Assembly: GCA_028282725.1 (NCBI GenBank)
Contig: JANQHF010000101.1
Coordinates: 31,700-95,699, forward strand
Origin: Saprospiraceae bacterium
GTDB lineage: Bacteria; Bacteroidota; Bacteroidia; Chitinophagales; Saprospiraceae
Direction: 5' to 3'
DNA: 64,000 nt
Positions 1 to 64,000 of this stretch are shown piece by piece. The stretch's first letter is position 1. Every line of letters starts with the position of its first letter. Position numbers and translations under genes: made by a program. The notes below the pieces were generated by a model. That model had not been told where the DNA came from. It was given only the letters and a program-made list of their open reading frames with translations, and did not search any database.

Positions 1-545
1 ACGGACGTTTGACGGATAACAAAGGACGTGTGGCCAATTTTAAGAATACCATTATCATCATGACTTCCAATATGGGAGCTCAGACCATTCTTGAAAATTT
101 TGAGGATTTGCAGAATGTGGATGAAAAGCATACGGCTGACATCATCGAGACGACCAAGGTGGAAGTATTTGAATTATTAAAGGAATCATTGCGGCCAGAG
201 TTTCTGAACAGGATCGACGAGAAGATCATGTTTTTGCCATTGACCAAAGGAGAAATCAAGCAAATTGCTGAATTGCTCCTGAGGAATGTAAGGCAGATGT
301 TGGCCGACAGGACCATGAAACTGGAATTGACGGATGAAGCCATGAATCTCCTTGCAGACCTTGGATATGACCCTCAATTCGGTGCACGTCCATTGAAAAG
401 AGTGATTCAGAAAGAGATCGTCAACGACTTGTCAAGAATGATCCTATCGGGAAAGATCTCAGATGGCGATCTGATCAAGGTAGCCACCGACGCCAAGGGA
501 TTTACCTTCGATGTCGAAGAAGGCGTGGTTGAGGAAGAAGAGTAG
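1..545 (+). CDS. clpB: ClpB disaggregase, C-terminal part (gene starts before the window)
   Basis: This is the last ~180 residues of the AAA+ disaggregase ClpB, which with DnaK/DnaJ/GrpE pulls polypeptides out of aggregates in the cytoplasm. The reading frame is open from the window edge (frame starting at base 3), so the apparent TTG start at 9 is only an internal Leu codon. Visible motifs belong to the second ATPase domain: the sensor-1 region NTIIIMTSN, the arginine-finger region RPEFLNRID, and sensor 2 in FGARPLKR. The acidic C-terminus (EEGVVEEEE) is usual for ClpB. A strong hairpin terminator follows about 50 bases after the stop. Confidence 0.95.
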   Translation, partial: GRLTDNKGRVANFKNTIIIMTSNMGAQTILENFEDLQNVDEKHTADIIETTKVEVFELLKESLRPEFLNRIDEKIMFLPLTKGEIKQIAELLLRNVRQMLADRTMKLELTDEAMNLLADLGYDPQFGARPLKRVIQKEIVNDLSRMILSGKISDGDLIKVATDAKGFTFDVEEGVVEEEE

Positions 546-594
546 GTGGATCTACGTTCTGTATCTTGGCAAGGCAATTGGACTGCATTCAATG

Positions 595-629
595 AAAAAA
601 GGCTTGTTCTCTGAGAACAAGCCTTTTTA
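595..629. terminator. Bidirectional intrinsic terminator between clpB and tonB
   Basis: The stem GGCTTGTTC (601-609) pairs with GAACAAGCC (615-623) around a 5-base loop. It is flanked by an A-run (595-600) and a T-run (624-628), so it can end transcripts from both convergent genes. Confidence 0.85.
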
Positions 630-654
630 TTTTATTCTAACGGAAGAAAACGAT

Positions 655-1551
655 CTACCCTTCCAGTTTAAAAGTTGCTGGCAAAGTATACAAGACCCGG
701 ACAGGTTTTCCTCTTTGTTTACCAGGTGTCCAACCTTGCGCCAGATTGTTCATACCCTGGATTACCTTAAGAGCAGCTTCTCCACATCCTGCGCCGATAT
801 CCCTAACAATTTGCGCATCTGTAACCTTTCCGTCCTTCTCAACAACAAATCGAATAAATACCCTTCCTTCCACACCATTCTCTCTTGCAATTGCCGGATA
901 CTTAATATTACCCTGGATGTACTTAATCAATGCTTGATCAGAACAAGCCTTATCGCTACACCCGCCGAATAATGGCATTTGCTCAACCACTTTAAAAATT
1001 TCATCCACTTCTGGTTCTGGTGGTGGTGGAGGAGGTGGTGGTGGTGGTGGTGCTTCCTCTTTTGGTGGTGGTGGCGGCTCCTCGAATACTGTTTCTTCAT
1101 CAATTGTCTGATCTTCAAACTCCGGTTGTTCCTCTTCCTCGATTTCTTCCTCGGGCACTTCTTCAATTACCGGAGGCGGGGGAGGGGGAGGCGGAGGCGG
1201 AGGTTCAGCGGTTCGAGGGGGTTCAATTTCAATTTCTTCATCCACTTCGAGACTGAACTGAGAGACATCAATTACTTTTTCATAAGTTGTCCAGCTAAAA
1301 CTCATAACGGTCATACTTAATGCAGCCGCCAGACCCAAGCCAATCAATGTCCCTCGGTGTTTGAAGATATCGACATCCGGATATTTAACTCTTGCTTTAA
1401 GAGGAGAAGTAAAGGATGTTTCACTATACTTCTCTGTCAGTCCATCCTTGGGGGAAAACATACTTCTTAAAACAAAAATTACGGCCAGAATAAGGACAAT
1501 CAGGGCTATAAAACCTAAGCCAACCAGTGATCCTGTTAATGCGATATCCAT
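655..1551 (-). CDS. TonB family energy transducer with extra N-terminal membrane segment
   Basis: Energy transducer of the TonB family, which couples inner-membrane proton-motive force to TonB-dependent outer-membrane receptors. Seen: a hydrophobic helix at about residues 7-29, a second one at about 67-87 (the usual TonB anchor, followed by SFSWTTYEK), an acidic and proline-rich periplasmic spacer with two blocks of exactly 11 prolines, and a TonB C-terminal domain (about 215-298) with YPAIARENGVEGRVFIRF and WTPGKQRGKPV. Most relatives start just before the second helix. An internal Met at base 1461 (residue 31) is an alternative start, but the upstream hydrophobic stretch looks genuinely coding. 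No exbB or exbD is present in the window. Confidence 0.88.
   Translation of the reverse strand: MDIALTGSLVGLGFIALIVLILAVIFVLRSMFSPKDGLTEKYSETSFTSPLKARVKYPDVDIFKHRGTLIGLGLAAALSMTVMSFSWTTYEKVIDVSQFSLEVDEEIEIEPPRTAEPPPPPPPPPPPVIEEVPEEEIEEEEQPEFEDQTIDEETVFEEPPPPPKEEAPPPPPPPPPPPEPEVDEIFKVVEQMPLFGGCSDKACSDQALIKYIQGNIKYPAIARENGVEGRVFIRFVVEKDGKVTDAQIVRDIGAGCGEAALKVIQGMNNLAQGWTPGKQRGKPVRVLYTLPATFKLEG
1018..1050 (-). repeat. Proline-codon repeat, block 2 of tonB
   Basis: Eleven consecutive proline codons, mostly CCA with two CCT, read on the minus strand. This forms part of the periplasm-spanning TonB spacer. The near-perfect trinucleotide run could change length by slippage. Confidence 0.8.
1171..1203 (-). 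repeat. Proline-codon repeat, block 1 of tonB
   Basis: Eleven consecutive proline codons with mixed usage (CCT, CCG, CCC). The length equals that of the other block but the codons differ, so the run is kept at protein level and is not a recent DNA duplication. Confidence 0.8.
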
Positions 1552-1697
1552 ACCTTAGTTTGTTTTCGATGTTAAAAAATCGCTCACAAATGTGTGCGAG
1601 CATAATATTAGCAATATTCTGTTTAAAGGTCAAATGACTCAGTCTTAATCTTTGCATCACTTAGCCTTATCTCATGAAAATGATTCTTTAATCATTT

Positions 1698-2198
1698 TTA
1701 CAAAATATACGATACAGGTAAGGTCAATACCACCGGCACGTCTTTACCTTCATTCTTGCCGGGAGTCCATTTCACCGTTAGATCATTCATACCTGCGACC
1801 AATTCAGCGGCAGCATTTCCAAGACCCGCCCCAATATCTTTTGCAATATGAATATTTGACACAGATCCATCGGTCTCTACAATAAACTGCACAAATACCT
1901 TTCCTTCAATTTTTGCCTCTTTGGCCTCTTTCGGATACTTCAAATTTTCCTGAATGTATTGAATCAACTGCATGTTGGAACAGTCCCAATCTTCGCATCC
2001 GGCAAATAATGGCATCTGATCTACAATTTTCATTGCTTTATCATAAGCCTCATTCATCTTTTTTGAGGATACAGGTTCTTCAGTTTTTGCTTTTGATTGG
2101 CTTTCGCTTTTCTCATTGGTTACATCTTGGTTCGTGCATGCGATAAGTAGGAATATCGTGATAATCGAGAGAAGCAAATTCTTTAACAGGATATTCAT
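1698..2198 (-). CDS. Lipoprotein with a TonB C-terminal-like domain
   Basis: A 166-residue lipoprotein: signal peptide with lipobox LIAC (Cys at about residue 21), a short polar linker, then a domain of ~110 residues clearly homologous to the C-terminus of the neighbouring tonB product (shared pattern QMPLF.GC, YI..N.KYP, G.VF..F.VE.DG, DIGAG, WTPGK). It lacks the proline spacer and membrane anchor of a transducer, so energy coupling is unlikely. It could bind receptor TonB boxes or simply reuse the fold. The two genes lie side by side on the same strand about 150 bases apart, which suggests an old tandem duplication. Its role is unknown. Confidence 0.8.
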   Translation of the reverse strand: MNILLKNLLLSIITIFLLIACTNQDVTNEKSESQSKAKTEEPVSSKKMNEAYDKAMKIVDQMPLFAGCEDWDCSNMQLIQYIQENLKYPKEAKEAKIEGKVFVQFIVETDGSVSNIHIAKDIGAGLGNAAAELVAGMNDLTVKWTPGKNEGKDVPVVLTLPVSYIL

Positions 2199-2202
2199 TT
2201 TG

Positions 2203-2565
2203 TCATTTTCTTTTTACAAGGAATACGATGACAACAATGCCGAGAATATTTGCTGCCAAATCATATGTATCCATGACCCTGTTAGCAATGTGATTCTGTG
2301 CAAGCTCAGTTAATACGCCTAAGGTTATCAATGCAAAGCTCGTCATCCAAAAGTTGACTTTGAGCGACCTTTCTTCATACATCTTTATGACGAGAAAAGT
2401 GAGAACAGCAAATAAAATGAAGTGACCAATTTTGTCAATTCCATACTTCCTGGCGGTATCCATGGTTTCGGGATCTCGTCCTGGCACAAGTGTTGCAACT
2501 AATACCAGGACTCCCCATATCAAAGCGCCAATTGTGTACTTTCTGCTGCCTCGCTTCTTTATCAC
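2203..2565 (-). CDS. VanZ-like membrane protein
   Basis: A 120-residue protein with about four hydrophobic helices. The VanZ-family pattern is visible: LVATLVPGRD after the first helix, IDKIGHFILFAVLTFLV in the second, LTELAQ in the third region and DTYDLAANILGIV near the end. VanZ-like proteins are small integral membrane proteins of uncertain function; the name comes from a teicoplanin-resistance gene but most members have nothing to do with resistance. It ends 4 bases before the start of the TonB-like lipoprotein gene and begins 48 bases after gcvH, so it may be co-transcribed with both. Confidence 0.82.
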   Translation of the reverse strand: MIKKRGSRKYTIGALIWGVLVLVATLVPGRDPETMDTARKYGIDKIGHFILFAVLTFLVIKMYEERSLKVNFWMTSFALITLGVLTELAQNHIANRVMDTYDLAANILGIVVIVFLVKRK

Positions 2566-2613
2566 TTAGTTAGATGCAGCTTTGAGTCAAATTGGTGTAT
2601 ATCAAAAGAAAAA

Positions 2614-3003
2614 CTATGAAATGAGTGCTTCATATTCCTCTGAAGTCATCAAGTCATCTAATTGTGAAAGATCGGATATTTCTGCTTTAATGATCCAGCC
2701 TTCACCATAAGGATCTTCATTGATCAGGCCGGGATTATCATCTTCATTTTCATCCAGTAGTTTATTGAACTCGATTACCTTCCCTGAAATGGGCATGAAT
2801 AAATCGGACGTTGTCTTTACTGCTTCCACGGTACCAAAAACTTCATCTCGACCAACTTCTTCTCCGACAGTTTCAATTTCAACATAGACAATTTCACCCA
2901 ATTCTTCCTGGGCAAAATCCGTGATGCCAATTGTAGCAATATTGTCTTGAACAGAAATCCATTCGTGTTCCTTAGTGTATTTTAAGTGATCAGGACTTGC
3001 CAT
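2614..3003 (-). CDS. gcvH: Glycine cleavage system H protein
   Basis: The lipoyl carrier of the glycine cleavage complex, which shuttles the aminomethyl group between the P, T and L proteins. Its 129 residues match the family length. The lipoylation site is Lys63 in VEAVKTTSDL, and the N-terminal KYTKEHEW and the GITDFAQEELGEIVYVE signature are intact. It lies 12 bases downstream of the citrate synthase gene and is probably read with it. No gcvP or gcvT is in the window. Confidence 0.96.
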   Translation of the reverse strand: MASPDHLKYTKEHEWISVQDNIATIGITDFAQEELGEIVYVEIETVGEEVGRDEVFGTVEAVKTTSDLFMPISGKVIEFNKLLDENEDDNPGLINEDPYGEGWIIKAEISDLSQLDDLMTSEEYEALIS

Positions 3004-3015
3004 TCTTTACGATTA

Positions 3016-4320
3016 TTAAGATTTTACAAATTCTCTAACCCATTGCAGCGTTACGGACTTGGGACGCTCCAATGGAAATCCCAATGCCCGTGACCAGCAT
3101 AGGGCAGACAAGACCCCCAATGCCCGTGACACTCCAAAAAGAACCGTATAATAACTATATTCTTTTAATCCGTAATGAACCAATATGGCTCCACTGTGGG
3201 CATCTACATTCGGCCAGGGGTTTTTGACCTTACCCAAACTCTTGAGAATCGGAGGTACCACTTCAAACAACTTCCATACGACGTTGACGATATTGCTGTC
3301 TTTCAGATATTTTTCAGCAAAGATCCTCTGTGCGGTAAACCTGGGATCCGGCTGTCTCAAAACAGCATGCCCATACCCGGGAATCACCTTACCCTCGTCC
3401 AGGGTCTTTCGAACAAATTGTGCTATTTGCTCGGAACTTGGATCATCCGTGCCTAATTCTTCTATCATTTCAAAAATAAATTTGATCACTTCCTGGTTAG
3501 CAAGGCCGTGGAGTGGTCCAGCCAGGGAGTTCATACCTCCGGCAAATGACATGTATGCACTACTCAAAGTCGAACCAACGAGGTGAGTCGTATGTGCCGA
3601 AGCATTGCCACCTTCGTGATCTGCATGGATCGTAAGATATAGTCTCATCAGGCTCTTGAATTGATCATCTCTAAATCCAAGCATATGAGCGAAATTCCCT
3701 GCCCAATCAAGCGAATGATCCGGAGAAATATGATCATTGTCATGATACATCTTACGATAGATGTAAGCAGCGACGCGGGGCAACTTTGCTATAAGATTCA
3801 TAGTGTCTTCATAAGTTGCGTCCCAATAATCGGTCTTACTCATTCCCTCGGCATATCTTCCCGAAAAGACACTCTCACTTTCCATTGACACAACAGCTGC
3901 AGAAAGTTGCGACATAGGATGAGTATGATCGGGGAGTGCATCCAATACTGCTATTGTATGATCGGGTATATTTGCCCTTTTTTCCCATTCGTCACTCAAC
4001 CAATTAACTTCTTCATGACTGGGAATTTCATCGACCAGCATCAACCAAAACAGACCTTCCGGAAGAGGTTGATCATCTCCTTCACGCTTAGGTAAAACCT
4101 TTTGAAGTTCGGGAATAGAATGTCCGCGAAACCTAATGCCTTCAATCGGGTCTAAATGAGAGGTTTCCCAGATCATGCTTTTCACTCCTCGCATACCTCC
4201 GAATACCTGAGCTAACTTTACTTCGTCGACTTTTTTATCGCCAAATTCCTTGAGAATCTGGCGATATTCCTTGAAAATGTTTAGTGCCTTATTTTTGAAT
4301 TTTTCTTTTAATATGTCCAT
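3016..4320 (-). CDS. Citrate synthase (eukaryote-like type)
   Basis: Condenses acetyl-CoA and oxaloacetate to citrate at the entry of the TCA cycle. The 434-residue length and sequence style (MIWETSHLDPIEGIRFRG, PLPEGLFWLMLV) match the mitochondrial-like citrate synthases and not the shorter GltA type. Catalytic residues are visible: His in GPLHGLANQEV, His in PGYGHAVLR and Asp in VDAHSGAIL. It is first in a probable minus-strand run with gcvH. Confidence 0.95.
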   Translation of the reverse strand: MDILKEKFKNKALNIFKEYRQILKEFGDKKVDEVKLAQVFGGMRGVKSMIWETSHLDPIEGIRFRGHSIPELQKVLPKREGDDQPLPEGLFWLMLVDEIPSHEEVNWLSDEWEKRANIPDHTIAVLDALPDHTHPMSQLSAAVVSMESESVFSGRYAEGMSKTDYWDATYEDTMNLIAKLPRVAAYIYRKMYHDNDHISPDHSLDWAGNFAHMLGFRDDQFKSLMRLYLTIHADHEGGNASAHTTHLVGSTLSSAYMSFAGGMNSLAGPLHGLANQEVIKFIFEMIEELGTDDPSSEQIAQFVRKTLDEGKVIPGYGHAVLRQPDPRFTAQRIFAEKYLKDSNIVNVVWKLFEVVPPILKSLGKVKNPWPNVDAHSGAILVHYGLKEYSYYTVLFGVSRALGVLSALCWSRALGFPLERPKSVTLQWVREFVKS

Positions 4321-4427
4321 GAGAAAAACAGGGGTTTTTATGCATAAGGATTAGTTATGCGAAAGTACGTGTAATTATACTTCCAATTCATAAAATTATT
4401 TATCATTTTCCGTTTCAAGATTGACTG

Positions 4428-5012
4428 ATGGTTGTTATAGAAAATAAGGTTGTCAGCAGAGATTTGTTCACTGTAAAATTCATTTGTGATTTGAATAAGT
4501 GTAAAGGTGCTTGTTGCTGGGAAGGAGATTTCGGCGCACCTGTAAAAAGCGAAGAAATTCAGATCATCGAATCTATCTTGCCGATCATATTTTCTTATCT
4601 CTCCGAGGAATCTGTCCATAAAATAAGGCGGGAAGGAGTCGCACCCTTCAGTGGGTTATTCGGGGATAACGTTACCCCACTCCACGAGGACGGAGCATGT
4701 GCATTTTTGATCAGGGATAAACTCGGTGTTGCCCAATGTGCTTTTGAAAAGGCATTCGAAGACAAAAAGACAACGTTCAGAAAGCCCATTTCATGTCATC
4801 TCTATCCAATGAGAATCCATGTGAACAACGAAACAGGATTTGAGGCACTCAATTATGACCGATGGGATATCTGCAGCGCCGCCTGTACCTTGGGTGAAAA
4901 GTATCAAATGCCCGTTTTCAGATTTTTAAAAGAGGCAATTGTCAGAAAGTACGGCCAGGAATTTTATGATCAAATGGAGGTCATTTACCGGGATCATTTG
5001 GCATCCGACTAA
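4428..5012 (+). CDS. DUF3109 family cysteine-rich protein
   Basis: A 194-residue cytoplasmic protein of the DUF3109 family, common in Bacteroidota and related in style to YkgJ-type metal-binding proteins. It carries a CNL.KCKGACC-like N-terminal motif (DLNKCKGACCWEGDFG), then DGACAFL, CAFE, SCHLYPMR and WDICSAAC. The spaced cysteines suggest an Fe-S or zinc site, but the function is not established. It is divergent from citrate synthase with ~107 bases between them. Confidence 0.88.
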   Translation: MVVIENKVVSRDLFTVKFICDLNKCKGACCWEGDFGAPVKSEEIQIIESILPIIFSYLSEESVHKIRREGVAPFSGLFGDNVTPLHEDGACAFLIRDKLGVAQCAFEKAFEDKKTTFRKPISCHLYPMRIHVNNETGFEALNYDRWDICSAACTLGEKYQMPVFRFLKEAIVRKYGQEFYDQMEVIYRDHLASD

Positions 5013-5014
5013 CA

Positions 5015-5046
5015 TTTGATAAAAGGAATGAAAGATGCTACCTTTG
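5015..5046 (+). promoter_or_regulatory. Bacteroidota-type promoter for the foldase gene
   Basis: TTTG (5015-5018), a 20-base spacer, then TACCTTTG (5039-5046). This is a full match to the -33 TTTG and -7 TAnnTTTG elements known in this phylum. It predicts a transcript start near 5050-5055, about 37 bases before the ATG at 5090. Confidence 0.7.
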
Positions 5047-5089
5047 CGCCTCTTTTCAAAAATCTTTGGTTAAGACTTAACTCAATACT

Positions 5090-7207
5090 ATGGCCTTAAT
5101 AGGAAAGATCAGAAATAACATGTGGTTTGTCTTTGTACTTATTGCCTTGGCAACTGCAGCTTTTATTCTTATGGATGCCTCGGGACCAGGTGGTTTTGGC
5201 GGAAATACGGCCAATGCTGCCGTAGGAGTTGTTGCTGGTGAGAAAATCAAACAGATGGATTTCGAAAGAGCATACCAGGCATTGTTCAGCAATGTCCAGA
5301 ATCCGAATGCCGGTAGAGAAGTCCTTTGGAATTTCATGATAGAAGATAAGATAGTCGCGAAGGAAGCCTCCAAGTTAGGAATGAGTATTGGGGAAGACGA
5401 ACTTGATGATTTACAGTTTGGCACAAATTTGAGCCCTATCATCAGGCAAAATTTTACCAATGCAAGCGGTCAATTGGACGTGAATCAATTGCAGCAAATC
5501 AAGAATCAACTGGAGTCAGGAGGTCCGATTAATCCCCAGTTACAACAATTCTGGTCCGAGCAACAAAAACAAATCAAAAAAGAACAATTAGAAACCAAAT
5601 TGAGCAGTCTTGCAGAAAAAGCGGTATACACACCGAATTGGATGGCAGAAAGAGGATTTAAAGATGAGAGTGGTACGGTGGATATAGCGGTAGTCAAGAT
5701 TCCCTTCGACAACATTCCTGCAAGTGATATAAGTGTTACAGACCAGGACATCCGCAATTACCTGCAAGAGAATAAAGCTGATTACGAATTAGAAGAAGAA
5801 AACCGGAAAATAGAATACTTCACACTCGAAGTGATTCCAACCGGAGAGGACTCTATCGATCTTCTTACTCAAAGCGAGGCGTTAATTGCAACCTTTAAAA
5901 CGACTCCAGATGATTCAAGTTTTGCCATTGCAAATAATGGATTCCTGACTCCATTGTATCTAAAAGCAGAGCAATTAGATGAATTCTATACTGACAAATT
6001 ACCCGACTATGAAGTCGGTGAAGTCTACGGTCCATACATATTAGGAAACTCATACCAGGGGATCAAACTGGTGGACAAAAGAATACTTCCTGACTCTGTA
6101 AGAGCAAGGCATATTTTGAGAAATGTAAATCCGGGCAATGAACAACAACTTCAGGAAGCTAATCGGATCATTGACAGCCTGGAGAATGTACTTTCCCGGG
6201 ACAGGTCCAAATTTGCAGAATTAGCCGAGCAGTTTAGTGACGACCTTTCCAATAATATTGAAGGCGGTGACCTTGGATACTTTGCACAGGGAAGAATGGT
6301 AAAATCCTTTAACGATATTTGCTTTATAGACGGACAAGAAGGAAATTTGTACAAGGTCAGGACCCAATTCGGTGTTCATTTGGTGTACATAGAAGATCAA
6401 CTCTTCAAGGACAGAAACCCAAGTTATAAGATCGCCGTTGTGAACACGAATATTATTCCCGGGAAAGAAACCCAGTCCGTGGGCTATGATGTCATGCTCG
6501 ATTTGATCAGCTCGTATCCATATCTCAACGAATTAAAACAGGCTGCTGAAAGCAATTCCGATATCACTGTAACAACAAGCCCGAATCTTGACATCAATGC
6601 GTACTCCATCCCTGTGCTTGGCGATGGATCAGCATCCCGGGACATCGTTAAATGGGCATTTGACGGTGACCGGAATATTGGAGATGTGTCCCAAACGGTC
6701 TATGAGTATACAGATCCAATTATTTATTTCACCAACAAATATGTCATCGTTGGGTTGAAAGAAATCAATGAACCCGGACTTCCATTACCGGAAATGGTCA
6801 GATCACAAGTTGAATTTGCCGTCTTAAATAATCTTAAAGCCGAAAAAGCTTTGAATGAAATATCAGGGACAGACTTGACTAGTATTGCCGGGGACTACGG
6901 AGTAAGCGTTGATACATTGACCAATTTAAATTTACTCAATACGTTTGTAGCTGGTCTGGGCAATGAACCCAAGGTAGTTGGTACTGCATTTGGACAGGGC
7001 ATTGGTGACGTATCTCAACCTCTGAAAGGAAGTAGTGGAATTTTTGTCGTTCAGACATTGAATAAAAACATTCCCGAACAGGCTTCCAATATTAGTCTTA
7101 TCAAAAGAACGATGGCCGGAACGAAGAGATCCGGTATGCGTTTGGCTTTGCGGGAAGCATTGAAAGAACATCATGAAATCAAGGATAACAGGGCAATTTT
7201 CTATTAA
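5090..7207 (+). CDS. SurA/PpiD-like peptidyl-prolyl isomerase, membrane anchored
   Basis: A 705-residue periplasmic foldase anchored by one N-terminal helix (about residues 11-28, WFVFVLIALATAAFILMDAS). A SurA-N-like chaperone region follows, with features such as LWNFMIEDKIVAKEASKLG. A parvulin rotamase domain sits at about residues 335-430 (RARHILRN, DRSKFAELAEQFSDD, GGDLGYFAQGRMV, VRTQFGVHLVYIED). The long C-terminal region resembles PpiD. It probably assists folding of outer-membrane or secreted proteins, fitting the nearby T9SS and OmpA genes. It has its own promoter and terminator. Confidence 0.92.
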   Translation: MALIGKIRNNMWFVFVLIALATAAFILMDASGPGGFGGNTANAAVGVVAGEKIKQMDFERAYQALFSNVQNPNAGREVLWNFMIEDKIVAKEASKLGMSIGEDELDDLQFGTNLSPIIRQNFTNASGQLDVNQLQQIKNQLESGGPINPQLQQFWSEQQKQIKKEQLETKLSSLAEKAVYTPNWMAERGFKDESGTVDIAVVKIPFDNIPASDISVTDQDIRNYLQENKADYELEEENRKIEYFTLEVIPTGEDSIDLLTQSEALIATFKTTPDDSSFAIANNGFLTPLYLKAEQLDEFYTDKLPDYEVGEVYGPYILGNSYQGIKLVDKRILPDSVRARHILRNVNPGNEQQLQEANRIIDSLENVLSRDRSKFAELAEQFSDDLSNNIEGGDLGYFAQGRMVKSFNDICFIDGQEGNLYKVRTQFGVHLVYIEDQLFKDRNPSYKIAVVNTNIIPGKETQSVGYDVMLDLISSYPYLNELKQAAESNSDITVTTSPNLDINAYSIPVLGDGSASRDIVKWAFDGDRNIGDVSQTVYEYTDPIIYFTNKYVIVGLKEINEPGLPLPEMVRSQVEFAVLNNLKAEKALNEISGTDLTSIAGDYGVSVDTLTNLNLLNTFVAGLGNEPKVVGTAFGQGIGDVSQPLKGSSGIFVVQTLNKNIPEQASNISLIKRTMAGTKRSGMRLALREALKEHHEIKDNRAIFY

Positions 7208-7231
7208 TGTTGTGATTCAAAGAAATAAAAG

Positions 7232-7258
7232 AAGGGATAACATCTGTTGTCCCTTTTT
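7232..7258 (+). terminator. Intrinsic terminator after the foldase gene
   Basis: The stem AAGGGATAA (7232-7240) pairs with TTGTCCCTT (7247-7255, one G-T pair) around CATCTG, followed by T residues to 7258. It lies 25 bases after the stop codon. Confidence 0.75.
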
Positions 7259-7288
7259 AGTTTTACTAAGGTCTGAAGTGCTCCTATC

Positions 7289-7906
7289 GTGAATTATGTA
7301 CAGTCTGTAATTGGTCTGATTATAATCGTCCTTACCGGATGTGGCCAAGGTCTGAAAGAAATCAATGAATTCACACCTTCCGGCATTCTTTATAAACAAT
7401 ACTTCATCGATTCTGATTCTCTTGTTCAGGGAGAATTGAAGGTATACTATGATGATGGTGAAATATTGTTTGAGCAATCCAATTATCTGGATGGCAAATT
7501 GAATGGTGAGAGAGTGCTATACTATCAAAATGGCAGTCCGGAAATCATGGAATACTATCACGATGGAGTTTTGAGTGACACATTGAAAGTCTTCTATCCA
7601 TCAGGCAACATCAAAAGGAAGGTGCCCTACAGCAGTGGTGAATTAAAAGGGATCCTCTCGGGATATTATGAAGATGGCACCCTGAAAGAAACTGTCACCT
7701 TTTCAAATAATGAAGAAAATGGCCCTTTTGTAGAATACTTCCCAAACGGAAATTTGGCATGGAAGGGTCATTATTTAAATGGTGAATATGAATTCGGAGA
7801 ATTGCTGAAATACGATTCCAGTGGAACTTTGATTCGTAGACTCATGTGTGATAGTATAGCGCGTTGCCATACCATATGGGTATTGAATGAAGATTCTGAT
7901 TCTTAA
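7289..7906 (+). CDS. MORN-repeat (YwqK-like) lipoprotein
   Basis: A 205-residue lipoprotein starting at a GTG codon. It has a hydrophobic leader with lipobox LTGC (Cys at residue 18), then five to six repeats of the MORN_2 type (for example GELKVYYDDGEILFEQSNY, GERVLYYQNGSPE, GPFVEYFPNGNLAWKGHY). Bacteroidota carry many such proteins, some labelled YwqK-family antitoxins by homology, but no toxin gene is adjacent here. Function unknown. The product ends 3 bases before the porQ ATG, so the two genes are probably co-transcribed. Confidence 0.85.
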   Translation: MNYVQSVIGLIIIVLTGCGQGLKEINEFTPSGILYKQYFIDSDSLVQGELKVYYDDGEILFEQSNYLDGKLNGERVLYYQNGSPEIMEYYHDGVLSDTLKVFYPSGNIKRKVPYSSGELKGILSGYYEDGTLKETVTFSNNEENGPFVEYFPNGNLAWKGHYLNGEYEFGELLKYDSSGTLIRRLMCDSIARCHTIWVLNEDSDS

Positions 7907-7909
7907 GAC

Positions 7910-8974
7910 ATGCGATCAGCGATCAGGTACATAGCGATAACAGGTTATTTGCTTGTTCATCTTTTTGATATAGCTTACTGCCAGATCGGTGGACTCGATA
8001 GCTACGACTTTCTCAATCTGGCTCAATCTGCGACTACGACAAGCCTTGGTGGATATACGATAGCCGGTGCCGATGAGGATATATCAAATGCTTTTCAAAA
8101 TCCAGCGCTCATTAATGAATCAACAATCCATCTGTTATCATTGAACCACAACTTTCACCTCGCAGACATATCTCATGGATTTATTGCATATGGTTTGCCT
8201 TTTTCTCCAAGCAGCACCTCGATGATGCTGGGCATTAATTATGTAAACTACGGCAGTTTTAATCGCGCCGACAGATTTGGCAATCAGACAGGGCAATTCA
8301 AGGGATCGGAAACGGCAATCACTGTAGGAGCCAGTAAGCTGCTGGATGATAGATTACGTCTGGGAATAAATCTGAAGTATGCATCATCCCATTTTGATAC
8401 ATACCGGTCTTCCGGAGTTGGTGGAGATATCGGTTTTCATTATACGAATGATGAAAAAAATTACAATTGGGCGCTTGTATTCAGAAACATAGGAGGTCAA
8501 ATTTCATCCTACTCTGAAGAAAACGAAACCTTTCCTTTTGAGATACTTCTGGGATATTCCAAGCGACTGCAACATGTGCCATTCAAATTCTATGTAACTG
8601 CTCATCATCTGAATCGCTGGAATCTGAAAACACTCACCGAAGAGAACCGCGATCCCGTTTTTTTTGGTCAGAATCCCGATTCCAATTCTTCATTTTCCAA
8701 AGAAGTCGATAATTTTTTCAGACACCTTGCATTTGGTGGTGAGTTCTTAATTGGAAAGAATGAGTTGTTCCGCATCAGACTCGGATACAATCACTTGCGC
8801 AATAAGGAACTGACTGTATCCGGCTATAGGAGTTTAAGCGGTTTCAGTTTTGGTGTCGGATTTAAACTCCGTAAAGTGACGTTTGACTATGGTGTAGGAA
8901 GGTATCATCTTGCTGGTGGCGTGAATCATATAAGTTTGTCAATTGATCTGGATTCAATCTTTGATAAGTTATAG
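7910..8974 (+). CDS. porQ: Type IX secretion system protein PorQ
   Basis: A 354-residue outer-membrane beta-barrel protein of the PorV/PorQ group, needed in T9SS organisms for attachment or secretion of cargo proteins. It has a signal peptide ending near YCQ, then the PorQ-typical start GGLDSYDFLNLAQSATTTSL followed by GGYTIAGADEDISNAFQNPA, a barrel with alternating strands, and a C-terminal FRIRLGYNHLRNKEL / GFSFGVGFKL pattern. It is convergent with the OmpA/PD40 gene, with 6 bases between stops. Two likely T9SS cargo genes lie elsewhere in the window (48801 and 57125). Confidence 0.88.
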   Translation: MRSAIRYIAITGYLLVHLFDIAYCQIGGLDSYDFLNLAQSATTTSLGGYTIAGADEDISNAFQNPALINESTIHLLSLNHNFHLADISHGFIAYGLPFSPSSTSMMLGINYVNYGSFNRADRFGNQTGQFKGSETAITVGASKLLDDRLRLGINLKYASSHFDTYRSSGVGGDIGFHYTNDEKNYNWALVFRNIGGQISSYSEENETFPFEILLGYSKRLQHVPFKFYVTAHHLNRWNLKTLTEENRDPVFFGQNPDSNSSFSKEVDNFFRHLAFGGEFLIGKNELFRIRLGYNHLRNKELTVSGYRSLSGFSFGVGFKLRKVTFDYGVGRYHLAGGVNHISLSIDLDSIFDKL

Positions 8975-8980
8975 CACATT

Positions 8981-11185
8981 CTACTGTCCGTAGTTCATGA
9001 GATTCTTTAAGTCCGGAAAGTCATTTACGAAGTAGGAATACCGATCCTCTTCCAACCTTTCTCCGTCATAATAAGCGATGACCTGTGCATCGGTTATTCC
9101 CATCCGATCCATATCTCTTTTGACCTTGAGTGCTTCGATATAAGAATCATACAGACCTATCGTGTATGAGTACAGACCGGTCTCTTCGACTTCCTCAATC
9201 GCAGTATCATTGAATTGATCGAGGGGGATTCCCCTGTACATTTGGTTGACCATGGCGATTTGGATTTTATATGTTATTGCATCCTCTACAAATGTTGTGA
9301 ACAGTTCATACTTGATGTCCCTTGCAAACTGTGGAATAGCGGGACTTAGTCTTTGCATTTTCATCAATTTATGATCATAATTCCTGAATCGAATTTCAAT
9401 TCTGGAATTATAAGATTCGGAATATTTGTAGTCTCCTCCGTTATCGGGAAGTTTCGCGATCGGATAACTACTTCCCAATCCTACGATTTTGATTCGGTCG
9501 TCATCAATACCCCTTTGTTTAAAGAATTGTTCGAGGCGTTCTGCAGTCTTCAAAGAAGAATACAATTGGTATTCGACAATTCCTTCTTCGTTTGAATGGC
9601 AGACAAATTCAACATGGAGTCCTGTATGCTCCTTCATCCAATCAATAATGGAGATGATTTGTGATTCATTGGATTTGTTGATCAATTCGTTACTCGAGGT
9701 GAAATAGATCGGCTCATACGTGAATGACACTGGCTCAGATACCTTATCGGGGACGAATGGTTTGCTCTCGGTCTCGGTTATTTCTTCAGATATTTCCTGA
9801 GCGGATTCCAAGGTGATTTTTTCTGTTCCCGGATCAGCAATCGGTAATTTATAATCGATGAATGCAAGCTCGTCTGCCGAGTATTCGAACGTACCCCTCG
9901 CCTCTTTGAATCTAGCCATATATATGTCCATTCCTCCGTTTGAATTTTTGCGATTGGAGGAAAAAAATGCTTTTAAGCCATCATAGGAAAGGCTGAAGTA
10001 TCGCTCGTCTCCCGGGGAATTAATCGGAATTCCCAGATTTTCAGGGGTGTCCCATCTGTCGGCCTCATACAAGTAAATGCTGGTATAAATGTCATACCCT
10101 CCAATGCTCGCTTCCCGGTTTGAACTGAAAAATATTTCCGAACCATCCGCACTGAGATAAGGACTGACTTCATCAAATGGACTATTGATATGTGGTCCTA
10201 AATTCTTGGGCTTGGACCACTTGCCATTCTGTTTTACGGAAGCATATAAATCATATCCGCCGTATCCCATGTTTTCCTTTAGTGAGAAAATGACAACTTG
10301 ATCATTATAAAAAAATGCATCGCCATTGACAAGCGTAATATCTGCTTCGATACTGATTGGTGATGTCCTTGAGTGATCACCACTGCCCCTGTTTTCAAAG
10401 ATTGCTGCAGAATATTCCTTCCCACGGAAGAAATACAAACCATCGGCATTGGGTGTGAAGCCCAGAAGAATGTCGTGATCTCTTTGATTAATTGTATAGC
10501 GCATCCTGGAGGGTTCCTCTTCCCATTTGCCAAGTTCTTGAGAAATGAAATAAACATCAAAATCGCTGGCTTCCATTGACGAAGACAGATTGGGTTTGTT
10601 CGATGTGAAGTAATACCTGTCTTCTACGGAAGGGCTCTCTATCAATCCAATTTCATCGAAGGCTGAATTTATAGAAGGCGGCAACTGCTCCACTATAGCG
10701 ATAGGACGATTAAAAGAAAGATCAATGGCGCGGCCACATTGTTTGATCAGTTTGATCACTCTTAGCCTGTCAATGTCATCTTCTTTAAGCTCCTTCAGGT
10801 AGAGTTTATAAAATCTGGCAGCCCCGGCAAAATCACCTTTATGGTGAAGGATTAGTCCATTATAGAAATCAATTTCAGGATGTTCATATCCGAATTCCCA
10901 TGCTTTTCTAAAGTCTTCAAGAGCAAGATCGAGCCTGTTGATTTCATAGTAGCAGACACCTCTTTTAAAGAGCAATGGACCACTGTTTTTTATCTGTTCA
11001 ATCCTGTTAAAGTAAATGAGTGCCTCTCTGAACTTATCTTCCTGAAAAGCCAAATTTGCAGATTTAAGCGGGTCATTTTGGGCGGAAAGGCCAGAAAAAA
11101 AAACAACAAATGTCAGGAATGTAATGAAGAGTTTGGGTGTCTCAGATAGGCCGGTTTGAATCAAAATTCTCAATATAATATGCAA
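8981..11185 (-). CDS. OmpA-family protein with TPR, PD40 and SPOR-like regions
   Basis: A periplasmic/outer-membrane protein of ~725-734 residues: signal peptide (KLFITFLTFVVFFSGLSAQ), TPR-like repeats (about 38-150), PD40/WD40-like beta-propeller repeats (about 190-420, with SPYLSADGSEIFFSSNR and SLSYDGLKAFFSSNR), an OmpA C-terminal peptidoglycan-binding domain (about 480-600) and a SPOR-like tail (about 615-725). The layout resembles PorE, which ties the T9SS to peptidoglycan. No ATG exists before the signal peptide. Possible starts are TTG codons at 11185, 11173 or 11164, all inside the end of the upstream E2 gene, so translational coupling is likely. Confidence 0.85.
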   Translation of the reverse strand: MHIILRILIQTGLSETPKLFITFLTFVVFFSGLSAQNDPLKSANLAFQEDKFREALIYFNRIEQIKNSGPLLFKRGVCYYEINRLDLALEDFRKAWEFGYEHPEIDFYNGLILHHKGDFAGAARFYKLYLKELKEDDIDRLRVIKLIKQCGRAIDLSFNRPIAIVEQLPPSINSAFDEIGLIESPSVEDRYYFTSNKPNLSSSMEASDFDVYFISQELGKWEEEPSRMRYTINQRDHDILLGFTPNADGLYFFRGKEYSAAIFENRGSGDHSRTSPISIEADITLVNGDAFFYNDQVVIFSLKENMGYGGYDLYASVKQNGKWSKPKNLGPHINSPFDEVSPYLSADGSEIFFSSNREASIGGYDIYTSIYLYEADRWDTPENLGIPINSPGDERYFSLSYDGLKAFFSSNRKNSNGGMDIYMARFKEARGTFEYSADELAFIDYKLPIADPGTEKITLESAQEISEEITETESKPFVPDKVSEPVSFTYEPIYFTSSNELINKSNESQIISIIDWMKEHTGLHVEFVCHSNEEGIVEYQLYSSLKTAERLEQFFKQRGIDDDRIKIVGLGSSYPIAKLPDNGGDYKYSESYNSRIEIRFRNYDHKLMKMQRLSPAIPQFARDIKYELFTTFVEDAITYKIQIAMVNQMYRGIPLDQFNDTAIEEVEETGLYSYTIGLYDSYIEALKVKRDMDRMGITDAQVIAYYDGERLEEDRYSYFVNDFPDLKNLMNYGQ

Positions 11186-12557
11186 TTCGGTTCAGAAATG
11201 TGCCACCTTTATATCCATCGATGACTCTATGATCAAACGATAAAGATAAGAACATCATATGACGAATTGCTATAATATCTCCTTCGGATGTTTCTTGAAT
11301 GATCGGTTTCTTTTTAATTGCTCCGAGGGCGAGAACGGCCAATTCAGGTTGATTGATAATTGGGGTACCCATTATGTTTCCAAACGTCCCTATATTACTG
11401 ATGGTAAATGTTCCCCCGGAAATCTCTTCAGGCCGAAGTTGATTCTTCCTTGCACGCGTTGTAATATCGTTGAAATGTTTGGTCAATCCGAGTAAATTCA
11501 TCTGACCTGCGTCTTTGATCACAGGTACAATCAGATTGCCATTATCCATTGCAGTAGCCACACCAATATTCAGATCTTTTTTAATGACCAGATGATTGTC
11601 CACAATGGATGCATTGAGTCTTGGATAGTCGCGCAGGGCCTGAAGAACGGCTTCGACAAAGAGTGGCGAAAAAGTGAGTTTTTCTCCATATTTTCTTTGA
11701 AAACTTTCTTTCATTCGGTTTCTCCAATTCACCAATCTTGTTGCATCGGCTTCTACAAATGAAGTGACATGAGCGGAAGTGGCTAATGATTGGGTCATAT
11801 GCTGTGCGATGATCTGGCGCATGCGACTCAGCTCTATGATTTCATCTCCAACAGAGGAAAAACCTGGTTTTTCAACTATTGTGTTGATCTCATTTGGTAC
11901 ATGCCGGGCCGAATGGGATTCAAACTCTTTCTCAGAAGGCATTGAAACGCTTGTCCTTTCCCGGTCCGGTTGAGCCACTGCCGGCCGGACAGACCTAAAC
12001 TTTCGTTGTTCGAGATAATTGAGCAAATCAAATTTTGTCACTCTTCCTTCGGCACCAGTGCCTTCAACATTTTGAAGTTCTTCAAGACTTAAGCCTTCTG
12101 CGCGGGCTATATTTCTCACCAGAGGACTGTAGAATTTATCACCGATGGTACTGGGTATCTTTTGAATTCCAATGGTCTTGGAAAATTTCGCCTGAGCCGG
12201 TGTTGGGTCAGGTTTTGTATCCATGATTGCACGACTGGGTTGTTCGATGACATCTTGTTGCGCTGGCTTACTTTCCTCTTCTTTGATGATTGGTGATTCC
12301 GGCTGAGGATCTTCGGAGTCTGTTTCAATCAGGGCGATTACCTTATCAACTGCAACAACATCATCTTTTTGAAAAAGTATTTTTTTAATCTTTCCACTCA
12401 CAGGGGATGGTACTTCAGAATCGATTTTATCCGTAGCCACCTCAAGTACCGTTTCATCAATCTCCACAAATTCTCCTTCCTTCTTAGTCCACTCAATGAT
12501 AGTAGCTTCAATAATGCTTTCGCCCATCCGGGGCATTACTAACTCCACTATCGCCAT
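11142..12557 (-). CDS. 2-oxo acid dehydrogenase E2 component (dihydrolipoamide acyltransferase)
   Basis: The 471-residue core acyltransferase of a 2-oxo acid dehydrogenase complex. It has an N-terminal lipoyl domain with Lys44 in ATDKIDSEV, a peripheral subunit-binding domain (about 143-182, VRNIARAEGLSLEELQNVEG) and a catalytic domain ending with FDHRVIDG (His443, Asp447). The lipoyl and subunit-binding motifs resemble branched-chain or generic E2 proteins more than succinyltransferase, but substrate specificity cannot be fixed from sequence. No E1 or E3 gene lies beside it. A TAACTTTG box lies upstream at 12582-12589. Confidence 0.92.
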   Translation of the reverse strand: MAIVELVMPRMGESIIEATIIEWTKKEGEFVEIDETVLEVATDKIDSEVPSPVSGKIKKILFQKDDVVAVDKVIALIETDSEDPQPESPIIKEEESKPAQQDVIEQPSRAIMDTKPDPTPAQAKFSKTIGIQKIPSTIGDKFYSPLVRNIARAEGLSLEELQNVEGTGAEGRVTKFDLLNYLEQRKFRSVRPAVAQPDRERTSVSMPSEKEFESHSARHVPNEINTIVEKPGFSSVGDEIIELSRMRQIIAQHMTQSLATSAHVTSFVEADATRLVNWRNRMKESFQRKYGEKLTFSPLFVEAVLQALRDYPRLNASIVDNHLVIKKDLNIGVATAMDNGNLIVPVIKDAGQMNLLGLTKHFNDITTRARKNQLRPEEISGGTFTISNIGTFGNIMGTPIINQPELAVLALGAIKKKPIIQETSEGDIIAIRHMMFLSLSFDHRVIDGYKGGTFLNRIAYYIENFDSNRPI

Positions 12558-12623
12558 ATTTCTCTTTTAAATTTTAAACCACAAAGTTAGAACAGACTCA
12601 TAAACCATGAAGGTTTTGTCAAA

Positions 12624-13892
12624 TTATTCATTGGACTTTTCATTAGCCGGATTCGTATCGAGCATAAAGAGTCTCAACATATCAAGAGCCTTGATCACGC
12701 TATACTGAATGTTTAAATTTCGATTTTTTGCAAGATGGACAACTTTGAAAACGATTCTCTGCTTGTTTCCTACTGCCATCCAGACAGTTCCCACGGGTTT
12801 ATCGGGAGTTCCTCCGTTAGGTCCGGCAATACCTGAGACGGCTACAGCCACATCTACAGACAACGTCCTGATCAGGCCCTGTACCATCTGTTCCACAGTC
12901 TCCTTACTTACAGCCCCTTTTGACTCAAGTGTGTACTTATCGACACCGAGAATTTCGGATTTGATATCGTTGGAATAGGAAACTACAGATCCTTCAAAAT
13001 ATGCTGAAGAACCTGGAACAGAAGTGATCCGGCTGGCGATTGCACCGCCTGTGCAACTTTCAGCCGTGCCAATTGTAAGACCTTTTTCAATCGCAATTTG
13101 ACCAATTACCTCTTCCAACTTGATCTCTCCATAGCCAAAAACTACTTCCCCAAGCCTTTCCGCAATGCGGTTGTTGAATATTTCGAGCTGGCTCTTCAGA
13201 TAGTCATCGTCCTCCCCTTTTCCGGTTAATCGCAATTTGACAGCTCCCAAACCCGGTAAATAGGCAATTTGGATCTCGGGTGGAAATTCTTCAAGGATAT
13301 CTTCAATTTGTTCAGCTATACGAGTTTCTCCCAAGTCAACAGTTTGAATCACACGGAAGTGGATCTTTTGAGAAGAATTCAATGCTTCTAATTTTGTCAG
13401 ACCGCCGTCAATCATGATTCCTTTCATCTCTACCGGAACGCCAGGAAGACTAAGCAGGATACTCTTGTCATCCTGGAGCCACATTCCAGGGGCAGTCCCA
13501 TGATTATTATTGATCAGAACAGCTTTCTGAGGCATATTGCTCTGAGCCTTGTGTGCCTTGGTGGGCTTTCTTCCCGTCTTTTCAAAATAATCTACGATTC
13601 GATCATAAACTTGCTGGTTAAAAACCATCTTATCCTTAAAGTATTCCACGATCGCTTTTTTAGTCACATCATCCTTTGTTGGCCCCAACCCACCTGTGGA
13701 AATCACCACAGGAACTTTCACAAATAATTGATCAAAACCATTGATGATCTCTTCGTGGGTATCTCCCACTGAAAGTCGCATCTCCACCGAAATTCCTATT
13801 TCATGCAACTTTCTCCCAAGCCAGGCAGAATTGGTGTCAAGGGTTTGGCCATTCAAGATCTCATCACCAATGGTCAAAATGGCTGCCTTCAT
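12624..13892 (-). CDS. cinA: CinA: nicotinamide-nucleotide amidohydrolase / competence-damage protein
   Basis: A 422-residue two-domain CinA. The N-terminal molybdopterin-binding-like domain (about 1-170: ILTIGDEILNGQTLDTNSAWL, STGGLGPTKDDVTKKA) acts as ADP-ribose/COG1058 pyrophosphatase in characterised members. The C-terminal domain (about 255-415: GTAESCTGGAIASRIT, VSGIAGPNGGTPDKPVGTVW) is the NMN deamidase. It recycles pyridine nucleotides. It follows birA by 10 bases, implying one transcript. Confidence 0.95.
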   Translation of the reverse strand: MKAAILTIGDEILNGQTLDTNSAWLGRKLHEIGISVEMRLSVGDTHEEIINGFDQLFVKVPVVISTGGLGPTKDDVTKKAIVEYFKDKMVFNQQVYDRIVDYFEKTGRKPTKAHKAQSNMPQKAVLINNNHGTAPGMWLQDDKSILLSLPGVPVEMKGIMIDGGLTKLEALNSSQKIHFRVIQTVDLGETRIAEQIEDILEEFPPEIQIAYLPGLGAVKLRLTGKGEDDDYLKSQLEIFNNRIAERLGEVVFGYGEIKLEEVIGQIAIEKGLTIGTAESCTGGAIASRITSVPGSSAYFEGSVVSYSNDIKSEILGVDKYTLESKGAVSKETVEQMVQGLIRTLSVDVAVAVSGIAGPNGGTPDKPVGTVWMAVGNKQRIVFKVVHLAKNRNLNIQYSVIKALDMLRLFMLDTNPANEKSNE

Positions 13893-13902
13893 GAGTGTTG
13901 TT

Positions 13903-14634
13903 TTAGATTATAAATTTGATCTCTCCGTGGCGACAGGCTCTAACGCTCTCATGATCGTGAATCAAAAGCTTTCCCTCCTCATCAATTCCGAGAATTCTTC
14001 CTTTGATTATCTGTTCTCCTATTATGAAAGAGCCCGCTTCATCCTTGAGGTATAATAAATTCTCATATTCGGACTTCAGTTTTTTATCCTCGCTTTTGAG
14101 TCTCAAATACACGTCGTTCATACTTATACAGATCTCATCCAGTAATTGTTCAACACCAGGTGCCTGAATACAATTCAGTGAAATAGAGGTGGGATTGGGA
14201 ATATTGGCATCCCATTCTTTTTGGTGAATGTTTATGCCCATACCTATGACAGAATGTTTGATCCTCATCGACTGGACAAAATTCTGGATTAATATGCCCG
14301 CAACTTTATTTTTCCCGATATAGATATCATTTGGCCATTTTATTTTTACCTCTTCGCAATATTTCGAAATAATTCTCGCCACAGCAATACTCGCTGTTAT
14401 GTTCAAATCAAACTGCCTGTCAATTGGCAAGAAGCGGGGACATATGATGACAGTCATTAAGAGATTCTGATTGAGTCGACTATCCCATGTTCTGCCGAAC
14501 TGGCCTTTTCCCTGGGTCTGATAATTTGCGGTAATTACAGTTCCGTGAATTCCTTTGCCGGATTCAACCATGCGCCTGGCCTCCTCATTGGTAGAATCTA
14601 GCTGATTAAAGTGAATTCGATCGTTGCCAATCAC
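13903..14634 (-). CDS. birA: Biotin--[acetyl-CoA-carboxylase] ligase
   Basis: A 243-residue biotin protein ligase that attaches biotin to carboxylase carrier proteins. Motifs: STNEEARR, the glycine-rich TQGKGQFGRTWDS loop, KWPNDIYIGKNKVAGILIQ and GMGINIHQ. It has no N-terminal helix-turn-helix, so it is a ligase without the repressor function of the E. coli enzyme. It starts 4 bases after the sigma-factor gene. Confidence 0.94.
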   Translation of the reverse strand: MIGNDRIHFNQLDSTNEEARRMVESGKGIHGTVITANYQTQGKGQFGRTWDSRLNQNLLMTVIICPRFLPIDRQFDLNITASIAVARIISKYCEEVKIKWPNDIYIGKNKVAGILIQNFVQSMRIKHSVIGMGINIHQKEWDANIPNPTSISLNCIQAPGVEQLLDEICISMNDVYLRLKSEDKKLKSEYENLLYLKDEAGSFIIGEQIIKGRILGIDEEGKLLIHDHESVRACRHGEIKFII

Positions 14635-14638
14635 GGCG

Positions 14639-15235
14639 TTAGTAAGTATCGGAGGTTAACAGTACACTTTGACTGAAGGCGATAATAACCAATATAAAAT
14701 CACCTCGTAAGTTCTTGATTGCCCGGCTGACTGCATTTCTCAGGGATTGATATTTCACATCGAGAATGTCAGAAATTTGCTCGTATTCAAGTCCCTGATA
14801 AAACCTCAGGTAGAGGATCTCTTTTTGCTTGTCGGTCAGCTTGGCAAATGCCATTTTCAATTTCTGGGACTGCTCCTGGCTCAACTCTGCATTCATGATG
14901 CAATCCTCGATGGAAAGCTCTAATTCAAAAGGCATTTGTTCCATCGAGTCTGATGACTGGATCTTTTGCTCTTTTTTTAAAATGCTGATCACCTTTCTTC
15001 TCAATGATGCAGCAAGATATTTTCTGATCGAATCCGTAGCACCTAAAGAATCGTGTCTTTGCCAGATTTCAACGAAGAGATCATGGATACAATCTTCGAC
15101 AAGTTCTGTGTTCTGAAAAATCCTTCTTCCATAGTTGAACAGATAATCAAATTGCTGTTCGTAAATCAATTTCAATGCTGATTTTTCTCCACTTCGGAGT
15201 CTGTCCCAAAGCAAACCATCTCCAGATTCTGGCAT
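14639..15235 (-). CDS. ECF-type sigma-70 factor with hydrophobic C-terminal tail
   Basis: A 198-residue RNA polymerase sigma factor of the extracytoplasmic-function type. Region 2 is seen in LIYEQQFDYLFNYGRRIF and VEDCIHDLFVEIWQRHDSL; region 4 in LTDKQKEILYLRFYQGLEYEQI and KYQSLRNAVSRAIKNL. It ends in ~18 mainly hydrophobic residues (ILVIIAFSQSVLL) that could touch the membrane. No FecR-type anti-sigma gene is adjacent, so its control is not evident. It heads the run sigma-birA-cinA. Confidence 0.9.
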   Translation of the reverse strand: MPESGDGLLWDRLRSGEKSALKLIYEQQFDYLFNYGRRIFQNTELVEDCIHDLFVEIWQRHDSLGATDSIRKYLAASLRRKVISILKKEQKIQSSDSMEQMPFELELSIEDCIMNAELSQEQSQKLKMAFAKLTDKQKEILYLRFYQGLEYEQISDILDVKYQSLRNAVSRAIKNLRGDFILVIIAFSQSVLLTSDTY

Positions 15236-15387
15236 AGAATTATTATATGAGTTACAAAACTAAAAGTTCGCGAGAATTAGTCTGTCAGAAAGTCAAATTG
15301 TTCATCTGATCAGGACCAACTTCTGCAAGATTTTAAGTGCTGTCAGAATGAATCATTCCGTTCACTTTGCTTTCCTCCGGAAGAGGA

Positions 15388-16425
15388 TTAAAAGTGATGC
15401 CATCCCTGGGCAGTCAAGCGATGGATATTTCCTCCCGTGGTATGCAAGGTAGTGCCATCACTGGCATCAACGATCTCACCAATGATGTGCATGTCCGGCA
15501 TAAACCTGATTTTTTCAATTTTCGATTGATCGATAGTAAACAAAAGCTCATAGTCTTCCCCTCCATTCAAGGCACAGGATATCGGATCCATATTGAATTC
15601 CAGCGCTACTTTTTTGACTTCTTCCATCATGGGAATCTTGCCTTCCTCTATATAAGCACCCACTTCAGAACGTTTACAGATGTGTAAAAGATCAGAACTC
15701 AACCCATCAGATAAGTCGATCATCGAAGTCGGAACGAGATTCACTTTTTCAAAGTAGTCGATTGCTCTTTTGTTCGCTTCGGGTTTGAGCTGTCTCTCGA
15801 GAAGATAAGAATGTTGATCAAGTTCCGGCTGAATATTCGGGTCAGACAGATATAATTGTTTTTCTCTCTCCAATAATTGCAAACCCAGATACGAGGCTCC
15901 CAGATTACCGGTGACGCAAATGATATCACCTTTCCTAGCGCCACTTCTGAACGTAATGGACTCAAAGTTTTGGGTTGTACCCAGAGCGGTGACACTTATG
16001 GCCATTCCCCTGGGGCTTGAAGTGGTATCCCCCCCTACGAGATCCACCTTGTACATCGAACAGGCAGCCTGAATTCCATCGTATAATTCTTCGAGTGCTT
16101 CTACACTGTACTTACTCGACAGGGCGATGGAAACAGTGATATGACTGGGTCTGACATTCATAGCATACACGTCTGACAGGTTGACCACAACAGCCTTGTA
16201 TCCCAGGTGTTTCAATGGGGAATACATCAAATCAAAGTGAATTCCCTCCACTAACATATCAGTCGTAAGAACAGTATAGTCCTTGACATTTTTGATCACG
16301 GCGGCATCATCTCCGACTCCTTTAATGGTGTTTTCATGTAAATTGGTAAAGGAATTTGTCAGGTGATCAATGAGCCCAAACTCTCCATAAGTATTTACAT
16401 CTGTAAATTTCTGTCCATCACTCAT
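15388..16425 (-). CDS. thiL: Thiamine-monophosphate kinase
   Basis: Phosphorylates thiamine phosphate to the cofactor thiamine diphosphate. The 345 residues belong to the PurM/AIR-synthase-like fold: GVGDDAAVIKN, TTDMLVEGIHFD, VVNLSDVYAM, GGDTTSSPRGM, DLSDGLSSDLLHIC and LNGGEDYELLFT. It is last in the minus-strand run that begins with the methyltransferase at 18964. No thiamine riboswitch is recognisable in the 58-base gap before it. Confidence 0.95.
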   Translation of the reverse strand: MSDGQKFTDVNTYGEFGLIDHLTNSFTNLHENTIKGVGDDAAVIKNVKDYTVLTTDMLVEGIHFDLMYSPLKHLGYKAVVVNLSDVYAMNVRPSHITVSIALSSKYSVEALEELYDGIQAACSMYKVDLVGGDTTSSPRGMAISVTALGTTQNFESITFRSGARKGDIICVTGNLGASYLGLQLLEREKQLYLSDPNIQPELDQHSYLLERQLKPEANKRAIDYFEKVNLVPTSMIDLSDGLSSDLLHICKRSEVGAYIEEGKIPMMEEVKKVALEFNMDPISCALNGGEDYELLFTIDQSKIEKIRFMPDMHIIGEIVDASDGTTLHTTGGNIHRLTAQGWHHF

Positions 16426-16483
16426 TTGGAAGAGAAAATTTTTCGCAAAAGTACTTATTAATCATCCTTGAAACGATCCTTCG

Positions 16484-17257
16484 TTAAACCAGCTTCTTTG
16501 CATTTTGTGGAAATCGGGCATCCCTCACCCAACCCAGTCGGCAAAGTCTGGATTTTATAGTTGTGCTCAGGATGAGGTAAGCATACTTAATTCCATTGAC
16601 ATAAGAGATCTCGTCACCATAAAATGTTGGAATACTGACTTCTTCAAATTTCGCTCCCCGATCAATTAACTGAATGATGATCTCAGTGTCAAAATCAAAG
16701 TAGTCGGAATTTTCTTCCAGGGGAATCATAGCCAGGCTTTCTACGCTGAAAGCTCTATATCCCGTATGAAACTCAGACAAACTTGTTCTGAGAAGTGTGT
16801 TTTGAATTGTAGAAAGAACTTGATTGCCAAGCCATTTATACAAAGGCATATTTCCTTTGAGCGCCTTTAATTTATTGATCATTCTTGACCCGAGCACTAC
16901 ATCTGCCCTCTCCTCTGTGATGGGGGTCGTCATTTGACCAAGGTATTCCGGAGCATATTGACCGTCTCCGTGAATCAATACTACGACATCAAATCCTCCC
17001 TCACGTGCATACTTGTAACCTAATTTCTGATTGCCCCCGTATCCAAGATTCACAGGGTTGGATTGAATGGAAATATTCAAGTGACTATGGTTTTTTTGGT
17101 ATTCGTAACACAGGCTTTTGGTATTATCTTTTGAAGCATCGTCACTGATCAATATTTCATAATCGATTGTACGAAGCCATTTGTCAGGAATTCTCTGAAG
17201 GGTCTGAATAATATGATTTTCAGCCTCGAATGCGACGACATAAATTAATATCCTCAT
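16484..17257 (-). CDS. Family 2 glycosyltransferase
   Basis: A 257-residue cytoplasmic GT-A glycosyltransferase related to dolichol-phosphate-mannose-type enzymes. It begins directly with RILIYVVAFEAENHI and has ISDDASKDNT, NLGYGGNQKLGYKYA, LIHGDGQYAPEYL (a DGQY metal site), and FHTGYRAFS. No C-terminal membrane helices are obvious. It may add a sugar to a lipid carrier for surface polysaccharide or glycoprotein synthesis. It begins 9 bases after the pseudouridine synthase gene. Confidence 0.88.
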   Translation of the reverse strand: MRILIYVVAFEAENHIIQTLQRIPDKWLRTIDYEILISDDASKDNTKSLCYEYQKNHSHLNISIQSNPVNLGYGGNQKLGYKYAREGGFDVVVLIHGDGQYAPEYLGQMTTPITEERADVVLGSRMINKLKALKGNMPLYKWLGNQVLSTIQNTLLRTSLSEFHTGYRAFSVESLAMIPLEENSDYFDFDTEIIIQLIDRGAKFEEVSIPTFYGDEISYVNGIKYAYLILSTTIKSRLCRLGWVRDARFPQNAKKLV

Positions 17258-17266
17258 ACCTCTTGA

Positions 17267-17932
17267 TCAGTTCATCAATTCATTCAACAATTCCTCTGTC
17301 CAGATTTCATTCCAAATATTTTCACGTCCCAGGGGAAGGGCAAATATGTCAGATACCCCGGATCCAATATTCAAAAAGTGAGCGTGTAGATCTATACTTC
17401 TATCCCTATTTCTTCTCCTGGCTCCGTATTTGACATCACCTCGGATAGGCCATCCCATTTTTACCAATTGTGCCCTGATCTGGTGGAATCTTCCGGTTTC
17501 AGGGATAATCTCGATCAAGGCGTATCGGTCAAGACGCCTGATCACCTTGTAGCTGAGATGACAGTCTTTGTAATCCGGCCCGGGATGATCACTGATAATG
17601 GCCTTATGTCTCCGGCCATCTCTGCGAATAAAATTATCTAATCGCCCGGTATCCGGAATTTTCTGCGGAACGAGTGCCAAATATTTCTTCACTGTTGAAG
17701 GAATTGTCCCTGTTGATTTACAAAGGATCAAAATGCCACTTACAGGTTTGTCAAGTCTGCTGTGGAGGTGTAAGGTGCCTGGTCTGATTGATTGCATCCA
17801 TTCAAGGATACTGAGACCCGTAGTCGGATCTTTTTGTGAACTTATTCCCGGTGGTTTATTCACAATAATGAGCTCATCATTTTCAAAGAGCAGCAAGTCA
17901 CTTGAAGCAAACCTCTCAGTCCACTTCTTCAT
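17267..17932 (-). CDS. RluA-family pseudouridine synthase
   Basis: A 221-residue RNA pseudouridine synthase without an S4 domain. It has the N-terminal INKPPG-type motif (IIVNKPPGISSQ), the catalytic aspartate in HSRLDKPVSGIL and the C-terminal TGRFHQIRAQLVKMGWPIRGD motif. The exact RNA target cannot be told from sequence; RluA- and RluD-like enzymes modify rRNA or tRNA. Its start overlaps the small gene upstream by 17 bases. Confidence 0.92.
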   Translation of the reverse strand: MKKWTERFASSDLLLFENDELIIVNKPPGISSQKDPTTGLSILEWMQSIRPGTLHLHSRLDKPVSGILILCKSTGTIPSTVKKYLALVPQKIPDTGRLDNFIRRDGRRHKAIISDHPGPDYKDCHLSYKVIRRLDRYALIEIIPETGRFHQIRAQLVKMGWPIRGDVKYGARRRNRDRSIDLHAHFLNIGSGVSDIFALPLGRENIWNEIWTEELLNELMN

Positions 17933-18065
17933 AATCTATATCAATCGTATCGTCTCCTTGCTGACCTTTGATCTGATCTTTTGTTGAGCTTCCAATTGAT
18001 TTTGCTGGAAATGTCAGTTTGTATAAAATGTAGAGCAAGACAGCTATTGAAAGTATTTTAAACAT
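17916..18065 (-). CDS. Small membrane protein (49 aa, DUF4834-like)
   Basis: A short reading frame too small for most gene finders. It has an N-terminal hydrophobic helix (MFKILSIAVLLYILYKLTF), a polar middle and an acidic end DTIDIDYEEVD. The layout (single helix plus a conserved acidic DYEE-type tail) resembles the small DUF4834-type membrane proteins of Bacteroidota, though assignment by eye is tentative. It fits tightly between neighbours: 5 bases after the methyltransferase stop and overlapping rluA by 17 bases, a spacing typical of a real gene. Confidence 0.7.
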   Translation of the reverse strand: MFKILSIAVLLYILYKLTFPAKSIGSSTKDQIKGQQGDDTIDIDYEEVD

Positions 18066-18070
18066 TGGGT

Positions 18071-18964
18071 CTACTTCTTTCCAAAAAAATAGACGATGGA
18101 ACTGGCCTTTTCATTTCGAATCCATCCTCGCAATAAAGATGCGGTTCCTATGAACGGAATCAAAATATGTGCCCATTTCTTTTTGCGGTAAGACTCGCTG
18201 ATCAGACAATTGTAAAAAGGATCGAGTGGTAACATTTTAGTCTTGATCAATTCGAACTTATGATTGTTCATAAAGGTCTCAAATGTGGACCTGTCCCAAT
18301 GCCATAGATGCCGAGGCACATCATAACCGGCCCAGAATTCTTTGTAATAGCTTTGGTCCATACATCGAAAATTGGGCAGGGCTATGATCAATACGCCATT
18401 TGCTGCCAAAAGCCGATGCATCTGTTCAATGATTGCCCCAGGATGATATACATGTTCCAGGACATGCCAGAAGGTTATATAGTCAAATTCAGAAGGAAAG
18501 CCCTGCTTATAAATCCGGTCGGGAGGCCTGATATCCAGACCGAATGTCTCCCGCCCAAATTCCCTTGCCTGCTCACTGATTTCAATTCCTAATCCCTCAT
18601 ATCTTTTGGATTGCATATAGTTGAGAAAATACCCGGTACCCGTTCCAAAATCCAGAATGCGATTACCTCTGTCCAAAGACCTGATCAATCGAAGTTTGTA
18701 TCTGAGCATCCATTTTCTTGCCTTATGATAGGTCCAGTTGATCAGTCCTTTTGAAGAATCGGAATGTTCAATATAATCTTCACTCTCATAGAATAGATGA
18801 GCATCCTGCTCTGACGGCGGATTATGAATAAAGCGAAATCCACATTTACTGCACTCGTTAATCCGAAAGATCTTCTGACTCACCAAATGATCACGTACCC
18901 TGATTACCTCTTTTTGTTCGGAGGATTGACAGACAAGACAATCTGTTGACATACTACCTGGCAT
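18071..18964 (-). CDS. Class I SAM methyltransferase with N-terminal zinc ribbon
   Basis: A 297-residue protein. N-terminal cysteines (CLVC and CSKC, about residues 9-41) form a likely zinc ribbon. The SAM-binding domain follows with ILDFGTGTGYFLNYM (about residue 108) and the post-motif FDYITFWHVLEHVYHPG. This type is frequent in cell-envelope sugar or lipid gene clusters (family Methyltransf_23). The target is unknown. It is the first gene of the run continuing through the DUF4834-like gene, rluA, GT2 and thiL. Confidence 0.87.
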   Translation of the reverse strand: MPGSMSTDCLVCQSSEQKEVIRVRDHLVSQKIFRINECSKCGFRFIHNPPSEQDAHLFYESEDYIEHSDSSKGLINWTYHKARKWMLRYKLRLIRSLDRGNRILDFGTGTGYFLNYMQSKRYEGLGIEISEQAREFGRETFGLDIRPPDRIYKQGFPSEFDYITFWHVLEHVYHPGAIIEQMHRLLAANGVLIIALPNFRCMDQSYYKEFWAGYDVPRHLWHWDRSTFETFMNNHKFELIKTKMLPLDPFYNCLISESYRKKKWAHILIPFIGTASLLRGWIRNEKASSIVYFFGKK

Positions 18965-19063
18965 TTTTTATTCGTATTTATTACTGGTGATACAGCCGGA
19001 ACAGATAATCATAACTAATTCCTAATCGTTGTAGGTAATTATCCCCCAAGGATATGTTTTTAA

Positions 19064-19071
19064 TACATTTG
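19064..19071 (+). promoter_or_regulatory. Candidate -7 promoter box for the DUF2723 gene
   Basis: TACATTTGC matches the TAnnTTTG element about 107 bases before the ATG at 19178. There is no good TTTG at the expected -33 distance, so this is a partial match. Confidence 0.4.
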
Positions 19072-19177
19072 CAAAGCTATCATATTAGCTATTTCTTTAA
19101 TGGAACTAGAATCGATTCATTTTAAATTCTTCCAAAACGTCGAATCACGCCTCATTTTTACGTTAATCATATAACAT

Positions 19178-22100
19178 ATGTCCTTATTTAACAGAAAGTT
19201 TTCGATTGCTTCCATACTCATCTTTCTGGTTTCTTTCGTGGTGTACTACATGTCTGCAGAAAGAACCGGAAGCTTATGGGATTGTGGGGAATTTATACTT
19301 GGTGCTTATAAACTTCAAGTAGTCCACCCCCCCGGGGCACCTTTGTTTTTAATTATAGGAAGGGTATTTGCCTGGTTAGGGAACTTGTTTTCTGCGGATC
19401 CGTCGAACATTGCATTTGCCGTAAATCTCATGTCTGGTTTGTTCAGCGCTATCACAGCTACCCTGGTCGGTCATGCGACCATGTTGTTGACTCAAAAGAC
19501 TTTTGAAAACTCCGAGATGAATAGCGAAAATAGCGAGATCATCTCAGCACTTGCTGGTGTTGTGGCGGGTCTTGCTACAGCTTTTACATCGTCCATCTGG
19601 TTTTCAGCAGTTGAGGGAGAAGTATATGCAATGTCCACATTTTTTACTGCATTGACTGTTTGGGGTGTCATCAAGTGGTACAGTCTTCCAAATGAAAACA
19701 AGTATGATAAATGGTTGGTTTTTTCAGCATACAGTGCAGGGCTTTCTATTGGTGTTCACTTGTTGAGCTTGTTGACATTTCCGGCTATGGCATTATTCGT
19801 CTATTACAAAAAATCCAATAAAAAGAGCTGGATTGGTGCTTTGGGAAGTATCGTTTTGGGTGCAGCGACGATACCCCTGATCCAGCAGTTGGTCATTGTT
19901 GGCGTGCCTACACTCTGGAAGTCAATGGACATATTTCTGGTCAATAGTGTAGGGACACCTTATCAATGGGGAATAGTTCCAACATTGCTCATTGTGGGTG
20001 CTGTTTTTTCATTCGTTTTCAGGTATGCCAGGAGGAAAAACAAGCACTGGTTGCAGTTGACCACGATGGCCGCTGCCATGATATGTATTGGCTATTCTAC
20101 TATTGGTGTCGTTGTCATTCGTGCCAATGCCGACCCTCCTGTAAACATGAATGTTCCGAGTGATGCAACGCGTCTGTTACCTTATCTGAACAGAGAACAG
20201 TATGGGGAGCGATCACTATTATTCGGTCCTCATTTTGAGGCAACACCCATCAGCTATGACCGTCAAAAAAGACAAGGTCGGGTGGATTTCCCTCCCTATT
20301 ATGAAGAAAATGGCTCTACTCAATATGAATATGTAGATGAAAAAATAAAGCCCCAATACAGGAGTTCGGATAAAATGCTGTTCCCCAGGATCGCTCATGC
20401 GGAAATGGGAAGACCCGCTGTCTATCGACAATGGTATCAAATGATGTTTAATGGTGATCCCAAGCCCTCTTTTGCATTTAATTTCGCCTTCCTGTTCAAA
20501 TACCAGGTCAACTGGATGTATGTCAGGTACTTCATGTGGAATTTTGTAGGTCGCCAAAACGGCGAGCAGGGTTTTTTCTCCTGGGATAAATCAAAGGGAA
20601 ACTGGGAATCCGGGGTAAAATTCATCGATGAAATGAAGTTGTTCAACATGGATGAGGAGCCCGCTACCATGCGAAATCACAAAGCCAGTAATAACTACTA
20701 CTTCTTACCTCTTTTATTTGGTCTCATCGGATTCTTCTTCCATGCAAGAATGCGTACTGAGGAATTCGCCGGGTTATTTGCACTTTTCCTGATTACAGGG
20801 CTGGGCATTATCGCCTACACAAATCAACCACCAAACGAACCCCGGGAACGCGACTATGTATTGGTAGGAAGTTTCTTTACCTTTTGCATGTGGATCGGTA
20901 TGGCAATACCGGCAATCTGGCACATGGTGAGCCAGCGATTTTCGGTAAAGGGCCTTCCTGCTATTGCAGGAGTTTCAGCCCTCGTGTTGCTGGCACCGAT
21001 CATTATGGGATTCCAGAATTTTGATGATCACAGCCGGAACGGTCAATTTGCTTCCAGGGATTATGCGAAGAATTTTCTGAATTCACTGGAGCCAAATGCG
21101 ATCATATTTACTTACGGTGATAACGATACCTACCCTCTCTGGTACGTTCAGGAAGTCGAAGATGTACGACGTGACGTTCGAATTGTCAACCTGAGCCTGA
21201 TCGCCGTTGACTGGTATATCAATAAATTACGCCGTAAGGTCAATGACTCGCCACCGTTGAAGCTCACCATACCGGCAGCATCATACAGGGGAAATAAGAG
21301 GAATCAACTTCCTTTTATGGGCGAAGACAACAGTCCGTTGCCATTACAGAATGTATTGAAATTTGCAGGAGAGAGACATCCCGTCGGTACCAGCTCGTTT
21401 GTAATAGAATCCTATATCCCTTCAAGGGAATTATATATTCCGACCAATTACGAAGCAGCTCAACGGTTAGGAATGTATAATCCCGCAGACTCTATAGCTG
21501 TTGCACCGGAAATAAGAATTTCTTTTGGGGCCAACAAGCAATGGATGACAAAGGATGATTTGGCAGTTCTGGATATCATTGGTTCCAATATTTGGGAACG
21601 GCCTATTTACTTTGCAACTACATGTCAGAATTCCAAATTGCTGGGCATGAATGACTATATGCAGTATGAAGGATTGGCACTAAGAATTGTACCGATCTTG
21701 ACACCAAGTGATCGAAAGCTTCAAATTTATGGAAGTGGCCGGGTCGATACGGAAAAGGTCTATGACAATATCATGAACAAATTTGAATGGGGAAATTTCG
21801 ACAAGAAAGAATTCTTTATCAATGATTCTTATGCAGCTGCGATCCAGGCACACCGAATGGTATTGACAAGAACTGTGGAAACTCTAATGATGGAAGGCAA
21901 GGCTCAAAAAGCAGTTGACCTTACTGATAAATTTTTTGAGGCATTCCCCCATTTCAACTTTCCGTATGATGCGACTGTCGTGCCTTTTATCAATATATAT
22001 GTGAGAACCGGGCAGTTTGACAAAGCTAAGCCTCATATGAGAATTTTGGCCCAGGAGACCAGGGAATTCCTGGAATTCTATGAAAGTATCGACCCCGATA

Positions 22101-22252
22101 TCGTACAGTCCAGTTTTGCCTATGATATTTCAAAACGACAAAACGCATTAACCAACCTGTTTAGCCTGGCCAATTCAATTGGTGACCAGGCATTTATTGA
22201 AGAACTTAATAACTTGCTGGGAAGATTCAGAGCAGCACCTATACCAAATTAA
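19178..22252 (+). CDS. DUF2723 (TMEM260-like) multi-spanning membrane protein
   Basis: A 1024-residue polytopic protein with ~10-12 membrane helices in the first ~620 residues and a large soluble C-terminal part. Signature DUF2723 features: SAERTGSLWDCGEFILGAYKLQVVHPPGAP near the start (the aspartate-glutamate pair is in the usual place of a GT-C catalytic loop), and the later YTNQPPNEPRERDYV and FTYGDNDTYPLWYVQEV. The human relative TMEM260 is an O-mannosyltransferase, so a role as lipid-linked sugar transferase to secreted proteins is plausible but inferred. rpiB follows after 10 bases. Confidence 0.9.
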   Translation: MSLFNRKFSIASILIFLVSFVVYYMSAERTGSLWDCGEFILGAYKLQVVHPPGAPLFLIIGRVFAWLGNLFSADPSNIAFAVNLMSGLFSAITATLVGHATMLLTQKTFENSEMNSENSEIISALAGVVAGLATAFTSSIWFSAVEGEVYAMSTFFTALTVWGVIKWYSLPNENKYDKWLVFSAYSAGLSIGVHLLSLLTFPAMALFVYYKKSNKKSWIGALGSIVLGAATIPLIQQLVIVGVPTLWKSMDIFLVNSVGTPYQWGIVPTLLIVGAVFSFVFRYARRKNKHWLQLTTMAAAMICIGYSTIGVVVIRANADPPVNMNVPSDATRLLPYLNREQYGERSLLFGPHFEATPISYDRQKRQGRVDFPPYYEENGSTQYEYVDEKIKPQYRSSDKMLFPRIAHAEMGRPAVYRQWYQMMFNGDPKPSFAFNFAFLFKYQVNWMYVRYFMWNFVGRQNGEQGFFSWDKSKGNWESGVKFIDEMKLFNMDEEPATMRNHKASNNYYFLPLLFGLIGFFFHARMRTEEFAGLFALFLITGLGIIAYTNQPPNEPRERDYVLVGSFFTFCMWIGMAIPAIWHMVSQRFSVKGLPAIAGVSALVLLAPIIMGFQNFDDHSRNGQFASRDYAKNFLNSLEPNAIIFTYGDNDTYPLWYVQEVEDVRRDVRIVNLSLIAVDWYINKLRRKVNDSPPLKLTIPAASYRGNKRNQLPFMGEDNSPLPLQNVLKFAGERHPVGTSSFVIESYIPSRELYIPTNYEAAQRLGMYNPADSIAVAPEIRISFGANKQWMTKDDLAVLDIIGSNIWERPIYFATTCQNSKLLGMNDYMQYEGLALRIVPILTPSDRKLQIYGSGRVDTEKVYDNIMNKFEWGNFDKKEFFINDSYAAAIQAHRMVLTRTVETLMMEGKAQKAVDLTDKFFEAFPHFNFPYDATVVPFINIYVRTGQFDKAKPHMRILAQETREFLEFYESIDPDIVQSSFAYDISKRQNALTNLFSLANSIGDQAFIEELNNLLGRFRAAPIPN

Positions 22253-22262
22253 TAGATACAAT

Positions 22263-22709
22263 ATGACAATAGCACTGGGAAGCGACCACGCAGGATTTGA
22301 ATTAAAGGAGGAGTTGAAGCATTTTCTGTCAGATCTTGAGATAGATGTTAAGGATTTTGGTCCCCATAGTAGTGAATCTGTAGATTACCCCGACTTTGTA
22401 CATCCTTTGTGTTCAGCCATTCTTGAAGGACAGGCTCATACGGGCATATTGATTTGCGGGACTGGTAACGGAGTAGCAATGACGGCGAATAAATACAGTG
22501 GTATACGCTGTGGTTTATGCTGGAATGAAGAAATTGCCACCTTCATCAGACAACACAACGATGCGAATATTCTCGCCCTGCCGGGCAGATTCATTTCTTT
22601 GGATATGGCCAAAAATATTGTCCGGAATTTTCTTGATACCGAATTTGAAGGAGGTCGTCACGCGCGCAGAATCGGTAAGATTACGCCACCGGTCAACTTC
22701 CTGTGTTAA
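22263..22709 (+). CDS. rpiB: Ribose 5-phosphate isomerase B
   Basis: Interconverts ribulose 5-phosphate and ribose 5-phosphate in the pentose phosphate pathway. 148 residues, the family norm. MTIALGSDHAGFELKEEL at the start, catalytic Cys in GILICGTGNGVAMTANK, then LCWNEEIATFIRQHNDANIL. The ATG at 22263 is chosen because the RpiB N-terminus begins exactly there; a longer frame upstream overlaps the DUF2723 gene and is not conserved in style. The M28 peptidase gene follows after 6 bases. Confidence 0.95.
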   Translation: MTIALGSDHAGFELKEELKHFLSDLEIDVKDFGPHSSESVDYPDFVHPLCSAILEGQAHTGILICGTGNGVAMTANKYSGIRCGLCWNEEIATFIRQHNDANILALPGRFISLDMAKNIVRNFLDTEFEGGRHARRIGKITPPVNFLC

Positions 22710-22715
22710 GAATAC

Positions 22716-24347
22716 ATGCCGATCCCGATGCGATACTTGATCATATTTTTAATGCTCACATATTCGGAGTTCATCAATGCCCAATATGCCAGTGGCATTT
22801 CACGTCCCGATAGGGATGCCATGCAAGTCGATTATACCGATTGGGCATACAAACTTGCTTCCACCATTGCCAGGTCTGAATTGAAAGAACATGTTTTCCA
22901 TTTGGCATCTGATGAATTTGAAGGCAGAGAGACAGGTACGGAGGGCAATGAAAAAGCAGCCAGATATCTCGCTGGCCAATTTGCAAAAATGAAGCTGACA
23001 GATGTTGACAATCGCAGCTATTTTCAGCCTGTGACATTTACGTTTTCCTCCTGGGACAAGACGGAACTTCGAATCAATGATCAGTCTTACAAACATTTAA
23101 AGGATTATATCATATTTCCTCATCTGAGCAATTCTGTGAATATCCATACCGGGGAAATAGTGTTTCTTGGATATGGAATCGATGACGAAAAATATTCGGA
23201 TTATCGCGGGGAAGATGTGACAAATAAAGTTCTTATCGTATTCGATGGTGAACCAATGAATTCGAATGGGGATTCACGGATTACAGGATCTGATGAACTG
23301 AGCAAATGGTCACTGGATTGGAGATTCAAAAGCAGAAGGGCGAAAGAAAAAGGTGCTGCAGCATTAATTATCATATCCAATAACTTCAAAGAGCTTGTAA
23401 ATAACAATCGTCGTCAACTTGTGAATCGGGTTACACAACTTGGCAATAATGCAAGTGAGCGGTCTGAAATGGTGGGCACGATATTCATTTCTTCAACTGC
23501 AGCACAGGATATATTGGGAGATTACAGAAGTGAAGTGATTCAGCTTAGAAATAGCATTGCTTCCGGAAGCCAGGTGAACGCCTATCCAAATTACCCAGTC
23601 GATTTTGCTTTTGACACTAAAATCAAACGATCCGTAATTGAAGGCAAAAATGTCATGGGAATCATTGAAGGAACTGATTATAAGGATGAACTACTCATAT
23701 TAACGGCACATTACGATCACGTAGGAAAAAGAAACAAAGATGTCTTTAACGGTGCGGATGACAACGCCTCGGGTACCACGACCATATTGGAAATTGCTGA
23801 AGCGTTCTCGCTGGCAGCAAGATTGAACAAGGGTCCAAAAAGAAGTGTAATGTTCTTGTTGGTTACCGGAGAGGAAAAAGGATTATTGGGGTCTCAATAT
23901 TATACAGAGCATCCGGTCTTTCAATTGGAAAATACGATTGCCAATATCAATATCGATATGGTAGGACGACGGGGAAAAGAATATGAGAATTCAGGCGATC
24001 CATACATTTATGTCATAGGATCGGATCGAATCAGCCGGGAATTACATGATATCAATGAGTCAATGAATCAGAAATATTCAGGGCTTGTCCTGGATTACAA
24101 GTATAATGACGAACAAGATCCCAATAGATTCTATTACCGGTCGGATCATTACAACTTTGCCAAACGCGGTATTCCATCCATATTTTTCTTTAATGGTGTT
24201 CACTCTGATTACCACAGAAGCACGGATACGTCGGACAAGATTGATTTGGATTTAATGCTACAACGTGTGCGTCACATATTCCATGTTGCCTGGGAACTTG
24301 CAAACCGGGGACAAAGAATTGCGATCGACAATACAAGTGCTCCTTAG
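22716..24347 (+). CDS. M28 family zinc metallopeptidase with PA domain
   Basis: A 543-residue secreted aminopeptidase-like enzyme. Signal peptide ending at INAQ; then a PA-type insertion (about 150-270); then the M28 catalytic region with zinc ligands in LTAHYDHVG (His), GADDNASGTTTILEIA (Asp), VTGEEKGLLGSQYY (Glu-Glu), INIDMVGRRG (Asp) and HSDYHRSTDT (His). All five ligand motifs are present, so it should be active. Its stop overlaps the convergent flippase gene by 4 bases. Confidence 0.93.
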   Translation: MPIPMRYLIIFLMLTYSEFINAQYASGISRPDRDAMQVDYTDWAYKLASTIARSELKEHVFHLASDEFEGRETGTEGNEKAARYLAGQFAKMKLTDVDNRSYFQPVTFTFSSWDKTELRINDQSYKHLKDYIIFPHLSNSVNIHTGEIVFLGYGIDDEKYSDYRGEDVTNKVLIVFDGEPMNSNGDSRITGSDELSKWSLDWRFKSRRAKEKGAAALIIISNNFKELVNNNRRQLVNRVTQLGNNASERSEMVGTIFISSTAAQDILGDYRSEVIQLRNSIASGSQVNAYPNYPVDFAFDTKIKRSVIEGKNVMGIIEGTDYKDELLILTAHYDHVGKRNKDVFNGADDNASGTTTILEIAEAFSLAARLNKGPKRSVMFLLVTGEEKGLLGSQYYTEHPVFQLENTIANINIDMVGRRGKEYENSGDPYIYVIGSDRISRELHDINESMNQKYSGLVLDYKYNDEQDPNRFYYRSDHYNFAKRGIPSIFFFNGVHSDYHRSTDTSDKIDLDLMLQRVRHIFHVAWELANRGQRIAIDNTSAP

Positions 24348-25813
24348 AGATACGTTCGGATTCTTTTTTGCTCCATGATATAGGTCAGTATGCAATAAAC
24401 GGCAATGATCAGAAGACCCATTGACAAATTTTGCAATGTAGAGGTACTTCTGAACATAAGACCGAGGTACATCAGTGCAACGATCATTGCAATTTGACGC
24501 AGCATTGAGATCACGGGATAATTTATGGGATATTTAATTCTCCCGATGAAGTAGGCCAGGATAACCATAGTCATGTAACACAGCAATGCTGCATATGCAG
24601 AAGCTATGATTCCTTCTGAGGGTAATAAGGTGATACTGACCCATAGAGTGATGAATGCCCCGATACTCGCGATGATTGCACCATACATAGTATGATCGCT
24701 CAACTTATACCAGATCGAAATATTATAATAGATCCCAAGGAACAGATAGGACATCAGCAAGATGGGTACCAGGTATAATCCCTCCCTGAAGGATGGACCG
24801 ATAACGAATTGAAACAGATCAATGAAAAGACTGATACCAAGCATCATTATTCCCGCAACGATGATAAAGAATAAAGCAATATCTCCGTATAGTTGTCGTG
24901 CGTCTTCTCTTTGGGCATTTCTGAAAAAAAAGGGCTCAGCTGCATAGTTATAAGCTGTTGTGAAGATGGCAAGCAAGGCTGGAATCTTCTGAACAGCGCC
25001 ATAGATTCCCGCTTGGTCTTTATTCAAATCAAAGTCCTGTCCGAGAAAATATTTTTGGAGAGGAACTCCAAAAAACTGATTGATTCCTCCCGCAATACCT
25101 ACAATGATCAATGGCCAGGCATATTTCACCATTTTGATCCATAGTCCCCAATTCACTTCAAATCTTCGAACAGGTTGGTACCAGATCAAGCCCAAAAACA
25201 TGACAGCGCTGGCAATCAGGTTGCTCAGGAATACGAAGTCAATCGCATTATCGGCAAAAGGAAAGTAATCAGCCAGAATATATGGATCCATACGCGGTAT
25301 GGCTTCTAAAAAAAGGAAAACCAGGGCCACCGTAATCAGGACATTGGCAAGCTTGAATGCTACGAAGGTTTTTGCCCTGGATAATAGCCGCAGCTTGGCC
25401 ATCGGCAACAGGGCCAATACATCCAGGGCTATGATGAAACTAAACCAGATCACGTAATGACCCTTCCCGGGATATGTCAACCCTCTTGCGATCTCCTCAG
25501 AAAAAAGGATTCCGGAAACGATAAGAATGACCGACGTGCCGATCATTGGAATAAAAGCTGTCCTGTATACCTGGCTTAACTGGTCAGACTTAGATCCAAA
25601 TCGAAAAAGTGCCGTATCCATTCTATAGGAAAAGAGGACAATGAGTATAGAAGCATAAGCATATAAATCAAGATATATGGCATACTCCGCCCTCGCCTCA
25701 GTCAGGCGATACGTTAAGTACGTACTAAATACCAGATAATGAAATACCCTGGGCAATATATGCCCGATGCCATATATAATGGTCTCTCCGGCAAGCTGCT
25801 TTATAAGGGACAA
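24344..25813 (-). CDS. Polysaccharide/lipid flippase (MATE/MVF-like)
   Basis: A 489-residue integral membrane protein with ~14 predicted helices and a Polysacc_synt pattern: MSLIKQLAGETIIYGIGHILPRVFHYLVF at the start, and helix-rich stretches to the end. Relatives move undecaprenyl-linked oligosaccharides across the inner membrane. Only single genes of polysaccharide synthesis lie nearby, so its substrate is unknown. It begins 23 bases after the gene at 25837-26292 on the same strand. Confidence 0.88.
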   Translation of the reverse strand: MSLIKQLAGETIIYGIGHILPRVFHYLVFSTYLTYRLTEARAEYAIYLDLYAYASILIVLFSYRMDTALFRFGSKSDQLSQVYRTAFIPMIGTSVILIVSGILFSEEIARGLTYPGKGHYVIWFSFIIALDVLALLPMAKLRLLSRAKTFVAFKLANVLITVALVFLFLEAIPRMDPYILADYFPFADNAIDFVFLSNLIASAVMFLGLIWYQPVRRFEVNWGLWIKMVKYAWPLIIVGIAGGINQFFGVPLQKYFLGQDFDLNKDQAGIYGAVQKIPALLAIFTTAYNYAAEPFFFRNAQREDARQLYGDIALFFIIVAGIMMLGISLFIDLFQFVIGPSFREGLYLVPILLMSYLFLGIYYNISIWYKLSDHTMYGAIIASIGAFITLWVSITLLPSEGIIASAYAALLCYMTMVILAYFIGRIKYPINYPVISMLRQIAMIVALMYLGLMFRSTSTLQNLSMGLLIIAVYCILTYIMEQKRIRTYL

Positions 25814-25836
25814 TTTATTGCTTTACAGAAAGGCGA

Positions 25837-26292
25837 TTAACCTTCGATTTGGACAGCATCTGTTAAAAGATACATCAACCGGTTGATATCATCTGCATTC
25901 AGGTTCAGTTTTCCTTTAAGCACAACCTGCTCTGCTGTATACTCGACTGCTTCAGAGCTCTCCACCTCCATTACGGTTTCAGGACCAGCACCACCACAGA
26001 AGAAGCACATATTATATGGATAGGCAGAAAAAATGAACTCGTTATGACTCTTGTACCCCTCAACTGGGATGATATAACCCCTTACCACCACTTCTGTACC
26101 TTCTAATTCTCTTACTTGATCTGCAAAAACAGGTTTATCTATTTTAAAACCTAAAAACTCGTCATACTCTTTTTTATAGGTGATTTTGGAAAGAGTCTTC
26201 CAGACGTTTTCATCTGTTTCAGCTTCAATTTCCTGGCTCCAAAGAGGTAGTGTAAACAACAGCAAAGCCAATATTCCAAATAGTTGCTTCAT
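25837..26292 (-). CDS. Secreted protein of unknown function with a CxxC motif
   Basis: About 151 residues, starting at the ATG at 26292 because a clean signal peptide begins there (MKQLFGILALLLFTLPLWSQ). The mature part has VVVRGYIIPVEGY and a CFFCGGAGPETVMEV motif with a CxxC that could bind metal or form a disulfide. Similar short secreted proteins are seen in Bacteroidota; I do not recognise a characterised family. A TAACTTTG box at 26325-26332 on the same strand may be its promoter element. Confidence 0.72.
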   Translation of the reverse strand: MKQLFGILALLLFTLPLWSQEIEAETDENVWKTLSKITYKKEYDEFLGFKIDKPVFADQVRELEGTEVVVRGYIIPVEGYKSHNEFIFSAYPYNMCFFCGGAGPETVMEVESSEAVEYTAEQVVLKGKLNLNADDINRLMYLLTDAVQIEG

Positions 26293-26468
26293 ACTAGTCT
26301 GTTCATAATTTCGAGTAAAGCGCACAAAGTTACAACAATAAGAATTTTAGTCTGGGTTTCGAAAATCCCTGTGGTAAAGATTAATTAACATCTCTATAAA
26401 CGGATTGATGACATAATTGACAGGGAAGTGACTTTTAAAAGACATTAAACAAATTTTAAGAGTTTTCA

Positions 26469-26500
26469 CTTGTATAGTTAGAGGATGAAATATACATTTG
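26469..26500 (+). promoter_or_regulatory. Candidate promoter of the sulfate-reduction leader
   Basis: CTTG (26469-26472; one mismatch to TTTG), a 20-base spacer and TACATTTG (26493-26500). The spacing equals that of the strong promoter at 5015-5046. It would start RNA near 26505-26509, downstream of the first ATG of leader frame 1 (26485) but upstream of the ATG at 26530, which would then be the real start of a 9-residue leader, MCCCCCCSC. Confidence 0.55.
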
Positions 26501-26559
26501 ATCCTGTGAAAAATCGAAATAGAAATATCATGTGCTGTTGCTGCTGTTGTAGCTGCTAG
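26485..26559 (+). CDS. Cysteine-rich leader peptide 1 (24 aa, or 9 aa from the internal ATG)
   Basis: A short frame ending in ATG TGC TGT TGC TGC TGT TGT AGC TGC TAG, that is MCCCCCCSC: seven cysteines in the last eight residues. The full frame from 26485 is 24 codons; from the internal ATG at 26530 it is 9. It lies in the gap before the sulfite reductase gene and is followed 34 bases later by an intrinsic terminator. By analogy with Trp, His and Leu leaders, and with cysteine-rich upstream frames reported in mycobacteria, translation through the Cys run should report Cys-tRNA charging. The peptide itself is probably not the functional product. Confidence 0.85.
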   Translation: MKYTFDPVKNRNRNIMCCCCCCSC

Positions 26560-26627
26560 GTGCTTCGATAAGTTCTATGTAAAATATTTATGGCCTTTTC
26601 GAAGTGAATTTCGAAAAGGTTTTTTTT
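26533..26627 (+). promoter_or_regulatory. Attenuator 1: Cys codon run, antiterminator and terminator
   Basis: Cys codons occupy 26533-26556 and the stop 26557-26559. The segment 26561-26568 (TGCTTCGA) can pair with 26599-26606 (TCGAAGTG; 6 Watson-Crick plus 2 wobble pairs), which takes away part of the terminator's 5' arm. A ribosome stalled on early Cys codons leaves 26561-26568 free, so the antiterminator can form and transcription continues. A ribosome reaching the stop codon covers it, so the terminator forms. The pairing is read by eye; energies were not computed. Confidence 0.7.
26594..26627 (+). terminator. Leader terminator 1
   Basis: A perfect 10-base stem, CCTTTTCGAA (26594-26603) with TTCGAAAAGG (26610-26619), then eight T residues (26620-26627). 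Directly downstream is a second leader and not a structural gene, so it is conditional and not a gene-end terminator. Confidence 0.9.
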
Positions 26628-26640
26628 GTTTTAAAGAGAT

Positions 26641-26745
26641 ATGATTCAGGAATACATCAGGAATTTTTCTATGCGTAACCAAGGTGCAAATACAACATGT
26701 ATGTGTTGTTGTTGCTGCTATTACGCTAGAAGAGGAATATCTTGA
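26641..26745 (+). CDS. Cysteine-rich leader peptide 2 (34 aa)
   Basis: A 34-codon frame with internal ATGs at 26671 and 26701. Its core is TGT ATG TGT TGT TGT TGC TGC TAT TAC, giving CMCCCCCYY (six Cys in seven residues), then ARRGIS and TGA. It starts 13 bases after the T-run of terminator 1 and no promoter-like box was found between them, so it probably lies on RNA that has read through the first terminator. Codon choice mixes TGT and TGC, arguing against a simple DNA triplet repeat. Both leaders share the M-C-run design but little else, so they are not a recent copy of one another. Confidence 0.83.
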   Translation: MIQEYIRNFSMRNQGANTTCMCCCCCYYARRGIS

Positions 26746-26805
26746 TGGAGATAAATTAAGAGAATAAGTAGGCTCATCGGGATATTCCCGATGGGCTTTT
26801 TTTTT
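26698..26805 (+). promoter_or_regulatory. Attenuator 2: Cys codon run, weaker antiterminator and terminator
   Basis: Cys codons lie at 26698-26700 and 26704-26718, stop at 26743-26745. Segment 26741-26748 (CTTGATGG) can pair with 26774-26781 (TCATCGGG; 5 Watson-Crick and 3 G-T pairs), competing with the terminator's 5' arm. The segment spans the stop codon, so a ribosome finishing the leader would mask it and one stalled on Cys codons would not. The logic is the same as in attenuator 1 but the pairing is weaker, so another fold may be used. Confidence 0.6.
26772..26805 (+). terminator. Leader terminator 2, immediately before the sulfite reductase gene
   Basis: Stem GCTCATCGGG (26772-26781) with CCCGATGGGC (26787-26796; one G-T pair), loop ATATT, then nine T residues (26797-26805). 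It ends 18 bases before the sulfite reductase ATG at 26824, so it must be read through for operon expression. Confidence 0.9.
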
Positions 26806-26823
26806 GAACAAAAAGTCGTCATC

Positions 26824-28962
26824 ATGGAAGCAATAACAGACAATGAACATATTGCCTTAGCCGATAAGGTTGATATTCTCGAATTGGAAGAGCGAATTAA
26901 AAAATTCAGGGAAGGACTGATTGATGAGGAGAGATTCAAGCTCTATCGGTTGACCAGAGGAGTTTATGGACAACGGCAATTAGGAGTACAAATGTTTCGG
27001 ATCAAGATTCCATTTGGAAGGTTGAATAGCGAACAATTAATTCGAATTGCAGATGTTTCAGACAAATATGCAACAGGCAACTTGCACATAACGACCCGAC
27101 AAGATATTCAACTTCACTATGTGAAATTAGAAGACTCCTCTGAAGTCTGGAAAGAACTGGCCGCCAAAAAAATCACTGCAAGAGAGGCATGCGGGAATAC
27201 GGTTAGGAATGTTACTGCTTCAGCTGAGGCCGGAATTGATCCACATGAGCCATTTGATGTATCTCCTTATGCACATGCTGTGGCACACTACTTCATGCGC
27301 AATCCGATTTGCCAGGAAATGGGAAGAAAAATAAAAATTTCATTTTCTTCAAGTGAAAAAGATTCTGCGCTCTCCTTTATTCATGACTTTGGATTCATTC
27401 CAAAAATCAATAAAGGTCAAAGAGGGTTTAAAATTCTTGTTGGAGGTGGTTTGGGCGCACAGGCTATGTTGGCCCGGACGGCTTATGAGTTTTTACCTGA
27501 AAAGGAAATAATTGCTTTTTTGGAAGCTGCACTCAGAATCTTTGACAGGTACGGAGAACGTGAAAAACGACACAAAGCGAGGTTGAAATTTCTAATTAAA
27601 AAAATTGGCCTCGATGCTTTTCTAAAATTGGTCTCAGATGAAAAACAAGGTCTATCGCCCGAATCCTTTCAAATTTCAATTACAGATCTTTCTGATGCAC
27701 CTCCTCCGGAAATATTTCAACCTGAAGTTGATGAAGTCAAAAATGTTGACAAATATCGGACATGGTTAAAGACCAACACCTTTGTACAAAAACAAAGTAA
27801 TTATAGAGGAGTATACATTAAAGTTCACTTAGGTGATCTGTCTTCGGAAAAGGCCAGATACCTGGCAAGGATTGTCAGGAAATATGCCTCCGATGACATT
27901 CGACTTTCCATCAATCAAAACATTCTCCTGAAATACATCCGTCCTGAATATCTTCCAGAGCTATTTACTGTTCTCGACGGCTATGGCTTTGCTCAGCCCG
28001 GATATGATTCAATTGCGGACATTACGGCTTGTCCCGGAACAGATACCTGTAATCTCGGTGTCACCAATAGTACAGCCTTGTCGACTGAGCTCGAGCGGCT
28101 ACTTGAAAACGAATATTCATCACTTCTGGAAGAGCAACATATAAAGATCAAGATCAGTGGATGCATGAATGCCTGCGGACAGCACATGATCGGCAATATT
28201 GGATTTCACGGAAGTTCTATAAAGAAAAATGACAAGGTGATACCCGCCATGCAGGTCGTACTTGGTGGCGGCGTTGATCCTCAGGGACATGGATACATAG
28301 CAGATAAAATCCTTAAAGTCCCTACGAAGCGAATTCCGGATGTGGTCAGAACATTACTTGATCATTTTGAAAAGGAAGGATTTGAAAATGAATATTTCAA
28401 TAATTTCTACACAAGGCTCGGGGGTCGGAAATACTTTTATAATCTGCTCAAAATTTATACTGATGTAGATTCACTCAAAGAATCCGATCTCATAGATTGG
28501 GGGGAGGATCATTTGTACAACCAGCAGATAGGTGTAGGAGAATGTGCGGGTGTAATACTCGATGTCATTGGTACAATCATCAATGATGCCAAAGAGAAAT
28601 TAGAAAAAGCTCAGAAAGAATTACAGAATCTGTCAAGCGGGGCCGCTATCTATTATGCATATTCCTCATTCGTAACCGGGGCAAAAGCTGCTTTACTCAG
28701 TGAAGATATTCACTGCAATACTCATATCAAGATCATATCTGATTTCCAGGAATATATTCTGGAAGCTGGAAAAATGAGTTTGCCGTACAATTTTCAACAA
28801 CTGGTATTATCGATTAATACAAGTCCCCCTGATCAACGATTTGCAGAGATTTATACAAAAGAGGCTGAGCAGTTCTTACAAACTGTCATTAACTGGAGAA
28901 ACCAGCAACAGGCTCCGGAGAACCTTTCCAAACCTGTCATTACAAGTTATTACAATGCATAG
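26824..28962 (+). CDS. Sulfite reductase, sirohaem/[4Fe-4S] hemoprotein with C-terminal HEPN-like domain
   Basis: About 712 residues. The nitrite/sulfite reductase fold is seen twice (two NiR-like halves with TGNLHITTRQDIQLHYV and ASDDIRLSINQNILLKYI). The sirohaem-[4Fe-4S] cysteines are Cys403, Cys409 (TACPGTDTCNLGV), Cys447 and Cys451 (SGCMNACGQHMIGN). The ~130 C-terminal residues (YYAYSSFVTGAKAALL) look like a HEPN-type helical domain found in Bacteroidota homologues. It reduces sulfite to sulfide with electrons probably from the ferredoxin encoded downstream. The frame extends to an ATG at 26791, but that ATG lies in the terminator stem, so 26824 is preferred. A nitrite reductase role cannot be excluded by motifs alone; the neighbours favour sulfite. 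Confidence 0.9.
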   Translation: MEAITDNEHIALADKVDILELEERIKKFREGLIDEERFKLYRLTRGVYGQRQLGVQMFRIKIPFGRLNSEQLIRIADVSDKYATGNLHITTRQDIQLHYVKLEDSSEVWKELAAKKITAREACGNTVRNVTASAEAGIDPHEPFDVSPYAHAVAHYFMRNPICQEMGRKIKISFSSSEKDSALSFIHDFGFIPKINKGQRGFKILVGGGLGAQAMLARTAYEFLPEKEIIAFLEAALRIFDRYGEREKRHKARLKFLIKKIGLDAFLKLVSDEKQGLSPESFQISITDLSDAPPPEIFQPEVDEVKNVDKYRTWLKTNTFVQKQSNYRGVYIKVHLGDLSSEKARYLARIVRKYASDDIRLSINQNILLKYIRPEYLPELFTVLDGYGFAQPGYDSIADITACPGTDTCNLGVTNSTALSTELERLLENEYSSLLEEQHIKIKISGCMNACGQHMIGNIGFHGSSIKKNDKVIPAMQVVLGGGVDPQGHGYIADKILKVPTKRIPDVVRTLLDHFEKEGFENEYFNNFYTRLGGRKYFYNLLKIYTDVDSLKESDLIDWGEDHLYNQQIGVGECAGVILDVIGTIINDAKEKLEKAQKELQNLSSGAAIYYAYSSFVTGAKAALLSEDIHCNTHIKIISDFQEYILEAGKMSLPYNFQQLVLSINTSPPDQRFAEIYTKEAEQFLQTVINWRNQQQAPENLSKPVITSYYNA

Positions 28963-29719
28963 ATCAAAAGACTTTACAGTTTCACTTGTCGGAGCAGGAC
29001 CAGGCGATCCGGAACTTATTACCCTTAAGGGTTTAAAGGCTATTCAATCAGCTGATGTAATCTTATATGACGCCCTGGCAACGAAAGAATTGCTTTCTAA
29101 AGCCCGGGAGGGCTGTGAATGCATCTATGTGGGAAAACGCTGTGGCCGGCATAGTCTTAAACAACAGGACATACACGCATTGATACTCCAAAAGTCAAAG
29201 ACACACCATCACTTGGTACGGCTCAAGGGAGGAAATCCATTTGTATTCGGAAGAGGTCATGAAGAAATGACTTTTCTCGAAAACAATGGTATTACAGTTA
29301 CAGTCATTCCCGGGATAAGCAGTGCGACCAGCTTGCCCTTGTTGCAGGGAATTCCTTTGACAAAACGAGACGTCTCGGAAAGTTTTTGGGTGATCACCGG
29401 AACGACTAAAGATCATAAAATTTCGAAAGACATCTACCTCGCCGCACAGTCCAGAGCAACTGTTGTCATCCTGATGGGAATGAGGAAGTTAGAAGAAATT
29501 TGCCAGATATTTCAATCAGGAGGCAGGGCAGCTATTCCTGCCATGGTCATCAGCAAAGGTTCTACACCGGAAGAAAAAGTTGCCGTTGGCACCGTCCGGG
29601 ATATTTATAAAAAGGTTCAAGAGTTACAATTAGAATCTCCCGGTCTGATTATAATCGGAGACGTTGTGGGACTTAAGAAAAAATCACTCATCAATCAGGC
29701 AATAGAAACATGGCTATGA
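28955..29719 (+). CDS. cobA: Uroporphyrinogen-III C-methyltransferase
   Basis: Adds two methyl groups to uroporphyrinogen III to make precorrin-2, the first step to sirohaem, the cofactor of the sulfite reductase. 254 residues with VSLVGAGPGDPELITLKGL, VILYDALATKELL, YVGKRCGRHSLKQ, VRLKGGNPFVFGRG and TVIPGISSATSLPLLQGIPLTKR. The ATG at 28955 overlaps the sulfite reductase end by 8 bases; a longer frame further upstream lies inside that gene and is not used. The overlap indicates coupled translation. Confidence 0.95.
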   Translation: MHRSKDFTVSLVGAGPGDPELITLKGLKAIQSADVILYDALATKELLSKAREGCECIYVGKRCGRHSLKQQDIHALILQKSKTHHHLVRLKGGNPFVFGRGHEEMTFLENNGITVTVIPGISSATSLPLLQGIPLTKRDVSESFWVITGTTKDHKISKDIYLAAQSRATVVILMGMRKLEEICQIFQSGGRAAIPAMVISKGSTPEEKVAVGTVRDIYKKVQELQLESPGLIIIGDVVGLKKKSLINQAIETWL

Positions 29720-30303
29720 CCCAAGATCAAAATAATCTCTATCCCGTATTTTTAAAACTCTGCAACTTGAAATTGCTCATCGTTGGTGCAGGAAATGTAG
29801 GATTTGAAAAATTGTCATTTCTTCTGAAGAGTAGTCCGGATGCCAATATTTCAGTCATTGCCAAGAACTTTTCAGACCAGGTACAGAATCTCATTGCTGA
29901 TAACGATCGGATAGAAATTATTGAAAAGGCATTCACATCCACTGACGTCATTGGGCATGATATCATCATTGCCGCAACAAATAATGAAGATGTAAATGCA
30001 GAAATCTATGCTGCAGCCAAGCATCACAATAAAGTTGTAAATGTCGCTGACACTCCTCATTTATGTGACTTCTATATGGGATCCATCATTACCAGGGGAG
30101 ATCTAAAGATAGCGATTTCGACAAATGGAAAGTCCCCAACATTTTCTAAAAGATTCAGACAATTATTGGAATCCATTTTGCCTGTCGAATCCCACAGTCT
30201 CGTGAATAATTTGAAACTGATCAGGGATCGGCTCGAGGGAAATTTTGAATACAAGGTGAAGGAATTGAACCGTATCACAAAAACGCTTCTTACATATGAA
30301 TGA
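29710..30303 (+). CDS. Precorrin-2 dehydrogenase / sirohydrochlorin ferrochelatase
   Basis: A 197-residue CysG-N/Met8-like enzyme that oxidises precorrin-2 with NAD and inserts iron, finishing sirohaem. It has the Rossmann motif LLIVGAGNVGFEKLSFLL, the conserved NVADTPHLCDFYMGSIITRGDLKIAISTNGKSPT region (Asp in the first part is catalytic in Met8) and a helical end. It overlaps cobA by 10 bases and cysH by 8. Together with cobA it replaces the fused CysG of enterobacteria. Confidence 0.94.
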   Translation: MAMTQDQNNLYPVFLKLCNLKLLIVGAGNVGFEKLSFLLKSSPDANISVIAKNFSDQVQNLIADNDRIEIIEKAFTSTDVIGHDIIIAATNNEDVNAEIYAAAKHHNKVVNVADTPHLCDFYMGSIITRGDLKIAISTNGKSPTFSKRFRQLLESILPVESHSLVNNLKLIRDRLEGNFEYKVKELNRITKTLLTYE

Positions 30304-30973
30304 TCGAGAAATCATAGAACTGAATTATGAGTATAAATTATTGAGTCCGATGAAACGATTAGAAAAGTTGTTTACAGAGTTTGATCATAATGACATTCTC
30401 GTAACTTCTTCGTTTGGCACCACGTCAGGTATCCTAATGGGCATGGTCAGCATGGTTGCCCCCGGGCATCCCATTCATTTTATAGATACATCATTCTGTT
30501 TTAACAAGACCATCGATTATAAAAAGACGCTCACTGACATTCTGGGATTGAGGATAATAAATGTTTTACCCGATATTGATGATAATCTTGAATCCCGTGA
30601 AAAACAAATGTGGAAGAAGGATCCGGATAAGTGCTGTTTTCTAAACAAAGTGAAACCCTTTGAACCATACAAAAAGAATAAAAAGTTTTGGGTTTCAGGA
30701 CTACTGATGAATTCCACGCCTTTCAGGCGCAATCTCGAAATTTTTGAAAGGAGAAATGGAATCGTCAAAATGCATCCGAACATAGATACCACTGCTGAAG
30801 GCTTTGCGAAATTCTTAAAGGACAACAATATTCCTCCCCACCCTTTATCGCTTGAGGGATATGGATCTGTAGGCTGCACACATTGCACAAATAAAGGGGA
30901 AGGCCGCTCCGGACGCTGGTCCGGAACTTCTAAAGCAGAATGTGGTTTACATACTGAAGTAAGGTCATTTTAA
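30296..30973 (+). CDS. cysH: Phosphoadenylyl/adenylyl-sulfate reductase (APS-type, [4Fe-4S])
   Basis: Reduces activated sulfate to sulfite with thioredoxin. 225 residues with the SSFGTTSG phosphate-binding loop and HFIDTSFCFNKTIDY. Four cysteines, Cys113-Cys114 and Cys194/Cys197, are the [4Fe-4S] pattern that marks enzymes using APS (and not only PAPS). The catalytic Cys216 sits in ECGLH. No cysD/cysN (ATP sulfurylase) is in the window. The next gene starts 23 bases later. Confidence 0.92.
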   Translation: MNDREIIELNYEYKLLSPMKRLEKLFTEFDHNDILVTSSFGTTSGILMGMVSMVAPGHPIHFIDTSFCFNKTIDYKKTLTDILGLRIINVLPDIDDNLESREKQMWKKDPDKCCFLNKVKPFEPYKKNKKFWVSGLLMNSTPFRRNLEIFERRNGIVKMHPNIDTTAEGFAKFLKDNNIPPHPLSLEGYGSVGCTHCTNKGEGRSGRWSGTSKAECGLHTEVRSF

Positions 30974-30996
30974 AAAAAGGTTAATAATTTTGAGAC

Positions 30997-32007
30997 ATGA
31001 TTAAAACAGACATTTTAATAGTAGGTGCCGGGCCTGTAGGTCTCTTCACTGTCTTTGAGGCTGGTTTGCTAAAGTTGCGATGCCATCTTGTCGACGCCTT
31101 GCCGATTCCAGGAGGACAATTGGCAGAGATTTATCCCAAGAAGCCAATTTATGATATTCCGGGATACCCGAGTATCCTCGCCGGAGATCTGGTCGATAAT
31201 CTGATGAAACAGATCGAGCCTTTCCAACCTAAATTTACCCTGGGTGAACGTGTGGAGTCACTTGTCCAGGTTGAAGACAAGTTGTATGAAGTTCAGACCA
31301 ACAAAGGGACGAAGATACAGGCTCCTGTCATTGCCATAGCAGCTGGTCTTGGATGTTTCGAACCCCGAAAACCACCTATAGAAGATCTGGAAAAATATGA
31401 GGACAAGGGTGTTGATTACATTATAAAGGATCCCGAAAAATTCAGAGATAAAAAATTATTGATAGCAGGAGGAGGAGATTCTGCTTTGGACTGGACAATT
31501 GAATTGTCTGATATCGCTTCGGAAGTTACACTGATACACCGCCGGACATCCTTCAAAGGAGCCCTGGATTCAGTGGATAAAGTGCTCGAGCTTGCCAGGG
31601 CAAAAAAGGTAAACCTGATCACTGAGGCTCAGGCAATAGGAGTAGGCGGAAATGGGGTGCTCAGAGAAGTGAGGATCAAAAGCAAGCAAAATGGTGAGTT
31701 TATCCATTATGTGGATAATTTCATCCCCTTATTCGGTCTGTCACCGAAACTTGGCCCAATCGCAGAATGGGGTTTGAACATTAAACGAAGCTCTATCACA
31801 GTTGATCCATCGGACTATAGCACGGGAGTGCCGGGTATTTATGCGATCGGCGATATCAATGATTATCCTGGAAAATTAAAATTAATTCTGTGTGGATTCC
31901 ATGAAGGAACTTTAATGGTTCAATCTGCTTTTAAATACATATACCCTGAAGCTAAATTGAGTTTCAAGTATACTACGGTATCCGGAGTCAATGGTTTTGA
32001 GGATTGA
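30997..32007 (+). CDS. FAD/NAD(P)-dependent reductase (ferredoxin-NADP+ reductase, TrxR-like type)
   Basis: A 336-residue flavoprotein with FAD-binding ILIVGAGPVGLFTVFEAG, NAD(P)-binding LLIAGGGDSALDWTIELS and the late GIYAIGDINDYPGKLKLIL motif. It lacks the redox CxxC of thioredoxin reductase, which fits the ferredoxin/flavodoxin-NADP+ reductase type 2. With the ferredoxin gene that follows it can form an NADPH to ferredoxin to sulfite reductase electron chain. Confidence 0.88.
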   Translation: MIKTDILIVGAGPVGLFTVFEAGLLKLRCHLVDALPIPGGQLAEIYPKKPIYDIPGYPSILAGDLVDNLMKQIEPFQPKFTLGERVESLVQVEDKLYEVQTNKGTKIQAPVIAIAAGLGCFEPRKPPIEDLEKYEDKGVDYIIKDPEKFRDKKLLIAGGGDSALDWTIELSDIASEVTLIHRRTSFKGALDSVDKVLELARAKKVNLITEAQAIGVGGNGVLREVRIKSKQNGEFIHYVDNFIPLFGLSPKLGPIAEWGLNIKRSSITVDPSDYSTGVPGIYAIGDINDYPGKLKLILCGFHEGTLMVQSAFKYIYPEAKLSFKYTTVSGVNGFED

Positions 32008-32082
32008 AAAAGTTATTCAGATAAAGTTTTGAGAAAAGGCGGAGCATTTACCATGCTTCGCTTCTTTTATGAACATTGGATT

Positions 32083-32409
32083 ATGATAGACAATGAAATA
32101 CAGTTGACTGTGATTGACAGGGATGATAAAGAACATGTGATCAATGCCCCAACAGATATGAATCTGAATATCATGGAAATCTGCAAGGCTTCAGATTTGC
32201 CGATTGAAGGGACTTGTGGGGGAATGGCCTTATGCGCCTCCTGTCACGTCTATGTCCTCTCCGATCATGAATTGCAGCAGCCATCAGAAGATGAAGAGGA
32301 CATGCTAGATCAGGCATTCTTTGTCGAGCCAAACAGTAGATTGTGTTGTCAGATAAGAATTCAAGATCAAATTGACGGGATCAAAGTAAAGCTCGCTCCC
32401 GTCAGTTGA
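32083..32409 (+). CDS. [2Fe-2S] ferredoxin, adrenodoxin type
   Basis: 108 residues starting at the ATG at 32083; upstream codons look unrelated to the family. The cluster ligands are Cys45, Cys51, Cys54 (GTCGGMALCASCHVYV) and Cys88 or Cys89 (RLCCQI), the C-x5-C-x2-C spacing of the adrenodoxin/Fdx family. It probably donates electrons from the flavoprotein upstream to sulfite reductase, inferred from gene order. It ends the sulfate-reduction operon. Confidence 0.9.
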   Translation: MIDNEIQLTVIDRDDKEHVINAPTDMNLNIMEICKASDLPIEGTCGGMALCASCHVYVLSDHELQQPSEDEEDMLDQAFFVEPNSRLCCQIRIQDQIDGIKVKLAPVS

Positions 32410-32532
32410 AATATGGTCGATCTTCACATTTGTTTAATTGTCGCTTTCCACTATTCCAGAGTATTTGTTCGTTGAAGCATTGCAAAAACATGATAAACCC
32501 CTTAATTTGTCGGTGCCTAAGACTCAAGTTTG

Positions 32533-33816
32533 ATGAAATGGATTTTTACCATCTGCTTATCATTCATTTCCATTCTGATCGCGAATGGACAAAATGCTGA
32601 GATATCCATAAATAATCCTTCCTTCGAGGATATTCCTCACAAGGGGCAACCCGGAAGTTATATCCGGGGGTGGTATGATTGTGGCCTCGTATTATTCAAG
32701 CAAGAAACACCCCCTGATATTCATCCTTTGATCGGACCGGATCTTAAACCAAGAATAACTGAAAACCTGACGATTCGGATCGATACCATCATGCGTGGAA
32801 TGTGGGATGTGACGACCAGACCATCGGCGGGGAATACGTATCTCGGAATGGTCGTCAGAGATAATGATTCCTGGGAAAGTCTTTCCCAACGTCTGAAAAT
32901 ACCCATTGAGGAAGGCAAATGCTACAGTTTCAATATAGATCTGGCCAGATCGGATTATTATGTTAGTGGTTCGCGGCTGACGGATGAGGAAGAAAACTAT
33001 ACCGAACCGGCCGTCTTGAGAATTTGGGGAGGCAATGCCGTTTGTGGCAAACAGGAATTACTCGGAGAATCCATTACGGTTAGCAACAAGGATTGGAGGA
33101 CCTATGAATTTGAATTCAGACCGGAAAGAAGCGTGACCTACTTTACGATTGAGGCATTCTATAAAGTGCCTACCCTCTTTCCTTACAATGGTCATTTATT
33201 GCTGGACAATGCTTCTCTGATTGAAGAGATTCCGTGTGATGAAGAGGAAATCAATGCGCCGGAAACAGAAGATGTGGCCATCGAGGAAAATCCTGCACCC
33301 AAGCCGAGGGCTCCTGTTAAAACTGCTCCTGTGCCGGTGATGGAGAGTCTGGATGAAGCAGAGATCTATGAAGAACCAGTTATAGAGACCACAGTAGAAA
33401 CGCCAAAAGAAATAATACCCGAACTACAGGGCAATGATTTCAGAACCGGTCAGGTGATCAGGATCAATAGCATCTATTTTGCAGCTGACTCAGAAATTTT
33501 GAATCAGAAATCCAAGGATGCCGTTGAACAGATCTATGAATTCATGAAAAATAATGAGGGCTTGGTCATAGAAGTCGGTGGGCATACTGCTACCGTTCCA
33601 AAAGCCGGATATTGTGATCAACTGTCATCGGCCCGTGCAAAAGCAGTAGCCACATACCTCGCCAGAAAAGGCATATCCACAAAACGACTGTACTACAAGG
33701 GTTATGGTAAGCGCAAACCTATTATTCCCGATGACAAATACAATATGGCAGCCAGGAGGAAAAATCAAAGAGTTGAGATCAAGATCTTAAAAACAGATTA
33801 TCAGGATGCGGGTTAA
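32533..33816 (+). CDS. OmpA-family outer membrane / periplasmic protein
   Basis: 427 residues. Signal peptide MKWIFTICLSFISILIANGQ, then a ~200-residue N-terminal beta-rich region (SFEDIPHKGQPG, WDVTTRPSAGNTYLGMVVRDNDSWES) resembling carbohydrate-binding-like domains, an acidic and proline-rich linker (about 235-300) and an OmpA C-terminal domain (about 315-425; IYFAADSEILNQKS and SSARAKAVATYLARKGISTKRLYYKGYGKRKP) that binds peptidoglycan. ATG at 32533 is chosen over the TTG just before it. It is convergent with rlmN. Confidence 0.87.
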   Translation: MKWIFTICLSFISILIANGQNAEISINNPSFEDIPHKGQPGSYIRGWYDCGLVLFKQETPPDIHPLIGPDLKPRITENLTIRIDTIMRGMWDVTTRPSAGNTYLGMVVRDNDSWESLSQRLKIPIEEGKCYSFNIDLARSDYYVSGSRLTDEEENYTEPAVLRIWGGNAVCGKQELLGESITVSNKDWRTYEFEFRPERSVTYFTIEAFYKVPTLFPYNGHLLLDNASLIEEIPCDEEEINAPETEDVAIEENPAPKPRAPVKTAPVPVMESLDEAEIYEEPVIETTVETPKEIIPELQGNDFRTGQVIRINSIYFAADSEILNQKSKDAVEQIYEFMKNNEGLVIEVGGHTATVPKAGYCDQLSSARAKAVATYLARKGISTKRLYYKGYGKRKPIIPDDKYNMAARRKNQRVEIKILKTDYQDAG

Positions 33817-33819
33817 AAC

Positions 33820-34872
33820 TCAGGATTTATTGGCCAGCTGACCACATGCTGCATCGATATCCTTTCCCCTGCTTTTCCTAACCGTTACCATCACAGCTGC
33901 CTTTCTCAATATCCTGGCAAATTCATCAATAGTTAACGGATCGCTTTTCTCAAAGCTTACTCCATCAATGGGATTGTATTCAATGATATTTACCAAAACA
34001 GGAAATCTCTTACAGAGATCTATCAAATGCCGGGCGTCCCCGGGTGTATCATTAAACCCTTTGAACAAAATGTACTCATAGCTCACTTTGTTTTTCGTTT
34101 TTCTATAATAATATTCCAGGGCATCGGTCAGGGCTGCGAGATTGTTTTGCTCATTGATAGGCATGATCTGATTTCGCTTTTCATCGGTTGCCGCATGCAG
34201 AGACAAGGCCAAATTGACTTTACTGTAATCGTCTGCCAACTTCATGATCATCTTTGCAATGCCTGCAGTGCTTATGGTCACTCTCCTTGACGAGAAGCCC
34301 AAACCACCACTCGAGCATATTTTTTCTATGCTGCCGGTAACGTTTTTGTAATTCAGTAAGGGCTCTCCCATTCCCATGTAGACGATATTGGTCAATGATC
34401 GGCCAAAGGTGGAAATACACAAGCCATCGACTTCCCTGACCTGGTCAAATATCTCTCCGGGATCGAGATTGCGCATGCGTTTCATCTGGCCGGTAGCACA
34501 AAATTTGCACGAAAGACTACAACCCACTTGAGATGAGACACAGACCGTATACCTGTCATCATCAGGTACGGGAATCAATACAGACTCGACCATTAAGCCA
34601 TCATGTAAACGAAATCGAATCTTGATCGTTCCATCATGACTTCTTTGAACAAGATCTTCCCGTATATTGCGAATCACAAATTTTTCGGATAACGACTTTC
34701 TTAGCTCTTTGTGAATATTGGTCATACCCTCAAAGTCCTTTGCGCCTTTCTGCCACAACCACTGGTAAATCTGATTCGCCCGAAATGACGGCTCATTCAT
34801 CTCAAGCATCGCGTCTCGCAACTGATCTTCAGATAGAAGTCTGATATCTTTTTGATCCGATTCCAAATTCAT
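33820..34872 (-). CDS. rlmN: Dual-specificity RNA methyltransferase RlmN
   Basis: Radical-SAM enzyme that methylates C2 of A2503 in 23S rRNA and A37 in some tRNAs. About 350 residues. The CxxxCxxC cluster is in CSLSCKFCATGQM. Conserved GMGEPLLNYKNV and RRVTISTAG motifs and the C-terminal catalytic Cys in DAACGQL are present. Start taken at 34872 (MNLESDQ). A CACCTTTG box ends 4 bases upstream of that ATG, which would make the mRNA leaderless. Confidence 0.93.
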   Translation of the reverse strand: MNLESDQKDIRLLSEDQLRDAMLEMNEPSFRANQIYQWLWQKGAKDFEGMTNIHKELRKSLSEKFVIRNIREDLVQRSHDGTIKIRFRLHDGLMVESVLIPVPDDDRYTVCVSSQVGCSLSCKFCATGQMKRMRNLDPGEIFDQVREVDGLCISTFGRSLTNIVYMGMGEPLLNYKNVTGSIEKICSSGGLGFSSRRVTISTAGIAKMIMKLADDYSKVNLALSLHAATDEKRNQIMPINEQNNLAALTDALEYYYRKTKNKVSYEYILFKGFNDTPGDARHLIDLCKRFPVLVNIIEYNPIDGVSFEKSDPLTIDEFARILRKAAVMVTVRKSRGKDIDAACGQLANKS

Positions 34873-34949
34873 GGCGCAAAGGTGCAATAAATCCGATACT
34901 AAGACTATTTGATTAAAATTGCAGTGGAATATTACCGCATAGAGAAAAA

Positions 34950-36107
34950 ATGAACTCTTACAAACAACGGTCTATTTGGAATGTCCTTCTTCTGGTTGTA
35001 GGAGTTCTTATTCTACTCATAACTGTAGTCTATGCGAATTACCTGGCTAAACAGTTGTCGATCCGTGAGGAAAAGATTGAAGATTTGTATAATAAGGCCC
35101 AGGCATGGTTTGCTGAAAACCCTGATTTGGAAGCCGATGCCAGTTTGCCCAATTATATCTTGAGTCAATACAACCTCCCGGTGATTCTTGTGGATGCCGA
35201 TGGCAACCTGAGCGGAAATAATTGGGGTGAACAGAGGGATACTATTGAATCATTTCTAAGAACCAAGGTGGATGAAGCAATCAACAAAGGGATCACACCT
35301 ATCGAAGGAAGAGGTCCGGCAAAAGGAGTACTGATTTATCCGTTTAAATCAAAGTTATCTACGTACATCCAATTTTTTCCCGTCGTGCAGTTTTTGCTGA
35401 TCGGCTTTTTTATAGCCTTGGGATACTATCTATTCAATACGGCCCGCAAAAGTGAGCAAAACAGGGTTTGGGCTGGAATGGCCAAGGAAACAGCACATCA
35501 GTTGGGCACACCAATAAGCGCTATTATTGGTTGGATTGAGAATTTAAAAGAGACAGAAAGTAGTCAGCTGAAACAGCAGGAAGTGATCCAGGAATTGCAA
35601 AAAGATGTGGATCGGCTGGAGTTGATAGCGGACAGATTTTCAAAAATTGGTTCTGATCCGGAGCTGGAGGTCACCAACATCTATGATCAACTTGATGAAA
35701 TTGAGACGTATATGAGGAGGAGATCTCCCCGGAAAGTTGATTTTGAATTTCCAGAGTCACAAGACCCGATAGAGACCAGGGTCAATCGTCATTTGTTCAG
35801 TTGGGTGCTCGAAAATCTGATTAGGAACTCATTGGATGCTTTGGATGGGCAAGGAACGATTTCAGCCCTGGTAAAAAAAGAGAACAATTGGGTGAGTCTT
35901 GATATTTCTGATACGGGCAAAGGGATTCCATCCTCAAAATTTAAAGAGGTTTTCAAACCCGGATTTTCAACAAAAAAACGAGGTTGGGGATTGGGACTAT
36001 CTTTGGCAAAAAGAATTATCGAAGAATATCATAAAGGAAAAATATATATCAAAAGCTCAAAGGTTAATGAAGGAACGACGTTTACCATACAACTTCCTCT
36101 TGCTTAA
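34950..36107 (+). CDS. Sensor histidine kinase with two membrane helices
   Basis: 385 residues: a helix at about 12-30, a ~105-residue extracytoplasmic sensor region, a second helix at about 140-160, a HisKA region with the phospho-acceptor His in MAKETAHQLGTPISAIIGWIENL, and an ATPase domain with the N box in VLENLIRNSLDALDG and G boxes DTGKGIP and GWGLGLSLAKRIIEEYH. No HAMP domain is evident. No response regulator gene is adjacent. Its 3' end overlaps the TonB-dependent receptor gene by 41 bases. Confidence 0.92.
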   Translation: MNSYKQRSIWNVLLLVVGVLILLITVVYANYLAKQLSIREEKIEDLYNKAQAWFAENPDLEADASLPNYILSQYNLPVILVDADGNLSGNNWGEQRDTIESFLRTKVDEAINKGITPIEGRGPAKGVLIYPFKSKLSTYIQFFPVVQFLLIGFFIALGYYLFNTARKSEQNRVWAGMAKETAHQLGTPISAIIGWIENLKETESSQLKQQEVIQELQKDVDRLELIADRFSKIGSDPELEVTNIYDQLDEIETYMRRRSPRKVDFEFPESQDPIETRVNRHLFSWVLENLIRNSLDALDGQGTISALVKKENNWVSLDISDTGKGIPSSKFKEVFKPGFSTKKRGWGLGLSLAKRIIEEYHKGKIYIKSSKVNEGTTFTIQLPLA

Positions 36108-38514
36108 CACCTTCCTTTGGTTCGTTTGTACGTTTTCATTATCGGGTCAAACAGTTGAAATAAAAGATATCCGGGGACTGCCTCTTGTCGGGGTCGAAGT
36201 TTTTACGGAAGACTTGAGCTTTGGTGAAATATCTGATCGCGAGGGAAAGGTGAATATAGCCGGACTTGACACAAGCGCAATACTCTATTTTCGGTTCCTT
36301 GGGTTTCGAGAACAAATCATTGCTATTGGTGATCTCGAAAAAATGGGATTTGGTGTTGTAATGGAGAGCGTAGACCAATTGATTGACGAGGTGGTCATTT
36401 TGGGTCGAAAGGAAATCAGTCAAAGCGAAATTCCATTCCAGATTCGTTCCATTTCGGTTGAAGAAATTCAAAGTACACAGGCACAAACCTCTGCTGATGC
36501 TCTTGCCCAGCATGGGGGCGTTTTTGTCCAAAAGAGTCAGATGGGAGGTGGAAGTCCTGTCATAAGAGGGTTCGAAGCCAACCGGGTTTTGCTGGTTGTC
36601 GATGGCATCCGGTTGAATAACGCGATTTATAGAAATGGCCATCTTCAAAATGCCATAACCGTTGATCATGCTATACTTGAAAAGATGGAAGTGATTTTTG
36701 GGCCTAATTCCTTGATTTACGGGAGTGATGCCCTGGGAGGAGTAGTGAACTTTCAAACTAAGGATCCCAAATTTGCGACCAATTCCGAACAACAACCTTC
36801 TACAGCAAATTATTACACGACTTATGCAACGGCAAATTCAGAGCGATCACTCCACTTTGATTATTCGAAAGGTTGGAAGAAGCTTGGCGTTCTGACCAGC
36901 TTGAGTTATCGGGTCTTTGGAGACCTGCGGAGTGGCAATAATCGAGATGAGCGATTTCCGGAGTTTGGAAAAAGGAACAAGATCCAGGTTGAGGATAACA
37001 ACGGAAATGATTTATTTATCGAAAATGAAGACCCCAATAAGCAAGTCGGAACGGCCTATAACCAATTTGATTTTTTGCAAAAAGTAGTTTTTCGTCCGAA
37101 TATCAACCATCGCATCGGGGCAAACATTCAGTTTTCTACGAGTTCGGATGTTCCCAGGTATGACAATCTAAATGAAATTCACAATGGTCAACCTCGTTGG
37201 GCCGAATGGTTTTATGGTCCACAACGTCGGTTTTTGGGTGCTGTAGACTATCGTCATCTTGCGTCAGTCTCATTGTATGATCAATTGATCCTGATTGCAA
37301 GCCTCCAGCGTATTGATGAAGATCGAAATAGCAGAAGGTTTGGCAATCAGTTGCTATCCACTCAGGAGGAAGATGTCAATGTTCTGGGTTTTACCCTAGA
37401 TGCTGCAAAGAATCTTCTCAATGATAAACTCAAATTGGAATACGGTGCAGATATTCAGCACAATCTGGTCAGTAGTACTGCTTTCGATACGGATATCCGG
37501 ACAGAGTCTATCGTACCGAATCAATTGACCCGGTATGCCAGTGATGAAAATGAGATGACCAATGTAGGTGGTTATCTATTTCTCAGAGGTAAGATCAATG
37601 AACAAACTACCCTGAGTACAGGTCTTCGATATGCCCACTCTTCCTACTTCCTGAAATACGACCGGCAGGATCCTGTGGATTGGCCTGAAGAATTCTATCA
37701 GGGAATTGAGGGTTCAAATTCGGCACTGACCTGGTCTATTGGAGGTACTTTGGCTACTGAAAATGGTTTTCAACTCAGAAGTATCATTTCGACAGCATTT
37801 CGTTCTCCCAATATTGACGATTTATCCAAGATCAGGGTAAATAATGTAGAAATTACCTTCCCCAATCTCAATCTTCAACCTGAAAGATCCTTCAATGGTG
37901 AGTTAACCCTTGGCTTTCAAAATTCACTCTTTGAAAACATCAGTCTGACAGGATTTTATACCCGTCTCAACGATGCGATCACCAGACGACCCTATACCGG
38001 ACCGGGAGGTGAAACGCAATGGTTGACACAGGGTGATACGCTCAACATTGTCGCCAATCAAAATATTGATGAAGGTGAAGTATATGGGTTGAGCATGAAT
38101 TTGAGCATGTCAATCAGTGAGGCTTTGAGTTATACGGCTTCTTTTAACTACACCGAAGGGAGAGAGATTTCACCAACTGGAGAAAAAAGTCCCCTTGCAC
38201 ATATCCCACCTGTATACGGTCAGGCCGGAATTCAGTTTTCAAAATCAAGATGGAGCACTGACTTCTATCTGAGATTTAATGGAAGCAAACCACTTTCTGA
38301 GTACGGAGGTTCTGCAGATAATCCCGAATTGGCAACACCCATCGGAACGCTGGCATGGACTACGGCAAACATCTATTCGAAATTTGAACTGAGTCCCTTA
38401 ATTTCACTCAGCCTGGCGGTAGAAAATATCCTGGATAAACACTACCGCACATTTGCTTCAGGTGTAAGTGCCCCTGGAAGAAATATCATTCTCTCTGTAC
38501 GAGGGACTTTGTAG
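36067..38514 (+). CDS. TonB-dependent outer membrane receptor with CarboxypepD_reg-like domain
   Basis: 815 residues. Signal peptide ends near SLSGQ; then a ~75-residue beta-sandwich (VEIKDIRGLPLVGVEVFTEDLSFGEI), a plug domain (SADALAQHGGVFVQKSQ, MGGGSPVIRGFEANRVLL, LDGIRLNN-like VDGIRLNNAIYRNGH) and a 22-strand-type barrel (ISTAFRSPNIDDLS) ending at RGTL. It probably imports siderophore, haem or vitamin-like ligands. The ATG at 36067 sits inside the kinase gene; the longer open frame upstream is kinase antisense-frame sequence. Confidence 0.9.
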   Translation: MKERRLPYNFLLLNTFLWFVCTFSLSGQTVEIKDIRGLPLVGVEVFTEDLSFGEISDREGKVNIAGLDTSAILYFRFLGFREQIIAIGDLEKMGFGVVMESVDQLIDEVVILGRKEISQSEIPFQIRSISVEEIQSTQAQTSADALAQHGGVFVQKSQMGGGSPVIRGFEANRVLLVVDGIRLNNAIYRNGHLQNAITVDHAILEKMEVIFGPNSLIYGSDALGGVVNFQTKDPKFATNSEQQPSTANYYTTYATANSERSLHFDYSKGWKKLGVLTSLSYRVFGDLRSGNNRDERFPEFGKRNKIQVEDNNGNDLFIENEDPNKQVGTAYNQFDFLQKVVFRPNINHRIGANIQFSTSSDVPRYDNLNEIHNGQPRWAEWFYGPQRRFLGAVDYRHLASVSLYDQLILIASLQRIDEDRNSRRFGNQLLSTQEEDVNVLGFTLDAAKNLLNDKLKLEYGADIQHNLVSSTAFDTDIRTESIVPNQLTRYASDENEMTNVGGYLFLRGKINEQTTLSTGLRYAHSSYFLKYDRQDPVDWPEEFYQGIEGSNSALTWSIGGTLATENGFQLRSIISTAFRSPNIDDLSKIRVNNVEITFPNLNLQPERSFNGELTLGFQNSLFENISLTGFYTRLNDAITRRPYTGPGGETQWLTQGDTLNIVANQNIDEGEVYGLSMNLSMSISEALSYTASFNYTEGREISPTGEKSPLAHIPPVYGQAGIQFSKSRWSTDFYLRFNGSKPLSEYGGSADNPELATPIGTLAWTTANIYSKFELSPLISLSLAVENILDKHYRTFASGVSAPGRNIILSVRGTL

Positions 38515-38695
38515 TTGTCCCTATAAATTAAGGGTATGTCTGGATGAAAGTGATCAACTCTCTAATGGATTACTCTAGATTTATAGACATAAATATGCCT
38601 TATTGAGCATAAAAGCCCTGAATGGTTTACATTTATAAGGAACATTACAAAGGATTGGTCAGCCCGAGATCAATTCTTTGTCAAATTTATTACCC

Positions 38696-39091
38696 ATGAA
38701 CATGCGCAATAACAAGACGTTGTTGGTACTTTTCTGTATTGTCGTTGGTATTGCTCCTCTTGCATCAACCCAGTCAAGTTCTCTCTTTACGGTTAATCAT
38801 CACAACAAGGAATTGATCGTTGTCGATCTGGAAAGTACAACGGATTCCGATTTCACGGAACTGGCCGGATATGTGTTGAATGCATTTGAGAATAATAAGG
38901 ACAACGTAATTACCATAAAATGTTACGCAAAATCCCCCGGAGACTCCAAGAGTCCTGCTGTGACGCATCTGATCAAGGAAATGATTAAAGCGGGGATTGT
39001 CAGGGAAGATATCATTGCTCTTTATGAGCATACAGACCTGCCCAATGCATACATGACGCTTTCGTTCAGGTCCAAGATTCAGGTACAGTAA
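38696..39091 (+). CDS. Small secreted protein of unknown family (131 aa)
   Basis: ATG at 38696, a signal peptide (TLLVLFCIVVGIAPLASTQ), then ~105 residues. The C-terminal half (THLIKEMIKAGIVREDIIALYEHTDLPNAYMTLSF) resembles the C-terminal half of the next gene's product and has the helix-then-strand rhythm of OmpA-like folds, but no family was recognised. The gap of 46 bases to the next gene and the similarity suggest a tandem pair. Confidence 0.68.
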   Translation: MNMRNNKTLLVLFCIVVGIAPLASTQSSSLFTVNHHNKELIVVDLESTTDSDFTELAGYVLNAFENNKDNVITIKCYAKSPGDSKSPAVTHLIKEMIKAGIVREDIIALYEHTDLPNAYMTLSFRSKIQVQ

Positions 39092-39137
39092 TATGGCATA
39101 ATAATTGGACTGGGATAGATAATCAAATCTCAGTCCC

Positions 39138-39704
39138 ATGAACTTGTCGACTCCAATACGCTTGTGTATTGTTCTATTTCTGATCTGTACGATTTCTTTT
39201 TCTTTTGCACGTGATATGGCGATAACCACCATTGTTGTTTTAGATGGCAAGGCATATCTGGTCGACTTGAATGATCATGGCGAAATAACCACGACCTATA
39301 TGGAAGTGACCAATTATTTTAAGAGCAATAAAGATCACGATACCAAGGTAATTGAAGCAAAAGCCATGTATCGGAAGTTATCCAAGGAGCAAATGGATCA
39401 AATTCGCTTTATTTCCATAACCGAAAATGGCCAAAATCTGGATGAGTTCATGCTCAGCAATCTTGAAGACCTTGCCAACCATTATCAGCAGACCTATGCA
39501 AATCAAATAGAAATAACCGCCGCCAGAAATTCTTCTAATAAGCATTTGTTAGAAATGAATATCGAAAGAATCAAATCTCTGTTGGTCAATCATGGCGTGA
39601 TGGAAACGGACATCAAAGTGCACTACAAAATAGATCGCGGGGAGGATCCAACAACATTTATTAAGGTGATCTCAAATTTGAAGACACTTCCTGTACATTA
39701 TTAA
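39138..39704 (+). CDS. Small secreted protein, likely paralogue of the preceding gene (188 aa)
   Basis: Signal peptide (LCIVLFLICTISFSFA) and ~165 residues. The C-terminal stretch ERIKSLLVNHGVMETDIKVHYKI matches in pattern the same part of the preceding product. It has an extra middle region (about 45-110). Function unknown. Its stop overlaps the convergent App1-like gene by 4 bases. Confidence 0.68.
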   Translation: MNLSTPIRLCIVLFLICTISFSFARDMAITTIVVLDGKAYLVDLNDHGEITTTYMEVTNYFKSNKDHDTKVIEAKAMYRKLSKEQMDQIRFISITENGQNLDEFMLSNLEDLANHYQQTYANQIEITAARNSSNKHLLEMNIERIKSLLVNHGVMETDIKVHYKIDRGEDPTTFIKVISNLKTLPVHY

Positions 39705-40681
39705 GCATCCGAAAGAATATATTCTTGTAAGCGAGCATGCTCCTGTAATTCATTGCTGTGGGAGAATAGGACAATATTCTGCTTGGGATTGGAATCGATT
39801 AATTCGCTGATTCTTCTTGAACGACGGACCACTCCCAAGTCCCTGATATAGATAGCCATGACCCTGTCAGGATATTTACAGGCAATTTGAATGTATATGT
39901 CAGCATCTAATTCTCCGGCATCTCCTATCAGAATGAAATTCATATCCGTTAATCTGGTGAACAAGCTTTCGATTTCCGAATACTTGTGCATTGTGATGAT
40001 TTGTCTGGCTTTAAACCAGGAATAACTGATATCTCTCAAAATCAAGGTTCCCTTCGGAAATCCGTTCACTTTCAGATACTGCCTGAGATAGCTGAACATA
40101 TTCCATGGACTATTGGAAATATAGAAAACCGGATTTTCATTGAATCCCTGACCTTGTCTAAACAAATGAAATAGCTCTGAGGACAATTCGTATGACTTTC
40201 TTCTCCATGGATTTAAAAAAAAGGTATTGATCAGGAGTCGCCACTTCAACCACGATGTGACACCGGTTTTCATGATCGTGTCATCGATGTCGCTGATGAC
40301 AGCATAGGCTGATGCAGCAGAAATATGCAGAATTTTTACTGAGACAGCAGTGGCATCCATACCTGTGATCCGTACCCCAGGGCCTTCCTGGTTTTCAATT
40401 TCCTCAGCAAAATATCCCTCGTCATCCGTAATAGATTGTACGCGGTACGCGCCAATTTCTATATATACCCGAAAAGCACGTAATTCATCCGTCAGTAGTC
40501 GTTTCACCATTTTTTTAAAGGAGGTAACCAAACCATCATGCGCGTAGTTGATTACTCTCTTGTCCTGTAAAACTCTTCCTTTTACATATACCTTGTCGTG
40601 AAATCTATAGGCGTAGTAGAGGTGAATAATAATCGGATCAGATTCGAACCAATTTCGAATTTTTCTGAAGACTTGTAACAT
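39701..40681 (-). CDS. App1-like phosphatidate phosphatase domain protein (DUF2183)
   Basis: 326 residues. The central domain has the HAD-type motif ISDIDDTIMKTG (DxDxT), then FYISNSPWNMFSYLRQYLKVNGFPKG and LIGDAGELDADIY, as in yeast App1, a phosphatidate phosphatase. Bacterial members may act on lipid phosphates or related esters. The N-terminal ~110 residues look like a beta-rich substrate or membrane contact domain. It begins 13 bases after the preceding gene on the same strand. Confidence 0.85.
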   Translation of the reverse strand: MLQVFRKIRNWFESDPIIIHLYYAYRFHDKVYVKGRVLQDKRVINYAHDGLVTSFKKMVKRLLTDELRAFRVYIEIGAYRVQSITDDEGYFAEEIENQEGPGVRITGMDATAVSVKILHISAASAYAVISDIDDTIMKTGVTSWLKWRLLINTFFLNPWRRKSYELSSELFHLFRQGQGFNENPVFYISNSPWNMFSYLRQYLKVNGFPKGTLILRDISYSWFKARQIITMHKYSEIESLFTRLTDMNFILIGDAGELDADIYIQIACKYPDRVMAIYIRDLGVVRRSRRISELIDSNPKQNIVLFSHSNELQEHARLQEYILSDA

Positions 40682-40694
40682 CGCACACCCTTAT

Positions 40695-41795
40695 TCAAGA
40701 AATGACAGTGCAGTAGTTCATGATCATGTCCAGATTTATATTGGACTTGATCATTTCAATTGCTCTCTTGATTTTCCAGGGAGTATGACGATTGATCTTT
40801 ACTTCAATCCTGCTGATCTTCAAGACCGCTCCGTAGGTGTCCAGGTTCGTTCGGAGCAAGGGGATTTGAAATGACTTAATGTAATTCATATTGTCATCAT
40901 CAATATCTCCACCACCGGTAACGATAATTCCGGAAAGAGGGCAATCCGGAATATCTTCTCTTTCTGAAAAAGTACGAACTCTCTTAAGCGCTCTGTCGAT
41001 TGTTCGATTACTGGCTATGAGCAACAAGTTTTGAAATGACTTTAATTCTTTTACATCGACGAGAGACCCAGCCAACATGCTTTCCACCCTGTTATCCAAT
41101 TTGTCGTTATTCATTTCTACGGAAGCCTTTATAGATTTAGCTACCGTACTCATCAACGGATATGCAAGCCTTTCGTCATATGGCATCAGACCGAGAAGAG
41201 GAATTCTTTTTCTTCCCAGCCATATGCGTAAATACTCATGTACGAGCTCCAGCTTATCAATGCGAACCTTATTGATAATGACACCAATGATAGGTACTTC
41301 CTCTTCACGAAAGAGAGAAGTGCACATGTGCAGCATATCGATTGTGCTTCCAATTCCACCCTCTACGATCATAATGACACCGGCATTCAATAATTTGGCA
41401 ACCCGGGCATTGGACAGACCTACTACACTACCCACTCCCGGATGTCCGGTGCCCTCATAAATGGTCAGATCGTGAAGTTTAGTCAATTGCTCGTTAGCCC
41501 TGAGAATTTTTTCTTCAAAATTCACTTTTTCAGGATGCTTGATGCTTTCCCGCACTGTGGATCCTGGCAAGACTACCGGGCTATGAAGATCCGGAACAAG
41601 ATCGAATTTGATTAAATCAGCAAAAAGTAGTGTGTCTTTGTCAACAAAAATGTCTCGAATAAACTTTTGCCCTACGGGTTTGCAATAGCCTACATTGATG
41701 TCTTTTTGAAGGAAGGTAGAGACAAGGCCAAGTGTACTTGTTGTTTTCCCGACATGCTGACTACTGGCAGCAACATATATGTTCTTATATTTCAT
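40695..41795 (-). CDS. BioD-like P-loop protein with DRTGG-type domain
   Basis: 366 residues. The first ~220 are a dethiobiotin-synthetase-like P-loop domain with Walker A SSQHVGKTTST, KPVGQKF and EGTGHPGVGSVVGLSNA. The rest resembles the DRTGG domain found in the N-terminal part of some phosphotransacetylases (COG0857), with LLIASNRTIDRAL and IVTGGGDIDDDN. There is no catalytic acetyltransferase domain here. Function unknown. It lies 28 bases downstream of aroB. Confidence 0.8.
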   Translation of the reverse strand: MKYKNIYVAASSQHVGKTTSTLGLVSTFLQKDINVGYCKPVGQKFIRDIFVDKDTLLFADLIKFDLVPDLHSPVVLPGSTVRESIKHPEKVNFEEKILRANEQLTKLHDLTIYEGTGHPGVGSVVGLSNARVAKLLNAGVIMIVEGGIGSTIDMLHMCTSLFREEEVPIIGVIINKVRIDKLELVHEYLRIWLGRKRIPLLGLMPYDERLAYPLMSTVAKSIKASVEMNNDKLDNRVESMLAGSLVDVKELKSFQNLLLIASNRTIDRALKRVRTFSEREDIPDCPLSGIIVTGGGDIDDDNMNYIKSFQIPLLRTNLDTYGAVLKISRIEVKINRHTPWKIKRAIEMIKSNINLDMIMNYCTVIS

Positions 41796-41823
41796 AGAGT
41801 ATGTGAACTTATGGAATTAACTT

Positions 41824-42909
41824 CTATATGAACGAGTCAATTTCTTTTAGGGTGGATGTCATGGCACTGATTATATCGCTTTCCGTGATATGAACGTCGT
41901 AAGAACCTTGTCCTATATCTTCAATTAAGGCACAAAGAATCTTTCCTCCCTTGTTCTTTTTATCCTTGTATAGAAATTCCATTATTTCCTTTCCCTGGGT
42001 CAGGTAAGCAAAATCTATATCGGAATATATACGGGTAATATATTTTATGATGGCACTGGCGTCTTCATTTTTCAAGCCGCATAATCTTGAAGCAAGTCGG
42101 GACTCAACCATCATCCCAAGAGCAATGGCTTCACCATGAAGTAATGGCTTTGATGTTTGGAGTGACCTCGATTCGAGGGCATGACCTACGGTATGTCCAA
42201 AATTCAAGGTTTTTCTCAATCCTTTCTCCAGGGGATCATCTATTACGATTTGTTTCTTTATTTGAACGGAATCATAGATTTCCCGATCCCAATCCATATT
42301 TGTCCACTCATCCAACCGGGTCAGCCTGTCCCACACCTCTTTATTGGCAATAAGTGCGTGCTTGATCATTTCAGCATATCCGCTTCTCAACTGCTCAAAA
42401 GGCAATGTTTTGAGAAATAAGGGGTCGATGATCACAGCTGTTGGGTCTTTAAACAAGCCGATAAAGTTTTTGACTTCGTTAAAATCCACACCGAGTTTAC
42501 CACCTACCGAGGCATCTACCTGTGACAATAAAGTTGTGGGTATTTGAACAAAGTCAATTCCACGCATATAGCAGGAAGCCGCAAATCCGCCCATATCACC
42601 GATCACCCCGCCTCCAATATTCAAGATTAAGGAATGTCGATCGAGATTGTAGTCAGACATTGCTGACCATAATTTATTGCAGGTTTTGACTGACTTATAC
42701 TTTTCGCCGGACCGAATGGAAATTATTTGATCAACTCCATGTATTCCAGAGACTCTTGGGAGACAATGCAATTTCGTGTTCTGATCAACAATCACTGCTA
42801 TTCCGGAGTAGGTCCTGTTATTCAGAAACGAATTGAGATGAGTCCGTATGTCCCCTAGCAAAATTTCATAGTCGGGCATTGTGATTTTTAAATTCATCTC
42901 ATTCAACAT
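41824..42909 (-). CDS. aroB: 3-dehydroquinate synthase
   Basis: Second step of the shikimate pathway: converts DAHP to 3-dehydroquinate. 361 residues with NAD-binding NIGGGVIGDMGGFAASCYMRGIDF, PTTLLSQVDASVGGKLGVDF, a metal-binding Glu in GYAEMIKHALI and the His ligands in NFGHTVGHALES and LLHGEAIALGM. It starts 5 bases after the ABM protein gene. Confidence 0.95.
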   Translation of the reverse strand: MLNEMNLKITMPDYEILLGDIRTHLNSFLNNRTYSGIAVIVDQNTKLHCLPRVSGIHGVDQIISIRSGEKYKSVKTCNKLWSAMSDYNLDRHSLILNIGGGVIGDMGGFAASCYMRGIDFVQIPTTLLSQVDASVGGKLGVDFNEVKNFIGLFKDPTAVIIDPLFLKTLPFEQLRSGYAEMIKHALIANKEVWDRLTRLDEWTNMDWDREIYDSVQIKKQIVIDDPLEKGLRKTLNFGHTVGHALESRSLQTSKPLLHGEAIALGMMVESRLASRLCGLKNEDASAIIKYITRIYSDIDFAYLTQGKEIMEFLYKDKKNKGGKILCALIEDIGQGSYDVHITESDIISAMTSTLKEIDSFI

Positions 42910-42914
42910 ACCGG

Positions 42915-43202
42915 TTAGTCAATACTCTTTGTACTCCAGGCTTCAGGCCTGGAAGCAAATTTCTTCTTAACCTCAGACCATGTCTCCTGAAATAATTGAG
43001 AGTTTCTATAATGTTCCAAAGATCCTTCGTTCTCCCACCGGCTCAAGGTAAAAAACACCCTTGGATCATTAATGTCCTGAACGAGTTGTACCCCTATACA
43101 TCCCTCATACTCTTCAATTTTGGGTTCGACCTGGGTATAAATAGACTTGAAGGATGGTATCAACTCTTTCATAAACGTCATTTTCACAATGCGGGTTAGC
43201 AT
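42915..43202 (-). CDS. ABM-type (antibiotic biosynthesis monooxygenase fold) small protein
   Basis: About 95 residues starting at the ATG 43202. A ferredoxin-like ABM domain pattern: LTRIVKMTFMKELIPSF, YEGCIGVQLVQDINDPRVFFTLSRWENEGSLEHYRNSQLF and W. Members often bind haem or catalyse monooxygenation, but the substrate is unknown. It is between the SAM hydrolase gene and aroB in the same direction. Confidence 0.8.
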   Translation of the reverse strand: MLTRIVKMTFMKELIPSFKSIYTQVEPKIEEYEGCIGVQLVQDINDPRVFFTLSRWENEGSLEHYRNSQLFQETWSEVKKKFASRPEAWSTKSID

Positions 43203-43217
43203 ATCCGTAATTTGCAA

Positions 43218-43982
43218 TTAAAAAAAGTCTATTTGGATGGTTTCTGTTTTGTTCAATCCTAAGAGTTCACTTGCATTGCCCATTCGAATGGCAATTTCAA
43301 GCAAGTCTATTGAGTTAAAAAAGGCGCAGACATCTCCAATCATCACGTTGTTATACCTGTTGGACAGTTTGAGTACAGGATCATCACTTTTATAGTAGAT
43401 TGCGAAGTTTCTATTTTGCCGCACTTCTTCAAACACATTTTTAGAAAGGTTAACGATGACATTTCCAAAATGATCTACATACATGATGGTTGCCCTGATC
43501 TGATTGGGACTAATCACGGGTTGTAGATTGATTTTGGTTTCAAATCGTTCGACTGGCCGGCCGAGTTTGGAGATCGGACTACCCGCTGATAACCCTTGCA
43601 TTACGTTTTCAACAACATCATAAATATCCAACAGATCCTGATCGGCAATTTCAATGATACGTTCTTCCACAAGATCAGTAAGCACTAGTGAAAACAGTCC
43701 GTTATTAGGTCCTATGAATGTGAAATCATCATGATTAAATACCAGTAGTCTGTTTGCAGAGTCATAAAAAGTATTCACTCCCACAAAGTGAATGGTACCT
43801 TTCGGAAAAGAATTGTACGTACTCTTCAGGAAGAATGCTCCCTCCATAATGTCATGTGCACTGATATCATGTGTAATATCTATGATTGTAACCTTCGGAA
43901 AGGCCCTGAGAATATGTCCTTTCAATAAGGCTACATAATAGTCTTTGGAACCAAAATCCGTAGTCAGAGTGATAATGCTCAT
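43218..43982 (-). CDS. SAM hydroxide adenosyltransferase (DUF62 / duf62 family)
   Basis: A 254-residue enzyme of the fluorinase/chlorinase/SAM hydrolase family. LTTDFGSKDYYVALLKG at the start, DITHDISAHDIMEGAFFLKSTYNSFPKGTIHFVGV and FIGPNNGLFSLVL; the C-terminal barrel has YVDHFGNVIVNL. Most bacterial members split SAM to adenosine and methionine using hydroxide, so a halogenase role is unlikely. Gene upstream boundary: 109 bases to the divergent M23 peptidase gene. Confidence 0.88.
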   Translation of the reverse strand: MSIITLTTDFGSKDYYVALLKGHILRAFPKVTIIDITHDISAHDIMEGAFFLKSTYNSFPKGTIHFVGVNTFYDSANRLLVFNHDDFTFIGPNNGLFSLVLTDLVEERIIEIADQDLLDIYDVVENVMQGLSAGSPISKLGRPVERFETKINLQPVISPNQIRATIMYVDHFGNVIVNLSKNVFEEVRQNRNFAIYYKSDDPVLKLSNRYNNVMIGDVCAFFNSIDLLEIAIRMGNASELLGLNKTETIQIDFF

Positions 43983-44091
43983 GCTATCTGGAAAATCAAA
44001 ACCTAAAGAAAAGAAAATAATATTGCATCTGAATATTGGGTATCTAATGCCTTTAATTGAATATAATTGCTGTCTATATGGGAGTTAAAAA

Positions 44092-44754
44092 ATGAATCTT
44101 TCATCTGTTCAGGAATCAATTTTCCCATTGATGGGAATGGGGTACTCAACGTCCGATTTCGCTTCTGTTGATTTATCACGGGACCATTTAGACGATCTGG
44201 ACATCAATGGAATGAAAGATCTCTCCGACTACCTGGAAGCTTGCCGGAAAAACACTTCATGTCCTCTGTTGATTGGCGGATATTTGGAAAGAAGATCCCT
44301 CTATCAGAGCGACTTGTTTCAATCAGGAAAACAACCGGATCGAAATATCCACCTGGGCGTAGATATTTGGTGTGTTGCGGGCACCCCCATCTACGCCCCT
44401 TTGCCCGGAGTCATCCACAGTTTTGCCAATAATGACAATGACCTTGACTATGGGTACACTTTGATCGTTCAACATGCAACGGACAACCTGGAATTCTATG
44501 CCTTATATGGTCATTTGAGTAGCCAATACTTTAATCTTTGGAAAAAGGATATGCACGTAATGAAAGGAGAAAAAATTGCTACGGTGGGAGACATGCATGA
44601 AAATGGAGGATGGGTCTCTCACCTCCATTTTCAGATCATTTTGGACTTAGAACAGAAAAACGGAGATTATCCGGGCGTTTGCAGTCAGGATCAACTGGCA
44701 TTCTATCGGACGAATTGTCCTGATCCGGATGGATTCATAAAAAAAGCGCCTTAA
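44092..44754 (+). CDS. M23 family peptidase (LytM-type)
   Basis: 220 residues, no signal peptide visible. The LytM zinc ligands are seen: His and Asp in NIHLGVDIW, His in LYGHLS and His in SHLHFQI. The N-terminal ~85 residues are of unknown fold. Relatives cleave peptidoglycan cross-bridges; the lack of an export signal is odd and suggests either non-classical export or another role. Its stop codon (TAA 44752-44754) lies inside the terminator of the convergent RNA gene. Confidence 0.8.
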   Translation: MNLSSVQESIFPLMGMGYSTSDFASVDLSRDHLDDLDINGMKDLSDYLEACRKNTSCPLLIGGYLERRSLYQSDLFQSGKQPDRNIHLGVDIWCVAGTPIYAPLPGVIHSFANNDNDLDYGYTLIVQHATDNLEFYALYGHLSSQYFNLWKKDMHVMKGEKIATVGDMHENGGWVSHLHFQIILDLEQKNGDYPGVCSQDQLAFYRTNCPDPDGFIKKAP

Positions 44755-44774
44755 TCATGATGACTAAGGCGCTT
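44739..44774 (-). terminator. Intrinsic terminator of the tRNA-like RNA
   Basis: Perfect 10-base stem: AAGCGCCTTA (44744-44753) with TAAGGCGCTT (44765-44774). Reading on the minus strand the stem is followed by a T-run (the A-run at 44739-44745 on plus). On the plus strand no T-run follows, so it works for the minus-strand RNA only. Confidence 0.85.
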
Positions 44775-44783
44775 CGAAAAGAG

Positions 44784-44937
44784 CTGTGAGAGAAGGATTC
44801 GAACCTTCACGAGGAGCTTAGCCACTGAACAAAGTGCCGACGAATCGGATTTGTGGTCAATCCCTATCCAGCGTTTATTGCTTCTATCCCCACCCCCGAG
44901 ACAAGAGGGCATGGCTACCTGTTTCATCACCTCACAG
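44784..44937 (-). ncRNA. tRNA-like structured RNA with an ~80-nt variable region
   Basis: A 154-base minus-strand RNA. Its 5' end CTGTGAGG pairs with the 3' end TCTCACAG (8 pairs, last is G-T) to form an acceptor-like stem. A T-arm follows the tRNA pattern exactly: GAAGG-TTCGAAT-CCTTC. The D-arm (TGATGAAACAGGTAGCCAT) has the 3-base stem and GG of type II tRNAs. An anticodon-like arm, CCCTC-TTGTCTC-GGGGG (44909-44893), presents GTC. Between it and the T-arm are ~80 bases, closed by GGGGA (44891-44887) with TCCTC (44815-44811), holding hairpins GGATT/AATCC and CACT/AGTG. No CCA is encoded. A normal tRNA is ~76-90 bases, so this is not a plain tRNA; a tmRNA would be about twice as long. Function unknown. 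Confidence 0.7.
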
Positions 44938-44978
44938 TATTGTCAATAAATTTGTGTCTTTCACTATTGAAGACAACA

Positions 44979-45011
44979 CAAATATATACCCTGAATCAAA
45001 ATAATTGCAAA
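44979..45011 (-). promoter_or_regulatory. Promoter for the tRNA-like RNA
   Basis: Reading on the minus strand: TTTG (45011-45008), 21-base spacer, TATATTTG (44986-44979). It predicts a transcript start near 44970-44975, about 35 bases before the acceptor stem, so a 5' leader would be removed by processing. Promoter, RNA and terminator together make a complete independent unit. Confidence 0.6.
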
Positions 45012-45187
45012 TATTTTAATAATTTTATTAAAATTTCGAATATTATAAAAATTAATCGATCTGATTAAAATTATTCTGACAACTGATCCTTTATCGATGA
45101 CGCTATTGAATATTTTCTACAATATTGGACTTGAAATATGTGAAAAAGACTCATTGATGACATTTTTCGGGTGATACAGCCTCGGTA
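45012..45187. other. AT-rich spacer
   Basis: Together with the RNA unit this fills the 430-base gap between the M23 peptidase and TPR genes. The sequence is strongly AT-rich, with no reading frame, repeat or hairpin that I can support. Confidence 0.5.
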
Positions 45188-45805
45188 TTATCTCATTTTT
45201 GGTCGCCTCCTCTTGCTTTTACCTCCTCCATGCATCATTTGCATACCCTGTTTACCCATCGACCTGGCTGCTTTCATCTGACCTTGATTCCCCAACGCTT
45301 TTTCAAACTGAGCAACCTGTTCTTTAATTTGACTCTCAGTAATCTTGAGCTTCTTGATATCCCGGAAATATTTTTTGGCCGCTTGCCACTTGCCCTTGGT
45401 TGCATTAATATTTGCTAATTGGAGTAAGACCATACCGCGTTCATTGTCTGACGGCAGGTTCATCTGCAGGGCTTGATCAAAAAGACTCTCCGCAGTCTTC
45501 ATGTCTTTATTGTTCATAGCAATCGATCCTTTCATTATGTAATAAAAGGCTCTTTGTGTCACATATAACCAGTTGGGCTTCCAGGTCAGATTCAATATTT
45601 CCTCAGCCTTTTCAAATGCTCCGCTCTGAATGTGTTTTGCGGCAGAATTTACGCTTCCAAATAACAGATAGATAGCGAATAAGATCACTCCGATCAGAAG
45701 TAGTGGAAATGCATACCAGAAGCTGACAATAAATGACAGTACGATTCCACCACCGAGGAAAAGAACGATCAATCCAAAAAGCAGATAGATATTTATGTTT
45801 AGCAT
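45188..45805 (-). CDS. Membrane-anchored TPR protein
   Basis: 205 residues: two adjoining hydrophobic helices (about 5-28 and 31-50), then three or four TPR-like helical pairs (about 55-160; ESLFDQALQMNLPSDNERGMVLLQLANINATKGKWQAAKKYF) and a basic, Met- and Gly-rich tail (MGKQGMQMMHGGGKSKRRRPKMR). The soluble part is probably cytoplasmic. It may be a scaffold; no partner can be named. Confidence 0.82.
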   Translation of the reverse strand: MLNINIYLLFGLIVLFLGGGIVLSFIVSFWYAFPLLLIGVILFAIYLLFGSVNSAAKHIQSGAFEKAEEILNLTWKPNWLYVTQRAFYYIMKGSIAMNNKDMKTAESLFDQALQMNLPSDNERGMVLLQLANINATKGKWQAAKKYFRDIKKLKITESQIKEQVAQFEKALGNQGQMKAARSMGKQGMQMMHGGGKSKRRRPKMR

Positions 45806-45910
45806 GAACTTGGGTTAATTTCAACAATGTGTTGACAAAGGTAGTACACCTGCCCTATTTGTCAAGTCCGAATAAAACGACATCTTAGTTCAGCCAAATG
45901 GATTGAGCTA

Positions 45911-46575
45911 TTAGTTCAACATCTTAATCGTCACCACAATGTCCTGTACAGGGCGATCTTTGATGGCACCGGACTTATGGGTCTCGACCGCACTGATCAA
46001 ATCGATAACTTCCAGTCCTTCAATGACCTCGGCAAATATCGTATACTCGCGATCAAGAAAAGGATAATCTCCCCTGACCCTATACCAAGCGAGTTGGAAA
46101 GCTGTAAAATTCTTACCTGTCGAATTGAGCTGATTGTCGTTGTGTTTATATCCCCGGACTATATAGAACTGACAACCGCTGGATGATCGGTCGGGGTTCA
46201 CATTTTGCGGTAACCGTGCTGCGGCGAATGCACCCTTTTTATGGAATTTGTCCGGGAGGATTTCAGCTGGAATCCTCGGACAGTTGTTTATGTCCAAGTG
46301 CCTGTTCCGGGGGCGGCGTCTATAGAATTCTGATCACCACCCTGCATCATAAATAATGGAATAACCCGGTGAAAAAGTGTGTATTGGCAGACTCCTGATT
46401 CTACATTCTGAATAAAGTTATCCCTGCATCTGGGGGTTTCATTACAGAGCTTGACGATCATATCCCCGAATTCTGTGCTGATCATTGCTTTGCGTTCAAT
46501 ATGCTCCTGAACACCGAGACCCGAGCAAACAACGAGGGCCAGGAAGCCGGCAAAGAGTATGCGGCGCCTATTCAT
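45911..46575 (-). pseudogene. Cyclophilin-type peptidyl-prolyl isomerase, frameshifted
   Basis: Two overlapping frames together encode one secreted or lipid-anchored cyclophilin. The upstream part (from ATG 46575: MNRRRILFAGFLALVVCSGLG) runs through ISTEFGDMIVKL and FHRVIPLFMMQGGDQNSIDAAPGTG and ends at TAA near 46288. The downstream part (to 45911) continues with RIPAEILPDKFHKKGAFAAARL, SSGCQFYIVRG and the C-terminus. Joining needs a -1 shift, equivalent to one lost base, most simply in the CCCCC run near 46310. No canonical slippery heptamer is in phase, so either a recent mutation or a sequence error is more likely than programmed shifting. Confidence 0.8.
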
Positions 46576-46655
46576 CACTTTGGAAAAATTAATCCGTGTG
46601 AATTTAACATACGAAGGACTCAAAGGCAAGTGATAGAATTAAATGATATTCTTTT

Positions 46656-47510
46656 CTATCTCTTGATGGTCATTAATCCCTCCTGTACCACCGATGCCAC
46701 AAGAGCGCCTTTTTGATTGTAAATATTTCCCCTGGTAAATCCTCTTGCGTTGGATGCACTCGGGCTATCCAACTGGTACAATAACCATTCATCCACCCGA
46801 AATGGTCGATGAAACCACATTGCATGATCCAGGCTTGCAAAAAACATTTCCCGTCCTTTGAGTAAATGTCGATGAGGGAGAATTGCCGTACCCAATAGAT
46901 TATAATCCGAAGCGTAAGCAAGCACTTCCTGGTGAATTCTGATATCGTTGCCGAGGACTCCCTTGGATTTAAGCCACACATGACGATTGGGACTGCTTTT
47001 TTCAGGTTTAAGCGGATCCAGGAACTCTACAGGTCTGAATTCGATGGGTCTGTCGATATTATACCTCTGGTAAATTTTAGGAGCCTTTTCCTTTAAATCC
47101 TCGATCAACTGGATATCGGATTGGAGTGCCTCAGGCCCGGGCACGTCCGGCATGCTTATTTGGTGATTGAAGCCTTCTGTTTTTTTGTGGAATGATATCG
47201 AGGTAATAAATATAGGTCTGCCCTTTTGGATCGCCACAATCCTTCGTGTTGTAAATGATCCCCCGTCTCTGCTTCGATCTACCTTGTAAACGATGGGCAA
47301 TGAAATATCTCCTGCCAACAGAAAATAGGCATGCATGGAATGAATCGATCTCTCGGGGTGGACAGTTTGGTGCGCCGCATGAATGGCTTGCGCCAGGACC
47401 TGGCCGCCAAACACACGTTTCCAGGGTGCCTGGTAATTTTGTCCTCTAAATATATTCTCCTCTATTTTTTCCAGATCCAATAAGCGGATCAGCTCTTGCG
47501 CATCTTTCAT
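46656..47510 (-). CDS. tesB: Acyl-CoA thioesterase II
   Basis: 284 residues, double hot-dog fold. N-terminal FRGQNYQAPWKRVFGGQVLAQAIHAAH, first-domain HSMHAYFLLAGD, second-domain SLDHAMWFHRPFRVDEWLLYQLDSPSASNARGFTRGNIY, and the catalytic Asp in ASLDHA matches TesB. It cleaves acyl-CoA to free acid and CoA. The box TACCTTCG ends 4 bases before the ATG, so the mRNA may be leaderless. Confidence 0.92.
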   Translation of the reverse strand: MKDAQELIRLLDLEKIEENIFRGQNYQAPWKRVFGGQVLAQAIHAAHQTVHPERSIHSMHAYFLLAGDISLPIVYKVDRSRDGGSFTTRRIVAIQKGRPIFITSISFHKKTEGFNHQISMPDVPGPEALQSDIQLIEDLKEKAPKIYQRYNIDRPIEFRPVEFLDPLKPEKSSPNRHVWLKSKGVLGNDIRIHQEVLAYASDYNLLGTAILPHRHLLKGREMFFASLDHAMWFHRPFRVDEWLLYQLDSPSASNARGFTRGNIYNQKGALVASVVQEGLMTIKR

Positions 47511-47552
47511 CCCGCGAAGGTAGCGTTTATGAAAAAATGACTGATACCGGAT

Positions 47553-48089
47553 TCAAAACGGCAAACCTGTAAATGGACTGATCCGCGCTACCGGGTTTCC
47601 AGCCATTCTTCTCCATGAAATAATCTGACCAACATGGGTAAGGGCATCAGCGATAAAACCATTGATCAAATACCAAAAGGAATAGTGTGTAGATGTCCTG
47701 CGCAGATAAACGGTCTTTTTGGTCAGGGTCTCATCATCCATCTGACCAAGGGACTTGGAAATAAGATCCAAAATCGTGAGAATTTGCAATCTGCATCCAA
47801 GAAATGACCGGTCCTCTTGCTCGATGTTGTAATCTGTTACAAGTGCATCAGCTGTCATCCTGGTCAAATGAAATATATGATTATTGACCTCTTCAATATT
47901 CCAACTTGATTCGACAGGTCTAAACTGAATATCTTCCATATTCAATTCTTCAGTAGCATATCGGTATCTGAATCCCAATCCATCAATCAACCGCTTCAAA
48001 ATCGCAGGACAATTTACCTGACCCGGAGGATCGGGAAGGTTTTGATAGTACTCCATATTTTCCATATTTGCATTTTGACAACAGGTCAT
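47553..48089 (-). CDS. DinB-like superfamily protein
   Basis: 178 residues (154-170 if a downstream ATG is used) of the DinB/YfiT four-helix fold: SSWNIEEVNNHIFHLTRMTADALV, and HVGQIISWRRMAGNPV, with spaced His residues that bind metal in this family. Many members are thiol-dependent transferases or unknown. A TAACTTTG box (48097-48104) ends 7 bases upstream of the ATG at 48089. It is divergent from the hydrolase gene, and the two start regions nearly touch. Confidence 0.82.
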   Translation of the reverse strand: MTCCQNANMENMEYYQNLPDPPGQVNCPAILKRLIDGLGFRYRYATEELNMEDIQFRPVESSWNIEEVNNHIFHLTRMTADALVTDYNIEQEDRSFLGCRLQILTILDLISKSLGQMDDETLTKKTVYLRRTSTHYSFWYLINGFIADALTHVGQIISWRRMAGNPVARISPFTGLPF

Positions 48090-48091
48090 CT

Positions 48092-48811
48092 GTGGACAAA
48101 GTTATCAAACGGCCATCTATATGGCTTTATATCACCGAGTTTTGGAGGGCACTTTGGGAACGATTCAGGGTGCGCCATTTTTTAAAGACATATCGTCCCA
48201 AATCCAGGATCACATCTTATCCTGTCCTGGTCATTCCCGGTTTTATGGCAAGTAATATTTCAACACGAATGCTTCGACGTTTATTAAAGCGATCAGGATA
48301 TGAGGCGATCGATTGGGGATTGGGGAGGAATTATGCCAATCTGAATGATTTGGATGTTTTGGATAAAATGGTCGAGGACATCTTTAATCGGACCGGTAAA
48401 AAGGTCACAATTATTGGATGGAGTCTCGGTGGAATTTATGCTCGAAGGCTCGGTGTCATTCACAGTTCGAAGATTCGCAGGGTAATCACTTTGGGATCTC
48501 CTTACAGACATTTAGATACTCCTAACTATGCTACATGGTTATTCGAATTTATACAGCGCTTCAGAAGAAACAGCAATGCAGAACCCTCCTGGATTGCTGA
48601 ACTGAATCGTCCGATACCGGTTCCCAGTGTAGCATTCTACTCCAAAATGGATGGAATTGTTCCCTGGGAAGCGTGTATGGATATGGAGGATCCCACAGAA
48701 CATCGAAACATCGAAGTCCAGGGCAGTCATTTAGGATTGGGAATGAACAAAGATGTCCTGCAACCTTTAATGGAAATTCTGGAATCGGACCAGGATATTA
48801 CTAGTCGATAA
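48092..48811 (+). CDS. Alpha/beta hydrolase (lipase-like)
   Basis: About 239 residues from GTG 48092 (a TTG at 48068 is possible but overlaps the divergent gene). An alpha/beta hydrolase with oxyanion-loop region VLVIPGFMASNIS, nucleophile elbow GWSLGG (Ser), and later Asp in KMDGIVPWEAC and His in GSHLGLGMN: a complete triad. No signal peptide. The substrate is unknown. The 3' end overlaps the convergent VWA/lectin gene by 11 bases. Confidence 0.85.
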   Translation: MDKVIKRPSIWLYITEFWRALWERFRVRHFLKTYRPKSRITSYPVLVIPGFMASNISTRMLRRLLKRSGYEAIDWGLGRNYANLNDLDVLDKMVEDIFNRTGKKVTIIGWSLGGIYARRLGVIHSSKIRRVITLGSPYRHLDTPNYATWLFEFIQRFRRNSNAEPSWIAELNRPIPVPSVAFYSKMDGIVPWEACMDMEDPTEHRNIEVQGSHLGLGMNKDVLQPLMEILESDQDITSR

Positions 48812-51800
48812 ACAGTTTGCCGATCTCAAAGTCACCGTTTTTAAAACTAACTTTGACCAGGTGTAGTCCTTTGGTATATCCTGATACTTCAAGCTTGAAG
48901 GAGTGATCATTCACATCCCATTGACGTTCGATTCTCTTGCCATCAATGTATAAAACTTCTATTGATGAAATTTCATTGAGAGCAGATATTTGAACAATTG
49001 AATTAGCGGGATTCGGGGAAATTAACAAAGGCTGATTGATGACTTTACCGGCTTCTGCTATGACACTCATTTCCTGATAAGGAGTCACAATGACATCAAA
49101 TGAGCATGTATCGACGTTACCACATCCATCGGCAGCAATATAGGATATGGTGGTTGTACCGACTCTGAATCTGGATCCGCTTTCCGGCCCCCTGATCTGG
49201 GTAACATGGTCGCACTCACTGATTTCGACGACAAATTCTCTTTTTTCCGACCCATTGACATCAAACCAATATCCTTGGGTATTCATTTCAACCACGTCTT
49301 CGTTATTCTCATTATTGGGCTCGCCGGTTTTCCAATTTGTATAACTCAAAGGTGATCCGTCGAGCCATTCGAATTGGCCCTCTTCGCTCTCATCCGTCAA
49401 ACCAATATACGCGTGCCTTTCAATGAGTCTGCGACTAATAAAATCATTCTCTTCTTCACTTGCAATGCTTGCCAAATATCCTCCGGCCTCCCTGGCCAGA
49501 CGTTCGGCCTTCTTCCAATTGACCCTGGCATAAGAACAATAGTAATAGGACCCGTTAAACTCTCCCATATAGAGGTATCCGGGAATGTTCTTCGGAATAC
49601 AAAGATTACAGCAGGTCCCGAAAACGGGCTCCTCCCAGGCCACATCTATGAAGCCATAAACCGGGGCTTGTACAGTAATATCTTCCGGACAATCCAGGAA
49701 GGCAGAGTTATCGACGACAATTTCTGTCGTGCATTCACTGTCAGTATTGCACAAGTCTGAAGCAAAGTATGTAATGGTATAGATAGTCTTTTCTCCCTGT
49801 ACAACAATGGAATCAATTATGTAATCCGTCTGTATACATTGGATGGTAGAGTCCTCACATAACTCACAATTTGAAGAAACTTCGGGAAGAGGGATCATCT
49901 CCGGTGTCAGGGTATCAATACATCTGAATACGACACCCTGTGGACATGTGATCATCACTTCTTCAGGTACCGTAACAATAAAACTGCAGGTGTCAATATT
50001 CCCACACATATCAATCGCAGTCACCATTACCCGGGTATCGCCGGTTGAAAACATGCTACCGTTAGGTATACTATACTCCAGTCTGAACCCGCAATTCTCA
50101 TCTACGCGTGGATCATCCCATTCGTGAACCGGATCATCAGGATCGAGCACTACATCCGGTGGACATTCCAGGAGTCTCGGAGGAATGGTATCTGAGAGAA
50201 TGATCAGTTGATCACAGCTAGTATAGAGGTTGTTTTCAGTGTCTACTGCAGTCCAGGTTCGCCGAATGGTCATGGATCCTTCACAGGAGCCTGCCTCAAT
50301 AACATCGTCCTGGTAACTTACTGTAGAAGGCCCACAGAATGAGCTGGATTGCGATGCTGATGCCATTCCGGTAAGTTCAGGATCGATTGATCCCATCGGG
50401 CATCCATAGTAATCAGGAGGACATATGATCATTGGTCCATCCACACAACATTGCTGTTGCACTTCCACAAGGAAAGAGTCCCGGGTGAAATTATTGCATA
50501 CATCGACGGCTGTATATACTACATGGGTCAAACCGAGTTCAAACACATCTCCACTTGTATGAGAAGCAGTAAAGGAAGCTATTTCACAATTGTCTTCAGC
50601 CACGGGATCATCCCATTGAACAATAGCCCTGCATTCAGGGTCAGAATCAACGATGATCCGGCCGGGAAGGTTATTGATTACGGGTGCCACATCATCTTTT
50701 ATTTGAATGATCTGTACACATGTAGAAGCCAATTCTTGCTGTGGATATGGATAAAATGCAGTCCATGTTCTATAAATCGTTTGCACGCATCCGTCGACGA
50801 TCACCGTGCTGTCCGCATGAGTTATCTCAGGTTGCAGACAAATGGTATCTCCTGGAAGCGCTGTGGCAAAGCCAATTTCGTAAGGACTCGAATCATCGCC
50901 TGGACATAATGTAGTATCAGCCGGACAGGCAAGGATCGGAGGAATAGCGCAAACCGGTGTACAATCTTCTACAAAGATGGTCACTGCATCACTGCCGGAG
51001 CAATCGTTGCTATCCGTAATAGTCACAGAATAGGTCGTGGTGACCAGAGGTGAAACATCTATATTATTACCAGATCCCAATCCCTGGTCCCAGGAATAGT
51101 TAAAGGGAGGAGTTCCATCGATCAATTGTGCATTCAACGTTACGGTTGTGTTTTCACCCTGGCAAATGGATTGATCACCTCCGGCATCAGCAATAACACC
51201 ACCGATAATATCAATGGTACAGGCAACGCAGCTTGAAATTGAATCCGAAGTGGGTCCGACCGGTGAACTAAATTCAGTAGGAATATATTTTCTTGGAAGA
51301 GTACAACCATCGAAAGTCGACGGGCAATCCTGCTGAAACAACTCCACCTTGTCAAAATTTCCACCAGGTGATGCATATATGGCCAGCAATGAAGCTTCGG
51401 CTTGCATGGAAGTCCCGACCACTGTAACACTGGCCCCGTATTGAGATTTTAGTATATCGATGTTTGTAAATGGTCGAATGACAGAACAATTGATGAACGT
51501 ACACTCTGAATCAAATCCAAATGCATCCGTAAAAATAACAAGGACAAGTTTGTTGATTGGATTTCTATTCAATGTGCCATCGTCAATCAAGGAAATAACC
51601 TCCCCAATGGCATGATTCAAATCGTCACCACCTCCTTCCTGACAATTATTGAATTGATTCCGATTCGTACAAAACTGACGTTGAACGTCGGGTATTACGT
51701 TAAATCGGCTAAATGGAAATTCTACAGATGTTTCTTCTCCGAATGCACCCCCATAGTGTACAATACCAATCTGTGATGAAATACATCTTTGCTGGACTTT

Positions 51801-52019
51801 GTTGATCGTGGCCATGATCAGGGCAGAAAATTCGTCATACTCCGCATCATCGATACTCTGTGAGTTATCAATTAGAAATAAAATATCAGTAAAACTCGTG
51901 TCAGAACGGCAAATTTCCTGACCCCGCAGGGTCTTGCCATGAAATGATAAGAACAGCAAAAAAAGAATAATTTGGGATGACGACGAGTGTCGATTTAAAG
52001 GCAGGCTTGAATTCATCAT
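48801..52019 (-). CDS. Large secreted T9SS protein with VWA, HYR-like and C-type lectin domains
   Basis: 1072 residues. Signal region 1-34; VWA domain about 40-235 with a MIDAS motif DNSQS (Asp51-Ser55); a PKD-like SprB-type repeat (about 285-350, SYSVTITDSNDCSG); several HYR-like beta-sandwich modules with paired cysteines (about 355-810); a C-type lectin domain about 825-945 (WKKAERLAREAGGYLASI, AYIGLTD, FEWLDGSPLSYTNWKTGEPNNENNEDVVEM, with the EPN sugar/calcium motif); another HYR module; and a T9SS type A sorting domain (about 1000-1072: LISPNPANSIVQI). It is likely exported by the T9SS and kept on the surface, with an adhesion-like role inferred from its domains. Confidence 0.87.
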   Translation of the reverse strand: MMNSSLPLNRHSSSSQIILFLLFLSFHGKTLRGQEICRSDTSFTDILFLIDNSQSIDDAEYDEFSALIMATINKVQQRCISSQIGIVHYGGAFGEETSVEFPFSRFNVIPDVQRQFCTNRNQFNNCQEGGGDDLNHAIGEVISLIDDGTLNRNPINKLVLVIFTDAFGFDSECTFINCSVIRPFTNIDILKSQYGASVTVVGTSMQAEASLLAIYASPGGNFDKVELFQQDCPSTFDGCTLPRKYIPTEFSSPVGPTSDSISSCVACTIDIIGGVIADAGGDQSICQGENTTVTLNAQLIDGTPPFNYSWDQGLGSGNNIDVSPLVTTTYSVTITDSNDCSGSDAVTIFVEDCTPVCAIPPILACPADTTLCPGDDSSPYEIGFATALPGDTICLQPEITHADSTVIVDGCVQTIYRTWTAFYPYPQQELASTCVQIIQIKDDVAPVINNLPGRIIVDSDPECRAIVQWDDPVAEDNCEIASFTASHTSGDVFELGLTHVVYTAVDVCNNFTRDSFLVEVQQQCCVDGPMIICPPDYYGCPMGSIDPELTGMASASQSSSFCGPSTVSYQDDVIEAGSCEGSMTIRRTWTAVDTENNLYTSCDQLIILSDTIPPRLLECPPDVVLDPDDPVHEWDDPRVDENCGFRLEYSIPNGSMFSTGDTRVMVTAIDMCGNIDTCSFIVTVPEEVMITCPQGVVFRCIDTLTPEMIPLPEVSSNCELCEDSTIQCIQTDYIIDSIVVQGEKTIYTITYFASDLCNTDSECTTEIVVDNSAFLDCPEDITVQAPVYGFIDVAWEEPVFGTCCNLCIPKNIPGYLYMGEFNGSYYYCSYARVNWKKAERLAREAGGYLASIASEEENDFISRRLIERHAYIGLTDESEEGQFEWLDGSPLSYTNWKTGEPNNENNEDVVEMNTQGYWFDVNGSEKREFVVEISECDHVTQIRGPESGSRFRVGTTTISYIAADGCGNVDTCSFDVIVTPYQEMSVIAEAGKVINQPLLISPNPANSIVQISALNEISSIEVLYIDGKRIERQWDVNDHSFKLEVSGYTKGLHLVKVSFKNGDFEIGKLFID

Positions 52020-52100
52020 ACTACAGTGAGGGTTCCTTCAATTGATAATTTTCACAATATCTAAAATACCTCGTAAATGGTAGGACTTTTCAGCGAGAAA

Positions 52101-53915
52101 TTAGTCTTCAGTAATATCAAGACCCAGCTTTTCCAACAGGATGGACGCGTTAAAACTAGTACAAACCCCTTCTTTTATTTTATAATCAAATAATAGTTGA
52201 TCATCGCGATAGTCTATATCGAAATAATAATTAACAAGACTGTCTGAATTCGATTGTGTGAGGGATAAATCATGTGTAGCGATCATGGCGTATGATTGAC
52301 AATCAATGATTCGATTAATGATGGCTTTAGAACCTCTCATTTTGTCCTCGGAATTGGTCCCCCGAAGCATTTCATCTGCCAAAATAAAAACAGGTCGATT
52401 TCTTTCCAATTCGCGAAGTATCAGATCAACCCGGGTCAATTCAGCTTTGAAAGTTGATTCATCTTCCACCAAACTATCCTTGATTCGCATGTATGTAATC
52501 AGGTGGGTCAAGCCATATGAAAGATAATCAGCAGCCACTCTCGCACCGGCATTACCCAAAATTATGTTGAGCCCGATCGTCCTGAGAAAAGTGCTTTTAC
52601 CTGACATATTGGACCCTGTAATTAAGCTAATGAATTCTCCTTTATTAATCACAAAATCATTAGCCACTGCATTATTCCTTGCAATAAGCGGATGACGAAT
52701 CTCCCTTGCGGATAATTCAAAGTAATCTTCCGAATACACCGGATAGACATATTCCGGATGATTAAAAGACCAGTTAGCAAGCGTCGAAATTGCTTCTAAC
52801 GAACCAATAACGGACAATATTTGAGTAATGTCTTTTGAGTGCTTTGCCCTCCATTTTAAAAACATATTGACGACTCTCAGATCCCATAAAAAACCAAGAT
52901 TGATTACGAATGATACGATGGCATTAAGCCTGTAATCCAAATAATCAGAAATCCTTTTCAATTGTCTGAAACATGCTAACTCCTTACCATTTGAAAATGG
53001 AGTGATGAGTTCTGTTATCAGTTGTGAATTCCAATTTTTTAACAATATGACTGACATGCATTTGTCATAAATCATTAAGTCTCTACTCACCAGAGAAAGT
53101 CGATTTTGCAACTCGGTAACATCGCGAGCATTTTTAGAAAGTAATCTAAAATTGATCAGGGAAACAAGCAAGATGAGAATGACAGCTAATGATGAATTCA
53201 GAAAGTATACAGCAATGGCAAAAGGCCAGAAAACAAATAGGACATTAGAATAGTATGGCAAGATGCTGCTGTCCGCAAAATTCAAATCTAAATCCAAAGC
53301 CATCTTAATTTCAGCATCAACATCTATAGTGTGACCATTCTCTATTGGGTACAATGTTGTGAAAAAATCAATTCTCCAATCCGGGTCTTCTTCTAACTCC
53401 CTGATCGCTCGATTTCGCTCAAATAACCGTTTGTAATCAGGTAAGTTTGAAAGTATATTGGATAACTGCTCTATACCCTTGAATGAGCGGCAGCGATTGA
53501 TCAATGCAAATAGTGAGAATTTTCCAAATACATCCAGATCCCAACTATAGCTGTGTTTTTCATCTACAAATTTTTCACCATTATAATTCTCATTTTGTAA
53601 AGTAGTGACAGCACTTATTTCATTTTGAACTATTCGTCTTTTGTTCTCAAAATAGGTAATCCTGCTCGTAGTTTTTAGATGAATTTTTATGACATAAATA
53701 AATGTGGAAATTCCAAATACACTTATTGCCAATGCAGCCAGACTCCAGTTAGAAAGAGTATAGATAGTACTGCTTATCAATGCAACAAATATGAAAAGCC
53801 TTAGTAGAGAAAGAGTTATTGACCTTTTTTCTAAATATTGAAGACGGGAATTATGAAGTTCTAATTGTTCTTTATAAAAATCAATCCTGGAATTATAAAT
53901 TTCTTGATTACTCAA
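52101..53915 (-). CDS. MutS-related ATPase with membrane segments
   Basis: 604 residues. Two hydrophobic pairs (about 36-80 and 225-270) precede a MutS-type core and ATPase domain: Walker A SNMSGKST, MRIKDSLVEDESTFKAELTRVDLIL, Walker B FILADEMLRGTNS and ATHDLSLT. The DNA mismatch-reading N-terminal domains of MutS1 are absent. Membrane-linked MutS-like proteins occur in Bacteroidota but their function is not known; a mismatch-repair role is unlikely. It follows the MlaF gene by 23 bases. Confidence 0.85.
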   Translation of the reverse strand: MSNQEIYNSRIDFYKEQLELHNSRLQYLEKRSITLSLLRLFIFVALISSTIYTLSNWSLAALAISVFGISTFIYVIKIHLKTTSRITYFENKRRIVQNEISAVTTLQNENYNGEKFVDEKHSYSWDLDVFGKFSLFALINRCRSFKGIEQLSNILSNLPDYKRLFERNRAIRELEEDPDWRIDFFTTLYPIENGHTIDVDAEIKMALDLDLNFADSSILPYYSNVLFVFWPFAIAVYFLNSSLAVILILLVSLINFRLLSKNARDVTELQNRLSLVSRDLMIYDKCMSVILLKNWNSQLITELITPFSNGKELACFRQLKRISDYLDYRLNAIVSFVINLGFLWDLRVVNMFLKWRAKHSKDITQILSVIGSLEAISTLANWSFNHPEYVYPVYSEDYFELSAREIRHPLIARNNAVANDFVINKGEFISLITGSNMSGKSTFLRTIGLNIILGNAGARVAADYLSYGLTHLITYMRIKDSLVEDESTFKAELTRVDLILRELERNRPVFILADEMLRGTNSEDKMRGSKAIINRIIDCQSYAMIATHDLSLTQSNSDSLVNYYFDIDYRDDQLLFDYKIKEGVCTSFNASILLEKLGLDITED

Positions 53916-53938
53916 ATGTCAAAAGTATTATCCATCTA

Positions 53939-54697
53939 TTACGAAAGAGCCTGACTTTTTAATCTTTGAAGGAAGGGAGAGGCAAAAATGAAATCAGAAA
54001 TTACCTGGTTGCCATTCACGAGTATTTCATTTTTATTTCCTTCCCAGGCTACTTCTCCCTGTGAAAGCAAACATATATTATCTCCAATTTCCATAACACT
54101 ATTCATGTCATGTGTATTGATGACTGTGGTAATATCATTGTCCCTGGTGATGCCACTAATTAATTCGTCAATAGTAATGGCCGTTTTTGGATCGAGACCG
54201 GAGTTCGGTTCATCACAAAAAAGATATTTAGGATTTAGAACGATTGCACGTGCAATACCCACCCGTTTTTGCATCCCACCACTGATTTCGGAAGGATACT
54301 TATCATTAATTCCACTTAGATTAACTCTTTCGAGACAGTAATCCACCTGGTGTCGTTTTTCCTGATTTGTTCGGTTTGTGAACATGTCCATTGGAAATCG
54401 AATGTTTTCTTCAATGGTCATAGAGTCAAAGAGTGCGTTAGCCTGGAAAAGCATGCCAATATCCATTCTGAGTTCACGTAACTGTTCACGATTAAACTTA
54501 CACACATCTTGCGCGTTGAACCAAACCTCCCCACTTGTGGGTGTAATTAGTCCTACCAGGATTTTTAGCAAGACTGTCTTTCCGGCTCCACTGGCCCCAA
54601 TAATCAAGTTGGTCTTACCCTTTTCAAAAGTAAAATTAATGTCTTTTAAGACTTCATGATCCCCGAATGATTTGTATATATTTTTTGCTACGATCAT
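53939..54697 (-). CDS. ABC transporter ATPase, MlaF-like
   Basis: 252 residues. ABC ATPase motifs: Walker A IGASGAGKTVLLKI, signature SGGMQKRVGIARAI, Walker B LFCDEPNSGLDP and the H loop NTHDMNSVMEI. The SGGMQKR signature and pairing with an MlaE permease mark the Mla/MCE transport family, which moves phospholipids between membranes. It starts 3 bases after the permease stop. Confidence 0.92.
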   Translation of the reverse strand: MIVAKNIYKSFGDHEVLKDINFTFEKGKTNLIIGASGAGKTVLLKILVGLITPTSGEVWFNAQDVCKFNREQLRELRMDIGMLFQANALFDSMTIEENIRFPMDMFTNRTNQEKRHQVDYCLERVNLSGINDKYPSEISGGMQKRVGIARAIVLNPKYLFCDEPNSGLDPKTAITIDELISGITRDNDITTVINTHDMNSVMEIGDNICLLSQGEVAWEGNKNEILVNGNQVISDFIFASPFLQRLKSQALS

Positions 54698-54700
54698 CGG

Positions 54701-55441
54701 CTATCCCATTAGAATCAGTGCTATAATAAGGTCTGCGACCAATATCAAAATAGAGCCAAAGACCACGGCTCTCGTACTCGCCTGACCCAATTCAATACTT
54801 CCACCTTTTACGAAATATCCCTGGTAACATGCTACTGCCGTCAGGATAAAGGCAAAGGACACAGCCTTAACATACATGATAAAAACATTATATGGCTCAA
54901 ACAAGAATCTCAATCCCCGTTCAAATTCCCAATTGGCAAGGCCAGCCACCAGAATTGCCGCTACATATCCTCCGGCAACACCAACAATCAATGCAATCGT
55001 CACGAGTAATGGAATAATAATTATAGAGGCCAACAACTTTGGCATAACAAGGTATGCAGAAGTGTTGACGCCCATGATCTCCATTGCATCAATATGTTCT
55101 TTTTGTCTCATTCCCCCGATTTCTGCCGCCATTGTAGAGCCTACTTTACCTGCCAGTACAATACAGGATAGTGTGGCAGCCATCTCGATGATCATGATGT
55201 CCCGAACGATATACCCTATGTAATAACTTGGAATCATTGAGCCCTTCAACTGGTAGGAGAACTGGATGGCCGTTACGGCACCGATAAATCCTGATATAAG
55301 CATTACGATGGACATCGAACCGATGCCGATGTCATACATCTGGCGGATTGTTTCCTTGTAGTACATGGTCCAATTTTCCGGCTTGGAAAATATGTCCGGA
55401 AGCCATGCCATGAATTTCCCGAAGTCCTTTAAGAACTGCAT
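54701..55441 (-). CDS. ABC transporter permease, MlaE-like
   Basis: 246 residues, five or six helices, with MlaE-family features FIGAVTAIQFSYQLKGS, GKVGSTMAAEIGGMRQKEHIDAMEIMGVNTSAYLVMPKLLA and CYQGYFVKGGSIELGQAS. It forms the membrane part of the phospholipid transporter with the ATPase that follows. The usual MCE-domain substrate-binding protein (mlaD) is not adjacent here. Confidence 0.92.
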   Translation of the reverse strand: MQFLKDFGKFMAWLPDIFSKPENWTMYYKETIRQMYDIGIGSMSIVMLISGFIGAVTAIQFSYQLKGSMIPSYYIGYIVRDIMIIEMAATLSCIVLAGKVGSTMAAEIGGMRQKEHIDAMEIMGVNTSAYLVMPKLLASIIIIPLLVTIALIVGVAGGYVAAILVAGLANWEFERGLRFLFEPYNVFIMYVKAVSFAFILTAVACYQGYFVKGGSIELGQASTRAVVFGSILILVADLIIALILMG

Positions 55442-55518
55442 TATCAGATTGTTAAAAGTCGTTCAAATTCCAGAGGATGCGAAATTAGGCTATTTTTGGC
55501 AGTCAAATTTCGAAGTAC

Positions 55519-56220
55519 GTGAATGCTTTAGTAACAGGGGGGACAAAAGGTATTGGTCGCTCAGTCTGTCAACATTTGCTGGAAGAAGGCTACAATGTTT
55601 CTTTTTGTTCGAGAAACCAGACTGACATTGATCAAGTATCAACCTTATGGAAGAGCAGGTATCCTAACCAGGAAATTCTGGGAGTACGCTGTGATGTATC
55701 TGAAAAGAAGGAGATAGAAAATTTTGCAGAAAGAGTCTTAGGAGAATTCAGGGAAATCGACGCATTAGTAAACAATGCAGGCATCTTCATGCCTGGAGAA
55801 ATCATCGATGAAGAAGATGGTCGTTTAGAAGAAATGATGAAGGTGAATCTCTTCAGTGCGTATTATCTCACCAGAAAGATCATTCCAGCCATGATCGGCA
55901 AGGGAAGCGGGCATATTTTCAATATATGTTCTGTAGCCAGCATGATTGCTTACCCGAATGGTGGTTCTTACAGCATTTCGAAGTTTGCACTTCTCGGATT
56001 TTCCAAAGTACTGCGCGAAGAGCTAAAAACCAAGGGCATCAGGGTTACTTCCATTCTACCCGGGGCTACATGGTCTGATTCATGGAAAGGCGTAGATTTA
56101 CCGAATGATCGATTGTGTCAACCTGAAGATGTTGCCAGCGCAATTATTTGCGCCTTAAATATGTCTCCTGCAGCGGTACTGGAAGAATTAATTATTCGAC
56201 CGCAATTGGGTGATCTTTAA
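55519..56220 (+). CDS. Short-chain dehydrogenase/reductase
   Basis: 233 residues with Rossmann motif NALVTGGTKGIGRSVCQHL, NNAG motif in ALVNNAGIFMPGE and the catalytic Ser-x12-Tyr-x3-Lys in ICSVASMIAYPNGGSYSISKFALLGF. It reduces or oxidises an unknown hydroxyl/keto substrate with NAD(P). It is divergent from mlaE with 77 bases between, and is followed by the TANGO2-like gene after 1 base. Confidence 0.92.
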   Translation: MNALVTGGTKGIGRSVCQHLLEEGYNVSFCSRNQTDIDQVSTLWKSRYPNQEILGVRCDVSEKKEIENFAERVLGEFREIDALVNNAGIFMPGEIIDEEDGRLEEMMKVNLFSAYYLTRKIIPAMIGKGSGHIFNICSVASMIAYPNGGSYSISKFALLGFSKVLREELKTKGIRVTSILPGATWSDSWKGVDLPNDRLCQPEDVASAIICALNMSPAAVLEELIIRPQLGDL

Positions 56221-56221
56221 T

Positions 56222-56920
56222 ATGTGTCTGGTATCCTTTATTCCGACCGATGATGGTTTTTACCTTAGTTCGAATCGCGACGAAAGCCCATTGAGGGATA
56301 CTTCTGACTTGGTCAAAGAGACTATCGGAGAACAAACACTCTTGTATCCTGCAGATCACAAGGGAGGAAGCTGGATCCTGATTTCTGACCAGGGCCGGAT
56401 GGTCTGTCTGTTGAATGGTGCTTTTCAATATCATAAGCACGCTCCACCTTATCGTATGAGCCGGGGCATCATGTGCAAACGATATTTTGAATACAGTGAT
56501 GCAATAATGTTTTACGAGGAATTCGTTTTTTGGGGAATTGAGCCTTTCACTATGATCATCTATGAAGGGGATCAACGATTTTATGAATTCCGATGGGATG
56601 GATCAGTAAAGTATGTGCGGGAATTGGACTCAAAAAGGCGGCATGTTTGGAGTTCGTCGACCTTATATACCCATCAAGTCCGGGAAATCAGGAAATCGGC
56701 ACTTCTCAACTATCTTGAAAAATCGGATCTACAAGACGGGAACGATATTGTGCAGGCTCATTTGCAGGTTTTTGAAGGAAATGAAGAAAAAACCCTGTTG
56801 ATCAACAGGGACGAAATCGTTAGAACGATAAGTCACACACAGGTGCGGTGTACCCCGGATAAAACACAATTAAGCTATTTCAATCTTCTCTCCCAGGAGA
56901 AAAATACAGTCGTTATATAA
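56222..56920 (+). CDS. NRDE-family (TANGO2-like) protein
   Basis: About 232 residues starting with Met-Cys: MCLVSFIPTDDGFYLSSNRDE. The N-terminal Cys2 and the NRDE motif define the family (human TANGO2), thought to be related to N-terminal-nucleophile hydrolases and linked to haem or lipid handling. ATG 56222 is taken because the conserved Cys then is residue 2. It begins 1 base after the SDR stop. Confidence 0.88.
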   Translation: MCLVSFIPTDDGFYLSSNRDESPLRDTSDLVKETIGEQTLLYPADHKGGSWILISDQGRMVCLLNGAFQYHKHAPPYRMSRGIMCKRYFEYSDAIMFYEEFVFWGIEPFTMIIYEGDQRFYEFRWDGSVKYVRELDSKRRHVWSSSTLYTHQVREIRKSALLNYLEKSDLQDGNDIVQAHLQVFEGNEEKTLLINRDEIVRTISHTQVRCTPDKTQLSYFNLLSQEKNTVVI

Positions 56921-56970
56921 TATATCATATTATGATAATTATTAATATGTGTTAATTTCTTTATCAATTA

Positions 56971-57002
56971 TTTATATATTACGATTTTTCATAATATATT
57001 TG
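56971..57002 (+). promoter_or_regulatory. Candidate promoter of the dockerin-bearing secreted protein gene
   Basis: TTTA (56971-56974), 20-base spacer, TATATTTG (56995-57002) in an AT-rich 200-base gap. It would start RNA near 57007-57011 and leave a 5' leader of ~115 bases. Confidence 0.45.
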
Positions 57003-57124
57003 TTCTTCAAGAAGTCTGATTCCCTCCAACAGTATGGGATAGTCATGTATTTGACCGTCCGTGAATGAATTTGATTAATGTACCACGGTACAGACCTTTA
57101 AGACCCGTTTAAATTTTTATCGAA

Positions 57125-60115
57125 ATGAGAAAAGCTACACTTTTCACTATCAGCAAGCGATCATTACCACGGCTCATGTATATAGCCCTAATGACTGGAT
57201 TCTTGTACACCTTGAGCGCCCAGGACTGTGCGACACCCACGGTATTTTGTCAGGATATACATACCTCGTTTATGCAAGAAGCCTGCATGGTAGAAGTATG
57301 GGCAAAAGATTTTATCAGCAAGATCAACGATGGAAGTGATATGGATGATTTCATTGTGAGCTTTGATGAAGAAGGCAATGAAATGAACCGCATTTTTGAA
57401 AGTGTCGATGGCAATTCATTTGAAGAAGTGACCATCTGGATCATTCCTCGTTGTGATTCTTCTCTTCGCACGAGATGTGTGGTAGCACTGGATATCAATG
57501 ATAATACAGGAGACTGTCCTACGGGGCCGTGCCCGGTGGATCCCAATCCATGGTGTGGTTGGGCTGTAATTACCTGTTCCACAATTCAAGATAGCCCTAC
57601 CGAATTTACGGGTCATGTAGCCGCCCTAATCGATACACGAAAAAATTCTCAAGCCCCCAGAGGAGATGATTGGACCAATCCTATAACACCTAATGAGGAT
57701 ACGGTAGACGTGATTCGTCCTGAAGCATGGCGTATAAATAATTTAGGAAATATTTTTGGTATAGCAGTAAATCCTGCTAATGGTAAAATATTCTTTGGGG
57801 CATCTGATATTTATGATTACGATTTCAGAAATTATATCCAGATTGGCCCTCCTCCTCCAGCTGTTGAAGGTCCTGCTGGCGCAGCCGGAATCTATCGAAC
57901 TTGTTTTGATGATCCGGAAACAGTCACTGTGCTGACTTCAACGTTGAATTCATATCCTTCTGATGCACAGTTCAATGCAACAATAATTGGTTCCAACAGA
58001 ATACCTAATACTGGAAATGATCCAAATGATCTTGATGAGAGTGGAAATGGTATTGGAAATCTGGATCACGACAACAGATCTAACCACCTGGTCGTTTCCA
58101 ACCTGGAAGATGGTAAGTTGTACAGCATTAACGCAGAAACAGGCATTGTAACAGATGTTTACGATCCATTCATGAATTATGTGCATTCTCCTGGAATCGT
58201 TACTCCTTCAGAGCAGGTTTGGGGTGTGGCAATACGAGATTGCGGGTTAAATTCAAGAGTATTCTTTACACGATCTGCCATAAATCCAACCTTTGAAGTC
58301 GACGTGATTCAAAGAAAGGATGTGTATAGTATCGCCCTAAATCCGGATGGAACATTTGCAGGTGTTGAAAGAATAGAATTTATAGTGGAGAAAGGTGATA
58401 TGGAAAAACTTACTGATATTGCTTTCAATAGCGCCTGTGATCAAATCCTCGTTTCCGAAAGAGGAAATCCTCACTCTTCAGAAGTACACAGATATATAGA
58501 ACTAAATGATGGAACATGGGTTGATGACCGTCAATTTTTTGTGGGTACATTCGATTCTACTAACGTATTCGAATTTTATCCCAATGGTATATTTGGAAAT
58601 TCTTCATCAGGTGGTGTAACATTCGGCTCTTCAGAAGAAGGTTGTACCATAGACAATACATGTAACGGCCTGGTATGGGCTACAATCAATTGTGGAGACA
58701 TTGCTGCGGACGATAGTGGTCCTCCCAATCCATCAGACTGTGCAATATACGGGGCACAGGGTATTAATGCTACTGGAAATGAGTTAGCAACTCTAGATAT
58801 GACTGATATTTATGTTCATCTTGACGACAGAGATGTTAACAATCCAATTATTCTAAAGAGTAACATCGGAGACATAGAGATTTTCAACTGTTGTTGTCCT
58901 ATTGAACCTGGTAGAAACACACCAAATATGGCGGTTTCCGCTATCGTGGCAGGAGAAATCTATACAGAGGATTTGAGTCGAATTCAAAATTCTGAAGTTC
59001 AGATTTCCTCTTCCAAAATGTCAGATATAACAACAACAAATCAAAATGGTGAATTCTATTTTGAGAACCTGTCCATGCACGATAATTACAAAATTGTGCC
59101 ACAAAAAACGGACAATATTTCGGATGGACTCAGTACGTTTGACTTAATCTTGATTCAAAAGCACATTTTAGGTCTTCAAAGATTCAAATCTCCTTACAAA
59201 ATAGTAGCTGCTGATATAAATAGGGATTATAATGTTTCGGCGTTGGATATGGTAATGATAAGACAGTTAATCTTGGGGACTATAAGTGGTGAAGACATTC
59301 CTCCATGGGCCTTCATTCCACGTTCATTTGAATTCGATAACCCACAGGATCCATTCCCTTATGAAAACCATATCGCCATTAAAGATCTGGAATCAAATAT
59401 GATGCACGAAGATTTCATAGGTATTAAGAAGGGAGATGTAAATGGAGATAACAGTGTAAATTCACTTGTCAAGCCTAGGTCTGCGCAACAAAGAAAGCTG
59501 AATGTGGCTAAAGATGGCAAAATCTACAATGTAAGTCTCAACCAGGACATGAACATGAGTGGGATCCAATTCGAGCTTCTTACAGATGACTTCTCAAGCT
59601 TCAAGAATGTGATACCCGGGTTATTGAAAATACAAGAAACTAATTACCACATTTTTCAAAATTCAATTAAATTCTCCTGGGACCATTTACATGGGATTGA
59701 TGCGAAAAAAGGTACTACACTTTTCCAATTTGAATTACTCGAAGAATCTTCATCAATTTCCCTAGGACAAGTTGAGCTCAAAGCCGAACTATACAATACA
59801 AATAATGAAGTCTTTGATCTCACATTGAATGAATCAATTCAAGATCAAAATTCATTCTCCCTGAGAAATTTTCCTAATCCATTCAAGGAACAAACGACAA
59901 TATCATTTGAGCTTCCAACTAGTCAAATTATTACTCTTGAGTTTTACTCAACTAGTGGACACGTATTGTATAGTCATACAAAATTCTATAACCAAGGAAT
60001 TAATTCTTTTGTCATAGACGGTGAAGAATTTAATAATTTGAGTGACAACATTATCATTTACAAATTGATAAATGAAGAAAGTTCCGCCGTAGGTAAGATG
60101 ATATACATTAGGTAG
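57125..60115 (+). CDS. Large secreted protein with dockerin-like repeat and T9SS sorting domain
   Basis: 996 residues. Signal peptide ends near LYTLSA; the N-terminal part is cysteine-rich (CATPTVFCQDI, CPTGPCPVD). The middle (~200-560) may be a beta-propeller-like domain with SEQVWGVAIRD and MEKLTDIAF. A CarboxypepD_reg-like module (~590-650) precedes a dockerin type I-like pair (about 668-717: FDLILIQKHILGL and AADINRDYNVSALDMVMI, calcium-binding Asp/Asn spacing). The last ~75 residues (RNFPNPFKEQTTISFEL) are a T9SS C-terminal domain. Function unknown; no cohesin gene is seen nearby. Confidence 0.85.
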   Translation: MRKATLFTISKRSLPRLMYIALMTGFLYTLSAQDCATPTVFCQDIHTSFMQEACMVEVWAKDFISKINDGSDMDDFIVSFDEEGNEMNRIFESVDGNSFEEVTIWIIPRCDSSLRTRCVVALDINDNTGDCPTGPCPVDPNPWCGWAVITCSTIQDSPTEFTGHVAALIDTRKNSQAPRGDDWTNPITPNEDTVDVIRPEAWRINNLGNIFGIAVNPANGKIFFGASDIYDYDFRNYIQIGPPPPAVEGPAGAAGIYRTCFDDPETVTVLTSTLNSYPSDAQFNATIIGSNRIPNTGNDPNDLDESGNGIGNLDHDNRSNHLVVSNLEDGKLYSINAETGIVTDVYDPFMNYVHSPGIVTPSEQVWGVAIRDCGLNSRVFFTRSAINPTFEVDVIQRKDVYSIALNPDGTFAGVERIEFIVEKGDMEKLTDIAFNSACDQILVSERGNPHSSEVHRYIELNDGTWVDDRQFFVGTFDSTNVFEFYPNGIFGNSSSGGVTFGSSEEGCTIDNTCNGLVWATINCGDIAADDSGPPNPSDCAIYGAQGINATGNELATLDMTDIYVHLDDRDVNNPIILKSNIGDIEIFNCCCPIEPGRNTPNMAVSAIVAGEIYTEDLSRIQNSEVQISSSKMSDITTTNQNGEFYFENLSMHDNYKIVPQKTDNISDGLSTFDLILIQKHILGLQRFKSPYKIVAADINRDYNVSALDMVMIRQLILGTISGEDIPPWAFIPRSFEFDNPQDPFPYENHIAIKDLESNMMHEDFIGIKKGDVNGDNSVNSLVKPRSAQQRKLNVAKDGKIYNVSLNQDMNMSGIQFELLTDDFSSFKNVIPGLLKIQETNYHIFQNSIKFSWDHLHGIDAKKGTTLFQFELLEESSSISLGQVELKAELYNTNNEVFDLTLNESIQDQNSFSLRNFPNPFKEQTTISFELPTSQIITLEFYSTSGHVLYSHTKFYNQGINSFVIDGEEFNNLSDNIIIYKLINEESSAVGKMIYIR

Positions 60116-60136
60116 ATTAGTAAAAATTTAGTAAGT

Positions 60137-60165
60137 AAAGAGGAGTAAAACTCCTCTTTTTTTTT
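60137..60165 (+). terminator. Intrinsic terminator after the dockerin-protein gene
   Basis: The stem AAAGAGGAG (60137-60145) pairs with CTCCTCTTT (60151-60159) around TAAAA, followed by a T-run to 60165 (nine T from 60157). It lies 21 bases after the stop. Confidence 0.88.
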
Positions 60166-60199
60166 GCACCCTACCAAGGATAAAACTAATTTCACGGTT

Positions 60200-60922
60200 A
60201 TGATTACCAGGTCAGATCCTCATTTCAAATGCGATAGGAGATATTCAGCAAAAGAAGTAGAAGTTGATTCGCATTATGAAAATAAACAAACCACGTTAGA
60301 AGAGTTGGCGCTTATAGAATACTTTAAAAATAATTCTTATCACGTGAGAGATAAGAATATTCTGCACGTCGGCACTGGTAACTCTACAATCGTAAACTTC
60401 TTATATTCTCATGCTAAGAGCATTGATACGATTACTATAAGTCGCAATGAAATATTATCTGGACTGTCCAAATTACCCAGTTCGACTATCAGGTATTTGT
60501 TTCTAAATAAATATAATATCAGAGAATTGAGTGAACTAAATGCATACTACGATATAATAATTGATGTAAATCTGAAATCTTTTGCTTGCTGTGAATTTCA
60601 TTTTTTAGAAATGATTGAAATGTTCATTTCTACCATGCACAAGAATTCCGAATTATTTACAGCTATGTCAGGTGTGAATTTTGGATGGAATGGAAATACA
60701 AGTATATCGTATACTCCCGGAGCGAGCCCATTAATTTTGGAAAACAATTTCAGAATCCTGGGAGAAAAAGGAATTCAAAATATTTGCCAGAAATATGATC
60801 TTTCATATAAAAAAACACTTGTTCATAATGTATGGAATTATCATGGAATTCATAATATCAACAATCTTGATCCAATAATAAGCGATGAAGAGATTTTAAT
60901 AATTAAGAAGAATCAGGATTGA
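60200..60922 (+). CDS. Methyltransferase-like protein of unknown target
   Basis: About 240 residues, start at ATG 60200; the TTG at 60164 is inside the terminator T-run. A SAM-like motif ILHVGTGNSTIVNFL (about residue 55) and a Rossmann-like order suggest a class I methyltransferase, but the usual acidic motif II is weak. The gene is AT-rich compared with the housekeeping neighbours. Its stop overlaps the start of the deacetylase gene by 3 bases (TTGA). Confidence 0.7.
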   Translation: MITRSDPHFKCDRRYSAKEVEVDSHYENKQTTLEELALIEYFKNNSYHVRDKNILHVGTGNSTIVNFLYSHAKSIDTITISRNEILSGLSKLPSSTIRYLFLNKYNIRELSELNAYYDIIIDVNLKSFACCEFHFLEMIEMFISTMHKNSELFTAMSGVNFGWNGNTSISYTPGASPLILENNFRILGEKGIQNICQKYDLSYKKTLVHNVWNYHGIHNINNLDPIISDEEILIIKKNQD

Positions 60923-61590
60923 GAATAATATCTTTTCGTTTTGATGATGGATTATGGGAAGGTGCTATCAAAGCATCAAAAATATTAGGTGACTATAAAG
61001 CCACTTTCTTTATTGTTGTGGATTGGTTAGATGATAACCCGGGAATAATAAACGACGACTTTAATATGGGTCGTAGCCATGGATCCTTAGATAGTTGGAT
61101 GGAAATGTCCGAGTCCGGTCAAGACGTTCAGTCGCATAGCAAATCTCATAGAAGATTTTCAACATTGAATTATGATGAAAGAATAACTGAACTAATTGAA
61201 TCACGTAAACTTATAGAAAGCATACATGACCGGCCAATATTATTTTGTTATCCATACAATGATATCACGCAGGATGATTTAAAATCGCTCGGATATTCAG
61301 GGGGAGGTTTTCATACAATGACATCTTACCATCCAATTATATATAACGAACTTTCGGACTACGATCCTTTTATGCTTCGTAGTTGGGCTATACAAGAAGA
61401 AAACTTCTCTGATATATGCCATCAACTTAAAAATTTGCCAAATGATACATGGACTATTTTAGGTTTACACAGCTTAGATGGCGAGGGATTCAATCCATGG
61501 AAATATTCTTATTTAGAAGCCTTATTTGAATTTATAGTTCTACAAAATTTCAAAATATCAACTATTTCTGAGGTGCTATCAAAGAATTAG
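60919..61590 (+). CDS. Polysaccharide deacetylase family protein (NodB-like)
   Basis: 223 residues starting with a TTG. NodB motifs: FRFDDG (catalytic Asp and metal Asp), SHSKSHRRF (HxxxH metal ligands), and a later GLHSLDG. It likely removes acyl groups from sugars. The start TTG overlaps the previous stop (TTGA), so translation is coupled. It is cytoplasmic by sequence, without signal peptide, unlike most peptidoglycan deacetylases, which fits a role on nucleotide- or lipid-linked sugar in polysaccharide synthesis. Confidence 0.82.
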   Translation: MRIISFRFDDGLWEGAIKASKILGDYKATFFIVVDWLDDNPGIINDDFNMGRSHGSLDSWMEMSESGQDVQSHSKSHRRFSTLNYDERITELIESRKLIESIHDRPILFCYPYNDITQDDLKSLGYSGGGFHTMTSYHPIIYNELSDYDPFMLRSWAIQEENFSDICHQLKNLPNDTWTILGLHSLDGEGFNPWKYSYLEALFEFIVLQNFKISTISEVLSKN

Positions 61591-61596
61591 ACTTAA

Positions 61597-62382
61597 ATGA
61601 AAATTGTAGCCCTAATAACTATTCGAAATGAATTTCACTACATTAAATATTTATTGAAATATTTAAGAAATCAAGAAATAGATGTAGTAATAATTGATAA
61701 TGACTCCAGTGATATTGACTTAGTCCAATCAGAGTGTAAAAAACTTGATAATATTATTGATATCATTCATCAACCTTTTGAAGGTGAGTTTTCTCTTAAG
61801 AAACAATTATTGATAAAGGAAGAAATTGCAGAAGATATTGGTGCAGATTGGGTGATACACCATGATGCTGATGAAATTTTCCAAACCCTCAGCCCACTAG
61901 AGTCATTAAAATCTATGATCATCAGGGTAAATAATTTGGGCTACAATGTTATAAATTTTGACGAATTTGTCTTTATACCTGAATCGGATACTGTTGATTA
62001 TTGTGACACCAATTATATTTCATCCATGAAATATTACTACTATTTTTCTCCGGAAGAACAGAGATTGATGCGAGCATATAAAAGGAATATAAAAGTTTCA
62101 AATATAGAATCAGGAGGCCATAAACTTAAAGGCGAAAATTTAAACATCTACTCTTGTTCGATGATCTTAAGACATTATATTTCTCTGAGCAGGGAAATGC
62201 TTGTAGAAAAATATAAAAATCGAAAATTCTCAAAAGAAGAAATAGATAGGGGCTGGCATGCTAATCGAATGAAAATTGATTGGGATAAAGTAAAAATGCC
62301 CCAAATAAATATGCTGAATCATCTGGACAGAAATGGTATCTCCAAATCACGTCCTTACTCCAAACACTTTTGGGATTGGTAA
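61597..62382 (+). CDS. Glycosyltransferase, GT2-like
   Basis: 261 residues. GT-A start MKIVALITIRNEFHYIKYLLKYL, the metal motif HHDADEIF, and FDEFVFIPESDT. Pattern IRNE... HHDADE is shared with GT2/GT92-like transferases. No helices for membrane span. It follows the deacetylase gene by 6 bases, making a small AT-rich cluster methyltransferase-deacetylase-transferase, probably for a surface glycan. Confidence 0.82.
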   Translation: MKIVALITIRNEFHYIKYLLKYLRNQEIDVVIIDNDSSDIDLVQSECKKLDNIIDIIHQPFEGEFSLKKQLLIKEEIAEDIGADWVIHHDADEIFQTLSPLESLKSMIIRVNNLGYNVINFDEFVFIPESDTVDYCDTNYISSMKYYYYFSPEEQRLMRAYKRNIKVSNIESGGHKLKGENLNIYSCSMILRHYISLSREMLVEKYKNRKFSKEEIDRGWHANRMKIDWDKVKMPQINMLNHLDRNGISKSRPYSKHFWDW

Positions 62383-62424
62383 ACGAATCATTTAGAAAAT
62401 TTAATGGGTAGTGATCGCCTTATT

Positions 62425-63720
62425 TCAATAATCCTGTCCCAGGTGAGTGATCAACTCTTCTCTTGCAATATACCTTATGGTATTTTCCAGCTTTATCTGC
62501 TGCTTGAAAATGTCATGCATCGGTCTGACTCCTGTCGGTGCCTGAGGTGATTTGAGATAAAAGGACAACCACTCCTGGACTCCACTCATCCCTGCGCGCT
62601 TGGCAAGATCGAGAAACAAGGCTAAATCCAGTACAAGAGGCGCTGCAAGAATTGAATCTTTACATAAGAAGTCAATTTTTATTTGCATCGGGTAGTCCAA
62701 CCATCCAAATATGTCAATATTATCCCAGCCTTCCTTATTATCTCCCCTGGGAGGATAGTAATTGATCCTCACTTTATGATAAAGATCGCTGTAAAGTTCC
62801 TGATTCAGTTCAGGCTCAAGTATATCTTCAAGGACACCCAACTTGGATACTTCTTTCGACTTAAAATTATCCGGATCATCCAACACCTCTCCGTCTCTGT
62901 TTCCAAGTATATTTGTTGAGAACCATCCATTGATACCCAGGGCCCTGCATTTCAATCCGGGAGCGAGGATGGTCTTCATCAATGTTTGACCCGTCTTAAA
63001 ATCCTTCCCTGCAATCGGAGTTCCTGTTTGTCTTGAAAGCTCGACGATAGCAGGAACATCACAAGACAGGTTTGGTGCTCCATTTGCATAAGGGATCCCT
63101 AATTTTACTGCAGCATAAGTGTAGATCATACTGGGGGGGATATCCTTGTGGTTATTTCTCAATCCCTCTTCAAGACTTTCAATGGTCTGGTGCACGGGAC
63201 CTTCTTCTATATAGATTTCCGTAGAACCACACCACACCATTACAAGTCTGTCGCAATTGTTTTTATCTTTGAATTCAGTTATCTCTTGCATCAAACTATT
63301 GGCAAGATCCATTTTTGTCGGTGCCTCCTTAACATGTGTTCCATTCAGCCTTTTTGCATAGCTTTTATCAAAGACAGCTTTCATTGGCTTAATGGCCTCC
63401 AGTTCGGGCTTCAACGAATCCAGAAGATTTTTATCAAGGACTTGTGCTTTAACTGCGGCTTCATAAACATTATCATCGAAAACATCCCAGCCGCCAAATA
63501 CAACATCTTCCAGGGGATGAATGTCTACGACATCTTTGATATAGGGCTTATTTATGGAAGTGCGTTTTCCCAACCGAATTCTTCCCATTTGGGTCAAAGA
63601 TCCTACCGGTCTTGACATTCCCTTATTGATCGCATAAACACCAGCAATAAAAGTCGTTCCAACCGCACCTAAACCCGGTATGAGAATTCCTAATTTACCA
63701 GTTGGTTTTTTAGTCTCCAT
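62425..63720 (-). CDS. Inositol-3-phosphate synthase
   Basis: About 431 residues, start at ATG 63720. It makes myo-inositol 3-phosphate from glucose 6-phosphate with NAD. Motifs: LGILIPGLGAVGTTFIAGVYAI (NAD binding), VVDIHPLEDVVFGGWDVFDDNVYE, GKDFKTGQT and LKCRALGINGWFSTNILGNRDG with the SNxxGNxDG-like active-site region. The C-terminal region with LDLALFLDLAKRAGMSG is typical. The predicted promoter box at 63766-63773 lies inside a longer frame to 63789, so 63720 is the real start. Confidence 0.93.
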   Translation of the reverse strand: METKKPTGKLGILIPGLGAVGTTFIAGVYAINKGMSRPVGSLTQMGRIRLGKRTSINKPYIKDVVDIHPLEDVVFGGWDVFDDNVYEAAVKAQVLDKNLLDSLKPELEAIKPMKAVFDKSYAKRLNGTHVKEAPTKMDLANSLMQEITEFKDKNNCDRLVMVWCGSTEIYIEEGPVHQTIESLEEGLRNNHKDIPPSMIYTYAAVKLGIPYANGAPNLSCDVPAIVELSRQTGTPIAGKDFKTGQTLMKTILAPGLKCRALGINGWFSTNILGNRDGEVLDDPDNFKSKEVSKLGVLEDILEPELNQELYSDLYHKVRINYYPPRGDNKEGWDNIDIFGWLDYPMQIKIDFLCKDSILAAPLVLDLALFLDLAKRAGMSGVQEWLSFYLKSPQAPTGVRPMHDIFKQQIKLENTIRYIAREELITHLGQDY

Positions 63721-63765
63721 GTATTCTGATTTTCGCAAGTCAGTAACTCCAAAAATAATTGGGCG

Positions 63766-63773
63766 CAAATGTA
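63766..63773 (-). promoter_or_regulatory. -7 promoter box of inositol-3-phosphate synthase
   Basis: Reading on the minus strand: TACATTTGCGCC, matching TAnnTTTG and the same extended tail as the promoter at 5039 (TACCTTTGCGCC). It sits 46 bases before the start codon at 63720. No good -33 TTTG is seen. Confidence 0.5.
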
Positions 63774-63902
63774 CATAAAAGTGTGACATAGGTTCGTGTT
63801 CACCATTACTTCTTATGAAAAAATGAACACGTCTCCAAAGCCGATCATGTTGTATATCAATGATTTATGAAAAACGAATGATGTGTATAGTCGATTACAA
63901 AG

Positions 63903-64000
63903 TAAGCGTCCGAGCAACTACACCCTAAACTTCTGCGGCATCAATTGATCTAAATCTGACAGCTTTGTTTCTGCAATGTTTTCCAGAACGTGAGTCAACC
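63903..64000 (-). mobile_element. Right end of an IS66-family element (extends beyond the window)
   Basis: GTAAGCGTCCGAGC from 63903 matches the GTAAGCG terminal inverted repeat typical of the IS66 family. The neighbouring coding sequence fits an IS66 transposase end. The 8 bases outside the repeat (63895-63902, TTACAAAA) are the expected target duplication. The other end is not in the window. Confidence 0.72.
63919..64000 (-). CDS. IS66-family transposase, C-terminal 26 residues (partial)
   Basis: Open from the window edge to TAG at 63919-63921. The encoded end LTHVLENIAETKLSDLDQL then MPQKFRV has the pattern of IS66 transposase C-termini (WL..VL.R....LDELLP). It sits 10 bases inside the terminal repeat. 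Only this tail is visible, so whether the copy is intact cannot be judged. Confidence 0.68.

Follow-up and report, generated by a model that had tools for sequence, protein, structure and literature searches.

Does a leader carrying two runs of cysteine codons regulate the sulfate reduction genes that follow it in the Saprospiraceae, and if so, do both runs matter? The question arises from a stretch of 64,000 nucleotides from a Saprospiraceae bacterium (hereafter, the window), in which the divergent gap between a minus-strand gene (25837–26325) and the ATG of a sulfite reductase gene (26824) is the site of two Cys-run frames in series. Each frame is followed by a hairpin resembling an intrinsic terminator, and the whole arrangement (26506–26805) lies 5′ of the sulfite reductase operon. 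An initial annotation had described two Cys-codon frames, each with a terminator of 8 or 9 T residues; both are present, and the observation of two Cys-run leaders with terminators is real.

Organization of the leader region

The leader comprises the following features.

26470–26500, plus strand: predicted promoter, with a −33 TTG at 26470–26472, a 20-nt spacer and a −7 element TACATTTG at 26493–26500
26506–26559, plus strand: leader peptide 1, with a GTG start, 17 residues (VKNRNRNIMCCCCCCSC) and a TAG stop codon at 26557–26559; predicted to be leaderless
26562–26575, plus strand: putative antiterminator segment of gate 1, whose core (26562–26568) pairs with the 5′ arm of terminator 1 (26599–26605)
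26592–26627, plus strand: terminator 1, with its stem at 26592–26621 and a T tract up to 26627
26641–26745, plus strand: leader peptide 2, with a start at ATG 26641 (MIQEYIRNFSMRNQGANTTCMCCCCCYYARRGIS) and a TGA stop codon at 26743–26745
26737–26748, plus strand: putative antiterminator segment of gate 2, which pairs with 26774–26785 and overlaps the end of leader 2
26770–26805, plus strand: terminator 2, with its stem at 26770–26798 and a T tract up to 26805

The Cys run of leader 1 consists of TGY codons (26533–26556) with one AGC inside, and the stop codon comes next. The run of leader 2 (26698–26718) reads TGT ATG TGT TGT TGT TGC TGC. The start of leader 2 is located 13 nt past the T tract of terminator 1, and an inner in-frame ATG at 26671 provides an alternative start. 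The first hairpin has a predicted energy of −14.3 kcal/mol and is followed by 8 T, while the second reaches −20.8 kcal/mol and is followed by 9 T. A terminator scan over 1701 bases returned three sites, compared to 0.7 in shuffled sequences, the third being on the opposite strand and elsewhere. Four consecutive TGY codons occur at 27 overlapping places in the 5.06 Mb genome, five of which are the two leader runs; no other leader with a terminator was seen when the remaining places were read by eye.

The genes that follow the leader are listed below.

26824–28962, plus strand: nitrite/sulfite reductase family protein (4Fe-4S), likely an assimilatory sulfite reductase (Pfam PF01077, PF03460)
28955–29719, plus strand: uroporphyrinogen-III C-methyltransferase, for siroheme (TIGR01469, above cut-off)
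29710–30303, plus strand: N-terminal part of siroheme synthase, precorrin-2 dehydrogenase (TIGR01470, above cut-off)
30296–30973, plus strand: cysH, phosphoadenylyl-sulfate reductase (NF002537, above cut-off)
30997–32007, plus strand: protein of the pyridine nucleotide-disulphide oxidoreductase family (PF07992), by inference perhaps a ferredoxin reductase
32029–32409, plus strand: 2Fe-2S ferredoxin (PF00111), with an uncertain start codon

Sulfite reductase family, siroheme and cysH genes are thus identified by Pfam and NCBIfam models, in agreement with the sulfate reduction operon that had been proposed downstream of the leaders. All matches of the NCBIfam sulfite reductase models to the first protein (26824–28962) are below cut-off, and the name sulfite reductase therefore depends on the Pfam assignment (NIR_SIR family) and on the operon neighbours.

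Conservation of Cys frames upstream of sulfite reductase

A set of 247 sulfite reductase loci was gathered and verified to be in frame, 80 of which are the best 80 of 569 relatives; after removal of 4 loci with less than 250 nt of upstream sequence and 23 duplicates, 220 were retained. The family set, drawn from the matches listed, excludes some seven genomes in which the gene is truncated or fragmentary, as well as weak matches to other reductases. Cys frames were sought within 800 nt upstream of the sulfite reductase gene, and were defined from stop to stop, with any start codon, at least four Cys in six residues and a length of at most 90 residues.

At least one Cys frame is found at 114 of the 220 distinct loci, compared to 4 on the antisense strand and 11/1100 in shuffled sequences. 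The frame is single at 63 loci, and two frames in series are present at 51. The tandem arrangement was seen at 0/220 loci in antisense and in 0/1100 shuffles, and this conservation excludes chance as the origin of the two frames in series. Since Leu-rich frames occur at 145 and Val-rich frames at 91 of the same loci (His, 0; Trp, 2; Tyr, 4), a tally based only on residue content lacks specificity.

The tandem is present in 22 of the 46 Saprospiraceae genera covered, while 16 have at most a single frame and 8 have none. By locus (123 in the family), 44 are tandem, 42 are single and 37 have no Cys frame; 18 of these 37 belong to one genus (g7), where they make up 18 of its 20 loci. Seven tandems are found beyond the Saprospiraceae list (L010, L087, L089, L218 from Marinoscillum furvescens, L219, L220 and L232). 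The class set comprised 28 loci plus 10 fetched by place, with about 50 lower-scoring places set aside, so that shares outside the Saprospiraceae are not class estimates. Closer to the window, the gene is present in two of the five genus mates searched, and both (L002 and L009) have both gates with their terminators. A quick FastTree tree of the 120 proteins that are long enough (27 with two frames, 29 with one, 64 with none) places the window in a clade of 10 rows, each of which has two frames. Separating the tandem from the rest on this tree requires at least 12 changes, and the tandem has accordingly been gained or lost several times.

Many sulfite reductase loci, including Chitinophaga and Spirosoma loci among L251–L283 and those of genus g7, have no Cys frame at the threshold used, and in some loci without such frames the nearest long frame lies several hundred bases upstream. 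Other control may act at these loci. Four Pontibacter loci (L238, L241, L257 and L282) contain a frame with a terminal Cys run and SC located ∼430–520 nt upstream, with the terminator absent in two and weak in two; SC also ends leader 1 of the window. Runs of six TGY codons were located at no fewer than 39 places in relatives (L315–L353). By eye, many of them fall within extended low-complexity DNA that lacks a terminator and may be the reverse strand of genes rich in repeats, and a bare TGY run is consequently a poor sign of a leader.

Predicted promoter and start of leader 1

The promoter of Flavobacterium johnsoniae is described, in the available text of the source, as TTTG/TANNTTTG (T-12 to G-5), with 4–5 nt from the element to the RNA start (PMC6847099). 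According to the same text, the −33 element is weak and 87% of transcripts have leaders of more than 10 nt, so that leaderless starts are the exception in that organism (PMC6847099). The window contains a predicted promoter of this Bacteroidota type, which would place the RNA start at 26505–26506; the transcript would then open directly with GTG 26506 as its first codon. Five nucleotides separate the −7 element from this GTG, and with the promoter ending at 26500 a leaderless mRNA is predicted for the window. The probable start of leader 1 is GTG 26506 rather than ATG 26485, the start chosen in the initial annotation, which was rejected as it falls inside the predicted promoter, between the −33 and −7 elements.

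Using a search pattern of TTG, 18–22 nt and at least five of the six positions of TAnnTTTG, a promoter element was found 5′ of leader 1 at 79 of the 110 loci with enough upstream sequence (shuffles, 15.0±3.0; antisense, 17). Perfect −7 elements are present at 30 loci, compared to 2.0 in shuffles and none in antisense. The first in-frame start lies within 8 nt past the promoter element in 17 of 78 loci, including the window and its near relatives L002, L009 and L054. Leaderless translation of leader 1 is thus predicted here, and is not general across the Saprospiraceae. Between the gates, a promoter element was found at 1 of the 51 tandem loci (the stretch searched has a median of 84 nt, compared to 140 nt before gate 1), which makes a single transcript likely.

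Predicted terminators and antiterminators

A hairpin with a T tract is located behind 148 of the 165 leaders and was not seen at the other 17. The corresponding counts are 63/165 in antisense and 20/165 in shuffled sequences, the high antisense control probably resulting from hairpin symmetry and A-rich DNA. Of the 51 tandems, 45 carry a terminator at each gate, and the median distance from stop codon to hairpin is 28 nt. The search of related genomes for short Cys frames followed by terminators, suggested in the initial annotation, thus returned frames at 114/220 loci and terminators behind most of the leaders, and the absence in close relatives that it had named as evidence against its reading did not occur, L002 and L009 having kept both gates.

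For the antiterminator, the stretch between Cys run and terminator, starting at the last Cys codon, was paired with the 5′ arm of the terminator and compared to dinucleotide shuffles; 143 leaders were used, leaving out the 17 without a terminator and 5 with a terminator outside 5–60 nt. The predicted duplex has a mean of −13.8 kcal/mol, compared to −8.6 kcal/mol in the shuffles. It reaches p≤0.05 in 91 of the 143 leaders (7 expected) and p≤0.01 in 37 (1.4 expected), counts that come from related loci and hence not from independent trials; 52 leaders miss the 0.05 level. By class, p≤0.05 is reached at 33/45 first gates, 28/49 second gates and 30/49 single gates. In the window, the duplex of gate 1 is −11.9 kcal/mol (p = 0.015, dinucleotide shuffles) and that of gate 2 is −13.2 kcal/mol (p = 0.01).

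The pairing segment begins 8–18 nt past the last Cys codon in 118 of the 143 leaders, compared to 24% in shuffles. Its position varies with a standard deviation of 4.4 nt when measured from the Cys run, 12.7 nt from the stop codon and 10.7 nt from the terminator. The fixed point is therefore formed by the Cys codons and not by the stop codon, as a halted ribosome would demand, and we consider this to be the strongest result.

The pairing is also specific to each gate. A 5′ arm paired with its own segment averages −13.8 kcal/mol, compared to −9.1 kcal/mol with the segments of other loci, and the own segment ranks in the top 5% for 54 leaders and in the top 25% for 116 of the 143. In 44 tandem loci, 88 comparisons were made between an arm's own segment and that of the sister gate, and the own segment is preferred in 70 (p = 2×10−11). 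In an alignment of nine sequences, 95% of the cells of the gate 1 helix are paired, with 8 double changes, a result matched by none of 500 shuffles; the number of double-changed pairs is 3, which is matched by 137/500. For the gate 2 helix (seven sequences), 87% of the pairing is kept, as reached by 27/500 shuffles, and the covariation score is reached by 20/500. Judged from these alignments, covariation appears weaker at gate 2 than at gate 1.

A fold model of the switch

Folding was modelled with RNAs cut at the terminator loop. With the ribosome placed in the middle of the Cys run, the probability of the antiterminator exceeds 0.5 in 140 of 143 leaders; with the ribosome at the stop codon, this is the case in 38. 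Switching is predicted in 102 of the 143 leaders and none in 41, including leader 1 of L002. Since 80% of shuffled segments also exceed a probability of 0.5, this threshold alone says little, and it was dropped as stand-alone evidence. A probability above 0.9 with the ribosome in mid-run is reached by 132/143 leaders, compared to 30% with shuffled segments. For the window, the model gives 0.99 (mid-run) and a borderline 0.49 (stop codon) at gate 1, and 1.00 and 0.39, respectively, at gate 2.

Once the whole hairpin is transcribed, the fold of lowest energy is the terminator in both ribosome states at both gates of the window, so the switch would depend on which helix forms first. Fold predictions for the ribosome-free leader RNA of the window, with a cut at each terminator loop, give the antiterminator, which suggests that the gates are open unless translated.

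Differences between the gates and methionine codons

Stop-to-stop segments of the 51 tandems contain 7.6 Cys codons at gate 2 compared to 6.2 at gate 1; gate 2 has more in 31 loci and gate 1 in 9 (p = 6.5×10−5). The window is an exception, with 6 Cys codons at gate 2 and 7 at gate 1. Terminator strength does not differ significantly between the gates (terminator 2 is stronger in 27 of 45 tandems, p = 0.07), and different Cys-tRNA thresholds of the two gates are accordingly a guess.

Among 100 genus-collapsed leaders, 42 have a Met within two residues before the Cys run; on the other side of the run the figure is 25 of 94. Leader tails would predict 6%. Start codons may explain part of the excess before the run, and not that after it. 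As sulfide feeds both Cys and Met, a joint Cys/Met sensor is possible. Mixed Met/Cys frames below the threshold are seen in L085, L198 (MMCCMMCA), L201 and L265, and occur twice in series in L085 and L198.

Proposed mechanism and alternative explanations

Each unit of the leader contains a Cys-run frame, a terminator and a putative antiterminator segment, mutually exclusive with it and well placed, as in an attenuator, and the two attenuator-like units are located behind one predicted promoter, as in a tandem attenuator. As far as the sequence can tell, the anatomy is that of ribosome-mediated transcription attenuation, doubled. We consider it highly probable that the leader works as a pair of serial transcription attenuators, both sensing cysteine tRNA and both carried by a single transcript. 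The attenuation by cysteine leader peptides put forward in the initial annotation is thereby supported by the operon, the terminators, the placement of the antiterminators, the gate-specific pairing and the promoter positions.

Transcription would begin at ∼26505, and the leaderless GTG would immediately receive a ribosome. With ample Cys-tRNA, the ribosome would reach the stop codon and cover the antiterminator segment, terminator 1 would form, and transcription would end near 26627. With scarce Cys-tRNA, it would stall on the Cys codons, such that the segment just past the edge of the ribosome could capture the 5′ arm and the polymerase would continue. The same test would be repeated at leader 2, whose start codon would be present in the RNA only after gate 1 had been passed. 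Full operon mRNA would be made only with both gates open, and repression should thus multiply. We lean slightly towards a fuller reading of the double gate, in which two complete sensors of the same charged tRNA, on a transcript with a leaderless start and with the second translatable only once the first has been passed, multiply repression and give a steeper response to cysteine, while the flanking Met codons make it a general sensor of sulfur amino acids.

It could be argued that a single gate matters, with the other being a decayed or redundant duplicate, so that the locus would amount to an ordinary single attenuator. The 63 loci with one Cys frame indicate that one gate can suffice, and the covariation of gate 2 is weaker in the nearest relatives. 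Such a duplicate is nevertheless unlikely, since terminators have been kept at both gates in 45/51 tandems, the Cys codons of gate 2 outnumber those of gate 1 more often than the reverse (31 versus 9 of the 51 tandems, p = 6.5×10−5), gate 2 has a matching putative antiterminator of its own (28/49 at p≤0.05; own over cross in 70/88 comparisons for both gates), and no row of the window's clade, out of 10 in the tree, has fewer than two gates. The hairpins themselves could be secondary if control were translational or Rho-dependent, a mode put forward for actinobacterial polycysteine leaders. Mycobacterial Cys leaders are described as being without conserved terminators, with Rho suggested, in the available text of one source (PMC1262725), and, in that of a review, these mycobacterial leaders act on the translation of genes downstream (PMC9031893); in our own set, no terminator was seen at the metY leader L339 or the cysH leader L324. 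A hairpin and T tract behind 148/165 leaders, an antiterminator mostly at a fixed distance from the Cys run, and the location of gate 1, no less than ∼200 nt upstream of the first gene and separated from it by another leader, render this mode of control very unlikely here.

Cys-rich peptides are capable of metal binding, and the frames could encode small working peptides that bind metal or sulfide, accompanied by ordinary terminators. By eye, the common feature of the leaders is the Cys run, in many cases with an adjacent Met, while the leader ends differ in both length and sequence and the antiterminator keeps an almost constant spacing from the run. Terminators that were active at all times in such a position would silence the operon, making a role for the peptides themselves highly improbable. 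A metabolite riboswitch would fit a long leader with two structured stretches, and SAM riboswitches are common in the Saprospiraceae (64/120 genomes). Against this, a scan of the window with gathering and relaxed Rfam thresholds returned nothing of weight: no family reaches its cut-off, and three sub-threshold matches fall far below theirs. A search of this genome for SAM aptamers with strict filters likewise found none, and we give control of the operon by a riboswitch scarcely any credence.

Relation to known systems

The trpL-type attenuators of Proteobacteria consist of a frame with codons for the end product, an antiterminator segment and an intrinsic terminator in front of a biosynthetic operon, and trpL has a protecting hairpin in addition. 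The frame, antiterminator, terminator and biosynthetic operon of trp/his-type attenuators are shared by the window, which differs in its Cys codons, Bacteroidota-type promoter, predicted leaderless start and two complete gates. The cut folds of the window are predicted to be in the antiterminator state without a ribosome, whereas trpL instead has its protecting hairpin.

Leaderless polycysteine short ORFs of mycobacteria were reportedly described by Canestrari et al. in 2020. They share with the window the Cys run, the leaderless start and the cysteine response, the latter two being only predicted here. Conserved terminator hairpins are absent from mycobacterial Cys leaders, as stated in the text available (PMC1262725), whereas the window has intrinsic terminators, putative antiterminators and two gates; given these terminators, we do not file it under the mycobacterial type of polycysteine uORF. 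The uORFC-8-2 motif, upstream of cysS in Rhodobacterales, resembles the window as a predicted cysteine leader with a terminator; as far as the source text at hand describes it, the motif differs in having two Cys codons, a tRNA synthetase gene and one gate, and in belonging to another phylum (PMC8632094). Two short-ORF attenuators in one leader are also known from Salmonella mgtCBR, where they sense ATP and proline and are called a ‘singular example’ in the portion of the paper available (PMC3641672). There the signals are different, whereas both frames of the window have Cys runs and the arrangement recurs in many genera. Within the same phylum, leader-peptide attenuation has been suggested for Flavobacterium psychrophilum and Bacteroides thetaiotaomicron, with neither a cysteine leader nor a tandem for one amino acid mentioned in the parts of these papers available (PMC9723704, PMC7366714).

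Among the literature matches listed, we found neither a cysteine leader attenuator of Bacteroidota nor a tandem of leader peptides for the same amino acid, which is weak evidence of absence and accords with the initial annotation, where neither was known. The mechanism itself is known; two serial gates reading the same amino acid, as predicted across 22 genera of a single family, look like a new arrangement as far as this literature shows.

The arrangement provides a proposed regulator for assimilatory sulfate reduction in this group of Bacteroidota. The 165 leaders at 114 loci form a natural series of variants of a transcription-translation switch, and serial gates of the same specificity allow a test of whether stacked attenuators multiply repression and sharpen the response. 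Bacteroidota are generally without Shine-Dalgarno sequences, according to the text available (PMC6847099), and the near-fixed distance between Cys run and antiterminator could serve as a ruler for ribosome position in a phylum mostly lacking them.

Other Cys leaders in relatives

SAM aptamers (RF00162; 73.5 and 75.7 bits) are located directly 5′ of a poly-Cys frame in L325 (340–536, plus strand) and L339 (4098–4202, minus strand). The aptamer and frame lie upstream of metY in both loci and, as verified for L325, of metX; these sites are predicted to combine two sulfur sensors of different kinds, one behind the other. A Cys frame behind a SAM aptamer is also seen in L367, L368, L369, L371, L374, L376 and L383. 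In a raw count of SAM aptamer loci in the Saprospiraceae, 8 of 30 have at least three Cys in five residues within 300 nt behind the aptamer, at a distance of 77–103 nt in seven of the eight and 295 nt in L380.

Single Cys frames were also found before other genes. They precede a peroxiredoxin gene with a cysM-like cysteine synthase gene behind it (L316, 420–780), cysH-cysD (L324, 380–700, with no terminator found), a 141-residue protein followed by a MoeB/ThiF-like protein (L335, minus strand), and a 347-residue protein (L319, 420–680). Their positions point to a wider putative Cys-leader regulon.
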